Assembly (NCBI RefSeq): GCF_010692725.1
Contig: NZ_JAAFZB010000096.1
Span: 558,001 to 622,000 of the forward strand
DNA length: 64,000 bases
DNA from: Flavihumibacter soli
GTDB taxonomy: Bacteria; Bacteroidota; Bacteroidia; Sphingobacteriales; Sphingobacteriaceae
Direction: 5' to 3'
The notes beneath the pieces were generated by a model. The model was not told the DNA's origin. It was given only the letters and a program-made list of their open reading frames with translations, and did not search any database. Position numbers and translations under genes: made by a program. Of this stretch, positions 1 to 64,000 are shown in pieces (position 1 is the stretch's first letter; every line of letters begins with the position of its first letter).

Positions 1-1
1 G

Positions 2-1555
2 TCGAAAATGCCCCAAGAAGTCTTTAAATCTTCCGGTCAGGAAATTATCGATAAACTTAAATCCCGTCGAAGCCAACTTCTAAGCACTGCTGAAGAGTAT
101 TATCATGTTTTAGCCAAAGAAGTCACTGTTCCCGGAACTGACAAAAAAGAATTTTTCAATGTAAATCGGTCTCCGGAAACAACACAGGTATCCGTTTATA
201 AAATCGATAAAGATGAGAAGGTAGATAACAAAATCTATGACAGGGTTTTCAAAAATAGCGAAACCGGGGAGATCAATCTCTATGGACTAAATGGTAAGGA
301 CAGTATAATTATCGCTGGTTCCGGTAATGGCATTAAAATTCGGGCCGTCGGAGGGCAAGGCAAAGACGCTTTAATCGATAAAGGAGAAGGCGGACGAACG
401 TTATTTTACGATCAGAACACGGAAGACAATAATATAGAAAAGGGGGAACATACAGCCCTCCGTCTTTCGGATAAGAGCTGGATCAATGACTACGATCCCA
501 ATTCATTTGTTTATGATAAGAAAGCCTTTAAGCCTTTTTTTGACTACAACTCTGATGATGGCTTATTTATCGGCGGCGGTTATCAGATAAAGCACTATGG
601 TTTTAGAAAAGAACCGTACAGCTACGATCAAAGTCTCGTCGGCAATTTTGCACCTAAGACCAGCGCACACGTAATTCAGTACCGTGGCAACTTTTATTCG
701 CTGTTCGCTAAAAATCTGGACTTGATTGTGCATGCGGCTTATAACGGTCCCAAATACACCTTTAATTATTTCGGCCAGGGCAATTCATCATTAAATGTAG
801 GTGATGATATTGATTTCTTCCGGGTCAGAACCCACAATATCAGCTTTGCTACAATACTGCAGCGCCGGTTTACCAAAGCCTTCAAAGTTGGTATTGGTCC
901 GGGCTTTGAATTATACAGGGTAGAAAAACCAGAAAACACTTTTGTGACAAGTCCTTTCTTTCCGGAAAAAGAAGATATAGAACATCCTGCTAAATTCTTA
1001 TCCCTACGGACCATTGCCGATATAAATTATGTAAACAACAATATTTTCCCCAACTCTGGCGTACGTCTAAGAACTGAAGCTAATTATTTCAATGAGATAA
1101 AGAATGAGGCAGACAGGTTTCTTCAGTTAAAAGCAAACGTCTCATTTTATGCCACGCCTAATTTCAACTTCCCGGTAACGGCGGCCTTCCGGTTGGGAGG
1201 TGCACGAAATTTTGGCGACTACAAGTTTTACCAGGCTAACTCACTGGGAAATAATACCAATTTAAGGGGTTTCCGTAACAACCGCTTTACCGGACATTCG
1301 TATCTCTATCAGAACTCTGAATTAAGATTCAAGCTGACAAACTTCCGCAACTATATTTTTACCGGTAACCTGGGGGCGTTTGCTTTCTTTGATTCAGGGA
1401 GAGTATATTCCGACAATCCGGAAGAAAGCACCTGGCATAAGGGTTATGGGCCCGGCCTATGGATAAACCTTTATAATAAGTTCCTGTTATCCTCAAGCTT
1501 TGGAATGTCGAAAGAAGGCAATTATCTAACTTTAAAAAGTGGAATGACATTTTAA
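2..1555 (+). CDS. C-terminal part of a large outer-membrane barrel protein (Omp85-like end), 5' truncated
   Basis: The reading frame is open from base 2, so the ATG at 8 is probably internal and the gene begins left of the window. After about 150 residues of mixed periplasmic-type sequence, the chain from about residue 185 is made of alternating aromatic and polar strands with GN/DG turns. An LRGF motif (residues 419-422 counted from base 8) matches the conserved loop motif of Omp85/surface-antigen barrels. The protein ends in Phe (LKSGMTF), the usual outer-membrane insertion signal. From memory, proteins with this C-terminus in Sphingobacteriaceae often carry a calcineurin-like phosphoesterase in front and exceed 1000 residues; that half is not visible here, so the whole-protein function is inferred. 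The outer-membrane location is well supported; the substrate is unknown. Confidence 0.7.
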   Translation, partial: SKMPQEVFKSSGQEIIDKLKSRRSQLLSTAEEYYHVLAKEVTVPGTDKKEFFNVNRSPETTQVSVYKIDKDEKVDNKIYDRVFKNSETGEINLYGLNGKDSIIIAGSGNGIKIRAVGGQGKDALIDKGEGGRTLFYDQNTEDNNIEKGEHTALRLSDKSWINDYDPNSFVYDKKAFKPFFDYNSDDGLFIGGGYQIKHYGFRKEPYSYDQSLVGNFAPKTSAHVIQYRGNFYSLFAKNLDLIVHAAYNGPKYTFNYFGQGNSSLNVGDDIDFFRVRTHNISFATILQRRFTKAFKVGIGPGFELYRVEKPENTFVTSPFFPEKEDIEHPAKFLSLRTIADINYVNNNIFPNSGVRLRTEANYFNEIKNEADRFLQLKANVSFYATPNFNFPVTAAFRLGGARNFGDYKFYQANSLGNNTNLRGFRNNRFTGHSYLYQNSELRFKLTNFRNYIFTGNLGAFAFFDSGRVYSDNPEESTWHKGYGPGLWINLYNKFLLSSSFGMSKEGNYLTLKSGMTF

Positions 1556-1572
1556 CGATACCCTTCAGGAAA

Positions 1573-1603
1573 AAAGGACTTGCAACCAGGGTGCAAGTCC
1601 TTT
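1573..1603. terminator. Bidirectional terminator between the barrel gene and parC
   Basis: Perfect 12-bp stem AAAGGACTTGCA / TGCAAGTCCTTT with a 7-nt loop. A T-run follows on the minus strand (six T) and TTTATAATTT on the plus strand. It lies between two convergent genes and can serve both. Confidence 0.8.
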
Positions 1604-1619
1604 ATAATTTCTCGAACTG

Positions 1620-4424
1620 CTAAAATAAACCTAACTGACCCTTATCATCAATATCGACATCATCCGGGTTGGTGATCTCAAAATCAATTTTCCGGGGTGG
1701 CTTAACCGGTTCAGTTGATGATTCCGTTGGTTTTTGAGCAGATTCGCTTGTTTCTGTTGGCAATTCATCATCAGGAATATCAATAGCTAAACTTGATTTT
1801 TCAGAAGCCATGTGCTGCCCTCCTCCTTCATGGTCATCATAAACTTCGATCACCTCTTCCTCTGCACGTGAAATTTCTGTCCTCTCAATCTGTTCAACAA
1901 CAAGGGTTTCTTCGTTGGCCTCCGGCTCGTCTTCTGCTATTAACTCAATATTTTTAACTTCATGAGGAGAGAGCCTATTTCCCATTGCTCTCATTCCCTT
2001 TACATCAATCGCTTCTGAGAGACGCAACTCAACATCTTCCTCTACCTGAGACTTCCCTTTAACCTGTTGAAATTTAACCAGGGGATTTTTTGATCCTGAG
2101 ATCAGAACCAGCTTCGAGCCGTTTTCTTCAGAAATAATGCTGCTTTTTTTACCAACTGAGACATTCTCAAATGTAAAACGCTTGAGATAATAGTTTTTGG
2201 TTTTACCTTCCAGATAGATCACACTGAATACTTTTTCAGCATCATACTTTTCAATGATCTTCAAGTGGTCGTCGAAATGATTGCTCAGATCGAAACTACT
2301 TAATTCATAAACTCCGTCTCTATTTAATGTAATGATCTTATCATCACCATCAAATTCCCCTAAATACTTACCACGGCCATCAACGTTCAGGCGTTTCAAT
2401 ATTTCATCAAACCAGATCTTACGACCAGAAAGAGTTGAAACACCTTTACTTTTCAAGGTTACTTTTCTCACAGGATATTTGGTAACAATATTACCCATAG
2501 AACTGCGTCCCTTTATGGCCTGCACTGCAAAATCCAGATCAAACTGAAGCTTTTTTAACTTAGAATGCGGTTTTAACTGGATATTTACAATCTCTGCTTC
2601 GCCGTTGGGATTTGCAGTGAAGTATAAAATCTTAGATCCCTTACCTCCTTTCGTAAGGTCATATTCTTTATCGCGGGTAACACCCAATACAGAAAAACGC
2701 TTTACATAAGAGGTCCCGGATTCCCCATCACGATAGATCAGATTATAGACTGTACGTTCATCGTTCTTTTTAAACACCTGGGCATGAATAATACCTTTCC
2801 CGGCAAAGGTCTTTTCAGCTACTTTAGAAACAGTGAATTTTCCATCCTCACGAAAAACGATAATCTCGTCCAGATCAGAACAGTCGCAGACAAACTCATC
2901 TTTACGTAAACCAGTTCCAATGAATCCATCCTGTCGATTCATGAAGAGCTTAACATTTGCAAGGGCAACTTTCGCCGCTTCTACCTTATCGAAGGCTCGA
3001 ATTTCTGTTTTTCTCTCCCGCCCTGCTCCGTACTTTGATTTCAACCGTTCAAACCAGGCAATGGTAAAATCGGTAAGATGCTTCAGGTTTTTATTCACTT
3101 CCCTGATCTCATTTTCAAGAGCCTTCATTTGCTCATCAGCCTTTTTAACATCAAAGCGGGTGATACTGCTCATTGGTTTATCAATCAGCTTCTTGTAATC
3201 CTCGGAAACAATCTGCCTGTAGAACTGAGGGAAAAATGGTTCGAACAAATTGTTTAAAACAATCAGTACCGCATCAAAATTCCCAGAGTTTTCATATTCA
3301 GGATTCTTATACATTCCTTCCTGAATAAATATTTTGAGCAATGAGCTGAAAAAGATCTTTTCCTTTAATTCAGCAAGCTTAATCTCAAGTTCCTGCTTCA
3401 ATAAGGCCCTGGTGTGATGAGTGCTTTCAATAAGTATATCATTCACACTCAGAAAGTATGGCCTGTCGCTCTTAATGATGCAAGTGTTGGGTGAAATTGA
3501 CACTTCGCAATCTGTAAATGCATAGAGTGCATCTATCGTTACATCGGGTGAAATTCCGGGAGCTAAGTGTATTATTATTTCTACGTCCTTAGCTGTATTA
3601 TCTTCAATCTTCTTGATCTTGATCTTACCCTTGTCATTAGCAGATATAACACTATCAATAAGGCCTCCTGTGGTAGTGGTAAATGGAATCTCTGTAATTG
3701 CGAGCGTTTTTTTATCCCTTTCGATAATTCGTGCTCTTACTCTTACTTTTCCACCGCGCATGCCCTCATTGTAATTTGAAAAATCGGCCATCCCCCCCAT
3801 TGGAAAATCGGGCACAAGATTCGGACGCTGGCCTTTTAATACTTCAACCGAGGCGTCCAGTAGCTCAATAAAATTGTGGGGCATTACCTTGGTTGCAAGA
3901 CCGACGGCGATACCATCAGCACCCTGAGCAAGTAACAACGGAAATTTAACAGGCAAGGTAACAGGCTCACGGTTACGACCATCATAGCTGCTTTGCCATT
4001 CTGTTGTGTCTGGATTAAAGACTACATCAAGAGCAAACTTTGACAAACGTGCTTCAATGTACCTTGGAGCAGCAGCGGAATCCCCGGTTACGGGATCGCC
4101 CCAGTTTCCCTGCATATCAATCAGCAGATTCTTCTGACCGATCTGCACCATGGCATCACCTATTGATGCATCCCCATGCGGGTGATACTTCATGGTGTTA
4201 CCTATTACGTTAGCAGCTTTGTTAAACCGCCCATCATCCATTTCCTTTAACGAATGAAGAATACGGCGCTGTACCGGTTTCAATCCATCATGGATATGCG
4301 GAACCGCACGGTCCAGTATTACATACGAGGCGTAGTCAAGAAACCAGTTTTCATATAATCCGGAAAGCGGGGTAACGGCATGTAAAGTCTCATCATTCTT
4401 TAAATTCTCGGTCTCGTCACTCAT
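1620..4424 (-). CDS. parC: DNA topoisomerase IV subunit A
   Basis: Breakage-reunion subunit of a type IIA topoisomerase; with ParE it decatenates and relaxes DNA. The N-terminal winged-helix region has DGLKPVQRRIL (residues 46-56), HPHGD (81-85) and AAAPRYIEARL, whose Tyr122 is the DNA-linking residue. A tower, coiled coil and beta-pinwheel-like region follow, and residues from about 830 form an acidic tail. The 934-residue length is typical of the Bacteroidota ParC type and longer than E. coli ParC. The position matching E. coli GyrA Ser83 is Ala86; the Asp87 equivalent is Asp90. The partner parE is on the same strand about 2.5 kb away, separated by cdd and by an opposite-strand sigma-factor module. 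I call it parC rather than gyrA because of the sequence type and its pairing with the ParE-like neighbour. Confidence 0.93.
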   Translation of the reverse strand: MSDETENLKNDETLHAVTPLSGLYENWFLDYASYVILDRAVPHIHDGLKPVQRRILHSLKEMDDGRFNKAANVIGNTMKYHPHGDASIGDAMVQIGQKNLLIDMQGNWGDPVTGDSAAAPRYIEARLSKFALDVVFNPDTTEWQSSYDGRNREPVTLPVKFPLLLAQGADGIAVGLATKVMPHNFIELLDASVEVLKGQRPNLVPDFPMGGMADFSNYNEGMRGGKVRVRARIIERDKKTLAITEIPFTTTTGGLIDSVISANDKGKIKIKKIEDNTAKDVEIIIHLAPGISPDVTIDALYAFTDCEVSISPNTCIIKSDRPYFLSVNDILIESTHHTRALLKQELEIKLAELKEKIFFSSLLKIFIQEGMYKNPEYENSGNFDAVLIVLNNLFEPFFPQFYRQIVSEDYKKLIDKPMSSITRFDVKKADEQMKALENEIREVNKNLKHLTDFTIAWFERLKSKYGAGRERKTEIRAFDKVEAAKVALANVKLFMNRQDGFIGTGLRKDEFVCDCSDLDEIIVFREDGKFTVSKVAEKTFAGKGIIHAQVFKKNDERTVYNLIYRDGESGTSYVKRFSVLGVTRDKEYDLTKGGKGSKILYFTANPNGEAEIVNIQLKPHSKLKKLQFDLDFAVQAIKGRSSMGNIVTKYPVRKVTLKSKGVSTLSGRKIWFDEILKRLNVDGRGKYLGEFDGDDKIITLNRDGVYELSSFDLSNHFDDHLKIIEKYDAEKVFSVIYLEGKTKNYYLKRFTFENVSVGKKSSIISEENGSKLVLISGSKNPLVKFQQVKGKSQVEEDVELRLSEAIDVKGMRAMGNRLSPHEVKNIELIAEDEPEANEETLVVEQIERTEISRAEEEVIEVYDDHEGGGQHMASEKSSLAIDIPDDELPTETSESAQKPTESSTEPVKPPRKIDFEITNPDDVDIDDKGQLGLF

Positions 4425-4575
4425 CCTATTAATATTCTGTTTGGGATGGGTAAATATAAGTTTTCAGTCTAAATTAGTATTGAGAAATTATACACAGCCT
4501 TTAACTACTTATATTTAAACAACCTTGTCAAAATATTTATTTTATGACTAAGGCAACCGGTATAACTATTTTAGC

Positions 4576-5262
4576 GTGTCTGAAACAGACGAACAGCTTT
4601 TGGAAACGGCGCCACCAGATTTAACAGAAAAGCTGCGTGAAGGATGCTTACGCGGCAATCCAAGTAGCCAAAGAAAACTTTATCAAAGTTTTTATGGCTT
4701 TGCTTTGGCCATTTGTCTACGGTATTGTAACGACCGTGATGAGGCCATAGAAGTTATGAATAACGGGTTTTTCAAAGTCTTGACCAACTTTAACAAGTAT
4801 AACCCGGAAAAACCTTTTAAACCGTGGCTCAGCAGAGTCATGACTAATACTGCCATAGATCATTATCGCAGCCGCTTGAGGTTTGGCTATATGGCTGATA
4901 TTTCCGAAGCAGAAGAGATTACTACTGAAGCAACGGTTTTCCAAAAATTAAACTATGAGGATCTTTTGAAACTTGTACAACGACTTCCCCCTGGATATCG
5001 TGCTGTTTTTAACCTGTATGCAATTGACGGTTATAATCACACCGAGATTGGGGAAATATTAGGAATATCAGAAGGGACATCCAAGTCGAATTTGTTTAAG
5101 GCTCGCCAAAAGCTCCGATACTATCTGGAAGAAGAAATAAAGACAAGCAAAATAGTTCCCCTAAAGCGGAATAATGAATCAGTAAACAATGAACAAGTTG
5201 AGCGAGGACCCGATCGATCGGTTTTTCAAAGAAACACTGAAATCGCCAGACCTAAAGTATAA
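4576..5262 (+). CDS. ECF-type RNA polymerase sigma-70 family factor
   Basis: 228 residues with the two-domain ECF layout. Sigma2 spans about residues 36-100 (YGFALAICLRYCNDRDEAIE, then PWLSRVMTNTAIDHYRS). Sigma4 spans about 136-188 (LPPGYRAVFNLYAIDGYNHT, then a helix-turn-helix ending GTSKSNLFKARQKL). The start is a GTG at 4576: the frame has a stop at 4549 and no upstream ATG in frame. The last 74 bp overlap the next gene, so the pair is almost certainly cotranscribed and translationally coupled. The partner has a short cytoplasmic N-terminus and one membrane span, the layout of Bacteroidota anti-sigma-like proteins. The target genes are unknown. Confidence 0.9.
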   Translation: MSETDEQLLETAPPDLTEKLREGCLRGNPSSQRKLYQSFYGFALAICLRYCNDRDEAIEVMNNGFFKVLTNFNKYNPEKPFKPWLSRVMTNTAIDHYRSRLRFGYMADISEAEEITTEATVFQKLNYEDLLKLVQRLPPGYRAVFNLYAIDGYNHTEIGEILGISEGTSKSNLFKARQKLRYYLEEEIKTSKIVPLKRNNESVNNEQVERGPDRSVFQRNTEIARPKV

Positions 5263-6439
5263 CAAAAAGGACTGGAAGGGTTTGGAAGCAAGGCTTCCGC
5301 GTAAATCAAGAAAGAAAGTAATTGCCTGGCTACTGCCTGCAGCAGCTGCCCTGTTGATTTTCGTTTCGTTGTGGTTAACCGATGGATCGAAAACCGAAAA
5401 TCAGCCCCTCAGTAAGACCGGTGTTGACTCTTCGATAAAAAGTGGTCAAAAGACCAGAGCTGATGAGGAAAAGAAATATACCGCAAGTGAGAATTCAGGA
5501 ATGAAAAGTTCTTTGCCATCCGTTGCGAACACTTCATCGGGTTTGGAACCTTTAAAAACGCTTTCCGCTCCCAAACAAATCAGCAATAAATTGTACTCCT
5601 TTACACCCGGGCAGACAGTTAGTTCCGGTAGTTCCGGGAATAATCTTTTCCTGCAAGCAAAACCTGTGATTCCGACGGACAGATTCAATGCTGAAGGTGA
5701 TAAATTTAATGCCCCCGAAATAGCAGAGATAAACGTCCTTGCCCCGGCTCCTGAAAATGCAAGCATCGCAGATAATTCGGAAAAAACATCGGGTGAGAAC
5801 ATAAATAGTCGCCTCAGTCTGGCCCTTTCGTTTTCGCCGGATATCAACTCTGTCAGCAACTTTTCTGACAGTGATATTGGAAGCAGTATCGGAGTGGGAG
5901 CCTCTTACAAAATTACTCCACGACTGAGTGTAGAGGCAGCCATCGGCTATTCAAAAAAGGTTTATTCCGCATTGCCCTATCAGTACAAAGCATCATGGTC
6001 AAATTCGAATGCAGCTAAATATGTCGAATCAATTGATGCGGACTGCCGGGTTTTAGATGTACCTGTAAATCTCAGGTATACCTTTGCAAGTTCTTCCAAA
6101 CAGTCTTTTTTCGTAGCAGGAGGACTTTCTTCTTATTTTATGCTCGAAGAAACATATACTTTAATCGCAAAACCGCAGTCAGGATATCCTAACTATACAA
6201 ATCCGAGTTATTCTTACAAAAATGAAAACAATCACCTTCTTAGCGTAACTAACTTTTCAGTCGGAATAAACAAGCCTTTGAATAAACAGACAAGCATTGT
6301 CATTCAACCCTATATTAAATTGCCGCTCACAGGTATTGGCCAGGGTAAGGTCGACCTGCAGTCTACCGGAGTTATATTCCAGCTGGAGTATAACCTTCCA
6401 AAAAAGAAGAAGATCAGTCCTTCAGACGCTGCTCAATAA
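5189..6439 (+). CDS. Membrane-anchored protein with C-terminal beta-barrel, coupled to the ECF sigma gene
   Basis: 416 residues. About 42 charged residues lead into one membrane segment at about 43-64 (WLLPAAAALLIFVSLWL). A Ser/Pro/Lys-rich low-complexity linker runs to about 200, and from about 207 strands typical of an outer-membrane barrel domain follow (LSLALSFSPDI, VGASYKITPRLSVEAAIGYS) to the end. The ATG at 5189 lies 74 bp inside the sigma gene. By gene order, a cytoplasmic N-terminus plus one span suggests an anti-sigma or sensor role, but I see no recognised anti-sigma motif. A helix for the inner membrane joined to a barrel for the outer membrane is topologically odd: the protein would have to bridge the envelope, or the helix may act as a late signal anchor. 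The 3' end overlaps cdd by 26 bp on the other strand. Confidence 0.8.
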   Translation: MNKLSEDPIDRFFKETLKSPDLKYNKKDWKGLEARLPRKSRKKVIAWLLPAAAALLIFVSLWLTDGSKTENQPLSKTGVDSSIKSGQKTRADEEKKYTASENSGMKSSLPSVANTSSGLEPLKTLSAPKQISNKLYSFTPGQTVSSGSSGNNLFLQAKPVIPTDRFNAEGDKFNAPEIAEINVLAPAPENASIADNSEKTSGENINSRLSLALSFSPDINSVSNFSDSDIGSSIGVGASYKITPRLSVEAAIGYSKKVYSALPYQYKASWSNSNAAKYVESIDADCRVLDVPVNLRYTFASSSKQSFFVAGGLSSYFMLEETYTLIAKPQSGYPNYTNPSYSYKNENNHLLSVTNFSVGINKPLNKQTSIVIQPYIKLPLTGIGQGKVDLQSTGVIFQLEYNLPKKKKISPSDAAQ

Positions 6440-6911
6440 ACTGAAATGGGAGAAAGTTTGCTACTCCGTGGCTTACAAGAATTCTTTTCCCGAGGCAGTA
6501 TAACAACACTTTAATCGGGTTTTCCTGTCGCTGTTCAAAATCACCCATTACCTGCAAACAAGCGCCGCAAGGGCTGACCGGATCAATGATTTCAAATTTC
6601 TCGGATTTAGCAGTTATAGCGATCGAAAGTATCGGATCACCAGTATGCTGCGCCCCGGTACTAAATAAAGCAACCCGTTCAGCACAAAGGCCGGAAGGGA
6701 AAGCAACATTTTCCTGGTTACTTCCATAGATTATTTGCCCACTTTGAAGGCGGATAGCTGCTCCTACCCTGAATTCAGAATATGGTGAGTATGAACTGCT
6801 CAACGCTTTCTCGGCTTCCCTGCAAAGCTCTTGATCCGGTTCCGGAAGTTCATCTATCGTTGCAAACTCCTGAAATGATATTGAAAAGGTTTTTTCTTCC
6901 ATAATTGGCAT
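6414..6911 (-). CDS. cdd: Cytidine deaminase
   Basis: Deaminates cytidine and deoxycytidine to uridines (pyrimidine salvage). Zinc ligands and the catalytic Glu are visible: CAER (Cys76, Glu78) and PCGAC (Cys115, Cys118) in the numbering from the chosen start. The substrate-binding segment YSPYSEFRVGAA precedes them. I chose the ATG at 6911 (165 residues) because GGAAGG lies just upstream; an ATG at 6902 and a longer frame to 6947 are alternatives. It is downstream of parE on the same strand (55 bp), so the two may share a transcript. The 3' end overlaps the barrel gene by 26 bp tail to tail. Confidence 0.93.
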   Translation of the reverse strand: MPIMEEKTFSISFQEFATIDELPEPDQELCREAEKALSSSYSPYSEFRVGAAIRLQSGQIIYGSNQENVAFPSGLCAERVALFSTGAQHTGDPILSIAITAKSEKFEIIDPVSPCGACLQVMGDFEQRQENPIKVLLYCLGKRILVSHGVANFLPFQFIEQRLKD

Positions 6912-6965
6912 AAAGCCTTCCGGACAGCTACTCTGCGGAAAGGGCAACCAATATATGAATTAATT

Positions 6966-8876
6966 TTATCCTGCCAATACCGGCTCGGATAAAGTATCCT
7001 CGGCACCAGCTACAGAAGCAACCTCTTCCTTTTCTTCATGCACAACATCTACTTCAACGCGCAGATTCTTAATAATGTGCTGCTGTCTGTCAGGAGTATT
7101 TTTACCCATGTAATATTCGAGAAGATTTTTTATGCTTTGCTCCTTGGATAAGATAACCGGATCAAGCCTGATGTCTTTGCCTATGAATAACTCAAATTCT
7201 GAAGGTGAAATTTCGCCCAAACCTTTAAAACGAGTGATTTCAGGTTTATTACCCAGCTTATGGATGGCTCTTTGCCGCTCCTCATCACTATAACAATATA
7301 TCGTCTCTTTCTTATTGCGAACCCGGAACAAGGGTGTTTGCAGAATTGAAACGTGCCCCGCTTTTACCAAATCCGGAAAGAATTGCAGGAAAAAGGTCAT
7401 AAGTAGTAAGCGGATATGCATACCGTCAACGTCAGCATCAGTTGCAACTACAATATTATTGTATCGGAGGTTATCGAGTCCGTCCTCTATATTAAGGGCA
7501 TGCTGCAATAAATTAAATTCCTCGTTTTCATATACCACTTTTTTAGTGAGTCCAAAACAATTAAGTGGCTTCCCTTTTAAGCTGAAGACAGCTTGCGTCA
7601 TCACGTCGCGCGATTTTGTAATCGAACCACTAGCCGAATCTCCCTCTGTAATAAATAAGGTAGTTTCCTGTTTCCGCTCGTGAGTATCTTCAAAATGAAT
7701 TTTACAATCCCTCAGCTTACGATTGTGAAGCGAAGCCTTTTTAGCCCGGTCATTAGCTAATTTTTTAATTCCTGCAATATCCTTTCGTTCGCGCTCTGAT
7801 TGCAGAATTCTTTTCAAAAGAGCGTCCGCATCAGTGGGATGCTTATGCAGGTAATCATCCAGAGACTTCTTAACGAAATCATTAATGAACGTCCTCACGC
7901 TGGGTCCATCCGGAGCAACATTCTGGGAGCCTAGCTTTGTCTTTGTTTGCGATTCAAAAACTGGTTCCTGTACCCGGATGGAGATCGCTGAAACAATCGA
8001 GGCCCTGATATCAGAAGCATCAAACTCCTTTTTATAAAATTCCCGGATGGTTTTAACCACGGCTTCCCGAAAAGCAGCCTGATGGGTTCCACCCTGGGTG
8101 GTGTGCTGTCCGTTTACAAAGGAATAATATTCTTCACCATACTGCTGACCGTGGGTCATAGCAATTTCAAGATCATCGCCTTTTAAGTGAATAATAGGAT
8201 ACCGTATACTCTCGGCATCTGTATTCCGGGCCAGAAGGTCATAAAGCCCCCTCTCAGAAAAGAATTTTTTACCGTTAAAACTGATAGTAAGACCGGCATT
8301 CAGAAACACATAATTCCAGATCATACTTTCTACGAATTCTGGGATATATCTATAGTGCCTGAAAATAGTATCGTCAGGGTAAAAGGTAACCGATGTTCCG
8401 TTACGCTGCGTAGTTTCAATTTCTGAATGATCTGCAATTAATTCACCCTTGGAAAATTCCGCTTTTTTTGTTCGTCCATCCCTATATGACTGAACGACAA
8501 AGCTGGATGATAAGGCATTGGTCGCCTTAGTACCGACGCCATTCAGCCCCACTGATTTCTGAAAAGCCTTCGAATCATACTTGCCCCCGGTATTCATCTT
8601 GGAAACGCACTCAATGACTTTGCCCAGGGGAATACCGCGTCCATAATCACGTATCGACACCTTCATATCGGAAACCGTAACCTCAATCGTCCGGCCCGCA
8701 CCCATTACAAACTCATCGATCGAGTTATCCAGAATTTCCTTGAGAAGAACATAAATTCCATCATCATAAGCCGAGCCGTCGCCAAGCTTACCAATGTACA
8801 TCCCGGGTCTTAAACGTATGTGTTCCTTCCAGTCAAGGGACCGGATATTATCTTCACTATAATTTAATTCTGCCAT
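6966..8876 (-). CDS. parE: DNA topoisomerase IV subunit B
   Basis: ATPase subunit of topoisomerase IV; binds ParC. The GHKL ATP site is complete: [10 protein letters not shown] (Glu47, Asn51), DYGRGIP (about 77-83) and [15 protein letters not shown] (109-123). The TOPRIM domain has EGD (Glu411) and DADVDG (Asp480, Asp482, Asp484). 636 residues from the ATG at 8876. That start has AGGGA nine bases upstream and lies just behind a good promoter, whereas an upstream TTG at 8894 would overlap the -7 element. The last 25 residues are an acidic, variable tail. cdd follows at 55 bp. Confidence 0.94.
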
Positions 8877-8891
8877 TTTTTCGAGTCCCTG

Positions 8892-8919
8892 CAAAGCTAA
8901 AATTTTGAACAGGCTTCAA
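8892..8919 (-). promoter_or_regulatory. Promoter of parE
   Basis: On the minus strand TTG (8917-8919), 17 bp, TAGCTTTG (8892-8899), matching the Bacteroidota consensus. The predicted transcript starts near 8886, about ten bases before the parE ATG. Confidence 0.65.
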
Positions 8920-9092
8920 CAGGGCTAAATATCAACATTTACACATCATTTACATACGGTAGCGTCACTGCGCCCTGTACATTTTTAGTACATCTGTCCA
9001 GAAATTGAATGACACTTCCTAAACAATCAGGGGGATATTCGTCCTGCAAATACAGCAACCGTACAAAATTACGAGACAATTTACACTTCAAA

Positions 9093-9100
9093 TACTTTTG
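9093..9100 (+). promoter_or_regulatory. -7 element upstream of a small gene
   Basis: TACTTTTG fits TAnnTTTG. No clear -33 element is seen at the right distance. Transcription would start near 9106, which favours the ATG at 9145 over 9103 for the following small gene. Confidence 0.4.
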
Positions 9101-9144
9101 GCATGCTATTAGAATATAAGCCGGTATCCGCTATTAAACATATA

Positions 9145-9333
9145 ATGATTAAGAAACCCATACCCGGTCCCGGAAAGAAAAAGGAGATTCCCAATGAAAA
9201 AGAATGGGAAAACCCTAAGAACCCGGAGAAGGCTGCTGATCCCAGAGAAATAGAAAAGCTCGAAAGAGCGAAGGAAGAAGCAGAACGGCGTAATCAAAAT
9301 TTAACTGACGGAAACGACGATAAAGACAATTAA
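9145..9333 (+). CDS. Small charged hypothetical protein
   Basis: 62 residues from the ATG at 9145; a longer version from 9103 is less likely because it would overlap the -7 element. The N-terminus is Pro/Lys-rich (IKKPIPGPGKKKEIP), the middle is Glu/Lys-rich helix (EIEKLERAKEEAERR) and the tail acidic (GNDDKDN). No signal peptide, membrane span or known domain. The composition suggests a soluble, largely disordered protein. Another tiny gene follows 24 bp downstream on the same strand, and a strong hairpin ends the unit. Function unknown. Confidence 0.5.
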   Translation: MIKKPIPGPGKKKEIPNEKEWENPKNPEKAADPREIEKLERAKEEAERRNQNLTDGNDDKDN

Positions 9334-9357
9334 GAAAATAACCTAAATCACACATCC

Positions 9358-9513
9358 ATGAAAAAGCAACAAAACTCCGCAAGTGAAAAATTAATCGAGA
9401 AATTCGATAATCAGCTACGCGATATTTTAGCCGCAGATTTAAGATCAGTTAAATATACCCGTACAAAGACGATGGGGCAACTGGAAATGACTGAAACCCG
9501 AAACGTTGCTTAA
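9358..9513 (+). CDS. 51-residue hypothetical protein
   Basis: ATG at 9358 to TAA at 9511. The predicted amphipathic helix SEKLIEKFDNQLRDILAADL spans residues 9-28 and is followed by a basic Thr-rich part (RSVKYTRTKTMG). No membrane span. It lies in an apparent two-gene unit with the 62-residue gene upstream and is followed 22 bp later by a perfect 20-bp hairpin. I recognise no family; it could be a small regulator or RNA/DNA-associated peptide, but nothing in the sequence proves this. Confidence 0.5.
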   Translation: MKKQQNSASEKLIEKFDNQLRDILAADLRSVKYTRTKTMGQLEMTETRNVA

Positions 9514-9535
9514 TGAAACTACTTATTACAATTAG

Positions 9536-9587
9536 CCCTTATAACAAAAGAGTTCCTGCATATGCAAGAACTCTTTTGTTATAAGGG
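9536..9587. terminator. Long perfect hairpin terminator
   Basis: Perfect 20-bp inverted repeat (9536-9555 and 9568-9587) around a 12-nt loop that itself contains GCATATGC. It lies between convergent genes, so either strand could use it. The descending arm contains CTCTTTTGTT rather than a clean T-run after the stem. Confidence 0.65.
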
Positions 9588-9618
9588 GACGTTTTGTATC
9601 CTGATCTATCAGTGTCAA

Positions 9619-10110
9619 CTATCTTCCAAAATCATCCTGAACACGAACAATATCGTCTTCGTCAGAAGGATTTTCCTTATCTGTATGCTGCCAAATCTCA
9701 GCAAGTACACCCCATTCGCTGGTGCCTATAAGACGATGCCTTTGGCCCTGCTGCAATGTTATCAATTCACCGGGCTTTAACACCTGGAGTTCGCCCTCTT
9801 CATCTGTGAGGCTGGTAACAACACCAACATTCCCGCTAATAACCTTCCAGATTTCGGCACGCCTGTGGTGATATTGCCATGACAGACGCTTGTTTGGCGC
9901 AACTACCAAAATTTTCGGACTAAGCTTCCCTGAAATACGCAGATCTTCAACGGGAATTCCCGCAAAGTATTCAGCAGCAAATTTCTGAGCCTGATCTTCA
10001 TTAATTACAAAAAAGCCACCCCAGGGCCGCGTGTCATCCTGACTTATGATTTCGAAACCATTCGCAACTAAGTCTTTTTCAATACTCTTAAAAATTGAAC
10101 TCTTATCCAT
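9619..10110 (-). CDS. Cupin protein, mannose-6-phosphate isomerase type II-like
   Basis: 163 residues, a single cupin. Motif 1 is QYHHRRAEIWKVISG (His81, His82, Glu86) and motif 2 is PGELITLQQGQRHRLIG (His125), giving a 2-His-Glu-His metal site. RPWGGFFVI near residue 28 matches the start of the C-terminal isomerase domain of ManC-type enzymes. Such free-standing domains in Bacteroidota are often named phosphoheptose or mannose-6-phosphate isomerase; the substrate here is not proven. It stands alone: convergent small genes lie on one side and a terminator for the upstream oxidoreductase on the other. Confidence 0.8.
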   Translation of the reverse strand: MDKSSIFKSIEKDLVANGFEIISQDDTRPWGGFFVINEDQAQKFAAEYFAGIPVEDLRISGKLSPKILVVAPNKRLSWQYHHRRAEIWKVISGNVGVVTSLTDEEGELQVLKPGELITLQQGQRHRLIGTSEWGVLAEIWQHTDKENPSDEDDIVRVQDDFGR

Positions 10111-10201
10111 TTAACATTTTTTAAAGTTATCCTAGTGAGGCCTCTAAGATACAAATCAGACTCCAATGAATGTTGGGCATCTATTTCCAACATTCATATT
10201 T

Positions 10202-10227
10202 AAAAAAAAGTGCTGAGCCTGCACTTT
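10202..10227 (-). terminator. Terminator of the FAD-Rieske oxidoreductase gene
   Basis: Stem AAAGTGC (10207-10213) / GCACTTT (10221-10227), 7-nt loop, followed on the minus strand by a run of eight T. Confidence 0.75.
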
Positions 10228-10298
10228 CCCATACCGCTTTAATTACTACCTGACTGATATAAAGCTTCCGTATCCAATTCGCAATTAAATACACATTT

Positions 10299-11900
10299 TT
10301 AATCCGGCGTTATGGAAGACAGGTCAGTTTTCGCCGGACCATTTATTACTTTACCCTCGCAGGTAAAGCGGGAACCATGACACGGACAGTCAAATGATTT
10401 TTCTGCGGGATTCCATTGAAGGATACATCCCAGGTGAGGGCACACTGCCGAAAATTTGTGAACTACACCACTCTCGTCTTTGTATGCGGCGTACTTTTTT
10501 AAGCCTGAGCTGAGGATCGCGCCTTCGCCTGCCAACAATTGCTCCGCAGATTCAACGTCTCCTTTTGCTATATAATCTCCGTATTGGGATACCATATTCG
10601 CCGCCTCCCTGATATAATCCCCTGTCACCTTCAGGGTAATCCGTCCGGGGTCATATAACTCTTCCCAGGGGTTCTCGCGGCCCAATATGAGGTCATTGAT
10701 AAGCATTCCAGCTATTGTTCCATGCGTAATGCCATTGCCCGAATCTCCTGTAACAATATAAATTTCTTTATCCCCCGGGTTACGGCCAATGTAGCCCATA
10801 CCATCAAGGGGCTCCATTACCTGTCCTGACCAGCGATATACTACCCGCCCGCAATTGTCGAATCGCTTTCGCAGCCACTCTTCCAGTACGTCAAACCGCT
10901 CATTCGTTGTAAATTCTGCCTTATCTTCCTGCCCGGTCTTATGATCTTCCCCTCCACAAATAAGAAGGTCAGACTGCTCATCATATGGTTGCAGCCTTAC
11001 ATAGTGGTATGGCATCGGTAACCACTTAGAATTCTGATCGCCGGTATCCCACCACAAAGCCCCTTCAACGCTGCCCTTAAGCAGAAGCATGCCTATAACG
11101 TAAGTTCTATAGGGGTACTGTTTTGTATGCATCGTAAACAGATCATTGATTGGACTATTTGTAGCCACAACGATATGATCAGTTGTTATTTCGAACTCGC
11201 TGGATGTTTTAACCAGGCCCCTTTGAATATCAGAAACCCTGGTTTCAGTATATATATTAACCCCAAGTTTACTGAGCGCACTTGTTAATCCGGAAAGATA
11301 TTTCATTGGATGAAATTGTCCCTGATGCGGAAACTTCAGGCAAGGCCCATTTTCGGAGCTGATTCCCGGAACCGCTTCAAGCCATTCGGTTGGAATACCA
11401 GCTCTATGGGTGGCTTTGAACTCTTCTTCAAGATTCTCTCGTTTATCCGAAGGATGAAGAAACAGATACCCGTTAAGTCTTTTAAAATCACACTCAATAC
11501 CTTCTGCAAGGGCGGTTGATTCAATAAAAGCGATTGCAGCTGTATGACTATCGGCGGCTATCCTGGATCCTTCGCTGCCATGAAGTTGCTCTATATCTCT
11601 ATAGCGGTCGTCCAGCGCATTAGTCGCGTGCGCAGTGGTTCGCCCTGTTTCACCGCTCCCAACGAATCCATCCTCAACCACTACCACGTTCTTTCCGGAT
11701 TTAGCCAGGCAATAAGCAGTCGTAAGTCCCGAAATTCCGGCACCTACGATTACAACATCAGTACGTACATTACCTGCAAGCGGTTTGAATTTGATCGGTT
11801 TGACGGAATCGACCCAATAAGACAGCGTATTTCCCGAGGTAATCCGGCCATCGGGATTCTTCGTATTCTCTTCCGAAAGTAATTGATCGTTCGTTTCCAT
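10299..11900 (-). CDS. FAD-dependent oxidoreductase with C-terminal Rieske 2Fe-2S domain
   Basis: 533 residues. A DAO-type FAD fold starts with VVIVGAGISGLTTAYCLAKS (about 49-68), the dinucleotide-binding GxGxxG followed by a VVVVEDG strand end. Near the end of the FAD part IVTGDSGNGITHG is the second FAD contact. The Rieske domain supplies Cys487, His489, Cys505 and His508 as cluster ligands, and Cys492/Cys507 match the disulfide of cytochrome bc-type Rieske proteins. No signal peptide, so cytosolic. The substrate is unknown; related proteins are annotated only as FAD-dependent oxidoreductases. Monocistronic by its own terminator and a 67-bp gap downstream of an RluA-type gene. Confidence 0.88.
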   Translation of the reverse strand: METNDQLLSEENTKNPDGRITSGNTLSYWVDSVKPIKFKPLAGNVRTDVVIVGAGISGLTTAYCLAKSGKNVVVVEDGFVGSGETGRTTAHATNALDDRYRDIEQLHGSEGSRIAADSHTAAIAFIESTALAEGIECDFKRLNGYLFLHPSDKRENLEEEFKATHRAGIPTEWLEAVPGISSENGPCLKFPHQGQFHPMKYLSGLTSALSKLGVNIYTETRVSDIQRGLVKTSSEFEITTDHIVVATNSPINDLFTMHTKQYPYRTYVIGMLLLKGSVEGALWWDTGDQNSKWLPMPYHYVRLQPYDEQSDLLICGGEDHKTGQEDKAEFTTNERFDVLEEWLRKRFDNCGRVVYRWSGQVMEPLDGMGYIGRNPGDKEIYIVTGDSGNGITHGTIAGMLINDLILGRENPWEELYDPGRITLKVTGDYIREAANMVSQYGDYIAKGDVESAEQLLAGEGAILSSGLKKYAAYKDESGVVHKFSAVCPHLGCILQWNPAEKSFDCPCHGSRFTCEGKVINGPAKTDLSSITPD

Positions 11901-11967
11901 TAGTAGGGTTTATTCTACCTAATAACCGGAAACAAATTTTAAGGTTTTAACGAAACCGCTGATCTTC

Positions 11968-12699
11968 TTAACCAAATGTCTCGAAGCGCTCCCAAAAACC
12001 GTCCTTTGGCAGCGGAGCGAAAATATCAACGGGCTCCAGCTTTACAGGGTGTAAAAAACGGAGCCTGCGTGCATGAAGGCAGATACTTTTTTTGAGACTC
12101 CCGCGCGGATACCCATACTTATTGTCACCAACAATCGGGCAATTAAGTGTAGAGAGCTGCACCCTTATCTGGTGAGGTCGGCCGGTGATCGGATCAACCT
12201 CGATCAGGTAGTAGCCATTCAGCTCGCCGATAAGCTTATAATTCAATTCAGCGCGCTGACTCCCTGCCACTTCCTTATCATATGCTTTAGTAATATTCTT
12301 CTGAGGATTTTTCACCAGCCAATGAACCAGGTTTCCTTCCTCGACCGCTGGGCGGTTTCGAACCACTGCCCAATAAGTTTTCTTCATTTCCCGGTCCTTA
12401 AATTTCTTGTTAACCCGGTCTAAGGCTTTACTTGTCTTCGCAAACAAAATCACACCACTTACAGGCCGGTCTAAACGATGTACCACGCCAAGAAATGCAC
12501 CGTTTGGCTTGCTGTATTTTTTAGCGATATACTTCTTAACCTTTTCGTCTAAAGACTCATCTCCCGTATCATCAACCTGCACAATATCGCCGGCCCGCTT
12601 GTTGACCGCAATCAGGTGATTATCTTCAAAAAGGATGTCGTTATCCGTGATATCAAGACTTACTGCAGATATCTTTTTTTTTTCTTCAGACTTGTTCAT
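11968..12699 (-). CDS. RluA-family RNA pseudouridine synthase
   Basis: Isomerises specific uridines in rRNA or tRNA. The catalytic motif HRLDRPVSG (Asp77) is clear, followed by family motifs KTYWAVV and DPITGRPHQIRVQL. There is no S4 RNA-binding domain in front, so it is the short RluA/TruC-like form (243 residues). The target uridine cannot be told from sequence. panB lies upstream on the same strand with only 34 bp between, so the two are probably one operon. Confidence 0.88.
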   Translation of the reverse strand: MNKSEEKKKISAVSLDITDNDILFEDNHLIAVNKRAGDIVQVDDTGDESLDEKVKKYIAKKYSKPNGAFLGVVHRLDRPVSGVILFAKTSKALDRVNKKFKDREMKKTYWAVVRNRPAVEEGNLVHWLVKNPQKNITKAYDKEVAGSQRAELNYKLIGELNGYYLIEVDPITGRPHQIRVQLSTLNCPIVGDNKYGYPRGSLKKSICLHARRLRFLHPVKLEPVDIFAPLPKDGFWERFETFG

Positions 12700-12733
12700 T
12701 TATATAAATCCTGGCCCACGCTAAATAGCCTGA

Positions 12734-13549
12734 TTAGTATTGTTCTTTTTCACTTGGGAAACTGCCTTCCTTCACGTCCCTTACATATTCCTGCACGGCT
12801 CCGCCTATTTGCTCGTAAAGATTCAGATACTGTCTCAAAAAGCGTGGATGAAAGCCTTTGGTAAGTCCTATCATATCATTAATTACCAAAACCTGTCCGT
12901 CACAATACTGACCTGCTCCTATTCCTATTGTAGGAATTTTCAGTGACTTTGTAACCTCGGCGGCGAGTATTGCCGGTATTTTTTCCAGTACCACCGAAAA
13001 GCAACCTGCCTCCTGCAATACCTGGGAATCCTCCTTCAACTTTCTGGCTTCCGCCTCCTCCTTTGCTCTGACAGTGTAGGTTCCGAACTTATAAATTGAT
13101 TGTGGCGTTAATCCCAGATGGCCCATTACCGGTATTCCGGCTGTAATTATCCGTTCAATTGATTCCCGCACTTCTGCTCCGCCCTCTAATTTAACAGCAT
13201 GGGCTCCCGATTCCTTCATTATACGGATGGCTGAATTTAAAGCCTCCTTGGAATTTCCCTGGTAGGACCCGAATGGCAGATCAACCACTACCAAGGCACG
13301 CTTAACACCTCTGACAACCGAAGCTGCATGGTAAATCATCTGATCTAATGTTATAGGTAGCGTAGTCTCATGACCAGCCATCACATTTGACGCTGAATCG
13401 CCAACCAGTATAACATCTATACCACCATCGTCCACAATTGTCGCCATCGAATAATCATAAGAAGTAAGCATGGCGATCTTCTCGCCCTTATGCTTCATCT
13501 CCTGAATGGTGTTTGTTGTAATTCGCTTAACTTCTTTATGGACAGACAT
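12734..13549 (-). CDS. panB: 3-methyl-2-oxobutanoate hydroxymethyltransferase
   Basis: First committed step of pantothenate synthesis: transfers a hydroxymethyl group from 5,10-methylene-tetrahydrofolate to ketoisovalerate. The metal ligands fall in [17 protein letters not shown] (Asp51), [11 protein letters not shown] (Asp90) and VKLEGG (Glu122); the catalytic Glu is Glu189 in VLEKIPA. All are offset by 6-8 residues from the E. coli enzyme. 271 residues, a normal length. It heads a likely two-gene unit with the RluA-type gene. No other pantothenate gene is in the window. Confidence 0.95.
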
Positions 13550-13662
13550 CGTTTATAGCTTTATAAAAATCAAAGTAAAGGTATAATTAAGTATTATTTG
13601 ATTGAACAATAAAATATGATAAGCAATTGAATATTCGCTGCTGAAACTTGCTCTTAAAACCA

Positions 13663-13782
13663 TACCTTTGTCTCCCGTGAATAATGAAGTAATATACTTC
13701 AATGTGTTGTCTCAAACACAGCCGGAATCATTCGGAACAACCCCCCTTTTTTCTTTTTATTTCATCAAATCATCCTTTTTAA
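13663..13782 (+). promoter_or_regulatory. Putative carA -7 element and structured leader
   Basis: TACCTTTG at 13663-13670 fits the -7 consensus; no -33 element stands at the usual distance. About 105 nt of leader follow, with small stems TGAAGT/ACTTCA (13685-13690, 13696-13701) and TGTGTT/AACACA (13703-13708, 13715-13720), then a C6T6 tract before the ATG. No known riboswitch is recognised. Confidence 0.4.
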
Positions 13783-14883
13783 ATGATTAATTACACCAAA
13801 TTACCAGCAGTATTGCTTTTAGAAGACGGCACTGTGTATCACGGAAAAGCTGCCGGCAAGATCGGAACCACCACGGGCGAAATATGCTTCAATACAGGCA
13901 TGACCGGTTACCAGGAGATCTTTACTGACCCTTCGTACTTTGGACAGATCATGGTTGCTACCAATTCTCACATTGGTAATTACGGAATTCATCATGATGA
14001 AATTGAGTCAGGAGCCATAAAGATTGCGGGACTGGTATGTAAAAACTTTAACATCGCGTTCAGCCGTAAAATGTCGGACGTCTCAATCCAGGATTATTTC
14101 CAGGACCAAAATATCGTCGGAATATCGGATGTTGACACTCGTTCGCTTGTTCGTCATATACGTGACAAGGGAGCTATGAATGCTATAATTTCTTCTGAAA
14201 TTTTAGACCTGGAAGTATTGAAAGAAAAACTGGCGACTGTGCCTTCTATGGCTGGACTGGAACTCTCATCTCAGGTCTCAACGAAGGAGCCGTATTTTTC
14301 AGGTGATGAGAACGGCGAACACCGCGTAGCAGTTCTTGATCTCGGCGTAAAGAAAAATATCCTTCGAAACTTTGATTCACGTGGGGTATATGCCAAAGTA
14401 TTCCCTGCCAAAACAACTTTCGAGGAAATGCAAAAATGGAATCCTGATGGTTACTTTATTTCGAACGGGCCAGGCGACCCTTCCGCAATGCCTTATGCCG
14501 TTGAAACCGTAAAGGATATCCTGGCTGCAGACAAGCCCCTTTTCGGAATATGCCTTGGCCATCAGCTTCTGGCGCAGGCAAACGGAATTGGCACAATGAA
14601 AATGTTTAACGGCCACCGCGGGTTAAATCACCCCGTCAAAAATATAATTACGGATCATTGTGAGGTGACCTCACAAAATCACGGCTTCGGTGTTATACCT
14701 GACGAGGTTCGTAAATCAGACAAAGTCGAGATAACACATTTAAATCTGAATGATCAGTCGATAGAAGGAATTCGTGTTAAAGGCAAAAAAGCGTTTTCCG
14801 TTCAATACCATCCGGAATCATCGCCAGGTCCTCATGATTCAAGATATCTATTTGATGATTTTGTCGCGATGATGAAAAAATAA
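13783..14883 (+). CDS. carA: Carbamoyl-phosphate synthase small (glutaminase) subunit
   Basis: Hydrolyses glutamine and passes ammonia to CarB for carbamoyl phosphate (arginine and pyrimidine synthesis). An N-terminal CPSase small-chain domain (LLEDGTVYHGKAAG, FNTGMTGYQEI) is followed by a class I glutamine amidotransferase with the triad Cys257 (FGICLGHQLL), His343 and Glu345 (QYHPESSPGPHD). 366 residues. carB is not next to it in this window: a terminator and eno follow. The upstream leader may regulate it. Confidence 0.95.
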   Translation: MINYTKLPAVLLLEDGTVYHGKAAGKIGTTTGEICFNTGMTGYQEIFTDPSYFGQIMVATNSHIGNYGIHHDEIESGAIKIAGLVCKNFNIAFSRKMSDVSIQDYFQDQNIVGISDVDTRSLVRHIRDKGAMNAIISSEILDLEVLKEKLATVPSMAGLELSSQVSTKEPYFSGDENGEHRVAVLDLGVKKNILRNFDSRGVYAKVFPAKTTFEEMQKWNPDGYFISNGPGDPSAMPYAVETVKDILAADKPLFGICLGHQLLAQANGIGTMKMFNGHRGLNHPVKNIITDHCEVTSQNHGFGVIPDEVRKSDKVEITHLNLNDQSIEGIRVKGKKAFSVQYHPESSPGPHDSRYLFDDFVAMMKK

Positions 14884-14916
14884 CCGCCCTATAAGCGTGA
14901 TAATAACCGCGAAATG

Positions 14917-14947
14917 TTTTGCATTGGTATTAAAAAAAGTAATTTTG
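14917..14947 (+). promoter_or_regulatory. Promoter of eno
   Basis: TTTTG (14917-14921), 18 bp, TAATTTTG (14940-14947), a close match to the Bacteroidota consensus. The predicted start near 14954 places the carA terminator hairpin (14955-14987) at the very 5' end of the eno mRNA. Confidence 0.65.
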
Positions 14948-14954
14948 AATAAAG

Positions 14955-14992
14955 AAAGTCTTAGTGTTGTTTAAACACTAAGACTTTTTATT
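14955..14992 (+). terminator. carA terminator / 5' hairpin of eno mRNA
   Basis: 14-bp perfect stem (14955-14968 with 14974-14987), 5-nt loop GTTTA, then TTTTATTTTT. By position it should end carA transcripts, but the eno promoter lies just upstream of it. Confidence 0.75.
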
Positions 14993-15019
14993 TTTAACCT
15001 TCCATTCTTAAATAAATAG

Positions 15020-16318
<1,299 letters not shown>

Positions 16319-16330
16319 ATTTTTCGAGCA

Positions 16331-16368
16331 AAAAAAAGGAGTACTCCATACGGGGTACTCCTTTTTTT
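16331..16368 (+). terminator. Terminator of eno
   Basis: A7-GGAGTAC (16331-16344) pairs with GTACTCC-T7 (16355-16368) across a 10-nt loop; a classic intrinsic terminator. Confidence 0.85.
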
Positions 16369-16430
16369 ATGGATTAATTTTTAAACTTAAAATTCTATAA
16401 ATTAGAGTGTTAATCAAAAAAAGAGATCCA

Positions 16431-18977
16431 ATGAGAAAGTTATTTTTCACTCTACTCACTTCATTTCTGATTTTAACTACTGTTGTTGGACAAAATATTC
16501 TTAGGGGGAAGATAACTGACGAGGAAGGAAATCCCATTTCCGGAGTCAGCGTGCTTGAGAAAGGTAGTGTGAGTGGTACCAGCAGTAATTCCGAAGGCTT
16601 TTATCAGCTGAAGTATTCCGGCGCTAATTCGATAGCTATTTTCAGATATCTGGGCTTTGCGACCCAGGAAATTATGATCAACGGCCGAACTGAATTGAAT
16701 GTGAACATGAAATCTGAAGGCATCACTCTCGAAGGATTAACCATTGTAGGCAGCAGAAGCCCAAACCGGTCGGCAACCTCAACACCTGTCCCTATTGATG
16801 TGATCAATATTGCAAAAGTTACCAACTCTGTAGGACAAATAGATATGAACCAGCTAATGCAGTTTGTTGTCCCATCATTCAATTCAAACCGCCAAACGGG
16901 TTCTGATGGTGCAGACCATGTGGATCCAGCTTCCCTCAGAGGCCTGGGACCAGATCAAACATTGGTTTTAATAAACGGCAAACGGAGACATCAATCTTCT
17001 CTCATTAACTTATTCGGCACACGCGGACGGGGAAATACGGGTACCGATCTGAATACTATTCCAGCCGCATCAATCGAAAGAATTGAGATATTAAGGGATG
17101 GTGCCTCCGCTCAATACGGTTCAGATGCTATTGCAGGGGTCATTAATGTTGTGCTGAAAAATTCTGTTGATGAATTTGCGGGCAATATAAATCTCGGCGT
17201 CAATTCAGAGGGAGATGGTGAGAATTTAGGTTTTAATGGCAATTACGGGGCGAAGATCGGCAAAAAAGGCTTTGTAAATGTTACCGGTGATTACCTGTAC
17301 AGGGATAGAACAAACCGCGCAGAAAATCCTGCAGATTTTGCCGACCCTGCTTCAGATGTACCGAGAAGATTTTATGGTGATGCCCTGGTGGAAAGTTTTA
17401 CCGGTATGTTCAATTCACAGATCGATATAAGTGATAAAGCTCAGTTTTACGCATTCGGCGGGATAAGTACAAGGTTTGGCAATGCTTATGCATTTACCCG
17501 CTATCCAGAAAGCGAGAGGAACGTTCCTGAGATCTATCCTAACGGCTTCGATCCTCAAATCATTTCGAATATTAGGGACCGGTCTATATCAGCAGGGATA
17601 AAAGGCGATATCCATGGCTGGAACGTTGATTTTAATAACACTTTCGGCATTAACAGATTTGACTACTTTGTTGACAAAACATTAAATACGTCATTGGGCA
17701 TTGAATCTCCCACCCGATTTGCGGCAGGCGGATTTCAACTCAGCCAGAACACGCTGACCTTAAACTTTACCCGGTATTTCGAAAACACTCTGGCTGTCGG
17801 TACAAACTTCGCTTTCGGTAGTGAATTTCGCTCAGAAAACTATCAGATCTTTGCAGGAGAGGAAGCTTCCTGGCGGGGTTATACTGATCAGGCTGCCGGA
17901 TCACAGGGCTTTCCGGGATTTCAGCCGGGAAACGAGGTAAATGAGAACCGGACGAATCTGGGAGTATATGCCGATGTCGAATTTAACTTCAGTAGACAGT
18001 TCCTGATTGCCACAGCAGCACGATTTGAACGCTATAACGATTTCGGAAATTCTTTAACCGGAAAACTTGCGGCTCGATATACCTTTTCACCTGCTTTCAC
18101 CTTTCGGGGATCCGTAAGCACGGGCTTTCGCGCACCCTCCCTGGCTCAGATATATTTTAACACTTCCTATACCAACGTTATTGGAGGCGTCCCCGAAGAA
18201 GTCCTGCTGGCCAAAAATAACAGCAATATCACCCGTACTCTGGAAGTCGAACCGCTTAAACAAGAGAAAACGATTAATGCCAGCCTGGGATTTACATCAC
18301 GACCCTCTAATTCCTTAACGCTCACTATCGACGGATACTATATTAAAATCGAAGACCGTATCGTTTTAACCGGTGACTTCAGCCGGGAAAATGCACCGGA
18401 ATTAACACCGGACCTGGATGCGTTCAATGTTTCAAAAGTGAAATTTTTTACCAATGCACTGGATACCGAGACCTATGGCCTGGATGCTGTTCTAACCTGG
18501 TCACAAAATTATAGCGGACATGATCTATCAGTTTCGTATGCGGCTAACTTTAATGAGCTTAAACCGGGAGCTATTAAAACATCCGAACGTTTGCAGGGCA
18601 GAGAAGATATCTATTTTGACGGCCGGGAAAGAGCATTTCTGATCGCCTCTGCACCTAAAAGCAAAATGAATCTAATATTCGACTACCGCTACAATAGATT
18701 CAATGCAAATCTTCGTTTCGTCCGGTTTGATAAACTCCAGTTGTTAGATTACAAATATGAAGAGTTTGATGAGTATGATGCGAAAATCACTACCGATCTT
18801 ACATTGGGATTCCTTCTAAACAAGAACTTTTCGTTTTCAATAGGAGGAAGCAATTTGTTCAATGTGCTTCCGAATACATCAGATGCTGTTAACAGTGAGT
18901 CTGGAGGAATCTATGAGCCTGTTCAGATGGGCTTCAACGGAATCTATCTCTTCAGCAGGCTTTCGATAAAGTTTTAA
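16431..18977 (+). CDS. TonB-dependent outer-membrane receptor
   Basis: 848 residues from the ATG at 16431; a GTG at 16407 would put charged residues ahead of the signal peptide. Signal peptide RKLFFTLLTSFLILTTVVG, then a carboxypeptidase-regulatory-like beta-sandwich (ITDEEGNPISGVSVLEKG), then the plug (TLVLINGKRRHQSSLINLFG, RIEILRDGASAQYGSDAIAG), then a 22-strand-type barrel ending SRLSIKF. No STN signalling domain, so it should not itself signal to a sigma factor. It is of the single-receptor class rather than SusC. The substrate (siderophore, vitamin or other) cannot be read from sequence. It stands between eno and ftsB/divIC, with no cognate periplasmic or inner-membrane transport gene nearby. 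Confidence 0.9.
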   Translation: MRKLFFTLLTSFLILTTVVGQNILRGKITDEEGNPISGVSVLEKGSVSGTSSNSEGFYQLKYSGANSIAIFRYLGFATQEIMINGRTELNVNMKSEGITLEGLTIVGSRSPNRSATSTPVPIDVINIAKVTNSVGQIDMNQLMQFVVPSFNSNRQTGSDGADHVDPASLRGLGPDQTLVLINGKRRHQSSLINLFGTRGRGNTGTDLNTIPAASIERIEILRDGASAQYGSDAIAGVINVVLKNSVDEFAGNINLGVNSEGDGENLGFNGNYGAKIGKKGFVNVTGDYLYRDRTNRAENPADFADPASDVPRRFYGDALVESFTGMFNSQIDISDKAQFYAFGGISTRFGNAYAFTRYPESERNVPEIYPNGFDPQIISNIRDRSISAGIKGDIHGWNVDFNNTFGINRFDYFVDKTLNTSLGIESPTRFAAGGFQLSQNTLTLNFTRYFENTLAVGTNFAFGSEFRSENYQIFAGEEASWRGYTDQAAGSQGFPGFQPGNEVNENRTNLGVYADVEFNFSRQFLIATAARFERYNDFGNSLTGKLAARYTFSPAFTFRGSVSTGFRAPSLAQIYFNTSYTNVIGGVPEEVLLAKNNSNITRTLEVEPLKQEKTINASLGFTSRPSNSLTLTIDGYYIKIEDRIVLTGDFSRENAPELTPDLDAFNVSKVKFFTNALDTETYGLDAVLTWSQNYSGHDLSVSYAANFNELKPGAIKTSERLQGREDIYFDGRERAFLIASAPKSKMNLIFDYRYNRFNANLRFVRFDKLQLLDYKYEEFDEYDAKITTDLTLGFLLNKNFSFSIGGSNLFNVLPNTSDAVNSESGGIYEPVQMGFNGIYLFSRLSIKF

Positions 18978-19033
18978 AAAAAGATAAATATGAGCAAGCA
19001 TATATCTGCGGATGTTTTAGTTAATTTGCAGTG

Positions 19034-19351
19034 ATGAACCGGTTAATCAGTCTTTTAAGAAATAAATACTTTCTCTCGGCAACCGCCTTTGTAGCCTGGA
19101 TGCTGTTTTTTGACCGGAATGACCTGATGTCTCAATACGATTATCGCACCGAGGTAAACAAGCTTCAGGCTGAAAAGGAATTCTATATCAAGGAAACGGA
19201 AAAAGCAGAAAGGGACCTCGATGAGTTGAGTACCAACAAGGACAAGCTTGAAAAGTTTGCTCGCGAGAAATATCTTATGAAAAAAGAGAATGAGGATGTT
19301 TTCGTCATTATAAAAGAAGAGCCAAAAGAAGAGGAAAAGTCCTTTTTCTAA
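19034..19351 (+). CDS. Septum formation initiator, FtsB/DivIC family
   Basis: 105 residues. A short cytoplasmic N-terminus, a membrane span at about 11-25 (YFLSATAFVAWMLFF), then a coiled coil (VNKLQAEKEFYIKETEKAER) and the family tail KFAREKYLMKKENEDVFVI. Members join the FtsL-FtsB-FtsQ complex that activates septal wall synthesis. The ATG at 19034 is preferred to the GTG at 19031. It is a familiar neighbour of eno, here separated from it by the TonB receptor gene, with 56 bp between that gene's stop and this ATG. Confidence 0.88.
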   Translation: MNRLISLLRNKYFLSATAFVAWMLFFDRNDLMSQYDYRTEVNKLQAEKEFYIKETEKAERDLDELSTNKDKLEKFAREKYLMKKENEDVFVIIKEEPKEEEKSFF

Positions 19352-19371
19352 TTGGTAATTCGATTCTTTAT

Positions 19372-21438
19372 CTAAACCTCCCCGTTTCGCTTTCTAAAGA
19401 ACCACTCCGCAGTCAACAAACTAATTATCAGAAAGAACAGTAATTTATAATTTACTGCCTCTTCATATTTCCGGTCTTCGTAGACAACGGTTTTTATATT
19501 CTCATTAGCATCTATCAGCTGTGGCAGTTTTGATAGCTGTTCGGGATAGATCATTTGTCCACCGTTCTGATCAGCCAGAGCAAAAAGCAGCTGATGGTTT
19601 GCGGTAGTTTGTTGCAACTCTGCCTGCTGATGCCTGATCACAAACTGACCACCTGCTTTGTACTCTTTATTCCCAAGCCTGGTCTTACCATCGAATGTAT
19701 ATTCTCCTGCCGGTAAGCTTCCCGCATCCAGTGTGTATGCATTCCCAATTCTAGAAAATAAAAAAGAATAGCCTTTACCATCCCGATTCTTCAGGGAAAC
19801 ATTGACATCCGGCTCATTGATTAATTCATAAGCATCATTGTAAAGTTCTGCATTCAGGATGACCTGTTCGTTCTCATCAAATGAATTCTTAGCCGGGTAG
19901 ATCCTGAACTTACGCTTATCGTCCCTGGTAGAAAGATACTGAATGGTCTTACTGATCAGTTCATTGACCGCTTCATGAGAATTACTCTCCTGGAATTCCT
20001 CAAGGCGCCAGCGCCAGATACCCTCGCCAGCCAGGACACCAACTTTTCTTTGTTGATCGCCGCCAAAGATCAACAAGGGAATGTTGGTGGAAACCTTCCC
20101 TATTTGCTGCAGCAGCGCGACGGTTGCAGGTCCTTTTACTCCGTAATTTCCAAACGGTGCAATCAGTGGAGCAAAGCCCTGTAATTTTGTCTTGCTGTTA
20201 TCACTCAGGGTGAACCCGTAAAAATCCGGCGAAACCCTTGCCAGAACTTCCTGGGTGGTACCCGAGGAATTGATATTCAGAACGTCCTGAGAAGTTGAAA
20301 AAAGGGTGGGGCTACTCTGAGCACCCAGAACATAAAGAACAGGCTTAGCTGAAAGCTGTTGCTGGAGCTTCGATGCCGTGTTGCTGAGGGATGGAAGCTG
20401 ATGCAGGATAACAAGTCCTGCCTTGCGTACAGCGGCTTCATTGACATCATCAGCGTAGGCGATCTGTACTTCATAATTTTTATTGATCTCGATCGATTGG
20501 CGCAACGCGGCAATATCGGGGTGCGGTGCATTGGCAATTATAAGCACGTTCTGGCGCCCATCTATTACCTCCACAAAAATAGTCTGGGTGTTGTTTTCCT
20601 TCGACAGTTCATTGGCAACTGGTGAAAGATTGATCGTGTATCGCTGAATACCCCGACGCTTGGCAGGCAGGGATATTGGTACTGTAAGCCGGAACTCGTT
20701 AGATCCTATTGCCAACTGCCTTGTAAACAAGGTACCTGACTGATCGGCGACAGTCAGTCTGCTAACGGCGCCCTGGCTTTGAAACGCTTCAACACTTACC
20801 TCGATCTGAAACTGGTTATCGAGGTAGGCAATATTATTATAGTTAACATTTGAGATAAGGAGATCCTTTTTCGGCACCGTATCACCCAGTGCTACTGAAT
20901 ATACCGGAGCCTTTAAATTTTTGCTTTCATAAACAGGATTGCCGCCTTTGTTATAAATGCCATCTGAGGCGACTATGACCGCCCCAACATTACGATTGGC
21001 AAAATCATTATCGATCATCTGAAAAACAGAAGCCAGGTTGGTTAGTTTACCATCGTATCGAAATTTCAGGCCCCGGTCCACAGCCGCGCCAAAACTGAAC
21101 GACCTAACATCGTATTCCTCCGATAGCGCTTTCTCTAATGCCCTGAACTGTTCCGCATAGGTTACCGGGTTGAAACCGGCGGCTTTCGATACGTTAATAG
21201 ACTGCGAATTGTCCTGCGCGAGGATGATCAGAGGCTTCTCAGAGGTTCTGTCGGTAGTCTTTATTGGTGGTGCGAAAAGTAGAAATGTGATAGCGGCAAC
21301 GGCCAGTGTTCGCAAAACAAAAAGAATATTCCGGAGCGATTTGTCCAGGCGTGTCTGCCACCGGTAAAGCAAGAGAGCATACCCTGCCCCTAAAGCAAGA
21401 CATCCAAGAAGCCAGAAGAATATTGGGGCAGTGAACAT
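19372..21438 (-). CDS. VWA-like, multi-span membrane protein
   Basis: 688 residues. Two N-terminal spans (about 5-25 and 36-56) precede a von Willebrand A-like domain whose DNSQS (76-80) keeps the DxSxS metal site. VGAVIVASDGIYNKGG follows as the fourth strand. The middle part has immunoglobulin-like strands and a class I amidotransferase-like fold (NVLIIANAPHPDIAALRQSI). A last span precedes the basic tail FFRKRNGEV. Related Bacteroidota proteins are uncharacterised or grouped with BatA-type membrane proteins; no MoxR ATPase lies nearby. Its ATG is directly against the arm of an inverted-repeat element (21439-21983), which therefore forms its 5' leader. Confidence 0.75.
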   Translation of the reverse strand: MFTAPIFFWLLGCLALGAGYALLLYRWQTRLDKSLRNILFVLRTLAVAAITFLLFAPPIKTTDRTSEKPLIILAQDNSQSINVSKAAGFNPVTYAEQFRALEKALSEEYDVRSFSFGAAVDRGLKFRYDGKLTNLASVFQMIDNDFANRNVGAVIVASDGIYNKGGNPVYESKNLKAPVYSVALGDTVPKKDLLISNVNYNNIAYLDNQFQIEVSVEAFQSQGAVSRLTVADQSGTLFTRQLAIGSNEFRLTVPISLPAKRRGIQRYTINLSPVANELSKENNTQTIFVEVIDGRQNVLIIANAPHPDIAALRQSIEINKNYEVQIAYADDVNEAAVRKAGLVILHQLPSLSNTASKLQQQLSAKPVLYVLGAQSSPTLFSTSQDVLNINSSGTTQEVLARVSPDFYGFTLSDNSKTKLQGFAPLIAPFGNYGVKGPATVALLQQIGKVSTNIPLLIFGGDQQRKVGVLAGEGIWRWRLEEFQESNSHEAVNELISKTIQYLSTRDDKRKFRIYPAKNSFDENEQVILNAELYNDAYELINEPDVNVSLKNRDGKGYSFLFSRIGNAYTLDAGSLPAGEYTFDGKTRLGNKEYKAGGQFVIRHQQAELQQTTANHQLLFALADQNGGQMIYPEQLSKLPQLIDANENIKTVVYEDRKYEEAVNYKLLFFLIISLLTAEWFFRKRNGEV

Positions 21439-21983
21439 GTCTGGATCGGGATTTATTGGATTGGAGGATTGACGGATTCTATCTGAGGGATCGTATTTAA
21501 CATCTTATTTTTGGAATGCATTAATCGTTTAACTTCTAAACTCCTGGCTCCAAAGTTTAATAGTAAGCCTTTGTCCAATTTATACGCAACCAGGTAATTT
21601 AATCCCTGGGCCAATTGTACATCTTCTAAACGTGCCACTGCTTTCAGCTCAACCATAACCTTATCCTCAACCAAAAAATTCGACTCTCCTGCTTCCAATA
21701 TTCTCACCTTCATAAAATATCTGCATCGGCACTTCCCTTTAAAACGAAAGCCCCATATTCCCTAACTCGATAGCCAGGGGCTGCTGACAGATCACTTCCT
21801 GAAAACCATTTCCTAAAGTACCATGCACTTTCATGGCACAACCAATTATTTTATACGTGAGTTTGTCTTCTATTTTCTCACCCTCCATAGGAGCATTGTT
21901 TAAGGTAATTTGTTTCTATAACTGAAATCGATCAATTAATCCTCTTCCATACGATCCATTAATCCTTTAATCCAGATCCCGAC
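21439..21983. mobile_element. Inverted-arm element enclosing a broken GxxExxY gene
   Basis: Left arm about 21439-21496, right arm about 21924-21983. Both are built of degenerate GGATT/GGATC words and face each other. They begin alike (left GTCTGGATCGGGATT; right, read on the other strand, GTCGGGATCTGGATT) and share an exact 9-mer GGATCGTAT (21488-21496; inverted at 21949-21957). The element starts one base after the ATG end of the VWA gene and stops two bases before the SIMPL stop codon, so it fills the intergenic space. No transposase and no clear target duplication. That it is, or was, mobile is my inference. Confidence 0.45.
21453..21888 (-). pseudogene. GxxExxY protein (PD-(D/E)XK-like) pseudogene
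   Basis: Frame 1 starts at an ATG at 21888 and reads MEGEKIEDKLTYKIIGCAMK, HGTLGNGFQEVIC (the family GxxExxY motif, with Cys in place of Tyr). It is closed by TAA at 21741-21739 after 49 codons. The same frame continues past the stop as REVPMQIFYEGENIGSRRVE, clearly the family's next segment. At a run of six T (21673-21678) the match jumps one frame to FLVEDKVMVELKAVARLEDV, then AQGLNYLVAYKLDKGLLLNF, and stops at 21453. So there is one nonsense codon plus one frameshift. The usual Asp of RxDF is Glu here, and VELKA keeps the ExK pair. An 86-residue frame starting at 21713 is only the 3' fragment. The family is thought to be nuclease-like; its function is not established. Confidence 0.8.
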
Positions 21984-21985
21984 AA

Positions 21986-22714
21986 TCAATCAATCTCGAA
22001 ATTCGCATTCACCACCGCAGTAATTTCCTTCCGAATTGAGCTAACATCATTAATACCGTAGTCGGAGGTCATGTTTGAATTTTCAGGCGTGATCTGCAAT
22101 ACGCCCATGCGTGCACTTTTAAGCGTTCCAAGTTCCCGCCCTGTTGCTTTTGCGATCCGCTGCCCCCGGATCATCGCATCCTTAGCCGCTTCAGCCTGGA
22201 TCTCAATTTTGATATCGCCTACCTTGGTGTAGTAATATTCCGGCTGATTGACCTGGAAATTGACACCCCGTTCAACCAGCCCGCTGATCTCTAAAGAGAT
22301 CGACTTGATCAGTTCCACATCGCCGGATTGAATATCAATCATTTGCGATGCATTATATGAGCGGACGTCGAGCTGCTGACCGGTCTGACTATAATTGTAG
22401 ATAGGATAATTATTGATCGTCTGGAAATTGATCTTGTCCGCAGGGAAGCCCTTCGACCGGATATACTCAATAAGAATTGGCTTCTGCGCCTGCAATGCCC
22501 TGTAGGCCTCGCTGGCTGTAATTCCGGACGCATTAAGTGTTCCGCGTAAAATCCCCAGGTCTGAGACCATTACTTTCTTAGCGGAGCCAGTGACAGTGAT
22601 GGTTTGGTTCTCGCTTTTCACCTTACGCCAGGTACCTGAGAAAACCGCCGTAGATATAACAGCGGCAAGACCGAGAATAAGGGCCGGAATGATCAGACGG
22701 TTGGTAATAGCCAT
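21986..22714 (-). CDS. SIMPL-domain (DUF541) protein, membrane anchored
   Basis: 242 residues. An N-terminal signal anchor (LIIPALILGLAAVISTAVFS, about 7-26) is followed by a SIMPL domain: ITVTGSAKK, VMVSDLGILRGTLNASGITA, then ERGVNFQ, AEAAKDAMIRGQRIAKATGR and a closing VVNANFEID. E. coli YggE is the best-known relative (linked to oxidative stress, mechanism unclear). Periplasm-facing by topology. Alone in its transcript as far as can be seen; the inverted-arm element abuts its stop codon. Confidence 0.87.
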   Translation of the reverse strand: MAITNRLIIPALILGLAAVISTAVFSGTWRKVKSENQTITVTGSAKKVMVSDLGILRGTLNASGITASEAYRALQAQKPILIEYIRSKGFPADKINFQTINNYPIYNYSQTGQQLDVRSYNASQMIDIQSGDVELIKSISLEISGLVERGVNFQVNQPEYYYTKVGDIKIEIQAEAAKDAMIRGQRIAKATGRELGTLKSARMGVLQITPENSNMTSDYGINDVSSIRKEITAVVNANFEID

Positions 22715-22791
22715 TGCATCGAATTTATGATCGGTTAATAGATGACGTTTAACCCTCTTAAGTTATAATTTCCTTTTGATATATTATAACA

Positions 22792-22818
22792 AAGCCCCGG
22801 ACGAGAGATCCGGGGCTT
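22792..22818 (-). terminator. Terminator of fabG
   Basis: Perfect 10-bp stem AAGCCCCGGA (22792-22801) / TCCGGGGCTT (22809-22818) with a 7-nt loop. The minus-strand tail is TGTTAT, a modest T-tract. Confidence 0.65.
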
Positions 22819-22868
22819 AATGAAGCGTTTGGCAAGGCGCGTAAGGGGTCCTGCTGTTTTGCTATTTT

Positions 22869-23612
22869 CTATAACATTCCGCCGTCAACAGGAATAACCT
22901 GCCCGGTAATATAAGCTGCCATATCAGAGCCAAGGAATACACACAGGTTAGCTACGTCTTCAGCCTCACCTGCTCTCTTTAACGGAATAGCCTGGGCCCA
23001 ACCTTCAACTACCTTCGGATCAAGAACTTCAGTCATTTCCGTGCGAATGAATCCCGGTGCAACCACGTTAGTCCGGATATTCCGCGATCCCAGTTCTTTT
23101 GCTACCGATTTTGAAAAACCGATGATGCCCGATTTTGAAGCCGCATAATTAGCCTGACCAGCATTCCCCTGTACTCCCACCACTGAGCTCATATTAATGA
23201 AAACACCTTTACGGTTTTTCATCATAACCTTTGATGCCGCCTTAGTCACATTAAATATCGACTTCAGGTTAACATTCATCACGTCGTCCCAGTTCTCTTC
23301 AGTCATCCGCATCAGTAAACCATCTTTAGTGATGCCCGCATTATTGACCACGACATCAATTGTTCCGAATTCAGCAACAACGTCATTGATCAACTTTTCA
23401 GCTTCATCAAACTTGGACGCATCCGAGCGATAGCCCTTTACCTTCGTGCCAAAACTTTGCAATTCCTGCTCCAATGCCTGACCTTTCTCTACTGATGATA
23501 AATAGGTGAAAGCAACGTTGGCCCCATGCTCAGCAAACTTTTCTGCTATCTTACGTCCGATGCCCTTTGAGGCACCAGTGATTATTGCGGTTTTCCCTTC
23601 GAGTAATTTCAT
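22869..23612 (-). CDS. fabG: 3-oxoacyl-ACP reductase
   Basis: NADPH-dependent short-chain dehydrogenase of fatty acid elongation. TGASKGIG (12-19) is the cofactor loop, NNAG (90-93), and the catalytic residues are Asn113, Ser143, Tyr156 and Lys160 (YAASK). The end, VFLGSDMAAYITGQVIPVDG, is typical of FabG. 247 residues from the ATG at 23612; a TTG two codons earlier is unlikely to be the start. It stands apart from other fatty-acid genes here, so a paralogous SDR role cannot be ruled out, although the sequence is close to the housekeeping type. Confidence 0.88.
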   Translation of the reverse strand: MKLLEGKTAIITGASKGIGRKIAEKFAEHGANVAFTYLSSVEKGQALEQELQSFGTKVKGYRSDASKFDEAEKLINDVVAEFGTIDVVVNNAGITKDGLLMRMTEENWDDVMNVNLKSIFNVTKAASKVMMKNRKGVFINMSSVVGVQGNAGQANYAASKSGIIGFSKSVAKELGSRNIRTNVVAPGFIRTEMTEVLDPKVVEGWAQAIPLKRAGEAEDVANLCVFLGSDMAAYITGQVIPVDGGML

Positions 23613-23646
23613 AATCAAAATTTAAAGCTGTGAAATTAAGGAATTA

Positions 23647-23894
23647 CTTAGTACGAAGTAGGTAGTAGTTAGTATTTAGTACGGGATATGCTATGTCTAC
23701 CGAACAATTCTATATGCACTGATGCTAATAACACAATTATTAATTTACAAAACCATTATCGTTAGGGCTCTAAATATTGTTGGTAGGTTATATTAAGGAG
23801 GATATTGCAATACCTAAATTATTAAATTGGCAATAACTATTATCCTTAGGTGTTCTAAATACTAACTACTAAATACTATCCACCAAGTACTAAG
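23647..23894. repeat. Inverted-arm element, word TAGTATTTAG
   Basis: 248 bp bounded by CTTAGTAC (23647-23654) and its exact inverse GTACTAAG (23887-23894). Inside, AGTAGTTAGTATTTAG (23664-23679) has a perfect 16-bp inverse at 23855-23870. The arms are made of degenerate TAGTA/TTAGT words; the 175-bp centre is AT-rich and without a gene. It occupies most of the gap between divergent fabG and the methyltransferase and ends six bases before the latter's ATG, so it must contain or displace both promoters. Confidence 0.65.
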
Positions 23895-23900
23895 AAAAAA

Positions 23901-24587
23901 ATGAAATCCGTCCAGACCTTCTACGATGAACTCAGCAGTCAATATACTGATCTGATCAATAAGTGCGTGCCCCGCTATGGCGAACTTATGTATAATATGT
24001 TCCATTATATCCCGGAAGGCTGTAAGCCGAAAAGGATCCTCGACCTGGGTTGCGGAACGGGAAACCTGACAGACCAGGTATTAAAGCATTATCCCGAAGC
24101 AGAAATTGATGCCCTGGATATTTCGGCGGATATACTGAAGGAAAGTCAGAAAAGATTTATGTCTCAGCCGAACGTACGTTACATCCAGGCGGATTTCCGT
24201 GAGATGCACCTTGCACCCGGATCATACGACCTCATCCTTTCTACCATTGCTATTCACCATATACCCGACGAGGATAAAATAGACCTAAACCGGGATATTT
24301 TCCAGGCCTTAAAAGCCGGGGGACTTTTCATTTTTGCCGATCAGACCCGCGGCATAACGAACGAGATCTACGAAAAACATATTTCCCGATGGAAAGAGGA
24401 GGCTTTTAAACTTGGCTCGACACAGGAGAACTGGGATATGTGGATGGAGCATCAGGATGCACACGACTACCATACCCCCGTTAACTGGCATCTCCGGCAG
24501 TTAGAGGCCTCCGGGTTTAAAGATGTAGATGTAATATGGAAGAACATTATGTGGGCTGTTGTATGGGCCGGGAAAGAGGCGATTTGA
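23901..24587 (+). CDS. Class I SAM-dependent methyltransferase
   Basis: 228 residues. Motif I ILDLGCGTGN (46-55) binds SAM; EIDALDISADIL holds the acidic residue for the ribose; YDLILSTIAIHHIP is motif IV and LKAGGLFIFADQTRG post-I/VI. The fold resembles the ubiquinone/small-molecule type; the substrate is unknown. A small conserved-looking gene follows 50 bp downstream on the same strand, with a terminator after it, suggesting a two-gene unit. Confidence 0.85.
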   Translation: MKSVQTFYDELSSQYTDLINKCVPRYGELMYNMFHYIPEGCKPKRILDLGCGTGNLTDQVLKHYPEAEIDALDISADILKESQKRFMSQPNVRYIQADFREMHLAPGSYDLILSTIAIHHIPDEDKIDLNRDIFQALKAGGLFIFADQTRGITNEIYEKHISRWKEEAFKLGSTQENWDMWMEHQDAHDYHTPVNWHLRQLEASGFKDVDVIWKNIMWAVVWAGKEAI

Positions 24588-24637
24588 TCCGCCCAGAACA
24601 ATAACAGGGCTTCAGGGTTAATGAAGAAATAATTTTT

Positions 24638-24967
24638 ATGACAACAGCCAAGATCATTCGCCACCGGCATAAGTATCATCATTATATGAACGACGACCTT
24701 AAGGACGTCCGTGAGGAAACTTTTTTTAAGATCGTATTCTCAGACCCAAAGGAATTCGAGTTATTTAAAAAGTGGTGCAAGGACAATGACGGCGAGTATG
24801 ACTATGATAAGGAGCAAAGCTGCCAGCGCGGGACCATTCCCCAGCTGGAGATGTTTAAGGATGAGATCTGCTGGTGTGATATCATGACCTACTACCTCCT
24901 GCACATTGCAGGCTTCAATTTTCACGCAACCATCGACCCGTACAAAGGGGAAGTATATGTAAAATAA
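24638..24967 (+). CDS. Hypothetical protein, Cys/Trp-containing
   Basis: 109 residues, soluble, no signal peptide. A His/Lys-rich N-terminus (RHRHKYHHYMNDDLKDV) is followed by an acidic middle (DNDGEYDYDKEQSC) and a hydrophobic end with EICWCDIMTYYLLHIAGF. Four cysteines (CKDND, SCQRG, CWC-type) could bind a metal, but no named motif fits. It lies behind a methyltransferase gene, so a role with that enzyme is possible. I do not recognise the family. Confidence 0.65.
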   Translation: MTTAKIIRHRHKYHHYMNDDLKDVREETFFKIVFSDPKEFELFKKWCKDNDGEYDYDKEQSCQRGTIPQLEMFKDEICWCDIMTYYLLHIAGFNFHATIDPYKGEVYVK

Positions 24968-24968
24968 A

Positions 24969-24991
24969 GAAGCCGGTCTGCTACCGGCTTC
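24969..24991. terminator. Terminator between the hypothetical gene and msrB
   Basis: Perfect 9-bp stem GAAGCCGGT / ACCGGCTTC with loop CTGCT; CCTATTTTA follows on the plus strand and TTTATTTT on the minus strand. Serves convergent genes. Confidence 0.75.
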
Positions 24992-25022
24992 CTATTTTAC
25001 TCAATGTTCTGACAGGTATCAA

Positions 25023-25388
25023 TCAGGAACTGGCGGGAATAAATTTCATCGATATAGAATTCACACAGTGCCTTGTATTCTTAGGAGTAAACCGCTCTCC
25101 TTCAAATACATGCCCCAAGTGAGCACCGCAGTTTGTGCAGACGATCTCTGTTCGGCTTCCGTCGGCATCTGTTACACGCTTTACCGCGCCCGGAATCTCA
25201 TCGTCGAAGCTCGGCCAACCGCAATGGGAATCAAACTTATCATCCGACTTATATAAAGGTGTGTCACATTGCCTGCAGATATAGGTTCCCGCGGCTTTAT
25301 TATCAGTATACTCACCGGTAAAAGGCCTTTCAGTTCCCTTCTGCAGGATCACATACTCTTCTTCAGGTGTTAATTTATTGTAGCTCAT
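25023..25388 (-). CDS. msrB: Methionine-R-sulfoxide reductase, cytosolic
   Basis: Repairs methionine-R-sulfoxide in proteins. 121 residues. Zinc cysteines Cys38/Cys41 and Cys84/Cys87; catalytic Cys108 in RHCVNSISM; Cys56 in HCGWPSF is the likely resolving residue. No signal peptide. Lies directly downstream (58 bp) of a second, exported msrB copy on the same strand, so the pair may be cotranscribed and protect cytosol and envelope together. Confidence 0.93.
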
Positions 25389-25446
25389 ATTAATTAAATC
25401 ATTCCAATAAATAAGAATTCTGACAGCGGGTTTGTTTTAACAGCTC

Positions 25447-25914
25447 CTATTTCTTCGCCGGAACGAAAACCATAGATATAGAATTCACACAGTGCCTGGT
25501 ATTTTTGGCCGTAAATTCTTCACCGTAGAACACATGTCCAAGGTGTGCCTTACAATTTGCGCATACGATCTCCATCCGCATTCCATCCGCATCCGGTATC
25601 TGTTTAACTGCTCCCTTGATCTCCTGGTCAAAGCTTGGCCAACCGCAATCTGATTTAAACTTGGATTCCGATGTGTACAATGGTTTGCTGCAGCGTTTGC
25701 AGAGATAAAGACCTTTAGCCGTATTATTAGTGTATTCACCGGTATGGGGTCTTTCGGTCCCCTTATAGACGATAACGCTTTCTTCCTCCTTGGTCAGTTT
25801 GCGGTATTCCGTTGAAGAGGTCTCCTTTTTAGCAACTTTTCCTGTGGCTGTCTGGCCAGAAACAGCACCGACGCTGAGTATCAATGCTACAATGAAACAA
25901 ATGCTCTTTTTCAT
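25447..25914 (-). CDS. Methionine-R-sulfoxide reductase, exported
   Basis: 155 residues: signal peptide [19 protein letters not shown], a linker to about 35, then a full MsrB domain. Zinc cysteines Cys72/Cys75 and Cys118/Cys121, catalytic Cys142 (RHCVNSISM), likely resolving Cys90. It is clearly a paralogue of the downstream cytosolic MsrB. The signal peptide predicts periplasmic action. A partner electron donor (thioredoxin-like or membrane reductase) is not seen nearby. Confidence 0.92.
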
Positions 25915-25965
25915 ATTTTATAAACTTATATTATAAATACGGCATTTAACGGGTTCCCGTTTTTT

Positions 25966-25973
25966 CAAAGCTA
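25966..25973 (-). promoter_or_regulatory. -7 element of the msrB pair
   Basis: Minus-strand TAGCTTTG fits TAnnTTTG; the ATG at 25914 would have a leader of about 45 nt. No convincing -33 element. Confidence 0.35.
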
Positions 25974-26059
25974 ATTATGCAGGTTTTGACCGCTTATGTG
26001 CAAAAATACCCAACCCATTCTGAATATTATAGGCAAAAGCACTCAGCCTGGCGCTTTAA

Positions 26060-26683
26060 TTATTTAATAGTATAGGATAGTTTTGGTCCAGCGTGTAACG
26101 CTAAAATGGGATAGTCTGGATGAATTAAAAAACCACTGGTTAAACCTGTTTGCCACTTCTTAGAAATCTTGAAATTCAGGTCCAGGCTTACAGGAAAAAC
26201 GAGGTCTGACCAGGAGGAAATTCTTGTATAAGATGAATTAGTATCCTGATATGGATAAGACCTCGTATGAGTCATTATCCCGGCACCCACACCTGGAACA
26301 AGGCTTACTGACGCAAAATCAATGATTTTACGCTTATACAAAACGGAGAAAGTCCGGTATTCGGCCCTTGAATTTGTTCCATCCGCACTGGAAATACTGC
26401 CGGGATTGTTAGACAGCACATCATCATAATAATTGTGCTTTCCAGCGAAATACTGGACACCGAGGATATGTCTTTTGCCAAGTTGATAGCCAAAATCAAT
26501 TCCGTAGAAATCTTTCGCATTTGCTTTCTGGTAGTAGGGACTATTTAATATTCCACTCGACAAAGTGATAGTCAGATCTTTTTTGTCCTGTCCAAAGGAG
26601 TAATGGGCTGAACTAAGAAGCACTATAACTATCAGGATCTCTTTTACCAATTTACAGTAATGAGTAGAGAAGATATTTTTCAT
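26060..26683 (-). CDS. Small outer-membrane beta-barrel protein, unknown
   Basis: 207 residues. Signal peptide ILIVIVLLSSAHYSFG follows a rather long basic N-terminus. The rest is repeated amphipathic strands (LTITLSSGIL, YGIDFGYQLGKRHILGVQYF, SVSLVPGVGAGIM, LDLNFKISKKWQTGLTSGFL) typical of 8-stranded barrels, ending LSYTIK. No known enzymatic motif. Monocistronic, with a gene-free stretch behind its start. Confidence 0.7.
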   Translation of the reverse strand: MKNIFSTHYCKLVKEILIVIVLLSSAHYSFGQDKKDLTITLSSGILNSPYYQKANAKDFYGIDFGYQLGKRHILGVQYFAGKHNYYDDVLSNNPGSISSADGTNSRAEYRTFSVLYKRKIIDFASVSLVPGVGAGIMTHTRSYPYQDTNSSYTRISSWSDLVFPVSLDLNFKISKKWQTGLTSGFLIHPDYPILALHAGPKLSYTIK

Positions 26684-27063
26684 TTAGCTATTTTTTTCCC
26701 GTAAGATACACTAAGCTGTTCCCGCTCCAAATAAAAAGGGTGAACGGTAGATATTATCTTTTAAACGGTAAGGTTTTCAGAAATTCCGCGAATTCGAAGA
26801 AACCATGACGGCTGCTATTCCTTTAGATTAAATTCTTCTAAAAAAGTGAGGCCGTTTGGGAGACCATATTAGATGCGCAAGTTTAATATAAATGCTTCAA
26901 AAGTTTACATGTATAATCGTTGTAGTTTCATAGGAAGATCTTACAAGAAAACTACTAGAAAACCTTTATGATAGTTAAGGAAATTACTGGCTTCTCAGGA
27001 ATAGATCCAGCCCTCTTTTAAACGGTATTAAAGGTAGAATGGGGAAAAACATCTTGAAAACCA
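26684..27063. other. Gene-free stretch upstream of the barrel gene
   Basis: AT-rich DNA between two minus-strand genes. No repeat arm, RNA gene or convincing promoter seen. A 32-codon plus-strand frame starting at 26873 has no support. Confidence 0.5.
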
Positions 27064-27093
27064 AAAAGACCTGCTCTTTCAAGCAGGTCTTTT
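27064..27093 (-). terminator. Terminator of sucD
   Basis: Perfect 12-bp stem AAAAGACCTGCT / AGCAGGTCTTTT, 6-nt loop; the minus-strand tail is TGGTTTT. Confidence 0.8.
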
Positions 27094-27115
27094 AAAATTA
27101 TTATTGTGTTTTAAT

Positions 27116-27988
27116 TTACTTACTCAGTTCTTCAGCCATTGCAGCTCCTATTTCGGCAGGTGATTCAACAACGCGGATACCACACTCGCGCATGATCTTC
27201 ATTTTTGCGGCAGCTGTATCATCAGCACCACCCACGATCGCACCTGCGTGACCCATACGGCGTCCCGGAGGCGCAGTTTGACCGGCAATAAATCCTACTA
27301 CAGGTTTGGTACCGTTTTCTTTGATCCACAGAGCAGCTTCAGCTTCCATGCCGCCGCCAATCTCGCCGATCATGATAATTCCATGGGTTTCCGGATCATT
27401 CATCAGCAATTCAACAGCTTCCTTCGTAGTGGTTCCGATGATCGGATCGCCACCAATACCAACTGCAGTAGTAATACCGAGACCAGCTTTAACGACCTGA
27501 TCAACGGCTTCGTAAGTTAATGTTCCTGATTTAGAAACTACCCCAACAGTACCTTTCTTAAAGATAAAGCCGGGCATGATACCGATCTTCGATTCATCAG
27601 CAGTAATGATTCCCGGGCAGTTTGGTCCGATCAGACGGCAGTCCCTGTTCGAAATGTATTCCTTCACCAGAATCATATCCTTTGTCGGGATACCTTCGGT
27701 AATACAAACGATCACTTTAATGCCTGCTTCAGCTGCTTCCATTATAGCATCCGCTGCAAAAGCAGGAGGAACGAAAATAATTGAAACATCGGCGCCCGTT
27801 TTTTCCACCGCATCTTTAACGGTATTGAAAACAGGTTTATCAAGGTGCGTCTGACCACCTTTTCCGGGCGTAACACCACCCACCAACTGAGTTCCGTACT
27901 CAATCATCTGAGAAGCATGATAAGTGCCTTCATTACCTGTGAAACCCTGAACAATTACTTTTGAATCTTTATTAACCAGAACACTCAT
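27116..27988 (-). CDS. sucD: Succinyl-CoA synthetase alpha subunit
   Basis: TCA-cycle enzyme subunit that binds CoA and is phosphorylated on histidine. The CoA-binding Rossmann part has [29 protein letters not shown] follows; the phospho-His is His247 in [11 protein letters not shown]. 290 residues, full length. sucC (beta) is not adjacent, a common Bacteroidota arrangement. Its own -7 element and terminator make it monocistronic. Confidence 0.96.
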
Positions 27989-28007
27989 AGCTTGCTTTTT
28001 TGTTTCG

Positions 28008-28015
28008 CAAAGCTA
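28008..28015 (-). promoter_or_regulatory. -7 element of sucD
   Basis: Minus-strand TAGCTTTG. The -33 position falls at the edge of the repeat arm that starts at 28024 and has no TTTG, so the repeat may have replaced the original upstream element. Confidence 0.45.
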
Positions 28016-28023
28016 AGAGAAAA

Positions 28024-28247
28024 ATTAGATTTTAGATATGAGATATTAGATGTTAGACACTAGAAATTAGACATTAGATATTAGACATCAGACATCAGAC
28101 AAAGCTGCTCCAGAAATGATGCCTCATCCCTAATTTTCTAATTTTTTAAGGCAGATGGTTGTCGTACCAATCCTGTGACTAATGCCAAGAGTATCAACCT
28201 GATGCAACGTTATCTCATATCTAGTGTCTCAAATCTAATGTCTCATC
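28024..28247. repeat. Inverted-arm element, word TTAGACATTAGAT
   Basis: Left arm 28024-28100 is a run of degenerate 9-11 bp words (TTAGATAT, TTAGACAC, TTAGACAT, CAGACAT). Right arm 28211-28247 uses the same words inverted: TAGATATGAGATA (28033-28045) matches 28211-28223 exactly, GACACTAGA (28056-28064) matches 28220-28228, and GACATTAGAT (28070-28079) matches 28233-28242. The order of words differs between arms, so they are related by vocabulary rather than by one clean duplication. The right arm runs into the ABC-transporter stop codon. Confidence 0.65.
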
Positions 28248-30006
28248 GCCCGATTCCTTCGGAATTGAACTGGAGATCATAGAGCCGGCGATAGTAGCCG
28301 TCCAGTTTCAGAAGTTCCTGGTGCGACCCGATTTCCTTGATCTCACCGTGATCAAGCACGATGATCTTATCTGCATTTTGTATTGTTGAGAGGCGATGGG
28401 CGATCACGATGGAGGTTCGGCCTTTCATTAATTGATTGATTGCCTTCTGGATCAGCTCCTCTGTCTCCGTATCGACGGAAGACGTAGCTTCGTCAAGCAC
28501 CAGGATGCGGGGGTTATAAACGAGTGCCCTGATAAATGAAATGAGCTGCGACTGTCCTGCAGACAGGGTTGCACCCCTTTCCATGACATTATAATCGTAT
28601 CCTTCCGGGAGACGCTCAATAAAATCATGGGCACCGACATCCCTGGCCGCCTGAACAAGTCTTTCCCGTGTGATATCCGCATTATTGAGATTGATATTAT
28701 TAGCGATGGTATCGGAGAAGAGAAATACATCCTGAAGTACCGTTGCTATCCGCGACCTTAAATAGGTAAGGTCGTAATCCCTTATATCGACATCATCTAT
28801 CTTTACACTTCCCCTGCTGATCTCGTAAAAGCGGTTTAATATGTTAATAGTGGAGGATTTTCCGGCGCCGGTAGCTCCGACCAGCGCGAGTGTTTCGCCG
28901 GGCATCACCGTAAAGGAAATATCCTTCAGCACCCAGTCTTCTTCGTTATATGCGAACCAGACATGGCTGAATTCTATTTTTCCCTGAAGTGCCTCCGGTT
29001 TCAGAGTGCCTGGGTTTTCTGTCACTTCATTCGTGTCCAGAACATTGAAGATCCGCTCCGCTCCTACCATACCCATCTGCAGCGTATTGAACTTGTCAGC
29101 AAGCTCTCGGATCGGCCGGAACAACATGTTGATACACATGATGAACGAAACAATAACGCCAGGTGTGATCTCGTTCTCGAGGATAGACCTAGAGCCGTAC
29201 CAGACCAATAGCCCTAATGACGCAGCAGAGATGATCTCGACCACCGGGAAGAATATGGAGTAATACCAGTTGGAACGGATATGAGCGTCGCGATGTCGCG
29301 CGTTGATGATCTTGAATTTGTCCATCTCCTGTTTTTCGCGCCCGAAATAATGAATGATACTCATCCCGCTTATATGTTCCTGCAAAAAGGTATTGAGATG
29401 GGAAACTTCTGTGCGGACCGCCTGGAATGCCGACTTGATGGCTTCTTTAAAAATATAGGAAGCAGCTACTAAGAATGGCATTGGGATCAATACAATAAGA
29501 GTCAGCTCCCAATTCGTATACAGCATAAAGGCAATGATAAAAGTCACCAGCAGAATGTCGCCAATAATGACGATCAATCCCTCAGAAAAGATATCAGCAA
29601 TAGTTTCCAGGTCGGAGACTGTCCGTGTAATGAGCTGTCCGATCGGGGTACGGTCGAAATACTTCAGCCTCAGGCTGCTGATGTGATTAAATACATTTAC
29701 CCGGAGATCTTTAATGACCGACTGGCCTAAGACGTTAGTCAGAAAGGTGTGAAAATATTGTACAACCGTTTGCAGCAAAAGTAATCCGATCATTAACAGG
29801 GTCATACGTATCAGCCCGGTGCTATTGTTATTCAGGATAAACTTATCAAGAGTATACTCGATGAGGAAAGGCCGTAAGAGCGCTAAGACAGCAAGGGCAA
29901 TGGTTAGCAGCAGTGACCAGATAAAAATGCCCCGATATGGCTTCACATAATGAAGTAGCCTCCGTAACAGGTTAATATCAACCGCTTTGCCGCTTACTTT
30001 TGCCAT
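28243..30006 (-). CDS. ABC exporter half-transporter (MsbA/multidrug type)
   Basis: 587 residues: a six-span membrane domain (about 25-330) fused to a nucleotide-binding domain. Walker A GATGAGKS (Lys383), signature LSAGQSQL, Walker B ILVLDEATSS, H-loop AHRLST. It should act as a homodimer in the inner membrane. The substrate (lipid, drug or peptide) is not readable; the domain order fits exporters such as MsbA or multidrug pumps. Neighbour truA lies 59 bp upstream on the same strand. Confidence 0.9.
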   Translation of the reverse strand: MAKVSGKAVDINLLRRLLHYVKPYRGIFIWSLLLTIALAVLALLRPFLIEYTLDKFILNNNSTGLIRMTLLMIGLLLLQTVVQYFHTFLTNVLGQSVIKDLRVNVFNHISSLRLKYFDRTPIGQLITRTVSDLETIADIFSEGLIVIIGDILLVTFIIAFMLYTNWELTLIVLIPMPFLVAASYIFKEAIKSAFQAVRTEVSHLNTFLQEHISGMSIIHYFGREKQEMDKFKIINARHRDAHIRSNWYYSIFFPVVEIISAASLGLLVWYGSRSILENEITPGVIVSFIMCINMLFRPIRELADKFNTLQMGMVGAERIFNVLDTNEVTENPGTLKPEALQGKIEFSHVWFAYNEEDWVLKDISFTVMPGETLALVGATGAGKSSTINILNRFYEISRGSVKIDDVDIRDYDLTYLRSRIATVLQDVFLFSDTIANNINLNNADITRERLVQAARDVGAHDFIERLPEGYDYNVMERGATLSAGQSQLISFIRALVYNPRILVLDEATSSVDTETEELIQKAINQLMKGRTSIVIAHRLSTIQNADKIIVLDHGEIKEIGSHQELLKLDGYYRRLYDLQFNSEGIGR

Positions 30007-30065
30007 TTATTAGAGGGAATTACTTTTTTGTTATTTGGGGATTCTGAGCGTGCAATTCAAAATAA

Positions 30066-30854
30066 CTAGTTCTTAATCTGGTCAGCTTCCATAAACGGGT
30101 ATTTCACTTCAGTCAGAAACAGTCCGCATGCCGGCACCGACATTCCTGCGTTTGACCGGCTTTTACTTTCGATTATCTGTCTAACTGCCTCCGGTTCGAT
30201 CTCGCCCTTACCTACCTTTATTAATGTTCCCACAATTGCTCTCACCATATTGCGAAGAAAGCGGTCTGCGGAAATATAGAAGACCATCTTATCTCCTTCC
30301 ATCCGCCATTCGGCTTTGCTGATAAGGCAATTATTGGTAAATGTTTGCGTATTGGACTTACTGAAACAGCTAAAATCGCGATATTCCATAATTATTGAAG
30401 CTCCCCGGTTCATGAGGTCCAGATCCGGCTTATCACGGAGAAGCCATGACATTCCCTGCCGGAACGGATCCTTTTCAAAATGGATATGATACTGATAGGA
30501 ACGCATGACCGCATCAAAACGTGCATGCGCGTTTGGCAAAACCTCAAAAAGCCGCTTCACAGCGATATCGTATGGGAGTATGGAGTTCAGGCTGGTGATT
30601 AGTTGGGAGTTTGGAGTTGGAAGTTTGGAGTCAGGACTCGGAATTACTATATCGAAATGCGCGAACAGCTGGATTGCATGTACGCCGGTATCCGTACGGC
30701 CGCAGCCCACCGTTTCAATATTTTGCCGTAAGATAGTCGAAAGAGCTTTATTGAGAATTTCCTGTACACTGATCGCATTCTGTTGAATTTGCCAGCCATG
30801 ATAAGCGGTGCCTTTGAAGGCGATTTCGATAAAATATCTCCGTGTTTCGTTCAA
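30066..30854 (-). CDS. truA: tRNA pseudouridine(38-40) synthase
   Basis: Modifies uridines 38-40 in the tRNA anticodon stem. GRTDTGVHA holds catalytic Asp55 (numbered from the chosen start); RYFIEIAFKGTAYHGWQ opens the fold; RFLRNMVRAIVG is the conserved C-terminal motif. No ATG precedes the fold. The TTG at 30854 gives a normal-sized 262-residue enzyme; the frame could extend to another TTG at 30893. After AHFD there is an unusual Pro/Ser/Asn-rich stretch (SPDSKLPTPNSQLIT) encoded by low-complexity repeat DNA at 30595-30645. The remaining sequence looks intact, so the enzyme is probably functional. Confidence 0.9.
   Translation of the reverse strand: MNETRRYFIEIAFKGTAYHGWQIQQNAISVQEILNKALSTILRQNIETVGCGRTDTGVHAIQLFAHFDIVIPSPDSKLPTPNSQLITSLNSILPYDIAVKRLFEVLPNAHARFDAVMRSYQYHIHFEKDPFRQGMSWLLRDKPDLDLMNRGASIIMEYRDFSCFSKSNTQTFTNNCLISKAEWRMEGDKMVFYISADRFLRNMVRAIVGTLIKVGKGEIEPEAVRQIIESKSRSNAGMSVPACGLFLTEVKYPFMEADQIKN
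30595..30645. repeat. Low-complexity repeat arm inside truA
   Basis: Plus-strand words GGGAGTTTGGAGTT and GGAAGTTTGGAGTC in tandem, then GAGTC-AG-GACTC. The style is that of the intergenic arms, but there is only one arm and it is translated in frame in truA as a loop insertion. Confidence 0.55.
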
Positions 30855-30858
30855 GATG

Positions 30859-30866
30859 CAAAGATA
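30859..30866 (-). promoter_or_regulatory. Possible -7 element of truA
   Basis: Minus-strand TATCTTTG. A transcript from here would begin almost at the TTG (30854), so truA would be nearly leaderless. The nearest TTG -33 candidate is 24 bp away, a poor spacing. Confidence 0.3.
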
Positions 30867-30886
30867 ATTATCAGGATTGAAAAGTA

Positions 30887-30915
30887 TTTGCAAGAGCGCT
30901 TAATTTCTATATTTG
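30887..30915 (+). promoter_or_regulatory. Promoter of the DUF4293 gene
   Basis: TTTG (30887-30890), 17 bp, TATATTTG (30908-30915): full consensus with good spacing. Predicted start near 30922, ten bases before the ATG. Confidence 0.65.
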
Positions 30916-30931
30916 CCTAAAATCGAAAGAA

Positions 30932-31399
30932 ATGCTTCAACGTGTACAAACCATCTGGCTCTTTTTTGCAACTGCTGCTATATTCAGCTTGTTTCTGTTT
31001 CCATACCTCCAGGTTTTGGGTCCCGATGGCACCGCGAAAGCGCTTAAAGTTACCGGGGTATACCAGGATATGAACGGACAGGTTGTTCAAACAGAACCGT
31101 TCCTTGCTCTGACGATTGCCACGGTCATACTGGGACTCATCCCTTTCGTTATTATATTCTTCTACCGCAATCGCAAAAAGCAGATCAATATCAGTTACCT
31201 TGCGATCCTGGCCATTCTGGGTTATAGTTTCTGGCTCGTGCAAACCGCAAAGAATGTACTTGGAAACGTCACGTTGCAATTAGGCAATTATGGGATCGGC
31301 GTGATCCTGCCGTCTCTGGCTATCTTGTTCATTATACTGGCTCTGCGAGGCATCCGGAAAGACGAAAAACTGGTAAGATCTGCTGACCGGCTACGGTAA
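30932..31399 (+). CDS. DUF4293-family four-span membrane protein
   Basis: 155 residues with four predicted spans: IWLFFATAAIFSLFLFPYL, FLALTIATVILGLIPFVII, ISYLAILAILGYSFWL and GIGVILPSLAILFIILAL. The start MLQRVQTIWLF is typical of the Bacteroidota DUF4293 family, whose function is unknown. Divergent from truA with its own promoter. No conserved charged residue in the spans suggests a transporter. Confidence 0.82.
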   Translation: MLQRVQTIWLFFATAAIFSLFLFPYLQVLGPDGTAKALKVTGVYQDMNGQVVQTEPFLALTIATVILGLIPFVIIFFYRNRKKQINISYLAILAILGYSFWLVQTAKNVLGNVTLQLGNYGIGVILPSLAILFIILALRGIRKDEKLVRSADRLR

Positions 31400-31493
31400 T
31401 ATTCGTGCGTTTAAATTAAACGTCGCGCTGCTTTTCCAGCGAAAAACTGCGTTAAGACGATAATTGTCAACAAGTTAAGCGACAAAGAATTTA

Positions 31494-31525
31494 TTGAAAT
31501 AGCCAGTTATTTTTACATACCTTTG
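31494..31525 (+). promoter_or_regulatory. Promoter of the DEAD-box helicase gene
   Basis: TTG (31494-31496), 21 bp, TACCTTTG (31518-31525). The predicted start near 31532 coincides with the first base of a 6-bp hairpin CCCAAC/GTTGGG (31532-31537, 31544-31549) in a short leader before the ATG at 31564. Confidence 0.65.
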
Positions 31526-31563
31526 CGGCTGCCCAACAATTAGGTTGGGATTTATATATTATC

Positions 31564-33417
31564 ATGAACCCATTTAGTACCTTGGGTATCCGTCATGATA
31601 TTGTTAATGCCATTACTGAACTAGGGTATGAAAAACCCTCACCGATCCAGGAGCAAGCCATCCCGGTATTACTTTCAGGCAGCAACGATTTTGTCGGATT
31701 AGCTCAAACAGGAACCGGTAAAACGGCAGCCTTCGGCCTCCCATTATTAGAATTACTGGATTTCGAGGAAAATTATCCACAGGCACTTATTCTGTGCCCA
31801 ACCCGTGAACTGTGTCTACAGATCACAAATGATTTGAAAACGTACTCCAAGAACATGAAGAACGTGAATGTTGTCGCCGTTTACGGTGGAGCCAACATTT
31901 CAGATCAATTACGCCAGATTAAAAGAGGCGTTCAAATTGTAGTGGCCACACCGGGCCGGATGCTTGACATCATTAACCGGAAAGCCATTGATTTTACCCA
32001 GGTTCAATACGTTGTATTGGATGAAGCAGATGAAATGCTGAACATGGGTTTCCAGGAAGACATTGACCAGATCTTATCTACCACTCCGGACGATAAAAAA
32101 ACCTGGTTGTTTTCTGCAACAATGCCTGGCGAAGTCCGCCGCATTGCTAAGAAGTACATGACTGATCCGTTTGAATTAACAATGGGTACTAAAAATACCG
32201 GTAACGTTAATATCTCACACGAGTATTATGTTGTACGTGCCCGGGATAAATATGCTGCATTTAAGCGCATCGTTGATTTCAACCCCGAGATCTTTGGTAT
32301 CGTATTTTGCCGTACCAAGATCGAGACACAGGAAATTGCTGAATCTCTAATTAAAGACGGATATAATGCCGATGCATTGCACGGCGATCTATCTCAGCAA
32401 CAAAGAGATAAAGTAATGAAACGTTACCGTGACCGCAGCCTGCAGTTGTTAATTGCAACTGACGTAGCTGCCCGTGGTATCGACGTGAACGATGTAACGC
32501 ACGTGATCAACTATTCATTACCTGATGAGATCGAAAACTATACTCACCGAAGCGGTCGTACAGCCCGTGCCGGTAAGATGGGAATTTCAATTGCTATCAT
32601 TAACTCTAAAGAGCTTGGCAAGATCCGTCAGATCGAACGTGTTATTGGAAAACAGTTTACAAAAGCTGAAATTCCAAATGGCTTTGACGTTTGCGAGAAA
32701 CAATTATTTGCGTTAGTGCATAAAGTGCATAACGTTGAAGTGAACGAAGAGCAGATCGAACAATACATCCCGCGTATTATGGATGAATTTAAAGATCTGG
32801 AGAAAGAAGACATTATTAAGCGTTTTGCTTCTTTGGAATTCAATCGCTTCCTTGAATATTATTCGAATGCACCTGACCTGAATGCGACTCATGAAGAGCG
32901 TACCGGTGACCGTGGAGACCGTTCATTCAAATCGAGTACCAGCGCAGGCTTCACTCGCTTATTTATGAACCTTGGCTCTGTGGATGACTTTACACGTGGT
33001 GATATGTTAGGGTTTATCTGTAACAATGCCAAGATCAGCGGAAAGAGCGTAGGAAAGATCGACCTGAAAGGTGTTTTCACATTTTTCGAAGTTGAAAACT
33101 CTGTTGCCGACCAGGTTACTCAGGCATTTAAGTCTGTAGACTACCAGGGACGGGATGTGCGCATCGAACCTGCCGGCGACCGTGAAGGCGGAAGCAGCCG
33201 TGAAGGTGGCAGAGGCGAACGTGGTGGCTTTAGCCGCGAAAGAAGCGGTGGTGGTGGCGGTGGTTATCGTGGCCGTACCGGTGGAAATCGTGAAGGCGGA
33301 AGTCGTGAAGGTGGCGGTTTCCGTGACTTCTCTGGCAAACGCCGTGAAGACCGTGGTGGAAGCAGTTCGGCCGGCCCTCGTCGTGAAGGCGGTGGTGACA
33401 GACGCAGACGCAGTTAA
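31564..33417 (+). CDS. DEAD-box RNA helicase (DeaD/CsdA type) with RG-rich tail
   Basis: 617 residues. All helicase motifs are present: GYEKPSPIQ (Q motif), AQTGTGKTAA (I), PTRELC (Ia), TPGR (Ib), VLDEADEM (II), SATMP (III), VFCRT (IV), ATDVAARGIDV (V) and HRSGRTARAG (VI). A DbpA/CsdA-like RNA-binding domain spans about residues 475-540, then an Arg/Gly-rich tail with repeated REGG and RGG units that likely binds RNA loosely. Such enzymes unwind rRNA and mRNA, especially in the cold. Strong promoter and terminator; monocistronic. Confidence 0.92.
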   Translation: MNPFSTLGIRHDIVNAITELGYEKPSPIQEQAIPVLLSGSNDFVGLAQTGTGKTAAFGLPLLELLDFEENYPQALILCPTRELCLQITNDLKTYSKNMKNVNVVAVYGGANISDQLRQIKRGVQIVVATPGRMLDIINRKAIDFTQVQYVVLDEADEMLNMGFQEDIDQILSTTPDDKKTWLFSATMPGEVRRIAKKYMTDPFELTMGTKNTGNVNISHEYYVVRARDKYAAFKRIVDFNPEIFGIVFCRTKIETQEIAESLIKDGYNADALHGDLSQQQRDKVMKRYRDRSLQLLIATDVAARGIDVNDVTHVINYSLPDEIENYTHRSGRTARAGKMGISIAIINSKELGKIRQIERVIGKQFTKAEIPNGFDVCEKQLFALVHKVHNVEVNEEQIEQYIPRIMDEFKDLEKEDIIKRFASLEFNRFLEYYSNAPDLNATHEERTGDRGDRSFKSSTSAGFTRLFMNLGSVDDFTRGDMLGFICNNAKISGKSVGKIDLKGVFTFFEVENSVADQVTQAFKSVDYQGRDVRIEPAGDREGGSSREGGRGERGGFSRERSGGGGGGYRGRTGGNREGGSREGGGFRDFSGKRREDRGGSSSAGPRREGGGDRRRRS

Positions 33418-33429
33418 GAAATATTTCTT

Positions 33430-33476
33430 TTTAAACGAAAAAAGCTCCTGTAAATCAGGAGCTTTTTTCGTTTAAA
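33430..33476. terminator. Very long bidirectional terminator
   Basis: Perfect 21-bp stem (33430-33450 with 33456-33476) and 5-nt loop TAAAT; the core is AGCTCCTG/CAGGAGCT flanked by A6/T6 and CG. It separates convergent helicase and haloperoxidase-like genes. Confidence 0.88.
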
Positions 33477-33491
33477 TCACTATTAAAAAAA

Positions 33492-34814
33492 TTACAAACG
33501 TAGCTTTTCAATTACCCTATCACCTACCTTTTTACCCTCATTAAATCCGTGATCAACACTATAACGATAATGTATACCGCCGTAAACACGGCTAATAGAA
33601 GCTTCGTTTGCTGCTTGCAGAAATGATTTAAAATTTCGCTTCATGCCGATATACTTAAGGTCACTGGTATCCTCAAAGGCAAAGTTGTCGCCAAATATCT
33701 TGGTTAAAACAGTTGCCGCGGCACTGGTAATTGTACTGTGCCCACTTGGGAATTCAGGAAAGGGAGGGGTTTGCAGCATGGGCTGCCATTGACCATCAAT
33801 TTTTTCGTTGATGACAGTAATCGGGCGAACAGTATTGTATTTATATTTCAGATTCCAGCAACAAATAAAGCCATCATACATTGCAATTGCCGTTGCAGCA
33901 TATGCCTTTGCTGTTTTTACGGCATCGGCTTTAGTCTGTTTACTGGCGATGGCGGTAATACCCATCCAATGCCCGCCGGGAGTTATTTTTTTATTAGCAA
34001 ACATCATATGACCGGAATGCTCCACAACAAATGGATTATCATCCCAGTAGCGGGCTATTTCTTTCTGTTCTTTTGTAAGTTTATTGGTCACATTATAAAG
34101 TCCCATCACCTCCTGATGGTATTTACTTTTGGGTTCTAAGCTATATTCTGGAAGAGCTTGTATTTCAGCATTTGCAAGTTCTGCTGAATCTAATACAAAA
34201 GGCCTGATGCGGCCCCAGTAAGCCTCAACACCATCAAAGTAATCAGGTGAAGTAGGCCGCCATTTACCAGGAGCATCATTTCCCAGATGCTTCGGCATTG
34301 CCCTTGTCTGTTTATAATTATCCTGTGCAGCTCTTGCTAAAATTACTTTACCAATTGAATCGCCAAACTGCACCGATCGTTCGTAAACGCTTTGGTCAAG
34401 AGAATTCTTAAACTGAGCATAAGTTCGCTCCTCATAATCCTTTAAAGAATCCAGTGAGAAAACCACTTTGTGAACAACCGTGAAGAATGCCCTGGTTGCC
34501 GCAAGTGTATAATTATAATCTTTGCCCTTTTCCGGTTCCGGCAAAATTTTAAAGCCATTTAACTGGGTAATTAAGGAAGGTGACCCCGGTTTGGCAAAGC
34601 GCATAGCTTCATAAGATGCCAGCGACGAATATGCATAAATCCGGCTGGCAACCGGAGGTGTAAATACATCGTAAATAATTACCTGGGTGAGCTGATCCTG
34701 GTTATTGTGCAGAATGTCCGGATCACTGACATTAGTATTCTGTTTACTATTGCAACCACATAGTATGAAAAGGATCAGGATAAAAACAGAATTAAGTTGG
34801 AAGATTTTATTCAT
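33492..34814 (-). CDS. Vanadium-dependent haloperoxidase-like PAP2 lipoprotein
   Basis: 440 residues. Lipoprotein signal ending LILFILCGC (Cys21). The C-terminal half is all-helical with the PAP2 / vanadium-haloperoxidase triad of motifs: KYNTVRP, PSGHS and SRVYGGIHYRYSVDHG, i.e. the phosphate/vanadate-binding Lys, Arg, Ser, His, Arg and His. Whether it oxidises halides or is a phosphatase cannot be decided from sequence. It is last in a leftward group (UnbV lipoprotein 27 bp upstream, SusD/SusC before that), a combination I have seen repeatedly in Bacteroidota. Confidence 0.85.
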   Translation of the reverse strand: MNKIFQLNSVFILILFILCGCNSKQNTNVSDPDILHNNQDQLTQVIIYDVFTPPVASRIYAYSSLASYEAMRFAKPGSPSLITQLNGFKILPEPEKGKDYNYTLAATRAFFTVVHKVVFSLDSLKDYEERTYAQFKNSLDQSVYERSVQFGDSIGKVILARAAQDNYKQTRAMPKHLGNDAPGKWRPTSPDYFDGVEAYWGRIRPFVLDSAELANAEIQALPEYSLEPKSKYHQEVMGLYNVTNKLTKEQKEIARYWDDNPFVVEHSGHMMFANKKITPGGHWMGITAIASKQTKADAVKTAKAYAATAIAMYDGFICCWNLKYKYNTVRPITVINEKIDGQWQPMLQTPPFPEFPSGHSTITSAAATVLTKIFGDNFAFEDTSDLKYIGMKRNFKSFLQAANEASISRVYGGIHYRYSVDHGFNEGKKVGDRVIEKLRL

Positions 34815-34841
34815 TTCAAAAGGTTAAAAATCTAAGTAGCT

Positions 34842-37800
34842 CTAGTTAACTGTAACACTTCTTGTACTTCCCTTGGAATTGGTTATGATACAAGATTTAA
34901 CATCATTTATTGCAAAAAAACGACTGCTTTGGGATAGGAAAGATGCCCCATAGTATAATTCAACCTTCCTCTTTTTCCCATTTTTAAAAGTTAATAACGC
35001 AAACATATCATCGGGTTTTGCATCAATCATTGCAAATTGCTGCCTGGTTTTATAGATCTGGATAGGCCCTTTATTTTGAGTTGCAGCCAGAAGATAAGTG
35101 TTATCCGCACCCTTCAACTTGCTTAAACCTTTACCATTTCCCTTAATGAAAATGCCACTTTGCCGTATTGACAATGGTAAAAACCCGCCTTTACCATCAC
35201 CTCTTAAAACAAGGCCGTTTAAAGCGTCATAGCGTCCAACATTGGGATCTGTACCATAATCATTCGTATTGATACAGATATCCAGGTTGCCGTCATTGTC
35301 GAAATCATCTGCAACCATTCCATTAAGTACTGACACTTGGGAGGCTAGGGGAAGTTCTTTCATTGTAAAGTGTCCGCCTCCATCATTTTGCAAATAAGCG
35401 GATGCCATGTAATTAGCAGAAAGCTTTAAAGCATCCTTCATTTTTTCGGGAGGTAGCAGGGTGTCAATAATTGAATTCGCAAATAGATTGTAATTCTGAA
35501 ATTTAATCCTCGTTCCAATTATTTGCTTTACCATATCATCTCTTCCATGAGCAGGAAACTCTAGCCAGGGTGCGTTTTTCTCTAATGTTGCCGGCAAGAA
35601 TAAAGATGGTATGGCATCATAACTTCCATTGTTATCAAAATCTTTCGCTCTTATTGACACAGGCATCTTATCAGTGGCACGATAAAAAGAGTTTAATCCA
35701 ATATTCCCTGCAACATAATCGATGTCACCGTCATTATCAAAATCCCCCGGAGTGATACTATTCCACCATCCTACCTTATTTCCTACGCCACTATTTGATG
35801 TAACATCTACAAACTTCCCGTTTTTATTCAACAGAAATTTAACTGACATCCACTCACCAGCTAACAGAATGTCAGGCCAGCCATCATTATTAAAATCTGA
35901 AAAAACAGCATCGCAGGTGAGTCCAATATTCTGTAATGCAGGAGCTACTATTTTAGTGACATCAGTAAACAAGACTTTTCCATTTTGGGAATCATTTCTA
36001 TATATAAAACTGCTTGTCGCCTTAGGATAAAAATGAGGGTCTACCCTGCCAGCAATAAATAGATCTAAATCTCCATCTCTGTCAAAGTCGGCAGCCCGAA
36101 CACTGAATTTGCTTGTATTATTTACCGGAAGTCCGGAAGGAAGAAGTGTAAACTTACCCTTACCATTATTTATATACAGTGCATCCGAATATGACATATC
36201 ACCTTGTTCATATATATATCCACCTGAAGAGGTATACAAATCAAGATCACCATCCCCATCGGCATCAAATAAAAGAACTCCCCTATCATCAGATTTCTTT
36301 TGAACAGACTGAACATTTGTCATCAAAGATGACTGGGTGAATTTTGCATTACTATTTTGCGTAAACACCATTGGACTAAATCCAGGAGCACCACCAGTTA
36401 TAAAATCATCCAGCTTGTCTCCATTGATATCTCCTACTGCAATGCCCGGAGAATATTCTGTGAACTTATGCGGTAGTAATTTTTGAATATTAAAATCCAC
36501 ATAGTCCCTCTGTTGATGAACATAGCTAACACCAACATTCGACGTAATATTTGTGAACAGATTATCAGAGGCAAGAACAGCCTGTTTTTCCTTTTGAAAA
36601 GCTTGGGCATTTTTAATATCAACAGTTAATAATTGATTCTTAAGGCCGGACTTTATTACCTGTTTTAACCCACCCGGCCATAAAATCTCAACAGAGTCGA
36701 TTTTCTCATTTGGAACCAGGCCAAAATGCATTATCGGAGATACGGAGGAAATATATCCTCTAAATGGATTATTAATAAAGGTTTGAGTATTGCTTTTTTG
36801 GTGAAGGGTAACTTTGGTTCCTAAGCCATTAATATTTTTATCAGAACCCTTAAAATTTACATTTAAGTAATTAAGGTTTTCAGGTTTAACTATTCTGTTC
36901 TCGTATACCGAAGCGGGATCATTTATATTATTTATGACAACATCCATGTCACCATCATTATCCAAATCAGCATAGACCGCCCCATTTGAAAAATTAGATT
37001 CTTCTAGGCCCCAATCCATCGTTTTATCAGAAAAACGGAATTGGCCATTATTTTTATAGACGTAATTATGAATTTTCACCTCCGGTATTTCAGACAACAT
37101 GTCTTTTTTAGACGTAAGCTGAAAGGCCTCCTGCCTGAACACAATAAAATCATGATCGGTGATGTCCTTTGGAAAGCCGTTTGTGAACAGAATGTCTCTA
37201 AAACCGTCACTATCGTAATCACCCACTAAAGGAGTCCAGCTCCAGTCAGTTTCTGCAATCCCAGCAAAAAAACCGACGTCCGAAAAAACAGGATGCTTAA
37301 TGCTATCACCTGCGCCCATTGTAGGTCCCTGATTGGCCTGCACCATATTGCGGGTGTACTGATACTGGTATCCGAATTGATCACTATTTTGATACATCTG
37401 GTAGGAAAGAGGATTCTGAAACATTTTCTTTCTGAAGTTATCCTGCGGTGCCATATCCACCTCCACGATATCCTCTAGTCCATCATTGTTCAAATCAACA
37501 GCATCGGTACCCATTGAATTGGCTGCTGCATGCTTGAAGTAATCCATTACATGATCTGTAAATGTGCCATCATGATTATTGATGTAAAGCACATTATTGG
37601 ATATATAGTCATTAGCTTCAAAAATATCCAGCCATCCGTCATCGTTCGCATCAAATATATTTACCGCATGGGTATAACCCTCAATTAATATTCCTGCCTG
37701 CCTTGACACATCCGTATAAACAGGGTGATTTAATTTTTCATCCCAGTCGTTACGATACAGTTTACTTGTACTTGGATGCTCCCCATTCAAATTCCTCTTT

Positions 37801-38456
37801 TTAAATTTATTGGCGTACTCATCTTTTATGATATGATTAACACCTATATATAAATCCAAATCCTGGTCATTGTCGTAATCAAAGAAATACGCCATCGTAC
37901 TTTGAGTGGTATCGGCTAAGCCATATTCCGCGGCCATATCTTTGAAAACAGGTATATTATCCTTATCGACACCTTGATTAACGTATAACAAATTGATGCG
38001 GTCTTTAGGGCTTCTCTTGGCGGTAGCACAAACATACATATCTAACTTACCGTCATTATTTATATCAACTACAGCGACACCTCTGCTCCACACTCCATTG
38101 CCATCAGTCTTAGACTCGCGGGTAACATCCTCAAATTGCATCTTTCCTTTATTCAGATACAATTTATTAGGAACCATATTACCCGTAAAGTATAGATCCT
38201 GATTACCATCATTATTAAAATCTCCAACCCCTACACCACCACCATTGTAAATATTGGCGAAATCAAAAATGTTCAATGTATCATTCTCAGGGATGGTGTT
38301 AGTAAAATCAATATTAGTGCTACCGGAACTCAGTTTTACGAATTTACCAGTGTCATTTTTACAGGAAACGAAAACAGACGCTACACCAAAAAGAAGGATA
38401 AATATTTTTATAAAATACTTTGATTTTAAGTTTAAAACTCGCGTTTTCCCAGTCAT
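34842..38456 (-). CDS. FG-GAP/VCBS repeat lipoprotein with ASPIC/UnbV domain
   Basis: 1204 residues. Lipoprotein signal with Cys32 (VFVSCKND). More than ten FG-GAP/VCBS-type repeats with calcium-loop patterns DxNxDGxxD (for example DFNNDGNQDLY, DINNDGKLDMY, DADGDGDLDLY, DFDRDGDLDLF) form one or two beta-propellers. Between them, about residues 540-620, is an ASPIC/UnbV segment (NGLGTKVTLHQKSN, SVEILWPGGLKQVI). Surface or periplasmic scaffold; likely binds polymer or calcium. Same strand and close to the haloperoxidase-like gene (27 bp). The terminator after susD suggests it is at least partly separate from susCD. Confidence 0.88.
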   Translation of the reverse strand: MTGKTRVLNLKSKYFIKIFILLFGVASVFVSCKNDTGKFVKLSSGSTNIDFTNTIPENDTLNIFDFANIYNGGGVGVGDFNNDGNQDLYFTGNMVPNKLYLNKGKMQFEDVTRESKTDGNGVWSRGVAVVDINNDGKLDMYVCATAKRSPKDRINLLYVNQGVDKDNIPVFKDMAAEYGLADTTQSTMAYFFDYDNDQDLDLYIGVNHIIKDEYANKFKKRNLNGEHPSTSKLYRNDWDEKLNHPVYTDVSRQAGILIEGYTHAVNIFDANDDGWLDIFEANDYISNNVLYINNHDGTFTDHVMDYFKHAAANSMGTDAVDLNNDGLEDIVEVDMAPQDNFRKKMFQNPLSYQMYQNSDQFGYQYQYTRNMVQANQGPTMGAGDSIKHPVFSDVGFFAGIAETDWSWTPLVGDYDSDGFRDILFTNGFPKDITDHDFIVFRQEAFQLTSKKDMLSEIPEVKIHNYVYKNNGQFRFSDKTMDWGLEESNFSNGAVYADLDNDGDMDVVINNINDPASVYENRIVKPENLNYLNVNFKGSDKNINGLGTKVTLHQKSNTQTFINNPFRGYISSVSPIMHFGLVPNEKIDSVEILWPGGLKQVIKSGLKNQLLTVDIKNAQAFQKEKQAVLASDNLFTNITSNVGVSYVHQQRDYVDFNIQKLLPHKFTEYSPGIAVGDINGDKLDDFITGGAPGFSPMVFTQNSNAKFTQSSLMTNVQSVQKKSDDRGVLLFDADGDGDLDLYTSSGGYIYEQGDMSYSDALYINNGKGKFTLLPSGLPVNNTSKFSVRAADFDRDGDLDLFIAGRVDPHFYPKATSSFIYRNDSQNGKVLFTDVTKIVAPALQNIGLTCDAVFSDFNNDGWPDILLAGEWMSVKFLLNKNGKFVDVTSNSGVGNKVGWWNSITPGDFDNDGDIDYVAGNIGLNSFYRATDKMPVSIRAKDFDNNGSYDAIPSLFLPATLEKNAPWLEFPAHGRDDMVKQIIGTRIKFQNYNLFANSIIDTLLPPEKMKDALKLSANYMASAYLQNDGGGHFTMKELPLASQVSVLNGMVADDFDNDGNLDICINTNDYGTDPNVGRYDALNGLVLRGDGKGGFLPLSIRQSGIFIKGNGKGLSKLKGADNTYLLAATQNKGPIQIYKTRQQFAMIDAKPDDMFALLTFKNGKKRKVELYYGASFLSQSSRFFAINDVKSCIITNSKGSTRSVTVN

Positions 38457-38542
38457 TATTGCTACGGATTATCATTCGTAATATATGAAATTAATCCAAA
38501 AAGCAAATTATTTAAGATTATGCTTTTAATATTAAAACCAGC

Positions 38543-38581
38543 TAAAAAAAAGAGGCTGTCTTTCCAAGAAAGACAGCCTCT
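38543..38581 (-). terminator. Terminator after susD
   Basis: Perfect 14-bp stem AGAGGCTGTCTTTC / GAAAGACAGCCTCT with a 3-nt loop CAA, followed on the minus strand by eight T. Confidence 0.88.
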
Positions 38582-38609
38582 GCAAATTTTAATATGCCTA
38601 AAAAGCTAT

Positions 38610-40319
38610 TTATGGTTTAATAAAGCCTTTACTTAGATCTATTTGTTCCTGAGGAACAGGGTAGTAATCTTTAGCAGCCCCCCCGTAACTAGCGGGTGTT
38701 GGTTGTTTCAGAAGTACCTGGTAAGGAAAGACTTTTTCGTAATTATAGTAAGCATTCATCTCAGTAGTTGCAATACCCCATCTTACTAAGTCAAAGAAGC
38801 GATGACCTTCCATACCAAGCTCCAGCGTTCTTTCTAAACGTACCGCAGTTCGGGCTTCCGCCTGTGATGCGAAAGCAGTATAAGGTTGTACAAAAGGAAC
38901 AACACCTGCAGTGCTTGGTACTTTTCTACCATTTGCAGCTCTGTTACGTATTTGGTTTATTAAACCTAAGGCATTAGTAATTGACCCGGCTTCAACTTCA
39001 GCTTCCGCTAATAGAAGCATTACATCGGAGAACCGAATTAAATTCATATTTAATGAAACACCACCGGACGAAAACCAAATACTCGCATCATGTGCAGCAC
39101 CCACTTGTGACTCACGGATCATCCCTTTCTTACTTGCATAGGGGCCAGCAGATTTATCCCGAACCCATGAATTGGAGTAAGTTCCCCAATCATGAAAAGG
39201 AACGCCTTCTCTTCCTATAGTCCAGTCTAAACGAGGGTCTATATTGCCGCTATATTGAGTAAAACCAGCTTGGCCATATGGATCATATACCTCATTATTT
39301 TGCGGGTTAGAAACCGGTAAACCAGCAGCATTCGTTTTAAAATGATTAGCGAAATAATAAGTCGGAGTAAAGAAACCGCCACCTCCTTCGCTTGCGGGAG
39401 TATTCAACGCATCGCCCCAGTTGCCATTCCTTGCACCCGCATTATCCTGGGCAGATGATTGAAATGCCAATACTGATTCCTTGCTGTTATCGAAATCAAC
39501 ATTGAAATTATCATCAAAATTTGCATTTAACCCATATTTAACGCCTAAAGGGTTCGTACCATTAGTCACCACATCATTTAAGACGGTTTTAGCAGTGGCA
39601 TAGTCTTTTGTAAACATTAGTATTTTGCCGTAAAGAGCACCTGCAGCCCATTTATTAGCCCGGCCAACCGCATCCTGTAAAGCTGGAAGATTTTCATAAG
39701 CGAATTTAGCATCACCCAGTATCAAAGGATAAATATCGGTCTCATTTGAAACGCCCTCTATTGCACCTGAGGCTAAATCAGCATCAATCTTTTCATCAAG
39801 ATAAGGAACCTTTCCATAAGTGATTCTAAGTTGAAAATGATACCATGCCCTTAAAAAACGGGCCTGTCCGGTGATATTCTTTTGAGCGTCAGCTGAAAGT
39901 TCTACTTTTTCCAACAATTGCAGCGTAGTATTGGTACGTTTAACACCCTCATAGAGTGCTTTCCATCTATCGTTTAACGCCGCCAGAGTGGCTGACGCTT
40001 CATGTCGTTGGACAGGAGTCATATTAGGAGCCTGATCCGTTGGATCACTACCCTTATTTGCTTCTGCACCGCCAATACTTCCGAATAGAAAGTTAGAACC
40101 AGAAGAACCCCATTCCCCTCCAAGGTTCAATCCACCGTCATGGCCGTCTAACATGGCGTAAGCGCCTAGTAAAACCCTGTTTACACCTTTTTCAGATGAT
40201 AGAGTTGCCTCATCCAGCGCACCCTGAGGCTTTATATCAAGAAAATCTCTCTTACAAGCATATAAAGCCGTTGCAAGCGTTATTGCCAGAATAAGTATTG
40301 AAAGTTTATTTTTCATCAT
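38610..40319 (-). CDS. SusD/RagB-family substrate-binding lipoprotein
   Basis: 569 residues. Lipoprotein signal ending ALYACKRDF (Cys22). The family start LDIKPQGALDEATL, TPR-like helices (RFLRAWYHFQL, AAGALYGKILMF) and the C-terminal SusD block (LNLIRFSDVMLLLAEAEVEA, RTLELGMEGHRFFDLVRWG, YYPVPQEQIDLS) are all present. It caps the SusC pore and delivers ligand. Translated 29 bp after susC. No glycoside hydrolase, sigma or anti-sigma gene is adjacent, so the ligand is unknown; the downstream haloperoxidase-like gene hints at a non-standard substrate. Confidence 0.95.
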   Translation of the reverse strand: MMKNKLSILILAITLATALYACKRDFLDIKPQGALDEATLSSEKGVNRVLLGAYAMLDGHDGGLNLGGEWGSSGSNFLFGSIGGAEANKGSDPTDQAPNMTPVQRHEASATLAALNDRWKALYEGVKRTNTTLQLLEKVELSADAQKNITGQARFLRAWYHFQLRITYGKVPYLDEKIDADLASGAIEGVSNETDIYPLILGDAKFAYENLPALQDAVGRANKWAAGALYGKILMFTKDYATAKTVLNDVVTNGTNPLGVKYGLNANFDDNFNVDFDNSKESVLAFQSSAQDNAGARNGNWGDALNTPASEGGGGFFTPTYYFANHFKTNAAGLPVSNPQNNEVYDPYGQAGFTQYSGNIDPRLDWTIGREGVPFHDWGTYSNSWVRDKSAGPYASKKGMIRESQVGAAHDASIWFSSGGVSLNMNLIRFSDVMLLLAEAEVEAGSITNALGLINQIRNRAANGRKVPSTAGVVPFVQPYTAFASQAEARTAVRLERTLELGMEGHRFFDLVRWGIATTEMNAYYNYEKVFPYQVLLKQPTPASYGGAAKDYYPVPQEQIDLSKGFIKP

Positions 40320-40348
40320 TTTTAATCTTTAGAATGGCTTTTAAACTA

Positions 40349-43300
40349 TTAGAAGGTAATACTGGCTCCGAGTAAAAACTGCCTAACAGTTGGATATGAA
40401 CCAACATCAATACTTGCAGCACGATCATCAGTACTAATAATATCCGGATCCAATCCAGAGTATTTTGTAATGGTAAATAGATTAGTTCCCTGGAGATAAA
40501 AACGCATGTTGGTTGCTTTAAACTTTCCGGAAACTGATACAGGCAAGGTATATCCAAGTTGCAGGTTACGTAACCGGAAATATGAGGCATTTTCAACGTA
40601 GTATGAATTTACAGCTCCTGAACTGCTAAATCCGGCAGATGTTTCCTGAATAGGTGTTTTTGCATTAGGTCTGCTGCCATCGGGCAACCAACTATCATTT
40701 AAAGCTCTAACACTTCTGCCACCAGGGAAGCCCCCAGAAAAATCAGTCCACCATCTGGTAAAATTGAATGCATCTTTCCCGGCTACTCCATAAAAGAATG
40801 CCGCAACATCAAAGTTTTTCATTTGAGCACCTAAATTTAAACCGTAGCTGAAATCTGGATTTGGATTACCAATGATCTTTCTATCGCTGGCATCTATCTT
40901 ATTATCGCCATTTACGTCTTCATATTTAAAACGGCCAGGCCCGGCACCATCCTGTGTTGGGGATGAGGTAACTTCAGCGGCTGATTGAAACAAACCGATT
41001 ACATTATAACCGAAAAAAGTATTAGTGGAATGTCCGACAAAGTTTCTGGTTGCATTTCCACCAATCCGGTTTGATTCACCTAATGGACTGTTGTAATCAA
41101 AGAACTGTTGATCACCATTAATCTTGGTTATTTTATTATTATAAGTAGTTAAGATAACGCTGGTATTAAGTTTAAGGTTCCTACCAACATTGGTCCTATT
41201 AGTGAGCATGAAATCGATACCCTTATTTTCCATGCTTCCGATATTACGAAATGCCGCTGCATTCACACCTACCGCACCACCAATTGCCTGCCCGGCTGGA
41301 TTGTATAACAGGTCATCAATGTTCTTCGTATAATAATCGAACACAATATCTGTTGTTCCTCCTAAGATCGTTGCATCAAATCCGATGTTAGCTGTAGTAC
41401 TTTCTTCCCAGGTACCATCCGGATTTCCGGTAAAGCTAAGCCCGAAACCGACACCAGGGTTATTCTGCGTCCCATTGATGTCATATGCGAAGCTCTGGCG
41501 ATTACTACCAAATGTGGTAAATGCGTTAGATCCATTTGCAGCTGCCGCATTTCCCATTTTTCCCCAACTTCCTCTTAACTTGAAATCATTAATGAAAGTA
41601 ACAGATTTCATAAAGTTCTCCTGGCTCATTCTCCACCCGAGAGAAAAGGCAGGAAAAGTACCCCACCTTAAATCTTCCGCGAATTTTGATGAGGCATCTC
41701 TCCTAAGTGTAGCTGAAACAAGATATTTCCCATCAAAGGCATAATCTGCCTTTCCAAAATAGGATAAAGTAGTAGTAGGTGTAAATATCTGGCTTCCTCC
41801 TAAATTTTGAATACCACCATTACCTAAATTAATAAATGGTTGATAATTATAGCTATAATAGGAAGATGACGCACCTATTACCTGACGGCCGCCAAACTTT
41901 TTTGATTCCCCCCCGGCTAACATGCTAAAATCATGTTTGCCTATGGTGTTTTTGTACGAAAGTAAATTTGTCCAGATCCAATTATTGTTTCTGATGAATC
42001 TCTCATTGAAAGTAGTATTCGCATTATTTTCGACATGCTCATATTCAATAAACGGATAAGCAAAGTTATTGGCAGTATTCGTTGAACCACCGAAACTCGT
42101 TCTTGCGGTAAAATGCTTAGCAAAATCTACTTCTGCATAAACATTTCCGAATAGATTAATATTATTTACACGGTCATTTTGAGTACGGGATAACTGCGCT
42201 ACAGGATTTTTAGCATTACCCCAGGTACCAAATCCGCTTCCGCCAAGCGTACCGGCAAAATCACCCGGAACAATTGTATAGACCGGAATAATAGACATAG
42301 GGCGATAGGTCATTGCAATCAAGCCCCCTTCGTTATTATTATCTATACCGCCATCATCAGCATTGTTCGTATTTCCTGGCACATTGGATTCAGAATTAAA
42401 AAACTGAACATTTTCACCTATTCTTACTGTTTTAAATAGGTTAAATTCACTGTTTAAACGTGCAGAGTAACGTTTAAAAAACTGATGTTCCGTGATAGCC
42501 TGCTGATTAAAATAGTTTCCGCTAAATAAAAAACGACTCACCTCATTGGCACTGCTCAATGTTATATTATGGTTTTGAATCGGTGCATTCCGCGTGATTT
42601 CATCGTACCAGTTAGTACCTTGTTTATTGGTGGGCACAATAATCTTAGGGCTGTATCCGGGATCACCCAAAAGACCATAGTCTAATGAATAGTTACTTGG
42701 ATTAACGGCAGGATTTCCCTCGCTTATTAAAACACCATTTGCTACCCCACTAGCATACAGATAATCAGGTAAAACCGGTGAAGCGCCGTTTCCAAATACT
42801 GATCCTGCAGTTGACTGACCGCTATTCTTACGCGCCAGGAAAATCAATTCAGCTTCCTGCTGGGCATTTAAAAGGTCAAAGCCTTTGCCGGGGTTTGAAG
42901 AACCAAAGTAACCATCATATGCCATGTTCAAACCACTCTTTTTACCTTGCTTAGTGGTTATAACGATAACGCCATTAGAACCTTCAACACCGTATATTGA
43001 ACCAGATGCAGCGTCTTTAAGAACCTGCATACTTTCAATATCATTAGGATTTAAACCGTTGATATTTCCTGTTTGAACACCATCAACAACATATAGTGGG
43101 CTGTTATTATTAAAGGAGCCAATTCCTCTGATACGCACGGTGGACGCAGAACCCGGTACCCCATTCTGAACAACGGTAACGCCTGCAGCTCTTCCCTGTA
43201 GCTGAGTGGTAGCATCCGAACTTGGCTGAGTTTTAAGATGCTCTACGTCTACCACCGTTACTGCTCCAGTGATATCCTGCTTTCGTTGAGAAGTGTAACC

Positions 43301-43639
43301 TGTAACTACCACTTCGTTCAGTGCACTTGTTGAAACCGAAAGAACAACGCTATAGTTAGTCTCGGAACTTACCGTGATCTCCTGAGTGGAGTAACCCAGG
43401 AAACTTATTACTATAACGTCACCTTGTTTTACAGAGATAGAAAATCTTCCATCCGAGTCAGTCCTGGTTCCGTTAGTCGTTCCCTTCTGTGTTACGGACG
43501 CTCCTACAATAGGAAGGCGATCGTCACTTCCAAGAACCCTTCCTGTAATCTTTGTTTGTGCTGTCGCAATAAGCGATCCCAGCATAAGCATGATCGTCAG
43601 GCATATTAGCCTTCTTTGAATGTGTAACATGTGAATCAT
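40349..43639 (-). CDS. SusC/RagA-family TonB-linked outer-membrane transporter
   Basis: 1096 residues. Signal peptide LICLTIMLMLGSLIATAQ, carboxypeptidase-regulatory-like domain (KITGRVLGSDDRLPIVGASV), SusC signature ALNEVVVTGYTSQRKQDITG, plug (PLYVVDGVQ, IESMQVLKDAASGSIYG), then a long barrel with a Phe end (FLLGASITF). No STN domain, so no sigma signalling through it. First gene of the leftward susC-susD unit. Two ATGs, 43639 and 43630, fit the start equally. Upstream lies a 0.9-kb gene-free stretch, and no consensus -7 element was found in it. Confidence 0.95.
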   Translation of the reverse strand: MIHMLHIQRRLICLTIMLMLGSLIATAQTKITGRVLGSDDRLPIVGASVTQKGTTNGTRTDSDGRFSISVKQGDVIVISFLGYSTQEITVSSETNYSVVLSVSTSALNEVVVTGYTSQRKQDITGAVTVVDVEHLKTQPSSDATTQLQGRAAGVTVVQNGVPGSASTVRIRGIGSFNNNSPLYVVDGVQTGNINGLNPNDIESMQVLKDAASGSIYGVEGSNGVIVITTKQGKKSGLNMAYDGYFGSSNPGKGFDLLNAQQEAELIFLARKNSGQSTAGSVFGNGASPVLPDYLYASGVANGVLISEGNPAVNPSNYSLDYGLLGDPGYSPKIIVPTNKQGTNWYDEITRNAPIQNHNITLSSANEVSRFLFSGNYFNQQAITEHQFFKRYSARLNSEFNLFKTVRIGENVQFFNSESNVPGNTNNADDGGIDNNNEGGLIAMTYRPMSIIPVYTIVPGDFAGTLGGSGFGTWGNAKNPVAQLSRTQNDRVNNINLFGNVYAEVDFAKHFTARTSFGGSTNTANNFAYPFIEYEHVENNANTTFNERFIRNNNWIWTNLLSYKNTIGKHDFSMLAGGESKKFGGRQVIGASSSYYSYNYQPFINLGNGGIQNLGGSQIFTPTTTLSYFGKADYAFDGKYLVSATLRRDASSKFAEDLRWGTFPAFSLGWRMSQENFMKSVTFINDFKLRGSWGKMGNAAAANGSNAFTTFGSNRQSFAYDINGTQNNPGVGFGLSFTGNPDGTWEESTTANIGFDATILGGTTDIVFDYYTKNIDDLLYNPAGQAIGGAVGVNAAAFRNIGSMENKGIDFMLTNRTNVGRNLKLNTSVILTTYNNKITKINGDQQFFDYNSPLGESNRIGGNATRNFVGHSTNTFFGYNVIGLFQSAAEVTSSPTQDGAGPGRFKYEDVNGDNKIDASDRKIIGNPNPDFSYGLNLGAQMKNFDVAAFFYGVAGKDAFNFTRWWTDFSGGFPGGRSVRALNDSWLPDGSRPNAKTPIQETSAGFSSSGAVNSYYVENASYFRLRNLQLGYTLPVSVSGKFKATNMRFYLQGTNLFTITKYSGLDPDIISTDDRAASIDVGSYPTVRQFLLGASITF

Positions 43640-44310
43640 AATTTCATTTTTAATATGGTTATTGGTTAGTTGGAATTTTAACGTTTATAAAAGGCCTGGT
43701 TAGTCTCCTTCGAGCCTCATCTTATATGTTGATAAATTTTAATTCACAAATAATTAAACAGTGGTTTAAAAATCTTCCCAAGCTGACAGATCAGCGCATC
43801 CCAACCTCATTCATTAATAAATGAAAGGCATATTCAGCATTTTACACAATGTAAACTGCATACAATTTTCTTATTATAAGAACATAATATTACTCTAATG
43901 TAATAATAGTGTTATCACTACACAAATTTTTTAAAAATATATTTTGCTTAAAATTAAAATATTTTAAAAAACTGCCGCAGGACTTCAGGAGGCGGGTTCA
44001 ATTCTATTCTAATAATTAATAATCCGCAAATGACAGGCAGTTTAAAGTCGAGCTGACTTTATACTGCCAATGGGATATATATTAAACTAGAAGTTAAAAT
44101 TCCCCATATCCCAATTTCGAAATTCTACAAGGGACTATCTGACAAAAATTCTCCCTCTCAAAGCCTTTTATTGTGAGAATACCCTTGAGCATTACTCCTA
44201 GACAGTAACTTTAGACAACCCATAGATATTCTGAGAAAAATAGGAAAGCTGCCTTTGGTCAGCGTTAAACAGCTCTGCTCATACAGCCTTCCCGCGAAGA
44301 AAGATTGGAT
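43640..44310. other. Gene-free stretch upstream of susC with two hairpins
   Basis: AT-rich to about 43975, then two stems in series. GGCAGT..AAAGTC (44036-44049) pairs with 44055-44068, 14 bp with one mismatch and loop GAGCT. TGGGATAT (44071-44078) pairs with ATATCCCA (44106-44113). No T-run follows either, so they are not ordinary terminators. No coding frame is credible. Could be the susC leader or operators. Confidence 0.45.
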
Positions 44311-44343
44311 AAAAAAACCATCCCGAAATATTTTCAGGATGGT
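44311..44343 (-). terminator. Terminator-like hairpin, minus strand
   Basis: ACCATCC (44317-44323) / GGATGGT (44337-44343), with an inner GAAA/TTTC stem, followed on the minus strand by seven T. It may end a transcript reading through from the small genes at 44.5-45.2 kb. Confidence 0.65.
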
Positions 44344-44369
44344 ATCATAAAATGTGTTTCCGTGTATTG

Positions 44370-44541
44370 ATAGCGGACGCAGGTATCGCAGCAAAGGTTG
44401 TGGGCGACCTACCCGTCTGGAGGTATGCACCGAATCGACAGTGTAAAATAATTTACATCTCCCCAGTTTATTCTACAGGCCGCTTATGTTCAAAGCTCAG
44501 AGTAAGAAGGCCCTCCCCCGAATTGGGGGCCTTTTGTTTTA
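44370..44541 (+). ncRNA. Candidate structured RNA of unknown class
   Basis: Hand folding gives an outer stem ATAGCGG (44370-44376) / CCGCTTAT (44480-44487, one bulge). This encloses arm 1, GACG/CGTC (44376-44379, 44414-44417) then GGTA/TACC then AGGTTG/CGACCT (44395-44400, 44405-44410). It also encloses arm 2, CTGGAG/CTCCCCAG (44417-44422, 44459-44466) carrying two hairpins (CACCG/CAGTG; GTAAA/TTTAC). An intrinsic terminator with a T-tract follows on the plus strand. The overlapping frames look non-coding. No known class (tmRNA, RNase P, SRP, tRNA) fits, and the promoter is not identified. Confidence 0.35.
44507..44540 (+). terminator. Plus-strand terminator of the candidate RNA
   Basis: CCCCC (44515-44519) / GGGGG (44525-44529) with loop GAATT, a CCCT bulge and AAGG/CCTT below, then TTTTGTTTT. 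The good T-tract is on the plus strand only, although the nearest protein gene is on the minus strand. Confidence 0.65.
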
Positions 44542-44904
44542 ATCATCAAGATAAATCCGGCGACCATTTTTATCAACATAATACTTTTGATCGTATTTGT
44601 TGACATAAACAGTTTCACCATTAGGCCCTTTACGATTTTTTAATGATTTGTCGGTTACTTTCGCTGCACCTTTAGCGCCAACCTCTGCGGTCTTCTTGGC
44701 TGCCTTGCTTGCTCCCTTTCCAACAGCCTTGCCACCTTGTCCGACCGCTTTTCCGGTGGCTTTCGTCGCTTTTTTGACATCATGACCGACACCACTGGTA
44801 TCAGGTTTAGTTTTAGGAGGGGGAGTTGGAGCGTTCTGTGCCAATAGAGAACCGCTGAAGGAAAATATCAGTGCAGAGAAAAGAAATGCAATTATCTTTT
44901 TCAT
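44539..44904 (-). CDS. Exported Ala/Lys/Gly-rich protein with GPNGE C-terminal module
   Basis: 121 residues. Signal peptide KKIIAFLFSALIFSFSGSLLA, a Pro/Lys linker, then Ala-Gly-Lys-rich repeats (KKATKATGKAVGQGGKAVGK, residues 44-63, continuing to about 82). The last 30 residues, KGPNGETVYVNKYDQ then KYYVDKNGRRIYLDD, form a small module shared with the next gene upstream and resembling the PBCV-basic-adaptor type repeat (short beta hairpins with Tyr-Tyr). The basic repeats could bind DNA, RNA or cell-wall polymer. Ten bp separate it from its neighbour, so one operon. Confidence 0.75.
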   Translation of the reverse strand: MKKIIAFLFSALIFSFSGSLLAQNAPTPPPKTKPDTSGVGHDVKKATKATGKAVGQGGKAVGKGASKAAKKTAEVGAKGAAKVTDKSLKNRKGPNGETVYVNKYDQKYYVDKNGRRIYLDD

Positions 44905-44914
44905 GATCTAAAAT

Positions 44915-45211
44915 TTAAGCGTCGGTATATACTCTTTGGTCAGATCCGTCCATATAATAATGACGATCATACATATCAGAAAAAACACTTTCTCCGTTGG
45001 GACCTTTCATTTCAGGCATGAGCCTGTCCTTCAGTTGAGTTCCGTACTGCACCAGCCTATCACCCCAACTTCTGCCGGCGTCAGAGATATCATCAAAAAG
45101 ACTTGTACCGTCAGCTCTTTTCCTTGTAATAATAGCTGCCGCGCCAATGGCGCCCGCTATAACTGCTAAAATTTTAATCGAGTTGTTCATGGCTGTTATA
45201 TTTTTCTTCAT
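44915..45211 (-). CDS. Small membrane protein with the same GPNGE C-terminal module
   Basis: 98 residues. AGGAGG five bases ahead of the ATG at 45211 fixes the start. One span at about 12-28 (IKILAVIAGAIGAAAII) and an amphipathic stretch (SWGDRLVQYGTQLKDRLM) resembling YtxH-like proteins. The end is KGPNGESVFSDMYDR then HYYMDGSDQRVYTDA, homologous to the tail of the adjacent exported protein (KGPNGE, YD, YY and R.Y.D conserved). Function unknown; the paired tails suggest a common partner outside or at the membrane. Confidence 0.75.
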   Translation of the reverse strand: MKKNITAMNNSIKILAVIAGAIGAAAIITRKRADGTSLFDDISDAGRSWGDRLVQYGTQLKDRLMPEMKGPNGESVFSDMYDRHYYMDGSDQRVYTDA

Positions 45212-45248
45212 AACAACCTCCTGAAAAGTAAGTTTTAAAAAATCAAAA

Positions 45249-46256
45249 TCAGGAAAGCAACTCAGCGAGCAATTTCATCTCGATCTGAGGTGAGTGCTGT
45301 TCGTAGATAACAGCGTATACGGCCCTGCAGATGGGCATGTGTACTTTATAAATTTTATTGATCTGATGCAGGCAATTAGCAGCGTAATAACCCTCCGCAA
45401 TCATATTCATTTCCAGTTGAGCAGACTTTACGGTATATCCCTTCCCAATCATATTGCCAAAGGTTCTGTTACGGCTAAACTGCGAGTAAGCAGTTACCAA
45501 AAGGTCGCCAAGATAGGCCGACTCCTTAATGTCCCGGTCGATCGGATGCACCGCATCCACAAACCGTTTCATTTCCCTTACAGCATTTGAGATCAATACA
45601 GCCTGAAAATTATCTCCGTAACCAACGCCATGGCATATGCCACTCGCTACTGCGTAAATATTCTTGAGAACAGCACCATATTCGGTACCATAGATATCAT
45701 CTGAAACATTGGTCTTAATGTACCTTGTGTTCAACATCCCGGCAAAGCAAGCAGCTGCTTCGGTATCCCGCGAAGCGATCGTCAGGTAAGATAATTTTTC
45801 AAGTGCAACCTCCTCCGCGTGACAAGGACCGCTTATAACCAGAACGTCATCTAAAGGCACACCATATTTTTGATTCATGAATTCCCCAATGATCAGGTTT
45901 TCATCAGGAACAATACCTTTGATGGCTGAAATGACTTTCTTCCCCTTTAAGTCGTCCGCTGTAATGCCGGAAAGTGCCTCTTTTAAGAAAGCTGCCGGGA
46001 TATTTAATAGAATAGCATCCGCTTTCAGGATCACTTCTTTTATATCGGAACTTATATTCGGAGCAGATACTCTGATCTCGACTGAGCTTAGGTAATTCGG
46101 GTTGTGCCTGTATCGCCGGATATGTTCGATCGCTCCGGCACTTCGCATCCACCAAAAAATTTCTTTGTCAACAGTATTGTCGGTCAATATCTTGACAATT
46201 GCCGTTGCCCAGCTTCCTCCTCCAATAACTGCAATCTTCCTGATGCTTTGCGACAT
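45249..46256 (-). CDS. gpsA: Glycerol-3-phosphate dehydrogenase [NAD(P)+]
   Basis: Makes sn-glycerol 3-phosphate for phospholipids from dihydroxyacetone phosphate. GGGSWATA (12-19) binds the dinucleotide; SGPCHAEEVA and the catalytic EYGAVLKNIYA (Lys198), with Lys113 in SAIKG, are as in the family; SRNRTFG closes the substrate pocket. 335 residues, cytosolic. It precedes the two small GPNGE-module genes on the same strand (37 bp), which may be read with it. Confidence 0.94.
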   Translation of the reverse strand: MSQSIRKIAVIGGGSWATAIVKILTDNTVDKEIFWWMRSAGAIEHIRRYRHNPNYLSSVEIRVSAPNISSDIKEVILKADAILLNIPAAFLKEALSGITADDLKGKKVISAIKGIVPDENLIIGEFMNQKYGVPLDDVLVISGPCHAEEVALEKLSYLTIASRDTEAAACFAGMLNTRYIKTNVSDDIYGTEYGAVLKNIYAVASGICHGVGYGDNFQAVLISNAVREMKRFVDAVHPIDRDIKESAYLGDLLVTAYSQFSRNRTFGNMIGKGYTVKSAQLEMNMIAEGYYAANCLHQINKIYKVHMPICRAVYAVIYEQHSPQIEMKLLAELLS

Positions 46257-46261
46257 ATAAT

Positions 46262-46326
46262 AAAAAACCCCGTTATGGTTAGTGCAAAAATGATCTGGTG
46301 ATCATTCTTGCACTGCCAATGCGGGG
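46262..46326 (-). terminator. Large interrupted-stem terminator after the adaptor gene
   Basis: Nested stems CCCCG/CGGGG (46268-46272, 46322-46326), AGTGCAA/TTGCACT (46281-46287, 46308-46314) and ATGATC/GATCAT (46290-46295, 46300-46305), with six T on the minus strand. Confidence 0.8.
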
Positions 46327-46350
46327 CACAAGTTAAGATATTTAAAGAGA

Positions 46351-47712
46351 TTATTCTTTCTTCTCGGCTGCAAACAGCTTTTCCTTATCGACCTTTTCAA
46401 CCATCATCCCGTCTTTCAGGGTCTTAGAAATAGCCGTGAATGGCCGCGAAACTATTTCTTCTCCTCCCTTCAGACCCTTCAGCACCTGTATATAAGTATC
46501 ATCCTGAATGCCGGTGGTAACCTGCACTTGCTTCACCTTCCCACCCGAATATACGAAAACGTATTCCTTAACGGGGTCATTTGACTTCTTCTCCTCATCG
46601 TCACCATTTTTTTCATTTGCTGGTTTTTCTTCTTCCTCCGGTTTAGCTTTTTTCTCTTCACGCGTGGTGACAGACTGAATAGGAACAGCTACGCCGGTGA
46701 AGCTTTCTGTCTGAATATCCACGGTGGCGGATAATCCCGGACGGAAAGGCGAGGGATTCAATGAGCCTGAGCGAAGTAATTGGGCGTATGACTCCGGAAG
46801 GATCCGGACTTTTACAGTGAAGTTTGTTACCTGGTCGGCACTTGCACCTACCACGTTTGCAGAACTAGCTATTTCAGTCACTACGCCTTTGAATTTCTTT
46901 CCCTGAAAAGCATCAACTTCAATCTCGGCCGTATCATTTTTTGAGACCCGGTTTATATCACTCTCATTTACATCCACACTAACCTCCATAGACTGCAGAT
47001 TAGAAATTCGCATCAGTTCAGTACCTGCCATTTGAGAAGTACCGAGGATACGGTCTCCCAACTCGACAGATAATTTAGATATTACCCCGTCTACAGGAGC
47101 ATAAATAGTGGTCTTTGCCAGATTAGCGCCAGCCTCCTGTACTACGGCACTGGATTGCTCGACTCCAAATTTCGATCCGATCACATTCTGACGTACAGAT
47201 TCAAGGTTTGCCTTAGCTGCATTGTATTCTGCTTTGATTGCATCGAACTCGGCCGCCGAAATTACCTTTTTAGTAAAAAGTTCCTGGTTACGCTTGTATC
47301 TGGCGCTGGTATTGGTAAAATTGGCCTCGGCCTGTTTTAGCTGCTGCTCCGAACTTGCAAGGCTGGCTCTCTGGCTATTCAGGGAAGCGACAGCCCTGTC
47401 ATAACCTGACTGCAGGACATCAGGACGTACCTTGCAAAGAAGCTGACCCTTTTTAACCACCTCTCCCTCTTTAACCAAAAGCTGAACTATCTCACCCGAC
47501 ACCTCAGAGCTTAGCTTAACTTCTACCTCAGGCTGAACTTTACCACTTGCGGAGACGGTCTCGACGATCCTTCTCTTCCCGGCTTTATCCACCGACACCT
47601 GGGTAACATCTCCCTTGCCAAACCAGCCCATTTTATTACCGAGTACCGCTAAAACGACCAGAACACCCGCTCCGATGAGCACATATTTTAATGTATTTTT
47701 TTTCTTTGCCAT
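46351..47712 (-). CDS. Efflux periplasmic adaptor (MacA/HlyD family)
   Basis: 453 residues. N-terminal anchor (YVLIGAGVLVVLAVLG, about 10-25), barrel-sandwich halves (VKLSSEVSGEIVQLLVKEGE and TTIYAPVDGVISKLSVELGD) around a long coiled-coil hairpin (about 100-185), a beta-barrel domain, and a charged Lys/Glu-rich insertion at about 360-390 (EEKKAKPEEEEKPANEK). It links an inner-membrane pump to TolC. The TolC-like gene is 27 bp upstream; the expected ABC or RND pump is not in the window next to them, gpsA being next downstream. Confidence 0.9.
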   Translation of the reverse strand: MAKKKNTLKYVLIGAGVLVVLAVLGNKMGWFGKGDVTQVSVDKAGKRRIVETVSASGKVQPEVEVKLSSEVSGEIVQLLVKEGEVVKKGQLLCKVRPDVLQSGYDRAVASLNSQRASLASSEQQLKQAEANFTNTSARYKRNQELFTKKVISAAEFDAIKAEYNAAKANLESVRQNVIGSKFGVEQSSAVVQEAGANLAKTTIYAPVDGVISKLSVELGDRILGTSQMAGTELMRISNLQSMEVSVDVNESDINRVSKNDTAEIEVDAFQGKKFKGVVTEIASSANVVGASADQVTNFTVKVRILPESYAQLLRSGSLNPSPFRPGLSATVDIQTESFTGVAVPIQSVTTREEKKAKPEEEEKPANEKNGDDEEKKSNDPVKEYVFVYSGGKVKQVQVTTGIQDDTYIQVLKGLKGGEEIVSRPFTAISKTLKDGMMVEKVDKEKLFAAEKKE

Positions 47713-47739
47713 TGTTATAAAGAAATGTTTGTTAGAGAT

Positions 47740-49191
47740 TTAAAGAGAAATAGGATTGCCCAGGTAATAGTCGATCACCTTACTTCGAAAGATCAGGTCG
47801 TAACGAGCCTGGATCACATCAAACTGGGCTTTATTTAAATTAGTCTGAGACTGGTTGAAGTCAAGGGAGTTAACAAGGCCGACCTCATATCGCTGCTGGA
47901 TCACGTTAAAGACTTCCTTGGAAGACTCAAATGCAGATTGAGCCGAATAGAACCGTCTTTCGGCAGCCCTGAGGTCATACACTGCCTGGTTAATTACCTT
48001 GTTTAGATTATTCTTGGAGATCTGTTCATTGACCTCAGAATTGCGCAGGTTTATTTTGGCTTTGCGTACTGACGTCCGTGCCCCGAATCCGTTAAATATC
48101 GGAATCGATAAATTAAAGCCTATTGACTGATTGAAGTTCTGATCTAACTGTGTGCCGAACGGTATCTTTTGGGAAACCGGCGTAAAGTTAGGTGAGACCA
48201 CAGGCTGGTTAGTGCCCTGAACGACACCAATCTGTCTGAATGTCCCATCAGGGATAGGCTCTAACCCCTGTAATCCGCTATTTGAAAATCCGCTACCTAA
48301 ACCAGCCTGCAGGGTAAGCTGGGGATAATAGTTCCCTTTGGCAACGTCAACGGCCTTCTCAAACACCATCCTCCTGTATTCTGCTAATTTTATATCGGGA
48401 AAGTTTTTTAATGCCGTAGTATAGACCTCTGCCGCGCTGTAGGCAGTATTTACATTTTTCTCTTCATCAATTACAGGTACTTCTACCTGGAACGGAACAG
48501 CCGGATCAAGTTCCAACAGCTGCGCCAGGCTTAAATAATTAAGATCAAGCGAGTTTTGCGCATTCGTTACATTCAGTTCGGCAGTTGCCAGTTGGGATTT
48601 GGCCTGTGAAAGGTCTGCAAGGGTTTTGCTACCGACATCAAAAAATTTCTGTTCCCGATCAAGCTGTTGTTGCGTGATTTCTAACTGCTGCTTTGAAGCA
48701 GTCAGCAAATCGCGGCTGTTTAATACCTGGAGATATGTTGTAACTACAGAAAGAAGGAGGTCGTTTTTTGTCTTCTGCGTATTACTCTTATCAGCTTCAA
48801 GCGCATATTTGTTTTGGGAGATCTGGTTAATCTTCTGGAAACCCTGGAACAGGGTCACACCTGTAAATAAGTTTGCATTTGTTGATGCGACTGACTGATT
48901 TACAAAGACATCAGTAAGCGGGTCAATGCTTCGTCCGTAATTAAAGTTCAGATTATTACTCGCGTTTAATGTCGGATAAAGCGCCAACTTACTTTGTTTA
49001 AGATCTTCGGATGACAAAGCCTCCGTGAGTTGGGCCTGTTTGACCTGCAGGTTGTTCTTTAAGGCCAGTTCAGTTGCCTGTTGTAACGTGATGGTCTGCT
49101 GAGCCTGAAGTTGGCTGAAGGCGAATAATACGCCGAAAGCTGTAAGAACCGAAATTTTTATAGCTGAAGTATTTTTATGAATTAAACGCAT
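47740..49191 (-). CDS. TolC-family outer-membrane efflux protein
   Basis: 483 residues. Signal peptide ending FSQLQAQQ; two repeated halves of long helices and strands as in TolC. The first half starts ITLQQATELALKNNLQVKQA and contains YGRSIDPLTD; the second has AEYRRMVFEKAVDVAKGNYY and FNLSIPIFNGFGARTSVRKA. Forms the trimeric exit duct. Heads an operon with the adaptor gene. Substrate unknown. Confidence 0.92.
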   Translation of the reverse strand: MRLIHKNTSAIKISVLTAFGVLFAFSQLQAQQTITLQQATELALKNNLQVKQAQLTEALSSEDLKQSKLALYPTLNASNNLNFNYGRSIDPLTDVFVNQSVASTNANLFTGVTLFQGFQKINQISQNKYALEADKSNTQKTKNDLLLSVVTTYLQVLNSRDLLTASKQQLEITQQQLDREQKFFDVGSKTLADLSQAKSQLATAELNVTNAQNSLDLNYLSLAQLLELDPAVPFQVEVPVIDEEKNVNTAYSAAEVYTTALKNFPDIKLAEYRRMVFEKAVDVAKGNYYPQLTLQAGLGSGFSNSGLQGLEPIPDGTFRQIGVVQGTNQPVVSPNFTPVSQKIPFGTQLDQNFNQSIGFNLSIPIFNGFGARTSVRKAKINLRNSEVNEQISKNNLNKVINQAVYDLRAAERRFYSAQSAFESSKEVFNVIQQRYEVGLVNSLDFNQSQTNLNKAQFDVIQARYDLIFRSKVIDYYLGNPISL

Positions 49192-49275
49192 AGAATCTAA
49201 GAAGCCCTCAATTTAGTTTTTATATCCCAATTATTAGAAAGTAATGAAAGAGCGATATTATATTCGCAGACAAAC

Positions 49276-49893
49276 ATGTACCTCGCAAACTCACCATTTT
49301 GGTTACAATGGCTTTACCCTTCGTTCGTATGGCATAAAAGCCGCGGAGAGAAATTCATTTACCTGACCTTTGACGATGGGCCCATACCTGTTGTTACACC
49401 GTTCGTACTAAATACATTGAAAACCTTTAATGCAAAAGCAACTTTCTTTTGTATTGGCGATAATATTGCGCGGCATCCGGAAATTTACTCCCAGTTATTA
49501 TCTGAAGGACACGCGGTAGGAAATCATACTTTCAATCATTTAAGGGGTTGGGATACGAGCAATAGGGATTACGTTGATAATTTTTGTCAATGCGATAAGA
49601 TGGTCGATTCCCTTTTGTTTCGTCCGCCATATGGGAGAATAAAGCGATCTCAGGTTACGCAGCTGCGGGAATTAAAACCCGAATTAAAAATTGTGATGTG
49701 GGACGTACTGAGTGGTGACTTTGACAACAGCATAGGGCCGGAGAAGTGCCTTGAAAACGTAATCAAAAATGCCAGGAACGGATCTATCATTGTTTTTCAT
49801 GATAGCCTGAAGGCGTATCCCCGCCTGCAATATGCATTACCGGCAACTCTTGAATATCTAAGTTCCCGGGGATTCAAGTTCCTTCCCCTGTAA
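49276..49893 (+). CDS. Polysaccharide deacetylase family protein
   Basis: 205 residues. NodB-type domain: TFDDGP (Asp33, Asp34), GNHTFNH with metal ligands His84 and His88, RPPYG, MWDVLSGDFD and IVFHDS, all catalytic motifs present. No signal peptide is obvious (MYLANSPFWLQWLYPSFVWH is aromatic and might lie on the membrane). Members remove acetyl groups from peptidoglycan or surface polysaccharides; which one is not decidable. Divergent from tolC with 84 bp between; TATATTCG at 49253-49260 may be its -7 element. Confidence 0.88.
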   Translation: MYLANSPFWLQWLYPSFVWHKSRGEKFIYLTFDDGPIPVVTPFVLNTLKTFNAKATFFCIGDNIARHPEIYSQLLSEGHAVGNHTFNHLRGWDTSNRDYVDNFCQCDKMVDSLLFRPPYGRIKRSQVTQLRELKPELKIVMWDVLSGDFDNSIGPEKCLENVIKNARNGSIIVFHDSLKAYPRLQYALPATLEYLSSRGFKFLPL

Positions 49894-50050
49894 TTTTCGG
49901 GTTTCATTCAAAGTCGGACATAGGGCGAGCTCTATATTTTAACGTTGCTTATTATGTGCTAACTATGTGCTAACTATATGCTTACTATATGCTTACTATA
50001 TCGTGACCATATCCGGATATAGTGAGTACATTGTTATTACATAGTAAGCA
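49894..50050 (+). repeat. 11-bp tandem words with inverted counterpart
   Basis: Five 11-bp units in a row at 49954-50008: ATGTGCTAACT twice, ATATGCTTACT twice, then ATATCGTGACC. A 12-bp palindrome ATATCCGGATAT follows (50009-50020), then inverse words (ATAGTGAGTA, and ATAGTAAGCA at 50041-50050, the exact inverse of TGCTTACTAT). Same style as the other inverted-arm elements but with the left arm longer. The first 60 bp (49894-49953) are unremarkable. Confidence 0.6.
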
Positions 50051-50148
50051 GCCGGCAATTATGTAAGTAAGAGGTATGTAAATGGTCTGTAGAATAAACT
50101 GTGTCTTCGCGGTGTTTCTTTGCGTTCATTATGTGAATCCAGCGAAAT

Positions 50149-50218
50149 CAAACTAGCTAGTTTTCCGGTTTCACGCAGCTGAGCATGATTACCTGAGTTA
50201 ATTTATCTAACTAGTTTG
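50149..50218. promoter_or_regulatory. Spaced 12-bp inverted repeat upstream of acn
   Basis: CAAACTAGCTAG (50149-50160) and CTAACTAGTTTG (50207-50218), 11 of 12 matching in inverse, 46 bp apart. Could be a regulator site or a leader hairpin. The stretch between them shows no coding frame. Confidence 0.35.
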
Positions 50219-50262
50219 ACGTATTAAAGTGTACGGGTGACAAAAATTAATGGGGGTTTTTG

Positions 50263-50270
50263 TAACTTCG
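50263..50270 (+). promoter_or_regulatory. Possible -7 element of acn
   Basis: TAACTTCG is one base off TAnnTTTG and 42 bp before the ATG; no good -33 element seen. Confidence 0.3.
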
Positions 50271-50312
50271 CACAAAGTTTTTTTAGAATTACCCTTTAAG
50301 ATCAGACATATT

Positions 50313-52580
50313 ATGGCATTTGATTTAGACATGATCAAAAAGGTTTATGACAACTATGGTATGCGCATTGCCGCGGCCCGCAATGTTGTGAATAAACCGC
50401 TCACTTTAACCGAAAAGATTTTATACGCACATCTGTGGGAAGGCAAAGCTTCACAGGCTTATGAGCGTGGTGTAACTTACGTGGATTTTGCCCCGGATCG
50501 TGTGGCAATGCAGGATGCGACTGCTCAAATGGCGCTTTTGCAGTTCATGCAGGCTGGAAGACCAACTGTTGCCGTTCCTTCCACAGTTCATTGTGATCAC
50601 CTTATCCAGGCTAAAGTGGGAGCCACAGAAGATCTGCAGGTTTCCAATACCCAGAATAAAGAAGTTTTTGATTTCCTTTCTTCTGTGTCGGATAAGTACG
50701 GAATCGGATTCTGGAAGCCCGGTGCAGGTATCATTCATCAGGTTGTATTAGAAAACTATGCATTTCCTGGTGGTATGATGATCGGAACTGATTCGCACAC
50801 TCCGAATGCAGGTGGCCTGGGAATGATCGCCATCGGTGTCGGTGGTGCCGATGCATGCGATGTAATGGCCGGACTGGCGTGGGAGTTGAAATTTCCTAAG
50901 CTGATCGGTATCAAGCTAACCGGTAAACTTTCAGGCTGGACCTCTGCAAAGGATGTGATCTTAAAGGTAGCGGGAATATTAACTGTTAAAGGCGGTACAG
51001 GTTACATTGTTGAATATTTTGGCGAGGGTGCACGTTCACTTTCTGCGACTGGTAAAGGCACCATCTGTAATATGGGTGCTGAAATTGGAGCTACAACTTC
51101 GGTTTTCGGTTATGATGATAAGATCGCAGATTACCTGAAAGGTACTAATCGCGAAGACGTTGCAAATCTTGCAGATCAGGTTAGAGAACACTTAACTGGT
51201 GATGAAGAAGTTTATAATAATCCACAGGAGTATTTTGACCAGGTTATTGAAATAGATCTTTCAACGCTGGAACCTCATATCAACGGACCATTTACTCCGG
51301 ATATGGCATGGCCATTATCGAAATTCGGAGAAGCGGTACGTGAACATGGCTGGCCTCAGCACCTTGAGGTAGGTCTTATCGGATCATGTACCAACTCTTC
51401 TTACGAAGATATAAGCAGAGCGGCTTCAATTGCGCAACAGGCGGTTGATAAAAACCTGCAAGCAAAAGCCGACTTTACGATTACCCCAGGTTCTGAACTC
51501 GTTCGCTACACTGTAGAGCGGGACGGTTACCTGAACACCTTCGAGCAGATGGGTGGAGTGGTGCTGGCTAATGCCTGCGGCCCTTGCATCGGTCAATGGG
51601 CACGTCACAGTGATGACCCGAACCGCAAGAACTCAATTCTGACTTCATTTAACAGGAACTTCAAAGCACGTAACGATGGCAACCCAAATACACACGCTTT
51701 CGTTGCCTCGCCGGAAGTAGTTACGGCATTAACCATTGCCGGTGATCTGGGCTTCAACCCGATGACTGACAAATTAACAAACAAGAACGGTGAGCAGGTA
51801 ATGCTTGACGAACCTCAGGGTTTAGAAATGCCTTTAAAAGGTTATGCGGTTGAGGATGCCGGTTATCAGGCACCAGCGGAAGATGGCAGTGCAGTTACGG
51901 TAAAAGTTGATCCGGCTTCTTCCCGTCTTCAGCTTCTTGAACCGTTTAAAGCCTGGGAAGGAACTGATATCACTGGCCTGCGTCTTTTGATCAGGGCAAA
52001 AGGAAAATGTACTACCGACCATATTTCGATGGCAGGCCCATGGCTGAAATTCCGTGGCCACCTGGATAACATTTCCAACAACATGTTAATTGGTGCGACT
52101 AACTTTTTTAATGATAAGGCGGATAACGTAAAGAACCAGCTGACAGGTGAATATGGAGCGGTGCCAGCGACAGCGCGTGCATATAAAGCCGACGGAATCG
52201 GCAGCATTGTGGTTGGTGACGAGAATTACGGCGAGGGATCTTCCCGTGAACACGCAGCCATGGAGCCGCGTCACCTGGGTGTAAGAGCTATTCTGGTAAA
52301 ATCGTTTGCACGTATCCATGAAACTAACCTGAAAAAACAGGGTATGCTTGCATTGACATTTTCTGATCCATTGGATTACGACAGGATTCTGGAAGATGAT
52401 ATCATTGATATCACCGGGCTGACTTCATTCACTCCAGACCAGCCTTTAAGTATCGTATTGCATCATTCTGACGGTAATACCGAGTCGTTCAGCGTAAATC
52501 ACACTTACAATGAACAACAGATTGAATGGTTCAAAGCCGGTGGTGCTTTAAACATTATCCGGATGAAACAAAACGTATAG
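50313..52580 (+). CDS. acn: Aconitate hydratase
   Basis: TCA-cycle isomerisation of citrate to isocitrate. 755 residues from the ATG at 50313, where the family start [15 protein letters not shown] begins; a longer frame from 50250 would run over the likely promoter. The 4Fe-4S cysteines are Cys359 (IGSCTNSS), Cys422 and Cys425 ([10 protein letters not shown]), with the same spacing as mitochondrial aconitase. The swivel domain has [19 protein letters not shown]. Mitochondrial-like type, not AcnB. Own terminator follows. Confidence 0.96.
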
Positions 52581-52602
52581 GCTTTTATAAGCTATTGATT
52601 GA

Positions 52603-52633
52603 CCCTGCTCGTGAAAATGAGCAGGGTTTTTTT
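52603..52633 (+). terminator. Terminator of acn
   Basis: Stem CCCTGCTC / GAGCAGGG with an 8-nt loop and seven T. It rules out starting the following gene at 52599, inside the hairpin. Confidence 0.88.
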
Positions 52634-52661
52634 ATATTTTTATATTCCAATCATTCTGAAT

Positions 52662-55166
52662 GTGAAGAATATAGCTCTTCTGTTAATATTTCTTTGTCTC
52701 TCCGGGCTCACGATGGCTCAGCCGTCTAATGATGCATGCGAGCAGGCAAAGGTTATTGAGAGTGTAATGAACTATTGTTCAGCAGACAAAGAGTTTACCA
52801 CTGAAAATGCGGCTGGAAATGATGTATGGTTTCAATTTACGGCGAGAGCGTTTGATGTAAATATCTCGGTAAGCGGAAATACAGACGGCACGGGCAACCT
52901 TGGGGGAACATTGCAAAATCCGGAAGTAGCGCTGTACTTAGACTGCAATTCCGCAGAGATTGTTACTTCCAAAGTAAGTTCTGACAACGTTACGACCTCC
53001 TATAAAGGCGGGCTCATCATTGGCAATATATATTATGTCCGGGTCTCAGGCTCGAATAGCGGGAGTTTCAAGCTGTGCATTAATAATTACAACCCCATTT
53101 TTAAGCCCGGACAGGATTGTTCTTCTGCTTCTGTACTGTGCAGCAAAGAAACCTTTACCCAGCTAGATGTATCGGGAGGCGGAATGAACAGCAATGAAGC
53201 CGCAGGAACCTGTTTGTCGGCCTTTGGCGTCAACTCCGAACAGAACAGCGCCTGGTACAAATGGACCGCAGCAAACAACGGTACATTAACCTTTGTAATC
53301 ACGCCGACTGCTAATGATGATATTGACTGGGTTCTATATGACCTTGGCACCACTGACAACTGCGCGGCAATAAGCGCTGCCACTGCTATCCGATGTGATG
53401 CAGGCCGGGGTGTAGACTGTTTCGGACCGGGTCAGAACCGTTATACGAAGACAGGCCTGAATATGACATCGCTTGATCTTAGCGAGAATGGCGGATGCCT
53501 GGAAGGTCAGGATGGATTTGTTCGCTATGTGGATATGCAGCAAGGACATATATACGCTTTGCTGGTAAACAATTTTGACAGGGGGAATAATGGTTTCACC
53601 ATCGAGTTTGGAGGAACCGGTGAGTTTCTCGGTCCGCAGGCAGCTATTGAGTTCCAGCCGAATAATATCTGTACCCCGGAACAGAGCTTTACTTTTACCA
53701 GCCGGGCATCAAACTACAATCGCTTAAAATGGACCTTCGGACAGGGAGCCAGTATAGACACCGCCGCTTCAGCAGGACCGCATACCGTGCGTTATTCTAC
53801 GCCGGGGATTAAAACAGTCGTTCTTCAGGCATTTGGAGATAAAGGCTGTTCCGTGGTTGCCTCACACACTTTCACCATCGCTGTAAAACCGGAATCACCG
53901 CCCATTTCAATTAATAAATCTTCATTCTGCCTGAATGAAACGATTATTTTATCAACCCCGGCAATCGAGGGGGCAACCTACACCTGGACGGGGCCCAATA
54001 ATTTTACCGCTAATGGAGCGACAGTAAATATACCGGTAACATCAAACAGTGTGGCGGGTAATTATACCCTGACCGTCACATTGAATGGTTGTACCAGCGA
54101 GCCTTCAACGATAACGGTCCCTGCAATTCTACAAACTCCGGTAATAACACTGAACGTAACAGAAAACAACCCCTGCACCAATGAACTAAGCTTTGGAATA
54201 AATTACACAGCAACGGATTACCAGGAGCTTAGGGTTAACTTCGGACAGGGCGTCATAGTCCGGTCTGGCACAGGTAACGGCCCGTATGTCATAGCTTATG
54301 ATACCCCCGGAAGCCGGACTATAACGATCACAGCGAGGTCCATTTCGGGATGTTCCGTCATGATCTCCAGAACAGTAAATGTGCCGGTCATTCCACTGAA
54401 ACCGCCGATTGAGGTGAATAAAGAAATGTTTTGTATCAATGACACGATAAACTTAAGCACCCCTCTGGTAACTGGGGTAAATTATCTGTGGAGCGGGCCT
54501 AACAATTTTACTGCTACAGGCGCATCGGTAAGCATCCCGGTGACTAATACCAATATTTCCGGGCAGTACACCCTCGTTGCCACTTTGGGACAGTGCAGTA
54601 GTGAGGCCTCTACCCATATTGTACCGCCAATTATCAGCCTGCCAGTTGCTGCTTTCACTTCAAACCCAAAATTCCCTGCTAAATTAACCGCCCCTGTTAC
54701 GATTCAATTTATTAATAATTCAACTGGTGCGGATTCCTGGTTGTGGGACTTCGGAGACGGAACTACTTCTACCGAGGAGAATCCGCAACATGAATATGCG
54801 ACCTTTGGTGAATATGAAGTCACTCTCACGGTGACTAAAAGTGGTGCCTGCAGCGCCTCCGTATCCTTGGGGAACCTGGTAATAACGGTCGACAATACGA
54901 TTTTTGTTCCGAACACTTTTACACCAAACGCCGATAGCGTAAATGATGAGTTTGTCATCACTATCTCGAACATCCAATCATACCGGATTCAAATATATAA
55001 CCGGTATGGTACGCCCTTATTCGAGACAAATGATATTTTTGATAACTGGAAAGGGGTTTATAATAACGAGCCTCTACCAGTTGGAACCTATTATTATATA
55101 ATAGACGCTGTAAGTGTTAACGGTGATCCAATAAAGAAATCCGGATCAATCACTATCATTAAGTGA
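52662..55166 (+). CDS. Secreted multidomain adhesin with T9SS (gliding-motility-type) C-terminal domain
   Basis: 834 residues from a GTG at 52662, which gives the signal peptide VKNIALLLIFLCLSGLTMAQ. The N-terminal part has two beta-sandwiches with paired cysteines (NDVWFQFTARAF, NSAWYKWTAANNG). Then come two tandem copies of an about 155-residue unit, each a PKD-like domain (WTFGQGASIDT / VNFGQGVIVRS) plus an Ig-like domain (WTGPNNFTANGA / WSGPNNFTATGA). A canonical PKD domain (WLWDFGDGTTSTEENPQHEY) and the gliding-motility C-terminal domain (VPNTFTPNADSVNDEF to the end) follow. Exported by the Sec and type IX systems to the cell surface. Function likely adhesion. RlmH follows 36 bp on. Confidence 0.87.
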   Translation: MKNIALLLIFLCLSGLTMAQPSNDACEQAKVIESVMNYCSADKEFTTENAAGNDVWFQFTARAFDVNISVSGNTDGTGNLGGTLQNPEVALYLDCNSAEIVTSKVSSDNVTTSYKGGLIIGNIYYVRVSGSNSGSFKLCINNYNPIFKPGQDCSSASVLCSKETFTQLDVSGGGMNSNEAAGTCLSAFGVNSEQNSAWYKWTAANNGTLTFVITPTANDDIDWVLYDLGTTDNCAAISAATAIRCDAGRGVDCFGPGQNRYTKTGLNMTSLDLSENGGCLEGQDGFVRYVDMQQGHIYALLVNNFDRGNNGFTIEFGGTGEFLGPQAAIEFQPNNICTPEQSFTFTSRASNYNRLKWTFGQGASIDTAASAGPHTVRYSTPGIKTVVLQAFGDKGCSVVASHTFTIAVKPESPPISINKSSFCLNETIILSTPAIEGATYTWTGPNNFTANGATVNIPVTSNSVAGNYTLTVTLNGCTSEPSTITVPAILQTPVITLNVTENNPCTNELSFGINYTATDYQELRVNFGQGVIVRSGTGNGPYVIAYDTPGSRTITITARSISGCSVMISRTVNVPVIPLKPPIEVNKEMFCINDTINLSTPLVTGVNYLWSGPNNFTATGASVSIPVTNTNISGQYTLVATLGQCSSEASTHIVPPIISLPVAAFTSNPKFPAKLTAPVTIQFINNSTGADSWLWDFGDGTTSTEENPQHEYATFGEYEVTLTVTKSGACSASVSLGNLVITVDNTIFVPNTFTPNADSVNDEFVITISNIQSYRIQIYNRYGTPLFETNDIFDNWKGVYNNEPLPVGTYYYIIDAVSVNGDPIKKSGSITIIK

Positions 55167-55202
55167 TGATTGTAAAACAGCTAGTAGAAGCTTTAAACCT
55201 GA

Positions 55203-55676
55203 ATGAAAATAACCTTTCTTACAATCGGGAAAACCGAAGACAAATACCTGCTTGAAGGCATGGAAAAATACCTTAAGAGATTAAAGCACTATATCAGTTT
55301 CAGAGTGCTTGAATTGCCGGAACTTAAAAACACTAAAAATCTCTCGGAAGATCAGCAGAAGAGCAAGGAAGCCGAACTGATATTCAAAAACATTTCAAAT
55401 ACGGATCAGCTTATACTTTTGGATGAGAACGGTATTAACTTGTCTTCTATTCAGTTCTCAGGATTTTTAAGTAAGAAAATGGTAGGCAGCGTACAGCACC
55501 TTGTATTTGTAGTGGGTGGCCCCTATGGATTCAGCAGCGAAGTTTATAACCGGGCGCAGGAAAAAATATCCCTGTCAAAAATGACTTTTTCACACCAGAT
55601 GGTGCGGTTGTTTTTTATCGAGCAGGTTTACAGGGCCTTTACAATAATGAAAGGTGAACCCTATCATCACGAATAA
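55203..55676 (+). CDS. rlmH: 23S rRNA (pseudouridine-1915-N3)-methyltransferase
   Basis: SPOUT methyltransferase acting on the 70S ribosome. 157 residues. LLDENGINLSS, VVGGPYGFSSEVYNRA (knot glycine loop) and the end SKMTFSHQMVRLFFIEQVYR are diagnostic; the start MKITFLTIGKTEDKYL is typical. Cytosolic. Followed 20 bp later by a 40-residue membrane peptide gene. Confidence 0.95.
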   Translation: MKITFLTIGKTEDKYLLEGMEKYLKRLKHYISFRVLELPELKNTKNLSEDQQKSKEAELIFKNISNTDQLILLDENGINLSSIQFSGFLSKKMVGSVQHLVFVVGGPYGFSSEVYNRAQEKISLSKMTFSHQMVRLFFIEQVYRAFTIMKGEPYHHE

Positions 55677-55696
55677 TTTTATCCAACTATATTAAC

Positions 55697-55819
55697 ATGG
55701 AATTCGGAAGACGTAATTATCATTATAAAGGAGTAAATCCCGGAAAAGAACAGAGGCGCTTTTGGCTTCTTATTCTCATAGCCCTGGCTATTGGAGCTGC
55801 CATTGTCTATTTCTTTTAA
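55697..55819 (+). CDS. 40-residue single-span membrane peptide
   Basis: ATG at 55697 to TAA at 55817. The N-terminus is basic and aromatic (MEFGRRNYHYKGVNPGKEQR), then one span (FWLLILIALAIGAAIVYFF) to the very end. Arg/Lys before the span predicts a cytoplasmic N-terminus. It sits 20 bp behind rlmH and its stop touches a strong terminator, so it is the last gene of that transcript. Good amphipathy and placement favour a real gene; the family is not recognised. Confidence 0.6.
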   Translation: MEFGRRNYHYKGVNPGKEQRRFWLLILIALAIGAAIVYFF

Positions 55820-55853
55820 ATAACAAAGGCCGGAAATTCCGGCCTTTGTTATT
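55819..55853. terminator. Near-perfect 35-bp palindromic terminator
   Basis: 17-bp arms AATAACAAAGGCCGGAA / TTCCGGCCTTTGTTATT around a single central A. Serves the rlmH unit and the convergent DUF5606 gene. Confidence 0.85.
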
Positions 55854-55865
55854 ATCTTGATCAGA

Positions 55866-56396
55866 TTACTTCGCTTTTTGAGAAACTCTGGTAGCACTTT
55901 TTGCAGGTGCCTTCGTCGCTTTGGGCTTTTCTGATTGAACGTGCTCCGTTTTCTTTACAGCTGGCGCATGAGTTTCCGCTATTGAACTGCCTTCGGCTAT
56001 CGGTGCAGGTGCCTCTTCATTAAATAAGGGTAATTCCTTTATCAGGTTATACCAGTTCAGTATCTTTTTCATGTCCGAGGCATACACCCGCTCTTCATCA
56101 TGACCGGGCGCTACTTCTCTGAAAAAGTTTCGTAAAGCAGAAGAGTCAGCTGTTTTAACGTCCGGAATATTTTGAGTCGATTTAATAGTCTCAAGAATAT
56201 TCATAAGCTTCAGGTCCTCGTCCTCACCAAACACGGTGATATCTTCCAGTGTTGCCATTTTAGACGTTGTCATATTCACAACAGTCTTTGTTTTCTGCTC
56301 GTCAAGGGTTTCGAGTATAAACCCGGACTTATTTTGCCCGATCAATCTAAACAACCCCGGTTTTCCGGATACAGAAACAAGTCCTCTTAAATTCAT
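55866..56396 (-). CDS. DUF5606-family protein
   Basis: 176 residues. The first 125 residues match the Bacteroidota DUF5606 pattern: NLRGLVSVSGKPGLFRLIGQ, MTTSKMATLEDITVFGEDED, LRNFFREVAPGHDEERVYAS and DMKKILNWYNLI. The tail from about 130 is Ala/Pro/Lys-rich (KKTEHVQSEKPKATKAPAKS) and likely disordered. Cytosolic. Function unknown. Same strand as the cyclophilin gene upstream (105 bp). Confidence 0.85.
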   Translation of the reverse strand: MNLRGLVSVSGKPGLFRLIGQNKSGFILETLDEQKTKTVVNMTTSKMATLEDITVFGEDEDLKLMNILETIKSTQNIPDVKTADSSALRNFFREVAPGHDEERVYASDMKKILNWYNLIKELPLFNEEAPAPIAEGSSIAETHAPAVKKTEHVQSEKPKATKAPAKSATRVSQKAK

Positions 56397-56501
56397 ATTT
56401 TGATATTTGAGATGTGTAAGTTCAGATTTGAATTAACCATAACCCGAAATCCAATCTGTTTAATGTTCTGCTTGTAGCTAATTTTCAACTACCAGCAATG
56501 C

Positions 56502-56939
56502 TTATTCTTCAATAACGTCAATGCTTAATATTTTATCTCCCTGACGGATATCATCAACCACGTCAACGTTTTCAACTACTTTACCAAAACAAGTATGGTT
56601 GCGGTCTAAGTGTGCGGTATTGTTGCGACTGTGACAGATGAAGAACTGTGAACCACCGGTGTCACGTCCTGCATGCGCCATAGACAACACGCCACGGTCA
56701 TGATATTGATTCTCTCCTTCAAGCTCACATTTGATTTTATAACCAGGGCCACCTGCTCCGGTTCCTGTAGGGTCACCTCCCTGGATTACGAAGTCAGGAA
56801 TTACGCGGTGAAAGGTCACACCGTTATAGAATCCTTCCTTTGCCAGCTTTAAAAAGTTGTCTACAGTATTAGGAGCATCTTTATCGTAGAATTCTACGGT
56901 CATATCACCTTTCTCAGTCTTTATAATTGCTTTACTCAT
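56502..56939 (-). CDS. Cyclophilin-type peptidyl-prolyl isomerase
   Basis: 145 residues from the ATG at 56939; an upstream TTG at 56963 is not needed. Compact cyclophilin: [16 protein letters not shown] with catalytic-site Arg, then GSQFFI and the Trp-less [12 protein letters not shown]. No signal peptide, so a cytosolic folding helper of the PpiB type. Also accelerates proline-limited folding in the family generally. Possibly cotranscribed with the DUF5606 gene. Confidence 0.92.
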
Positions 56940-57058
56940 ATCTTTCTTTTTATGAACTGACAAAGTTAATTATTTCGGCCAATTATATTAATCTGCATCA
57001 AAATCTCCTGATTGCCTTTTGAATTCTTAACTTTAAATCTGACAAACTAGCCCGGGAT

Positions 57059-58315
57059 ATGCTGAAGTGGCGTTTTACGATATTAATTTTATTTATTTCC
57101 CTGGCGAGCAGGGCAGCCTCCATTCTAATTCCAATGGATGAAGATCAGAAGAATCATCTCAAAGCTTATGGGATCGCTTACTGGACTTTGAAGAACGGAA
57201 TAGAGGCTGACTGGCTGTTGAACTATCGCGGCGGCAGTTTCCTGATCAAATATTCACAACAAGTAGAAAATGAATGTAAAATCAGGGGAGTTTCATATGA
57301 GGTTACAGCTGACGCCAAAGTAAATGCCATCCTCAACGAAATCAGCGATCCCTCTGTTAATATGGATCTGGTTAAACTGGAAAAGGCACCTAAGGTGGCT
57401 GTATACTCTCCAAAAAATAAACTGCCCTGGGATGATGCTGTTACCATGGTTTTGAGCTATGCGGAAATCCCTTACGATATTGTATATGATGAAGAGGTCT
57501 TAAAAGGCGAACTTCCCAAATACGACTGGCTTCATCTTCATCATGAAGACTTCACAGGACAGTACGGCCGTTTTTACAGTGCATTCAGAAATGCCGGTTG
57601 GTATATTGAAGATGTACGGCTTCAGGAAGCAACGGCTAAAAAGAATGGCTTTCGGAAAGTCTCCGAAATGAAACTCGCCGTTGCGCAGAACATCCGTAAT
57701 TTCTGTGCGGGCGGGGGATTTATGTTTGCGATGTGTTCCGGTCCTGAGACATTCGACATTGCCCTCTCAGCAGCGGGCATCGATATTGTGGAAAGTATGT
57801 TCGACGGCGATGGAGCCGATCCGCAGGCACAATCCAAAATCGATTTTTCACAAACGTTTGCATTCCATAATTTCCGGCTGGACATGAATCCAAACAATTA
57901 TGAATTTTCAACCATTGATGCTACTCCAACCAGAGTCATCGATCGGACAAATGACTTTTTCACCTTATTTGATTTCTCAGCAAAATGGGATATTGTACCT
58001 ACCATGCTGACCCAGAATCATGATAAAGTGATTAAGGGCTTCATGGGTCAGACTACAGCCTTTAGAAAAGAGCTCATAAAACCCGAAGTGTTAATTATGG
58101 GCGAAACAAAGGTGACTAATGAAGCCCGCTACGTACACGGGGAATTTGGCAAAGGCCAATGGACGTTTTATGGAGGACATGATCCGGAGGATTACCAGCA
58201 CGCAGTCGGGGATCCGCCAACCGATCTAAACTTACATCCGAACTCGCCAGGTTACCGACTGATTCTTAACAACGTCCTTTTCCCTGCAGCTAAAAAGAAA
58301 AAGCAGAAGACCTGA
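57059..58315 (+). CDS. Secreted protein of unknown function (often labelled asparagine synthetase B)
   Basis: 418 residues. Signal peptide LKWRFTILILFISLASRAAS; the mature start ILIPMDEDQKNHLKAYGIAYW is the family hallmark. Two halves: an about 100-residue N-terminal part, then a Rossmann-like/amidotransferase-like domain (KVAVYSPKNKLPWDDAVTMV, YDWLHLHHEDFTGQYGRF, GGFMFAMCSGPETFDIALSA). ARYVHGEFGKGQWTFYGGHD near the end is conserved-looking. Relatives are often called asparagine synthetase B in databases, but I see neither the N-terminal Cys nor the SGGxDS ATP loop of AsnB, so that name seems wrong. Role unknown. Confidence 0.75.
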   Translation: MLKWRFTILILFISLASRAASILIPMDEDQKNHLKAYGIAYWTLKNGIEADWLLNYRGGSFLIKYSQQVENECKIRGVSYEVTADAKVNAILNEISDPSVNMDLVKLEKAPKVAVYSPKNKLPWDDAVTMVLSYAEIPYDIVYDEEVLKGELPKYDWLHLHHEDFTGQYGRFYSAFRNAGWYIEDVRLQEATAKKNGFRKVSEMKLAVAQNIRNFCAGGGFMFAMCSGPETFDIALSAAGIDIVESMFDGDGADPQAQSKIDFSQTFAFHNFRLDMNPNNYEFSTIDATPTRVIDRTNDFFTLFDFSAKWDIVPTMLTQNHDKVIKGFMGQTTAFRKELIKPEVLIMGETKVTNEARYVHGEFGKGQWTFYGGHDPEDYQHAVGDPPTDLNLHPNSPGYRLILNNVLFPAAKKKKQKT

Positions 58316-58316
58316 G

Positions 58317-58550
58317 GTTAATATGCTAATGAGGTAATATGTTAATATGCTAATTAGGGTAATTTGTTAATATGCTAATGAGGGTAACAAGCTAATGTGC
58401 GAGGTCTTAAATTTCAATTTAGTATTCCCTTATCTTCGAAAGGCTATAAATCTGTGAGACACAGACCTTAATATTTGCCCATCAACATATTTGCACATTA
58501 ACATATTTGCACATTAACATATTTGCATATTAGCACATTATCACATTCTA
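58317..58550. repeat. Inverted-arm element, words ATATGCTAAT / ACATATTTGCACATTA
   Basis: Left arm 58317-58400: degenerate TTAATATGCTAATGAGG words. Right arm 58480-58550: ACATATTTGCACATTA twice exactly (58485-58500, 58501-58516), a third copy with one change (58517-58532), then a partial. The arms are inverse: AATATGTTAAT (58336-58346) equals the inverse of 58497-58507; TAATGTGC (58393-58400) equals the inverse of 58493-58500. The centre carries a small hairpin CTGTG-AGA-CACAG. Fills the gap from one base after a stop codon to the stop codon of the convergent porin gene. Confidence 0.7.
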
Positions 58551-60515
58551 ATTATAGAACTTCCAGCTAAACCCAAATTTAAGCAGGGCATCCTGCATTG
58601 GATACCTCTTAACAGTATAAAATCCCTTGGACAGCCAACCCTGATTAGCATAATCGTATCTTAAAAATAAATTCGTCCTGCGCAGACTTGCTTTTATCCA
58701 GAGATCGAATATCGGATCTGCTTGGAACTCAACAGGGGATCTGTCGTTATAAAACTGTCCTGTATTGATAGAATAGGCAGGATTTAGATAAGGACTATTA
58801 AAACGCATGTCAACTCCGAAATTAGTATACAGGACTTTGAAAAGATTTAATGCATAATACAGACTTTGGTGGGAGTAAAGTTGTGGTGTCCGTAAAACGT
58901 CCTGGTAATCGGTCTTCTGGTAAACAATAAAGTTATCAAAATGAAGATCACCAAATTGAAAATCCTTACCAACCGATAATTTCAACAGGTTGATGCGATT
59001 TCCCATCTGAGCCGGCTCTATCTGTCTGTCTATAGCAGTCTCTTTATAGTACAGGTAGTTGTCGACCATGAAATATTCTGCTTTTCCGAGGAACTGGAGC
59101 TTAGGATTATCATAAGAAAATGAAAGCTTATTAACCTTCATACGGTCAAAGCTTAGATTCCAATTATGGAACTGGTAATCAATCCGTTCGTACATTTGCT
59201 CTGGCGATTTATTTTGTGAATAAGCGCCCAAAATTATCCTTCCCAATGATTTGCTTAAAAGGAAACTGGTATTCGCCTCATAAAGAAAATCACCCGCGTT
59301 GCGTCCCGTCGCTATCTGACGCAGGTCAGCTTCAATATTTACCCGATCGCTAAACCTATAACCGATACCAGCCCGCAGAGTGATGTTGTGAAAGTCTTGC
59401 TTATACGTTTTCTGCACATAATGGTATAGGTCGTGCTGTAACCCGAGATCCAGCTTTACTTCATTTTTTAGAAAGCCGACCGTTTTACCGCGGAGGTAAA
59501 AACTATAGGAAAACTCATTCCGAAGATTATTAACGATAGTTGAATCATTTGTGAATGTTGAATCGGCTACAGTAGTGTCCGGAAGCGCCCCGAACTCATC
59601 GAGTTCATTCCTGAAGAATTTGTAACGGTCGGCCGTATATGATATAGCATATGCAATCCTTTGAGTCGGTAATATTTGAGATGACAGGCTATCCGATTTC
59701 AGGCTGTCCATCCTTCCCAGGTAATAAGATTGCCTTAGAAAAAAGCCATGCTGCTTCCACGTTTGCTTAGGCTGGCTGCTACCTGTAGCCTTAAGCCGTA
59801 CCCTTTCTGCATCCTTACGAAGTGTAGATTCATCTGTAAATACACTGTCATTCAGAATCGATCCGTTTTCACCCGCCTTGATAGTGTTGAATAATGCATT
59901 TGCCAGCAAGTTATATCTCTTATTCGGCGATTCATACCAGGTAAATAAAGCCGCATTTAAATGATTCGCGTCCTGGTTCGCATAATACCCTTCTGAACCT
60001 ATACGATTATAATTAGCACCAATATTCAGGTTAGGCTTGACGTTCTGAGAATGCGTCACTCGTAGCAGCTGTTCCTGAAAACTTCCGTTAACGTAATACA
60101 ATTCTGTATAAGGCGACCTTGCACGGTAATATCTAATATCATCCTGAGTCATCAGGTAGCGGTCCAATGAGTGAAACCCGGCATCAAACCCGATGGTTTT
60201 TGAAGGCGTGAACAGCATATCCCGATAAGCAATTCCTAAACTTCCCAACCCAATGGTTGGACTTTGAGGCTGGTAGAGCGGACTATAATTCTGAAAGCTT
60301 TCCAGGTTCGTATCAATTGGCAGGGTCTGAGTTGCTGACTTAAGAAGCTGTCGGTTCGTAAATCTTATGTATTTCGCTGTAAAAACGACTGAATCGACTG
60401 TCTCCTCTTCTTTTTTGCGCAATGAATCCAGTTCATCACCCGTAACCTGGGCATACAGACTGGTAACGGACAAGCTAAGCAAAACAAAGAACAGGAAGCT
60501 AAAAAGTATCTTCAT
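58548..60515 (-). CDS. Porin_10-type putative outer-membrane porin
   Basis: 655 residues. Signal peptide KILFSFLFFVLLSLSVTSLYA, a short acidic linker (ELDSLRKKEEETVD), then many long amphipathic strands (LNIGANYNRIGSEGYY, HNITLRAGIGYRFSDRVNIE, SLRRTNLFLRYDYANQGWL) ending FGFSWKFYN. Matches the Bacteroidota putative-porin family (Porin_10). Substrate unknown. It follows punA with no gap and lpxK before that, so it belongs to a leftward lpxK-punA-porin unit; the link to purine nucleosides is only positional. Confidence 0.85.
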   Translation of the reverse strand: MKILFSFLFFVLLSLSVTSLYAQVTGDELDSLRKKEEETVDSVVFTAKYIRFTNRQLLKSATQTLPIDTNLESFQNYSPLYQPQSPTIGLGSLGIAYRDMLFTPSKTIGFDAGFHSLDRYLMTQDDIRYYRARSPYTELYYVNGSFQEQLLRVTHSQNVKPNLNIGANYNRIGSEGYYANQDANHLNAALFTWYESPNKRYNLLANALFNTIKAGENGSILNDSVFTDESTLRKDAERVRLKATGSSQPKQTWKQHGFFLRQSYYLGRMDSLKSDSLSSQILPTQRIAYAISYTADRYKFFRNELDEFGALPDTTVADSTFTNDSTIVNNLRNEFSYSFYLRGKTVGFLKNEVKLDLGLQHDLYHYVQKTYKQDFHNITLRAGIGYRFSDRVNIEADLRQIATGRNAGDFLYEANTSFLLSKSLGRIILGAYSQNKSPEQMYERIDYQFHNWNLSFDRMKVNKLSFSYDNPKLQFLGKAEYFMVDNYLYYKETAIDRQIEPAQMGNRINLLKLSVGKDFQFGDLHFDNFIVYQKTDYQDVLRTPQLYSHQSLYYALNLFKVLYTNFGVDMRFNSPYLNPAYSINTGQFYNDRSPVEFQADPIFDLWIKASLRRTNLFLRYDYANQGWLSKGFYTVKRYPMQDALLKFGFSWKFYN

Positions 60516-61331
60516 TTAAATGGCGCTGATCAGTTCTTTCAATATTTGTGTCATCCGGGGCTCCGCTTCTTTGGCGATTTCTATAATTTCTTCCACCGAA
60601 ACAGGAACGAGTGTATCTGGAAAGCCCTCATCAGTTAAAACCGATATAGCAAAAACCGGCAAACTCATATGATTCGCTACGATCACTTCCGGGACGGTAC
60701 TCATGCCCACGGCGTCTCCACCAATTGTTCGTAAAAACCGGTACTCCGCCCTGGTTTCCAAATTAGGCCCGCTTACAGAAACATAAACTCCCTTATGACA
60801 AGTTATATTATTTTTCCCGGCTATATCAATGGCAGTGCTTATCATTCCGGAATCATAAGGCTGACTCATATCCGGAAAGCGAGGTCCCAGTTCATCTTCA
60901 TTGCTTCCCCGCAAGGGATTATCTGGCTGCATATTGATATGGTCTTCAATAATCATCAGTTCACCTTTCCGAAAATCCGGATTAAGAGCACCGCTGGCAT
61001 TCGATACCAATAACTTTTTAATTCCCAGCATCTTCATTACCCGGACTGGGAAAGTTATCTGTTTCATATTATAACCTTCATAATAATGAAGCCGGCCTTG
61101 CATAGCCACCACCCTTTTACCGCTCAAAGTGCCAAAGATCAGTTTGCCTGAATGAAACTCAAGAGTTGATATCGGGAAATTTGGAATATTAGAATACATC
61201 ATCTTGTGTTCAACCACGATCTGTTCAACAAGACCACCGAGGCCTGTACCTAAAATGATTCCTATTTCGGGCTCAAAATCCCCTATTTTACGCTTTATGT
61301 ACTCTGTGGTTAACTGGATGTTTTCTAACAT
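60516..61331 (-). CDS. punA: Purine-nucleoside phosphorylase
   Basis: Cleaves purine nucleosides with phosphate (salvage). 271 residues, trimeric PNP-II type: GIILGTGLGG (phosphate loop), FHSGKLIFGTLSGKRVVAMQ, GRLHYYEGY, VSNASGALNPDFRKGELMII, GPNLETRAEYRFL and VGMSTVPEVIVANHM. Cytosolic. Its first 44 bp overlap the end of lpxK and the porin starts right after its stop, so the three are translationally coupled. Confidence 0.94.
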   Translation of the reverse strand: MLENIQLTTEYIKRKIGDFEPEIGIILGTGLGGLVEQIVVEHKMMYSNIPNFPISTLEFHSGKLIFGTLSGKRVVAMQGRLHYYEGYNMKQITFPVRVMKMLGIKKLLVSNASGALNPDFRKGELMIIEDHINMQPDNPLRGSNEDELGPRFPDMSQPYDSGMISTAIDIAGKNNITCHKGVYVSVSGPNLETRAEYRFLRTIGGDAVGMSTVPEVIVANHMSLPVFAISVLTDEGFPDTLVPVSVEEIIEIAKEAEPRMTQILKELISAI

Positions 61332-62367
61332 ATTCTATAATCAAATCATTGAACCGCTCTTCATCAGGCGATTGGATAGCAGCTTTCACCGGGAGATAAT
61401 AAACCGGGAGCGCCCGTAATAGTTCTTGAAGGTGATAAGAATTCAATCGCTGGGCATCCTTTTCGGTAGTAATGATGATTTTATCCGAAGAAGTTATCCC
61501 CTTGAATTCTCTCACAAGTTTAATAATATTTTTTTTGGTGAACTGATGATGATCCGGATACTGATAATGGCTGATATTGGCCGAAAACAGCTTTATATGC
61601 TCAATCAGCGGTGCTGGATTAGCTATCCCCGTTAACAACAGCACATGTGTATCTGGTTTAACATCCGATAAATTCAACTCACTTCGTGATCCCGCGATAT
61701 CCAGTAATGATGCATACTGGAAAGATGAAAAGAATACTTGTTGATGTGGAAATGGAGCTACTTTTACTGTTAAATCCCGACGTTCTTCCTCTGACAGTCC
61801 CTCAGGCGCTTTTGTTATTACAATAATATCAGCGCGCTTTCTACCGCTTAAGGGTTCGCGCAGATCGCCCGTAGGGAGGAACCATTGAAACTTCCACAGA
61901 CTGCCGTAATCAAATAACACGATACTCAGTCCCGGCTTCACTGCGCGATGTTGAAATGCATCATCCAAAACTATCACGTCATGATGCCGGTTCAGTTCCT
62001 TGATCCCTTCTACCCGATCTTCGCAAACAGCCACTGTAATTTCCGGAAATTTCCTCTTGAACTGCAGCGGCTCATCGCCGATGTCTTCGGCAATGGAAGA
62101 GGTCTTTACCGCCAGAAATCCTTTCGTACGGCGACCATAACCCCTGCTAAGAGTGGCAACTTTAAAATCATCCTTCAATATACCAACCAGGTATTCGGTC
62201 ATCGGGCTCTTACCCGCCCCACCAACCGAGAGGTTGCCCACCGAAATGACCGGAACTTTAAATCTGCGGGATTTCAAAATCCCGATATCATACGCCCAGT
62301 TGCGAATAATTACAACCAGCGCATAGAAAAAAGAAAACGGAAATAAAAGCAGGCGAAGCAGTCGCAT
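61288..62367 (-). CDS. lpxK: Tetraacyldisaccharide 4'-kinase
   Basis: Phosphorylates the lipid A disaccharide at the inner membrane. 359 residues. A hydrophobic N-terminal helix (LLLFPFSFFYALVVIIRNWA) anchors it; the P-loop is VGGAGKSP (Lys53); VIVLDDAFQHRAVKPGLSIV contains the catalytic-region DDxxQHR; LRTL-type end variable. Confirms a lipid-A-bearing Gram-negative envelope. First gene of the lpxK-punA-porin unit. Confidence 0.92.
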   Translation of the reverse strand: MRLLRLLLFPFSFFYALVVIIRNWAYDIGILKSRRFKVPVISVGNLSVGGAGKSPMTEYLVGILKDDFKVATLSRGYGRRTKGFLAVKTSSIAEDIGDEPLQFKRKFPEITVAVCEDRVEGIKELNRHHDVIVLDDAFQHRAVKPGLSIVLFDYGSLWKFQWFLPTGDLREPLSGRKRADIIVITKAPEGLSEEERRDLTVKVAPFPHQQVFFSSFQYASLLDIAGSRSELNLSDVKPDTHVLLLTGIANPAPLIEHIKLFSANISHYQYPDHHQFTKKNIIKLVREFKGITSSDKIIITTEKDAQRLNSYHLQELLRALPVYYLPVKAAIQSPDEERFNDLIIEYVRKHPVNHRVHKA

Positions 62368-62447
62368 TCCTTAGTTTTGCCGGTAAAAATACGTTTTTGA
62401 TTGCTTGATCGCTTCCATTTAATTACATTGGACTTAAAACCGCAGTT

Positions 62448-63356
62448 ATGAGAAAAATCACCCTGATAATTTGTTTTCTTTCAATCGCTAATTCATTACT
62501 TGCGCAGCCGGTCGATAAAAACCTAACAGGTAGGTTGCACGATCTGGTGAAAGGTTTCCAGGGAGAAGCAGGAATTTACGTTAAGAATTTAAAAACAGGT
62601 AAAACGGCCTTCGTAAACGCTGATACCCTTTTCCCGACCGCCAGCATGGTCAAAATACCAATAATGGTCGGTGTATTTGATGAGATTGAAAAAGGAAATT
62701 TAAACTATAATGCCGAACTGATATATCGCGACAGTTTACTTTATGAGGGGGAGGATATTATCGGCTCATTTAAAGATGGTGAGAAGATCCGCTTAAGCAA
62801 AGTCCAGATGCTAAGTATTACCACAAGTGATAATACCGGAAGCTTGTGGCTGCAAAAGCTTGTGGGCGGGGAGAAGATAAACAATATACTGCAATCCATG
62901 GATTTCAAACATACCAGGGTCAATTCTCGCACACCGGGAAGAAGACCAAACTGGGAGGTTTATGGGTGGGGGCAGACAACGCCCCGAGAGATGGCAACGC
63001 TTGTGGAAATGATCCGCGAGGGAAAAGTAATAAGCCCGGCAGCAAGCGAACGGATGTACCGAAATCTAATACGTATCTACTACGATGGCCAGGCATTGTC
63101 TCAGATACCACCCTATATACAGGTCGCATCGAAATCCGGCGCCGTAGATGAAGCCAGGTCTGAAGTTGTATTAGTAAATGCTCCGCACGGAGATTACGTT
63201 TTCTGCATAACTACCAAAAATCAGAAAGATACTTCCTGGAATCAGCAGAACGAAGGGTTCCGGTTGATCAGAAATTTGTCGGCACTCTTGTGGAACTATT
63301 TTGAACCAAAATCACACTGGCAACCCGCAGCGGGCGTTGAAAAGTATGCCGAGTAA
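62448..63356 (+). CDS. Class A beta-lactamase-fold serine hydrolase
   Basis: 302 residues. Signal peptide KITLIICFLSIANSLLA. Active-site motifs SMVK (Ser66, Lys69), SDN (127-129) and KSG (229-231) are all there, plus TTPREMATL as in class A enzymes. The omega loop has RRPNWEVYGWGQ and no recognisable ExxLN, so the Glu that deacylates beta-lactams in class A enzymes is not evident. It may be a peptidase or esterase rather than a resistance enzyme. Periplasmic. A glycosyltransferase gene follows 29 bp downstream. Confidence 0.85.
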   Translation: MRKITLIICFLSIANSLLAQPVDKNLTGRLHDLVKGFQGEAGIYVKNLKTGKTAFVNADTLFPTASMVKIPIMVGVFDEIEKGNLNYNAELIYRDSLLYEGEDIIGSFKDGEKIRLSKVQMLSITTSDNTGSLWLQKLVGGEKINNILQSMDFKHTRVNSRTPGRRPNWEVYGWGQTTPREMATLVEMIREGKVISPAASERMYRNLIRIYYDGQALSQIPPYIQVASKSGAVDEARSEVVLVNAPHGDYVFCITTKNQKDTSWNQQNEGFRLIRNLSALLWNYFEPKSHWQPAAGVEKYAE

Positions 63357-63385
63357 TTTGCTTAATCAAAAGCTGTTCTCAAGAA

Positions 63386-64000
63386 ATGATAAGCGTAATC
63401 ATTCCCACTCTTAATGAACAGGATCAGATTCGAAACACCATCCACCGACTGCGTGAAGCTGCGGACAAATATCCGGTAGAGATAATTATTGTTGATGGTG
63501 GCAGTTCGGACCAGACTCTTGAAGAAGCTCGCAAAGCCGGAGCCGATGCCGTGTTTGAATCCGAAAAAAGGGGCCGGGCAGCGCAGATGAATTATGGCGC
63601 GCTTAAGGCTCATGGAAACATCCTGTACTTTCTGCACGCCGATACCACTCCACCAGACAAATTCCCTAGTTCAATAGTAGCATCTGTCCTAAGCAACAAG
63701 GCAGGCTGTTTCAGGCTGAGTTTCGACCATAGCCACTGGTTCTTAAAAGCCTGCTGCTGGCTGACTCGTTTTGATATGAATTTTTTCAGGTTTGGCGACC
63801 AGAGTCTGTTTATACTGGATAAAAGCTTTCAGGCTATCGGAGGCTTTAATGAAAAGCTCTATATCATGGAAGACCAGGAAATTATTTACAGATTGAAAAG
63901 AGTTACTGGATTTAAAGTTGTGCCGGAGCCGGTAGTTACTTCTGCTCGTAAATATGTTGACAACGGTATCTATAAAACGCAGTCCATTTTCTTTCTGCTC
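63386..64000 (+). CDS. Family 2 glycosyltransferase, 3' truncated by window edge
   Basis: 205 residues visible from the ATG at 63386, no stop before the edge. Starts MISVIIPTLNEQDQIRNTI; GT-A nucleotide site VDGGSSDQT; GRAAQMNYGA; YFLHADTTPP holds the metal-binding DxD-like site; GGFNEKLYIMEDQEI is the acceptor-side motif. The short form and the GRAAQMN pattern match the TIGR04283-type transferases of unknown acceptor. Likely cotranscribed with the serine hydrolase. Confidence 0.85.
   Translation, partial: MISVIIPTLNEQDQIRNTIHRLREAADKYPVEIIIVDGGSSDQTLEEARKAGADAVFESEKRGRAAQMNYGALKAHGNILYFLHADTTPPDKFPSSIVASVLSNKAGCFRLSFDHSHWFLKACCWLTRFDMNFFRFGDQSLFILDKSFQAIGGFNEKLYIMEDQEIIYRLKRVTGFKVVPEPVVTSARKYVDNGIYKTQSIFFLL

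Follow-up and report, generated by a model that had tools for sequence, protein, structure and literature searches.

A decayed GxxExxY nuclease gene between inverted word arrays in Flavihumibacter soli: probably a dead copy of a REPIN-like element

The window analyzed here, a stretch of 64,000 nucleotides from a contig of Flavihumibacter soli, contains a broken gene of the GxxExxY family enclosed by inverted arms made of short repeated words. This locus is probably a dead copy of a small element, consisting of a GxxExxY nuclease gene and its inverted arms, that worked in the manner of REPIN/RAYT systems. In relatives, the gene and its arms form one unit that is present or absent at a site. The type of arm goes with the clade of the protein, and each element keeps its two arms alike. 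Some genomes also contain scattered palindromes that have these ends and no gene, and in Bacteroidota a genome that carries a CACAGAG arm pattern almost always has the gene as well. For the broader proposal that GxxExxY nucleases are the enzymes of an unrecognized REP-like class of mobile DNA, occurring in many bacterial phyla and with a co-evolving code of word and enzyme, we put the chances as even; a single metagenome-assembled genome perhaps extends the class into archaea. The features of the locus are:

19372..21438, minus strand: neighboring gene of 688 aa, called a VWA gene in an earlier, sequence-only reading of the window; it matched no Pfam family at E ≤ 0.001
21439..21496, plus strand: left arm, a decayed header GTCTGGATC followed by inward GGATT/GGATC words; adjoins the 688-aa gene at its start codon
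21453..21888, minus strand: GxxExxY (PDDEXK_3) pseudogene, with its N-terminal and C-terminal halves in different frames and its C-terminal tail entering the left arm
21673..21678, minus strand: T6 run (A6 on the plus strand), site of the frame change in the pseudogene
21739..21741, minus strand: in-frame TAA in the N-terminal half of the pseudogene
21924..21985, minus strand: right arm, inverted, reading TTGTCGGGATCTGGATTAAAGGATTAATGGATCG... on the minus strand; abuts the stop codon of the SIMPL gene
21986..22714, minus strand: neighboring SIMPL (DUF541) gene, which served to locate the empty site in relatives

The arms and the pseudogene exactly occupy the 547 bases that lie between the SIMPL stop codon and the first codon of the 688-aa gene, as the sequence-only reading had stated. 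Its description of the arms as a matching inverted pair was borne out by alignment, the score being 24 in the inverted and 8 in the direct orientation; none of 8836 pairs with the same geometry elsewhere in the window reached 24. We also recovered the exact inverted 9-mer common to both arms, GGATCGTAT, and the GGATT/GGATC words that it had noted throughout them: there are six GGAT words in the left arm and five in the right, all pointing inward with none reversed, and five or more such words occurred in just 2 of 4408 windows of 58 bases. Its claim that the arms open with the same string apart from two bases was too strict, the best alignment of the two openings having a 3-base gap as well as mismatches. 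The left-arm header, GTCTGGATC in the window, is GTCTGAAC in relatives. A header search across the window gave 7 matches where 4.9 were expected, which leaves the header by itself without significance there, and a triple GATT array was matched once with 0.72 expected. A generic inverted-repeat search at its settings returned no inverted pair at the locus, because the arms are imperfect.

Profile searches upheld the assignment of the gene to the GxxExxY family. The C-terminal half matched TIGR04256 with an E value of 1.4e-15 and 57.7 bits (curated cut-off, 35), and PF13366 matched both halves, with a score of 51 for the C-terminal half against a cut-off of 22. The four defects listed earlier are all present in the translations, i.e., the TAA, the frame change at the A6/T6 run, the replacement of the motif Tyr by Cys, and a change of Asp to Glu at a position that is invariant in an alignment (A1) of relatives. 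The frame of the C-terminal half extends into the left arm and stops at 21453. The window gene is a pseudogene of the GxxExxY family, in which motif and catalytic residues that are in place in aligned relatives have been altered. The same genome (G000) holds three GxxExxY genes with three arm variants, two of them GATT-like: an intact 129-aa gene (C95, L006:2830-3545) lies between GCGCAAAG/CTCTGCG words, and a broken one (C92, L007:2828-3475) between TTGATT/ATGATT words. At 25023-25914 of the window, two adjacent genes resemble, by eye, tandem paralogues of methionine sulfoxide reductase B.

The TIGR04256 profile had matches in 56 of 121 genomes of the family and in 152 of the 296 Bacteroidota genomes sampled, where a single genome had up to 12. 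For the analysis of flanks we assembled 111 family loci (30 chosen by the tool, 80 picked by hand from the listed matches, and L007), all but two of them (109) with full flanks; the window locus received its score separately. A phylum set comprised 30 best-scoring loci, one per genome, and a multi-phylum set comprised the best 80 of at least 571 loci, drawn from 17 phyla; six of the 80 lacked full flanks, leaving 74. Control genes were ORFs chosen mechanically rather than predicted genes. The inverted flank score had a median of 28 at the 109 family loci, compared with 19 for mismatched pairs and 18 for 41 genes of the window; 58 of the 109 lay above the 95% point of the mismatched pairs in the inverted orientation and 20 of the 109 in the direct orientation. 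Against 82 control ORFs taken at those loci, 48 of 74 loci in the multi-phylum set (the best 80 of at least 571) scored beyond the 95% point, and 37 of the 74 beyond the 99% point. An enrichment of inverted arms over control genes, which the sequence-only reading had proposed as a check, is thus found in both sets. That reading had also taken intact relatives with the gene and no arms as evidence against its idea, and such loci do occur: a detectable inverted pair was absent, the scores being below the cut-offs, at 51 of 109 family loci and 26 of 74 multi-phylum loci (from the best 80 of at least 571). The arms are therefore common, not universal, beside the gene. No arms were seen at L262, one arm only was present at L223, L248, L299 and L305, and the arms of L226 look direct.

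The arms have a common anatomy, i.e., a short header followed by a core word repeated about every 9 bases (8-10 bp). Headers read in the family flanks were GTCTGAAC, AACCAC/AACCGC, TTTCACGC and GCCACGG, and the core words were GATT, GAATT, CARAG, CGGAA, TAAG and CATAG; the L126 protein, for example, has CACAGAGGTACACAGAG arms and the L100 protein GTCTGAACCGGGATT arms. Over 439 flanks, self-identity at lag 9 was 0.313 compared with 0.276 after shuffling, a difference of 12.5 standard errors, with lag 12 next at 10.0 and lags 8 and 10 near 7. Words of the GATT class pointed inward 98 times and were reversed 29 times, and those of the AG class 127 and 29 times; TAAG words had no inward bias (14 inward, 10 reversed). 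Read by eye, arms occur in about ten phyla. Those resembling TTAACCACAGAGACACAGAG lie beside the gene in Pseudomonadota, Planctomycetota, Omnitrophota, Chloroflexota, Acidobacteriota, Spirochaetota and others, and also on a plasmid record from Gemmatimonadota; in the archaeal metagenome-assembled genome (L244), words are present on one side only. Rfam at gathering scores gave no match in ten sources. The open-access literature returned by our searches, as far as its retrieved passages go, names GxxExxY in passing and yielded nothing on its function or on these repeats; arms are unmentioned in the parts of the TIGR04256 and PF13366 family descriptions, and in the passages, that were found.

In a tree of 107 family proteins, arm class followed clade, with three changes for a two-state label and nine for a six-state label. 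Inheritance of one site by several species accounts for many of the loci, and when linked by one or both flanks the 136 proteins formed 85 site clusters; we therefore kept one row per site and arm class. In this reduced set, in which 66 of 98 rows were labelled and the 32 without an arm label were left uncounted, the two-state label required 5 changes (mean of 1000 shuffles 19.8, minimum 13) and the six-state label 9 (mean 25.8, minimum 19). Between different sites, the proportion of pairs with similar arms rose from 2-3% at protein identities below 40% to 61% of 67 cross-genome pairs above 70%, and about 7 of 90 same-genome pairs below 60% identity reached the same arm-similarity cut-off; such covariation of arms and protein could come from linkage by descent alone. 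The two arms of an element were more alike than the arms of its nearest relative elsewhere by 82 versus 34 of 118, in a set that was not reduced to one per site, and the mean scores were 30.0 within elements and 21.6 and 21.1 against the nearest relative elsewhere. Arms that are alike within elements and unlike between them indicate fast drift between elements with equality preserved inside each one, which would be expected if both arms had to be read by something.

Different arm classes also occupy the same site, as judged from one or both flanks, each with the fitting protein clade, as in a gap that we take to be leuC-leuD from names put on the flanking proteins, at L018/L100, and at L063/L086. 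The leuC-leuD gap has at least three arm classes (GAATT, GATT and AG) in different genera. At L133 and L138, elements stand in opposite orientations between what is apparently the same pair of neighbors.

The description of the window locus as a small element, now decayed, agrees with the enriched flanks of the family and with the state of the site in relatives. Among nine relatives of the same genus that hold both neighbors, the gap between the SIMPL and 688-aa genes, which the sequence-only reading had suggested comparing, was empty (62-82 bp) in eight. The ninth (L152 of G067, about 2220-2680) has a different small ORF there, so that this gap takes more than one kind of insert. At a second site, both flanks were held by 10 of the 17 loci examined: six of these were empty (82-144 bases), G104 had a solo palindrome, G092 had the arrangement palindrome-arm-gene-arm-palindrome with a broken gene, and two had longer gaps without a header.

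Copies of the arms are dispersed away from the gene. The pattern GTCTGAACN{1,4}GATTN{4,6}GATT was found in 22 of 121 family genomes, with up to 57 matches per genome, and the printed copies include many gene-less palindromes; reversed-pattern controls gave no matches in the 121 family genomes or the 296 genomes of the phylum sample. Thirteen palindromes of 73-102 bp had exact headers, and two of the 13 flank a gene; the broken gene of G092 is the sole gene seen inside a palindrome of the GTCTGAAC type. Dispersed copies are about 73-90% alike. When folded as single-stranded DNA, nine of nine palindromes were more stable than all of 200 shuffles (z -4.2 to -6.5). The number of tandem units differs between G104 and G109. 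In a search for target-site duplications, with the headers taken as putative ends, identical 3-mers lay outside them in 1 of 13 palindromes. In G324 (L337-L339), solo arms lie head to head with the headers inside, and their spacer variant is that of the arms of the resident gene (L126). Among the dispersed arms, 7 of 20 best matched a gene of their own genome, all in G324 or G403; the comparison covered 30 of the 45 gene matches in the ten genomes concerned, and we did not count it in support of the element. Arms of the GTCTGAAC type also occur in genomes without any TIGR04256 match (36 in G086, 7 in G056 and 6 in G101), and the case of G086 suggests that arms may outlive the gene. Near-identical copies of the gene within one genome are seldom found: identity exceeded 60% in 3 of 93 same-genome pairs, which gives no sign that the gene itself moved recently. 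One query protein matched 8 of 72,556 plasmid records and none of 50,697 phage records, and a scan of viral contigs with one degenerate pattern gave two loci.

Observations of this kind bear on a rather unlikely alternative, a homing-type element whose nuclease cuts a preferred intergenic target or solo palindrome, so that break repair copies in the gene together with its arms, the arms being repair homology rather than transposon ends. PD-(D/E)XK homing enzymes exist; the same gaps are used repeatedly by different types, and one site occurs in the empty, solo-palindrome and palindrome-gene-palindrome states, all of which would suit such an element. However, the spread of 136 proteins over 85 site clusters means that many gaps are used, and dispersed gene-less palindromes are unexpected for a pure homing gene.

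As to the protein itself, an alignment of 60 sequences showed no variation in G-x-G-x-x-E-x-x-Y, in one Asp or in Glu-x-Lys. A structure model (pLDDT 96.8) has an alpha-alpha-beta-beta-beta-alpha-beta core, and the nearest solved structure was 4ic1 (SSO0001), presumably a Cas4, with a VIA Z score of 10.0 and an rmsd of 4.2 over 100 residues; a restriction-like protein of Spirosoma (Z 8.1) and, lower, Hjc resolvases (Z 7.5) also matched. Foldseek gave no match at E ≤ 0.001, and by sequence no solved relative was found at E ≤ 1. A Cas4-like profile matched weakly (E 3.7e-4), and the one match in PHROGs was weak and unnamed. Selection on the gene is purifying, with a median dN/dS of 0.10 and a maximum of 0.25 among 29 same-site pairs. 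By mechanical ORF calling at 151 loci, it lay in the sense direction with both neighbors at 105 and antisense to two co-directional neighbors at 15, i.e., 105 of the 120 loci with co-directional neighbors are sense, as exemplified by the fabD-fabG gap in Sphingomonas (L223).

This low dN/dS, the sense position in operon-like strings, vertical persistence at single sites and the weak Cas4-like match could also describe a resident host repair or defense nuclease, with the arms as operators, mRNA hairpins or self-protection sites and the dispersed arms passive. We think this distinctly unlikely: the gene is patchy in occurrence (152 of 296 genomes, up to 12 matches), its sites are found empty, and the arm pattern reaches 57 matches in one genome.

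At the level of whole genomes, ACCRCAGAGN{1,3}CRCAGAG was present in 50 of 296 Bacteroidota genomes. TIGR04256 matched in 47 of these 50 and in 105 of the 246 others (p=1.7e-12, uncorrected for kinship), and the 32 genomes with two or more copies of the pattern all had the gene, with none among genomes lacking it (likewise uncorrected). For arms of the GTCTGAAC type the association with the gene was weak (15 of 22 versus 41 of 99, p=0.03).

A Y1 transposase is also commoner in arm-positive genomes, Y1_Tnp being present in 47 of 50 compared with 163 of 246 others (p=2.6e-5), and within GxxExxY-positive genomes a weaker link persists (45 of 47 versus 86 of 105, p=0.02). The first of these results would fit a reading in which the arms are ordinary REP/REPIN sequences moved by Y1 (RAYT), GxxExxY genes merely collecting them. 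This is very improbable, because the arms follow GxxExxY within Y1-positive genomes (gene in 45 of 47 with arms versus 86 of 163 without, p=5e-9), and among GxxExxY-negative genomes Y1 occurred in 2 of the 3 that have arms and in 77 of the 141 that have none. Eight of ten Y1 loci, with the ORF identified by its HxH motif, were readable on both sides; a GTCTGAAC header was present at none of the eight and a single arm word at one. Given this behavior within Y1-positive genomes and readable Y1 loci without arms, we rejected the identification of the arms as REPs of a RAYT.

That the arms are chance low-complexity intergenic DNA beside a random pseudogene is scarcely credible and was rejected for the family as a whole on its flank scores (58/109; 48/74, from the best 80 of at least 571), on a pattern with no reversed matches, and on the clade tracking and the genome-level association, leaving a small possibility for the single window copy, where, because the two arms are low in complexity, the score of 24 was also reached by 105 of 3000 shuffles that kept their dinucleotides.

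We therefore return to the REPIN-like element. It would comprise a PD-(D/E)XK nuclease of ~125 aa, nearest to Cas4/RecB-type and Hjc structures, between its arms. Probably as a dimer or oligomer whose register matches the ~9-bp words, the nuclease would bind both arms, which may pair as a hairpin or cruciform, and would cut at or near the headers; repair or re-joining might then give copies of the arm pairs elsewhere, the gene being in the loop or left out of it, much as RAYT does for REPINs. The gene usually rides in the sense orientation inside strings of host genes, so that its expression probably comes from read-through and its inheritance is probably vertical over long periods. The copy in the window genome has lost its enzyme. 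The sequence-only reading had suggested that GxxExxY proteins act on such arms as RAYT transposases act on REP sequences; the analogy has gained from the tracking of clade by arm type, the dispersed gene-less palindromes and the co-occurrence of arms and gene; the binding, cutting and copying of arms by the protein are inferred.

In the portions of PMC3116915 and PMC8049555 available, enzyme copies in one genome are distinct, repeats also occur in genomes lacking the enzyme, and RAYT genes are not on plasmids; REPINs and RAYTs resembling the present layout are also reported in the available part of PMC3733652. As far as those excerpts describe them, REPIN/RAYT systems resemble the present elements in having a single enzyme gene between inverted palindromic arms, hairpin doublets that lack the gene and are scattered between genes and in tandem clusters, distinct enzyme copies per genome, and repeats in some genomes without the enzyme; the two are also alike in that RAYT genes are not found on plasmids in those excerpts and GxxExxY genes are nearly absent from plasmid and phage records. 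Here such doublets are present, with arm patterns positive in only 22 of 121 and 50 of 296 genomes. From this likeness we concluded that the element works like a REPtron with a PD-(D/E)XK nuclease. The differences are that the RAYT enzyme is a HUH/Y1 tyrosine transposase, whereas that of the present element is PD-(D/E)XK by profile and fold; that the arms here are arrays of 8-10-bp words with headers such as GTCTGAAC or AACCAC; and that there are fewer gene-less copies and a strong placement in sense within operons. No GTAG/CGTC tag was noticed in the printed arms. Since its enzyme comes from another superfamily, the present protein is not a RAYT.

Other known systems share fewer features. MITEs of DDE transposons, like the solo palindromes, lack the gene and keep inverted repeats whose ends are those of a gene-bearing parent, but no DDE enzyme was seen in the element; equal 3-mers, as a target-site duplication would leave, lay outside the headers in 1 palindrome of 13. 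PD-(D/E)XK homing endonucleases are small stand-alone nucleases of the same fold and show presence/absence polymorphism at one site; the present element differs in having inverted arms of its own that change with the enzyme, and dispersed gene-less copies. Cas4/RecB-type and Hjc nucleases share the fold and catalytic residues, and we know of no arms of the GxxExxY kind for them. The window gene belongs by profile to TIGR04256 GxxExxY / PF13366 PDDEXK_3, a family named after its motif. The element class looks new, with the window copy as a decayed member, because REPIN/RAYT, the nearest kind, fails on the defining enzyme; it is a variant if all elements with inverted ends are counted as one kind.

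An abundant family known by its motif, present in 152 of the 296 sampled Bacteroidota genomes, thereby gains a candidate DNA partner adjoining its gene. If the proposal is correct, mobile or repeat-spreading systems would include one driven by a restriction-like nuclease rather than by a HUH or DDE enzyme, intergenic repeats of the CACAGAG type would be explained, and the pairs of enzyme and word would provide a natural series for reading DNA recognition by a 125-aa nuclease.

The header GTCTGAAC and its complement also occur in papers on DNA uptake in Neisseria, whose uptake sequence contains GTCTGAA; this is probably a coincidence. A primer beside an invertible capsule promoter of Bacteroides fragilis, given in the accessible part of PMC3090145, holds an CTCTGTGTTCTCTGTG arm word pair.
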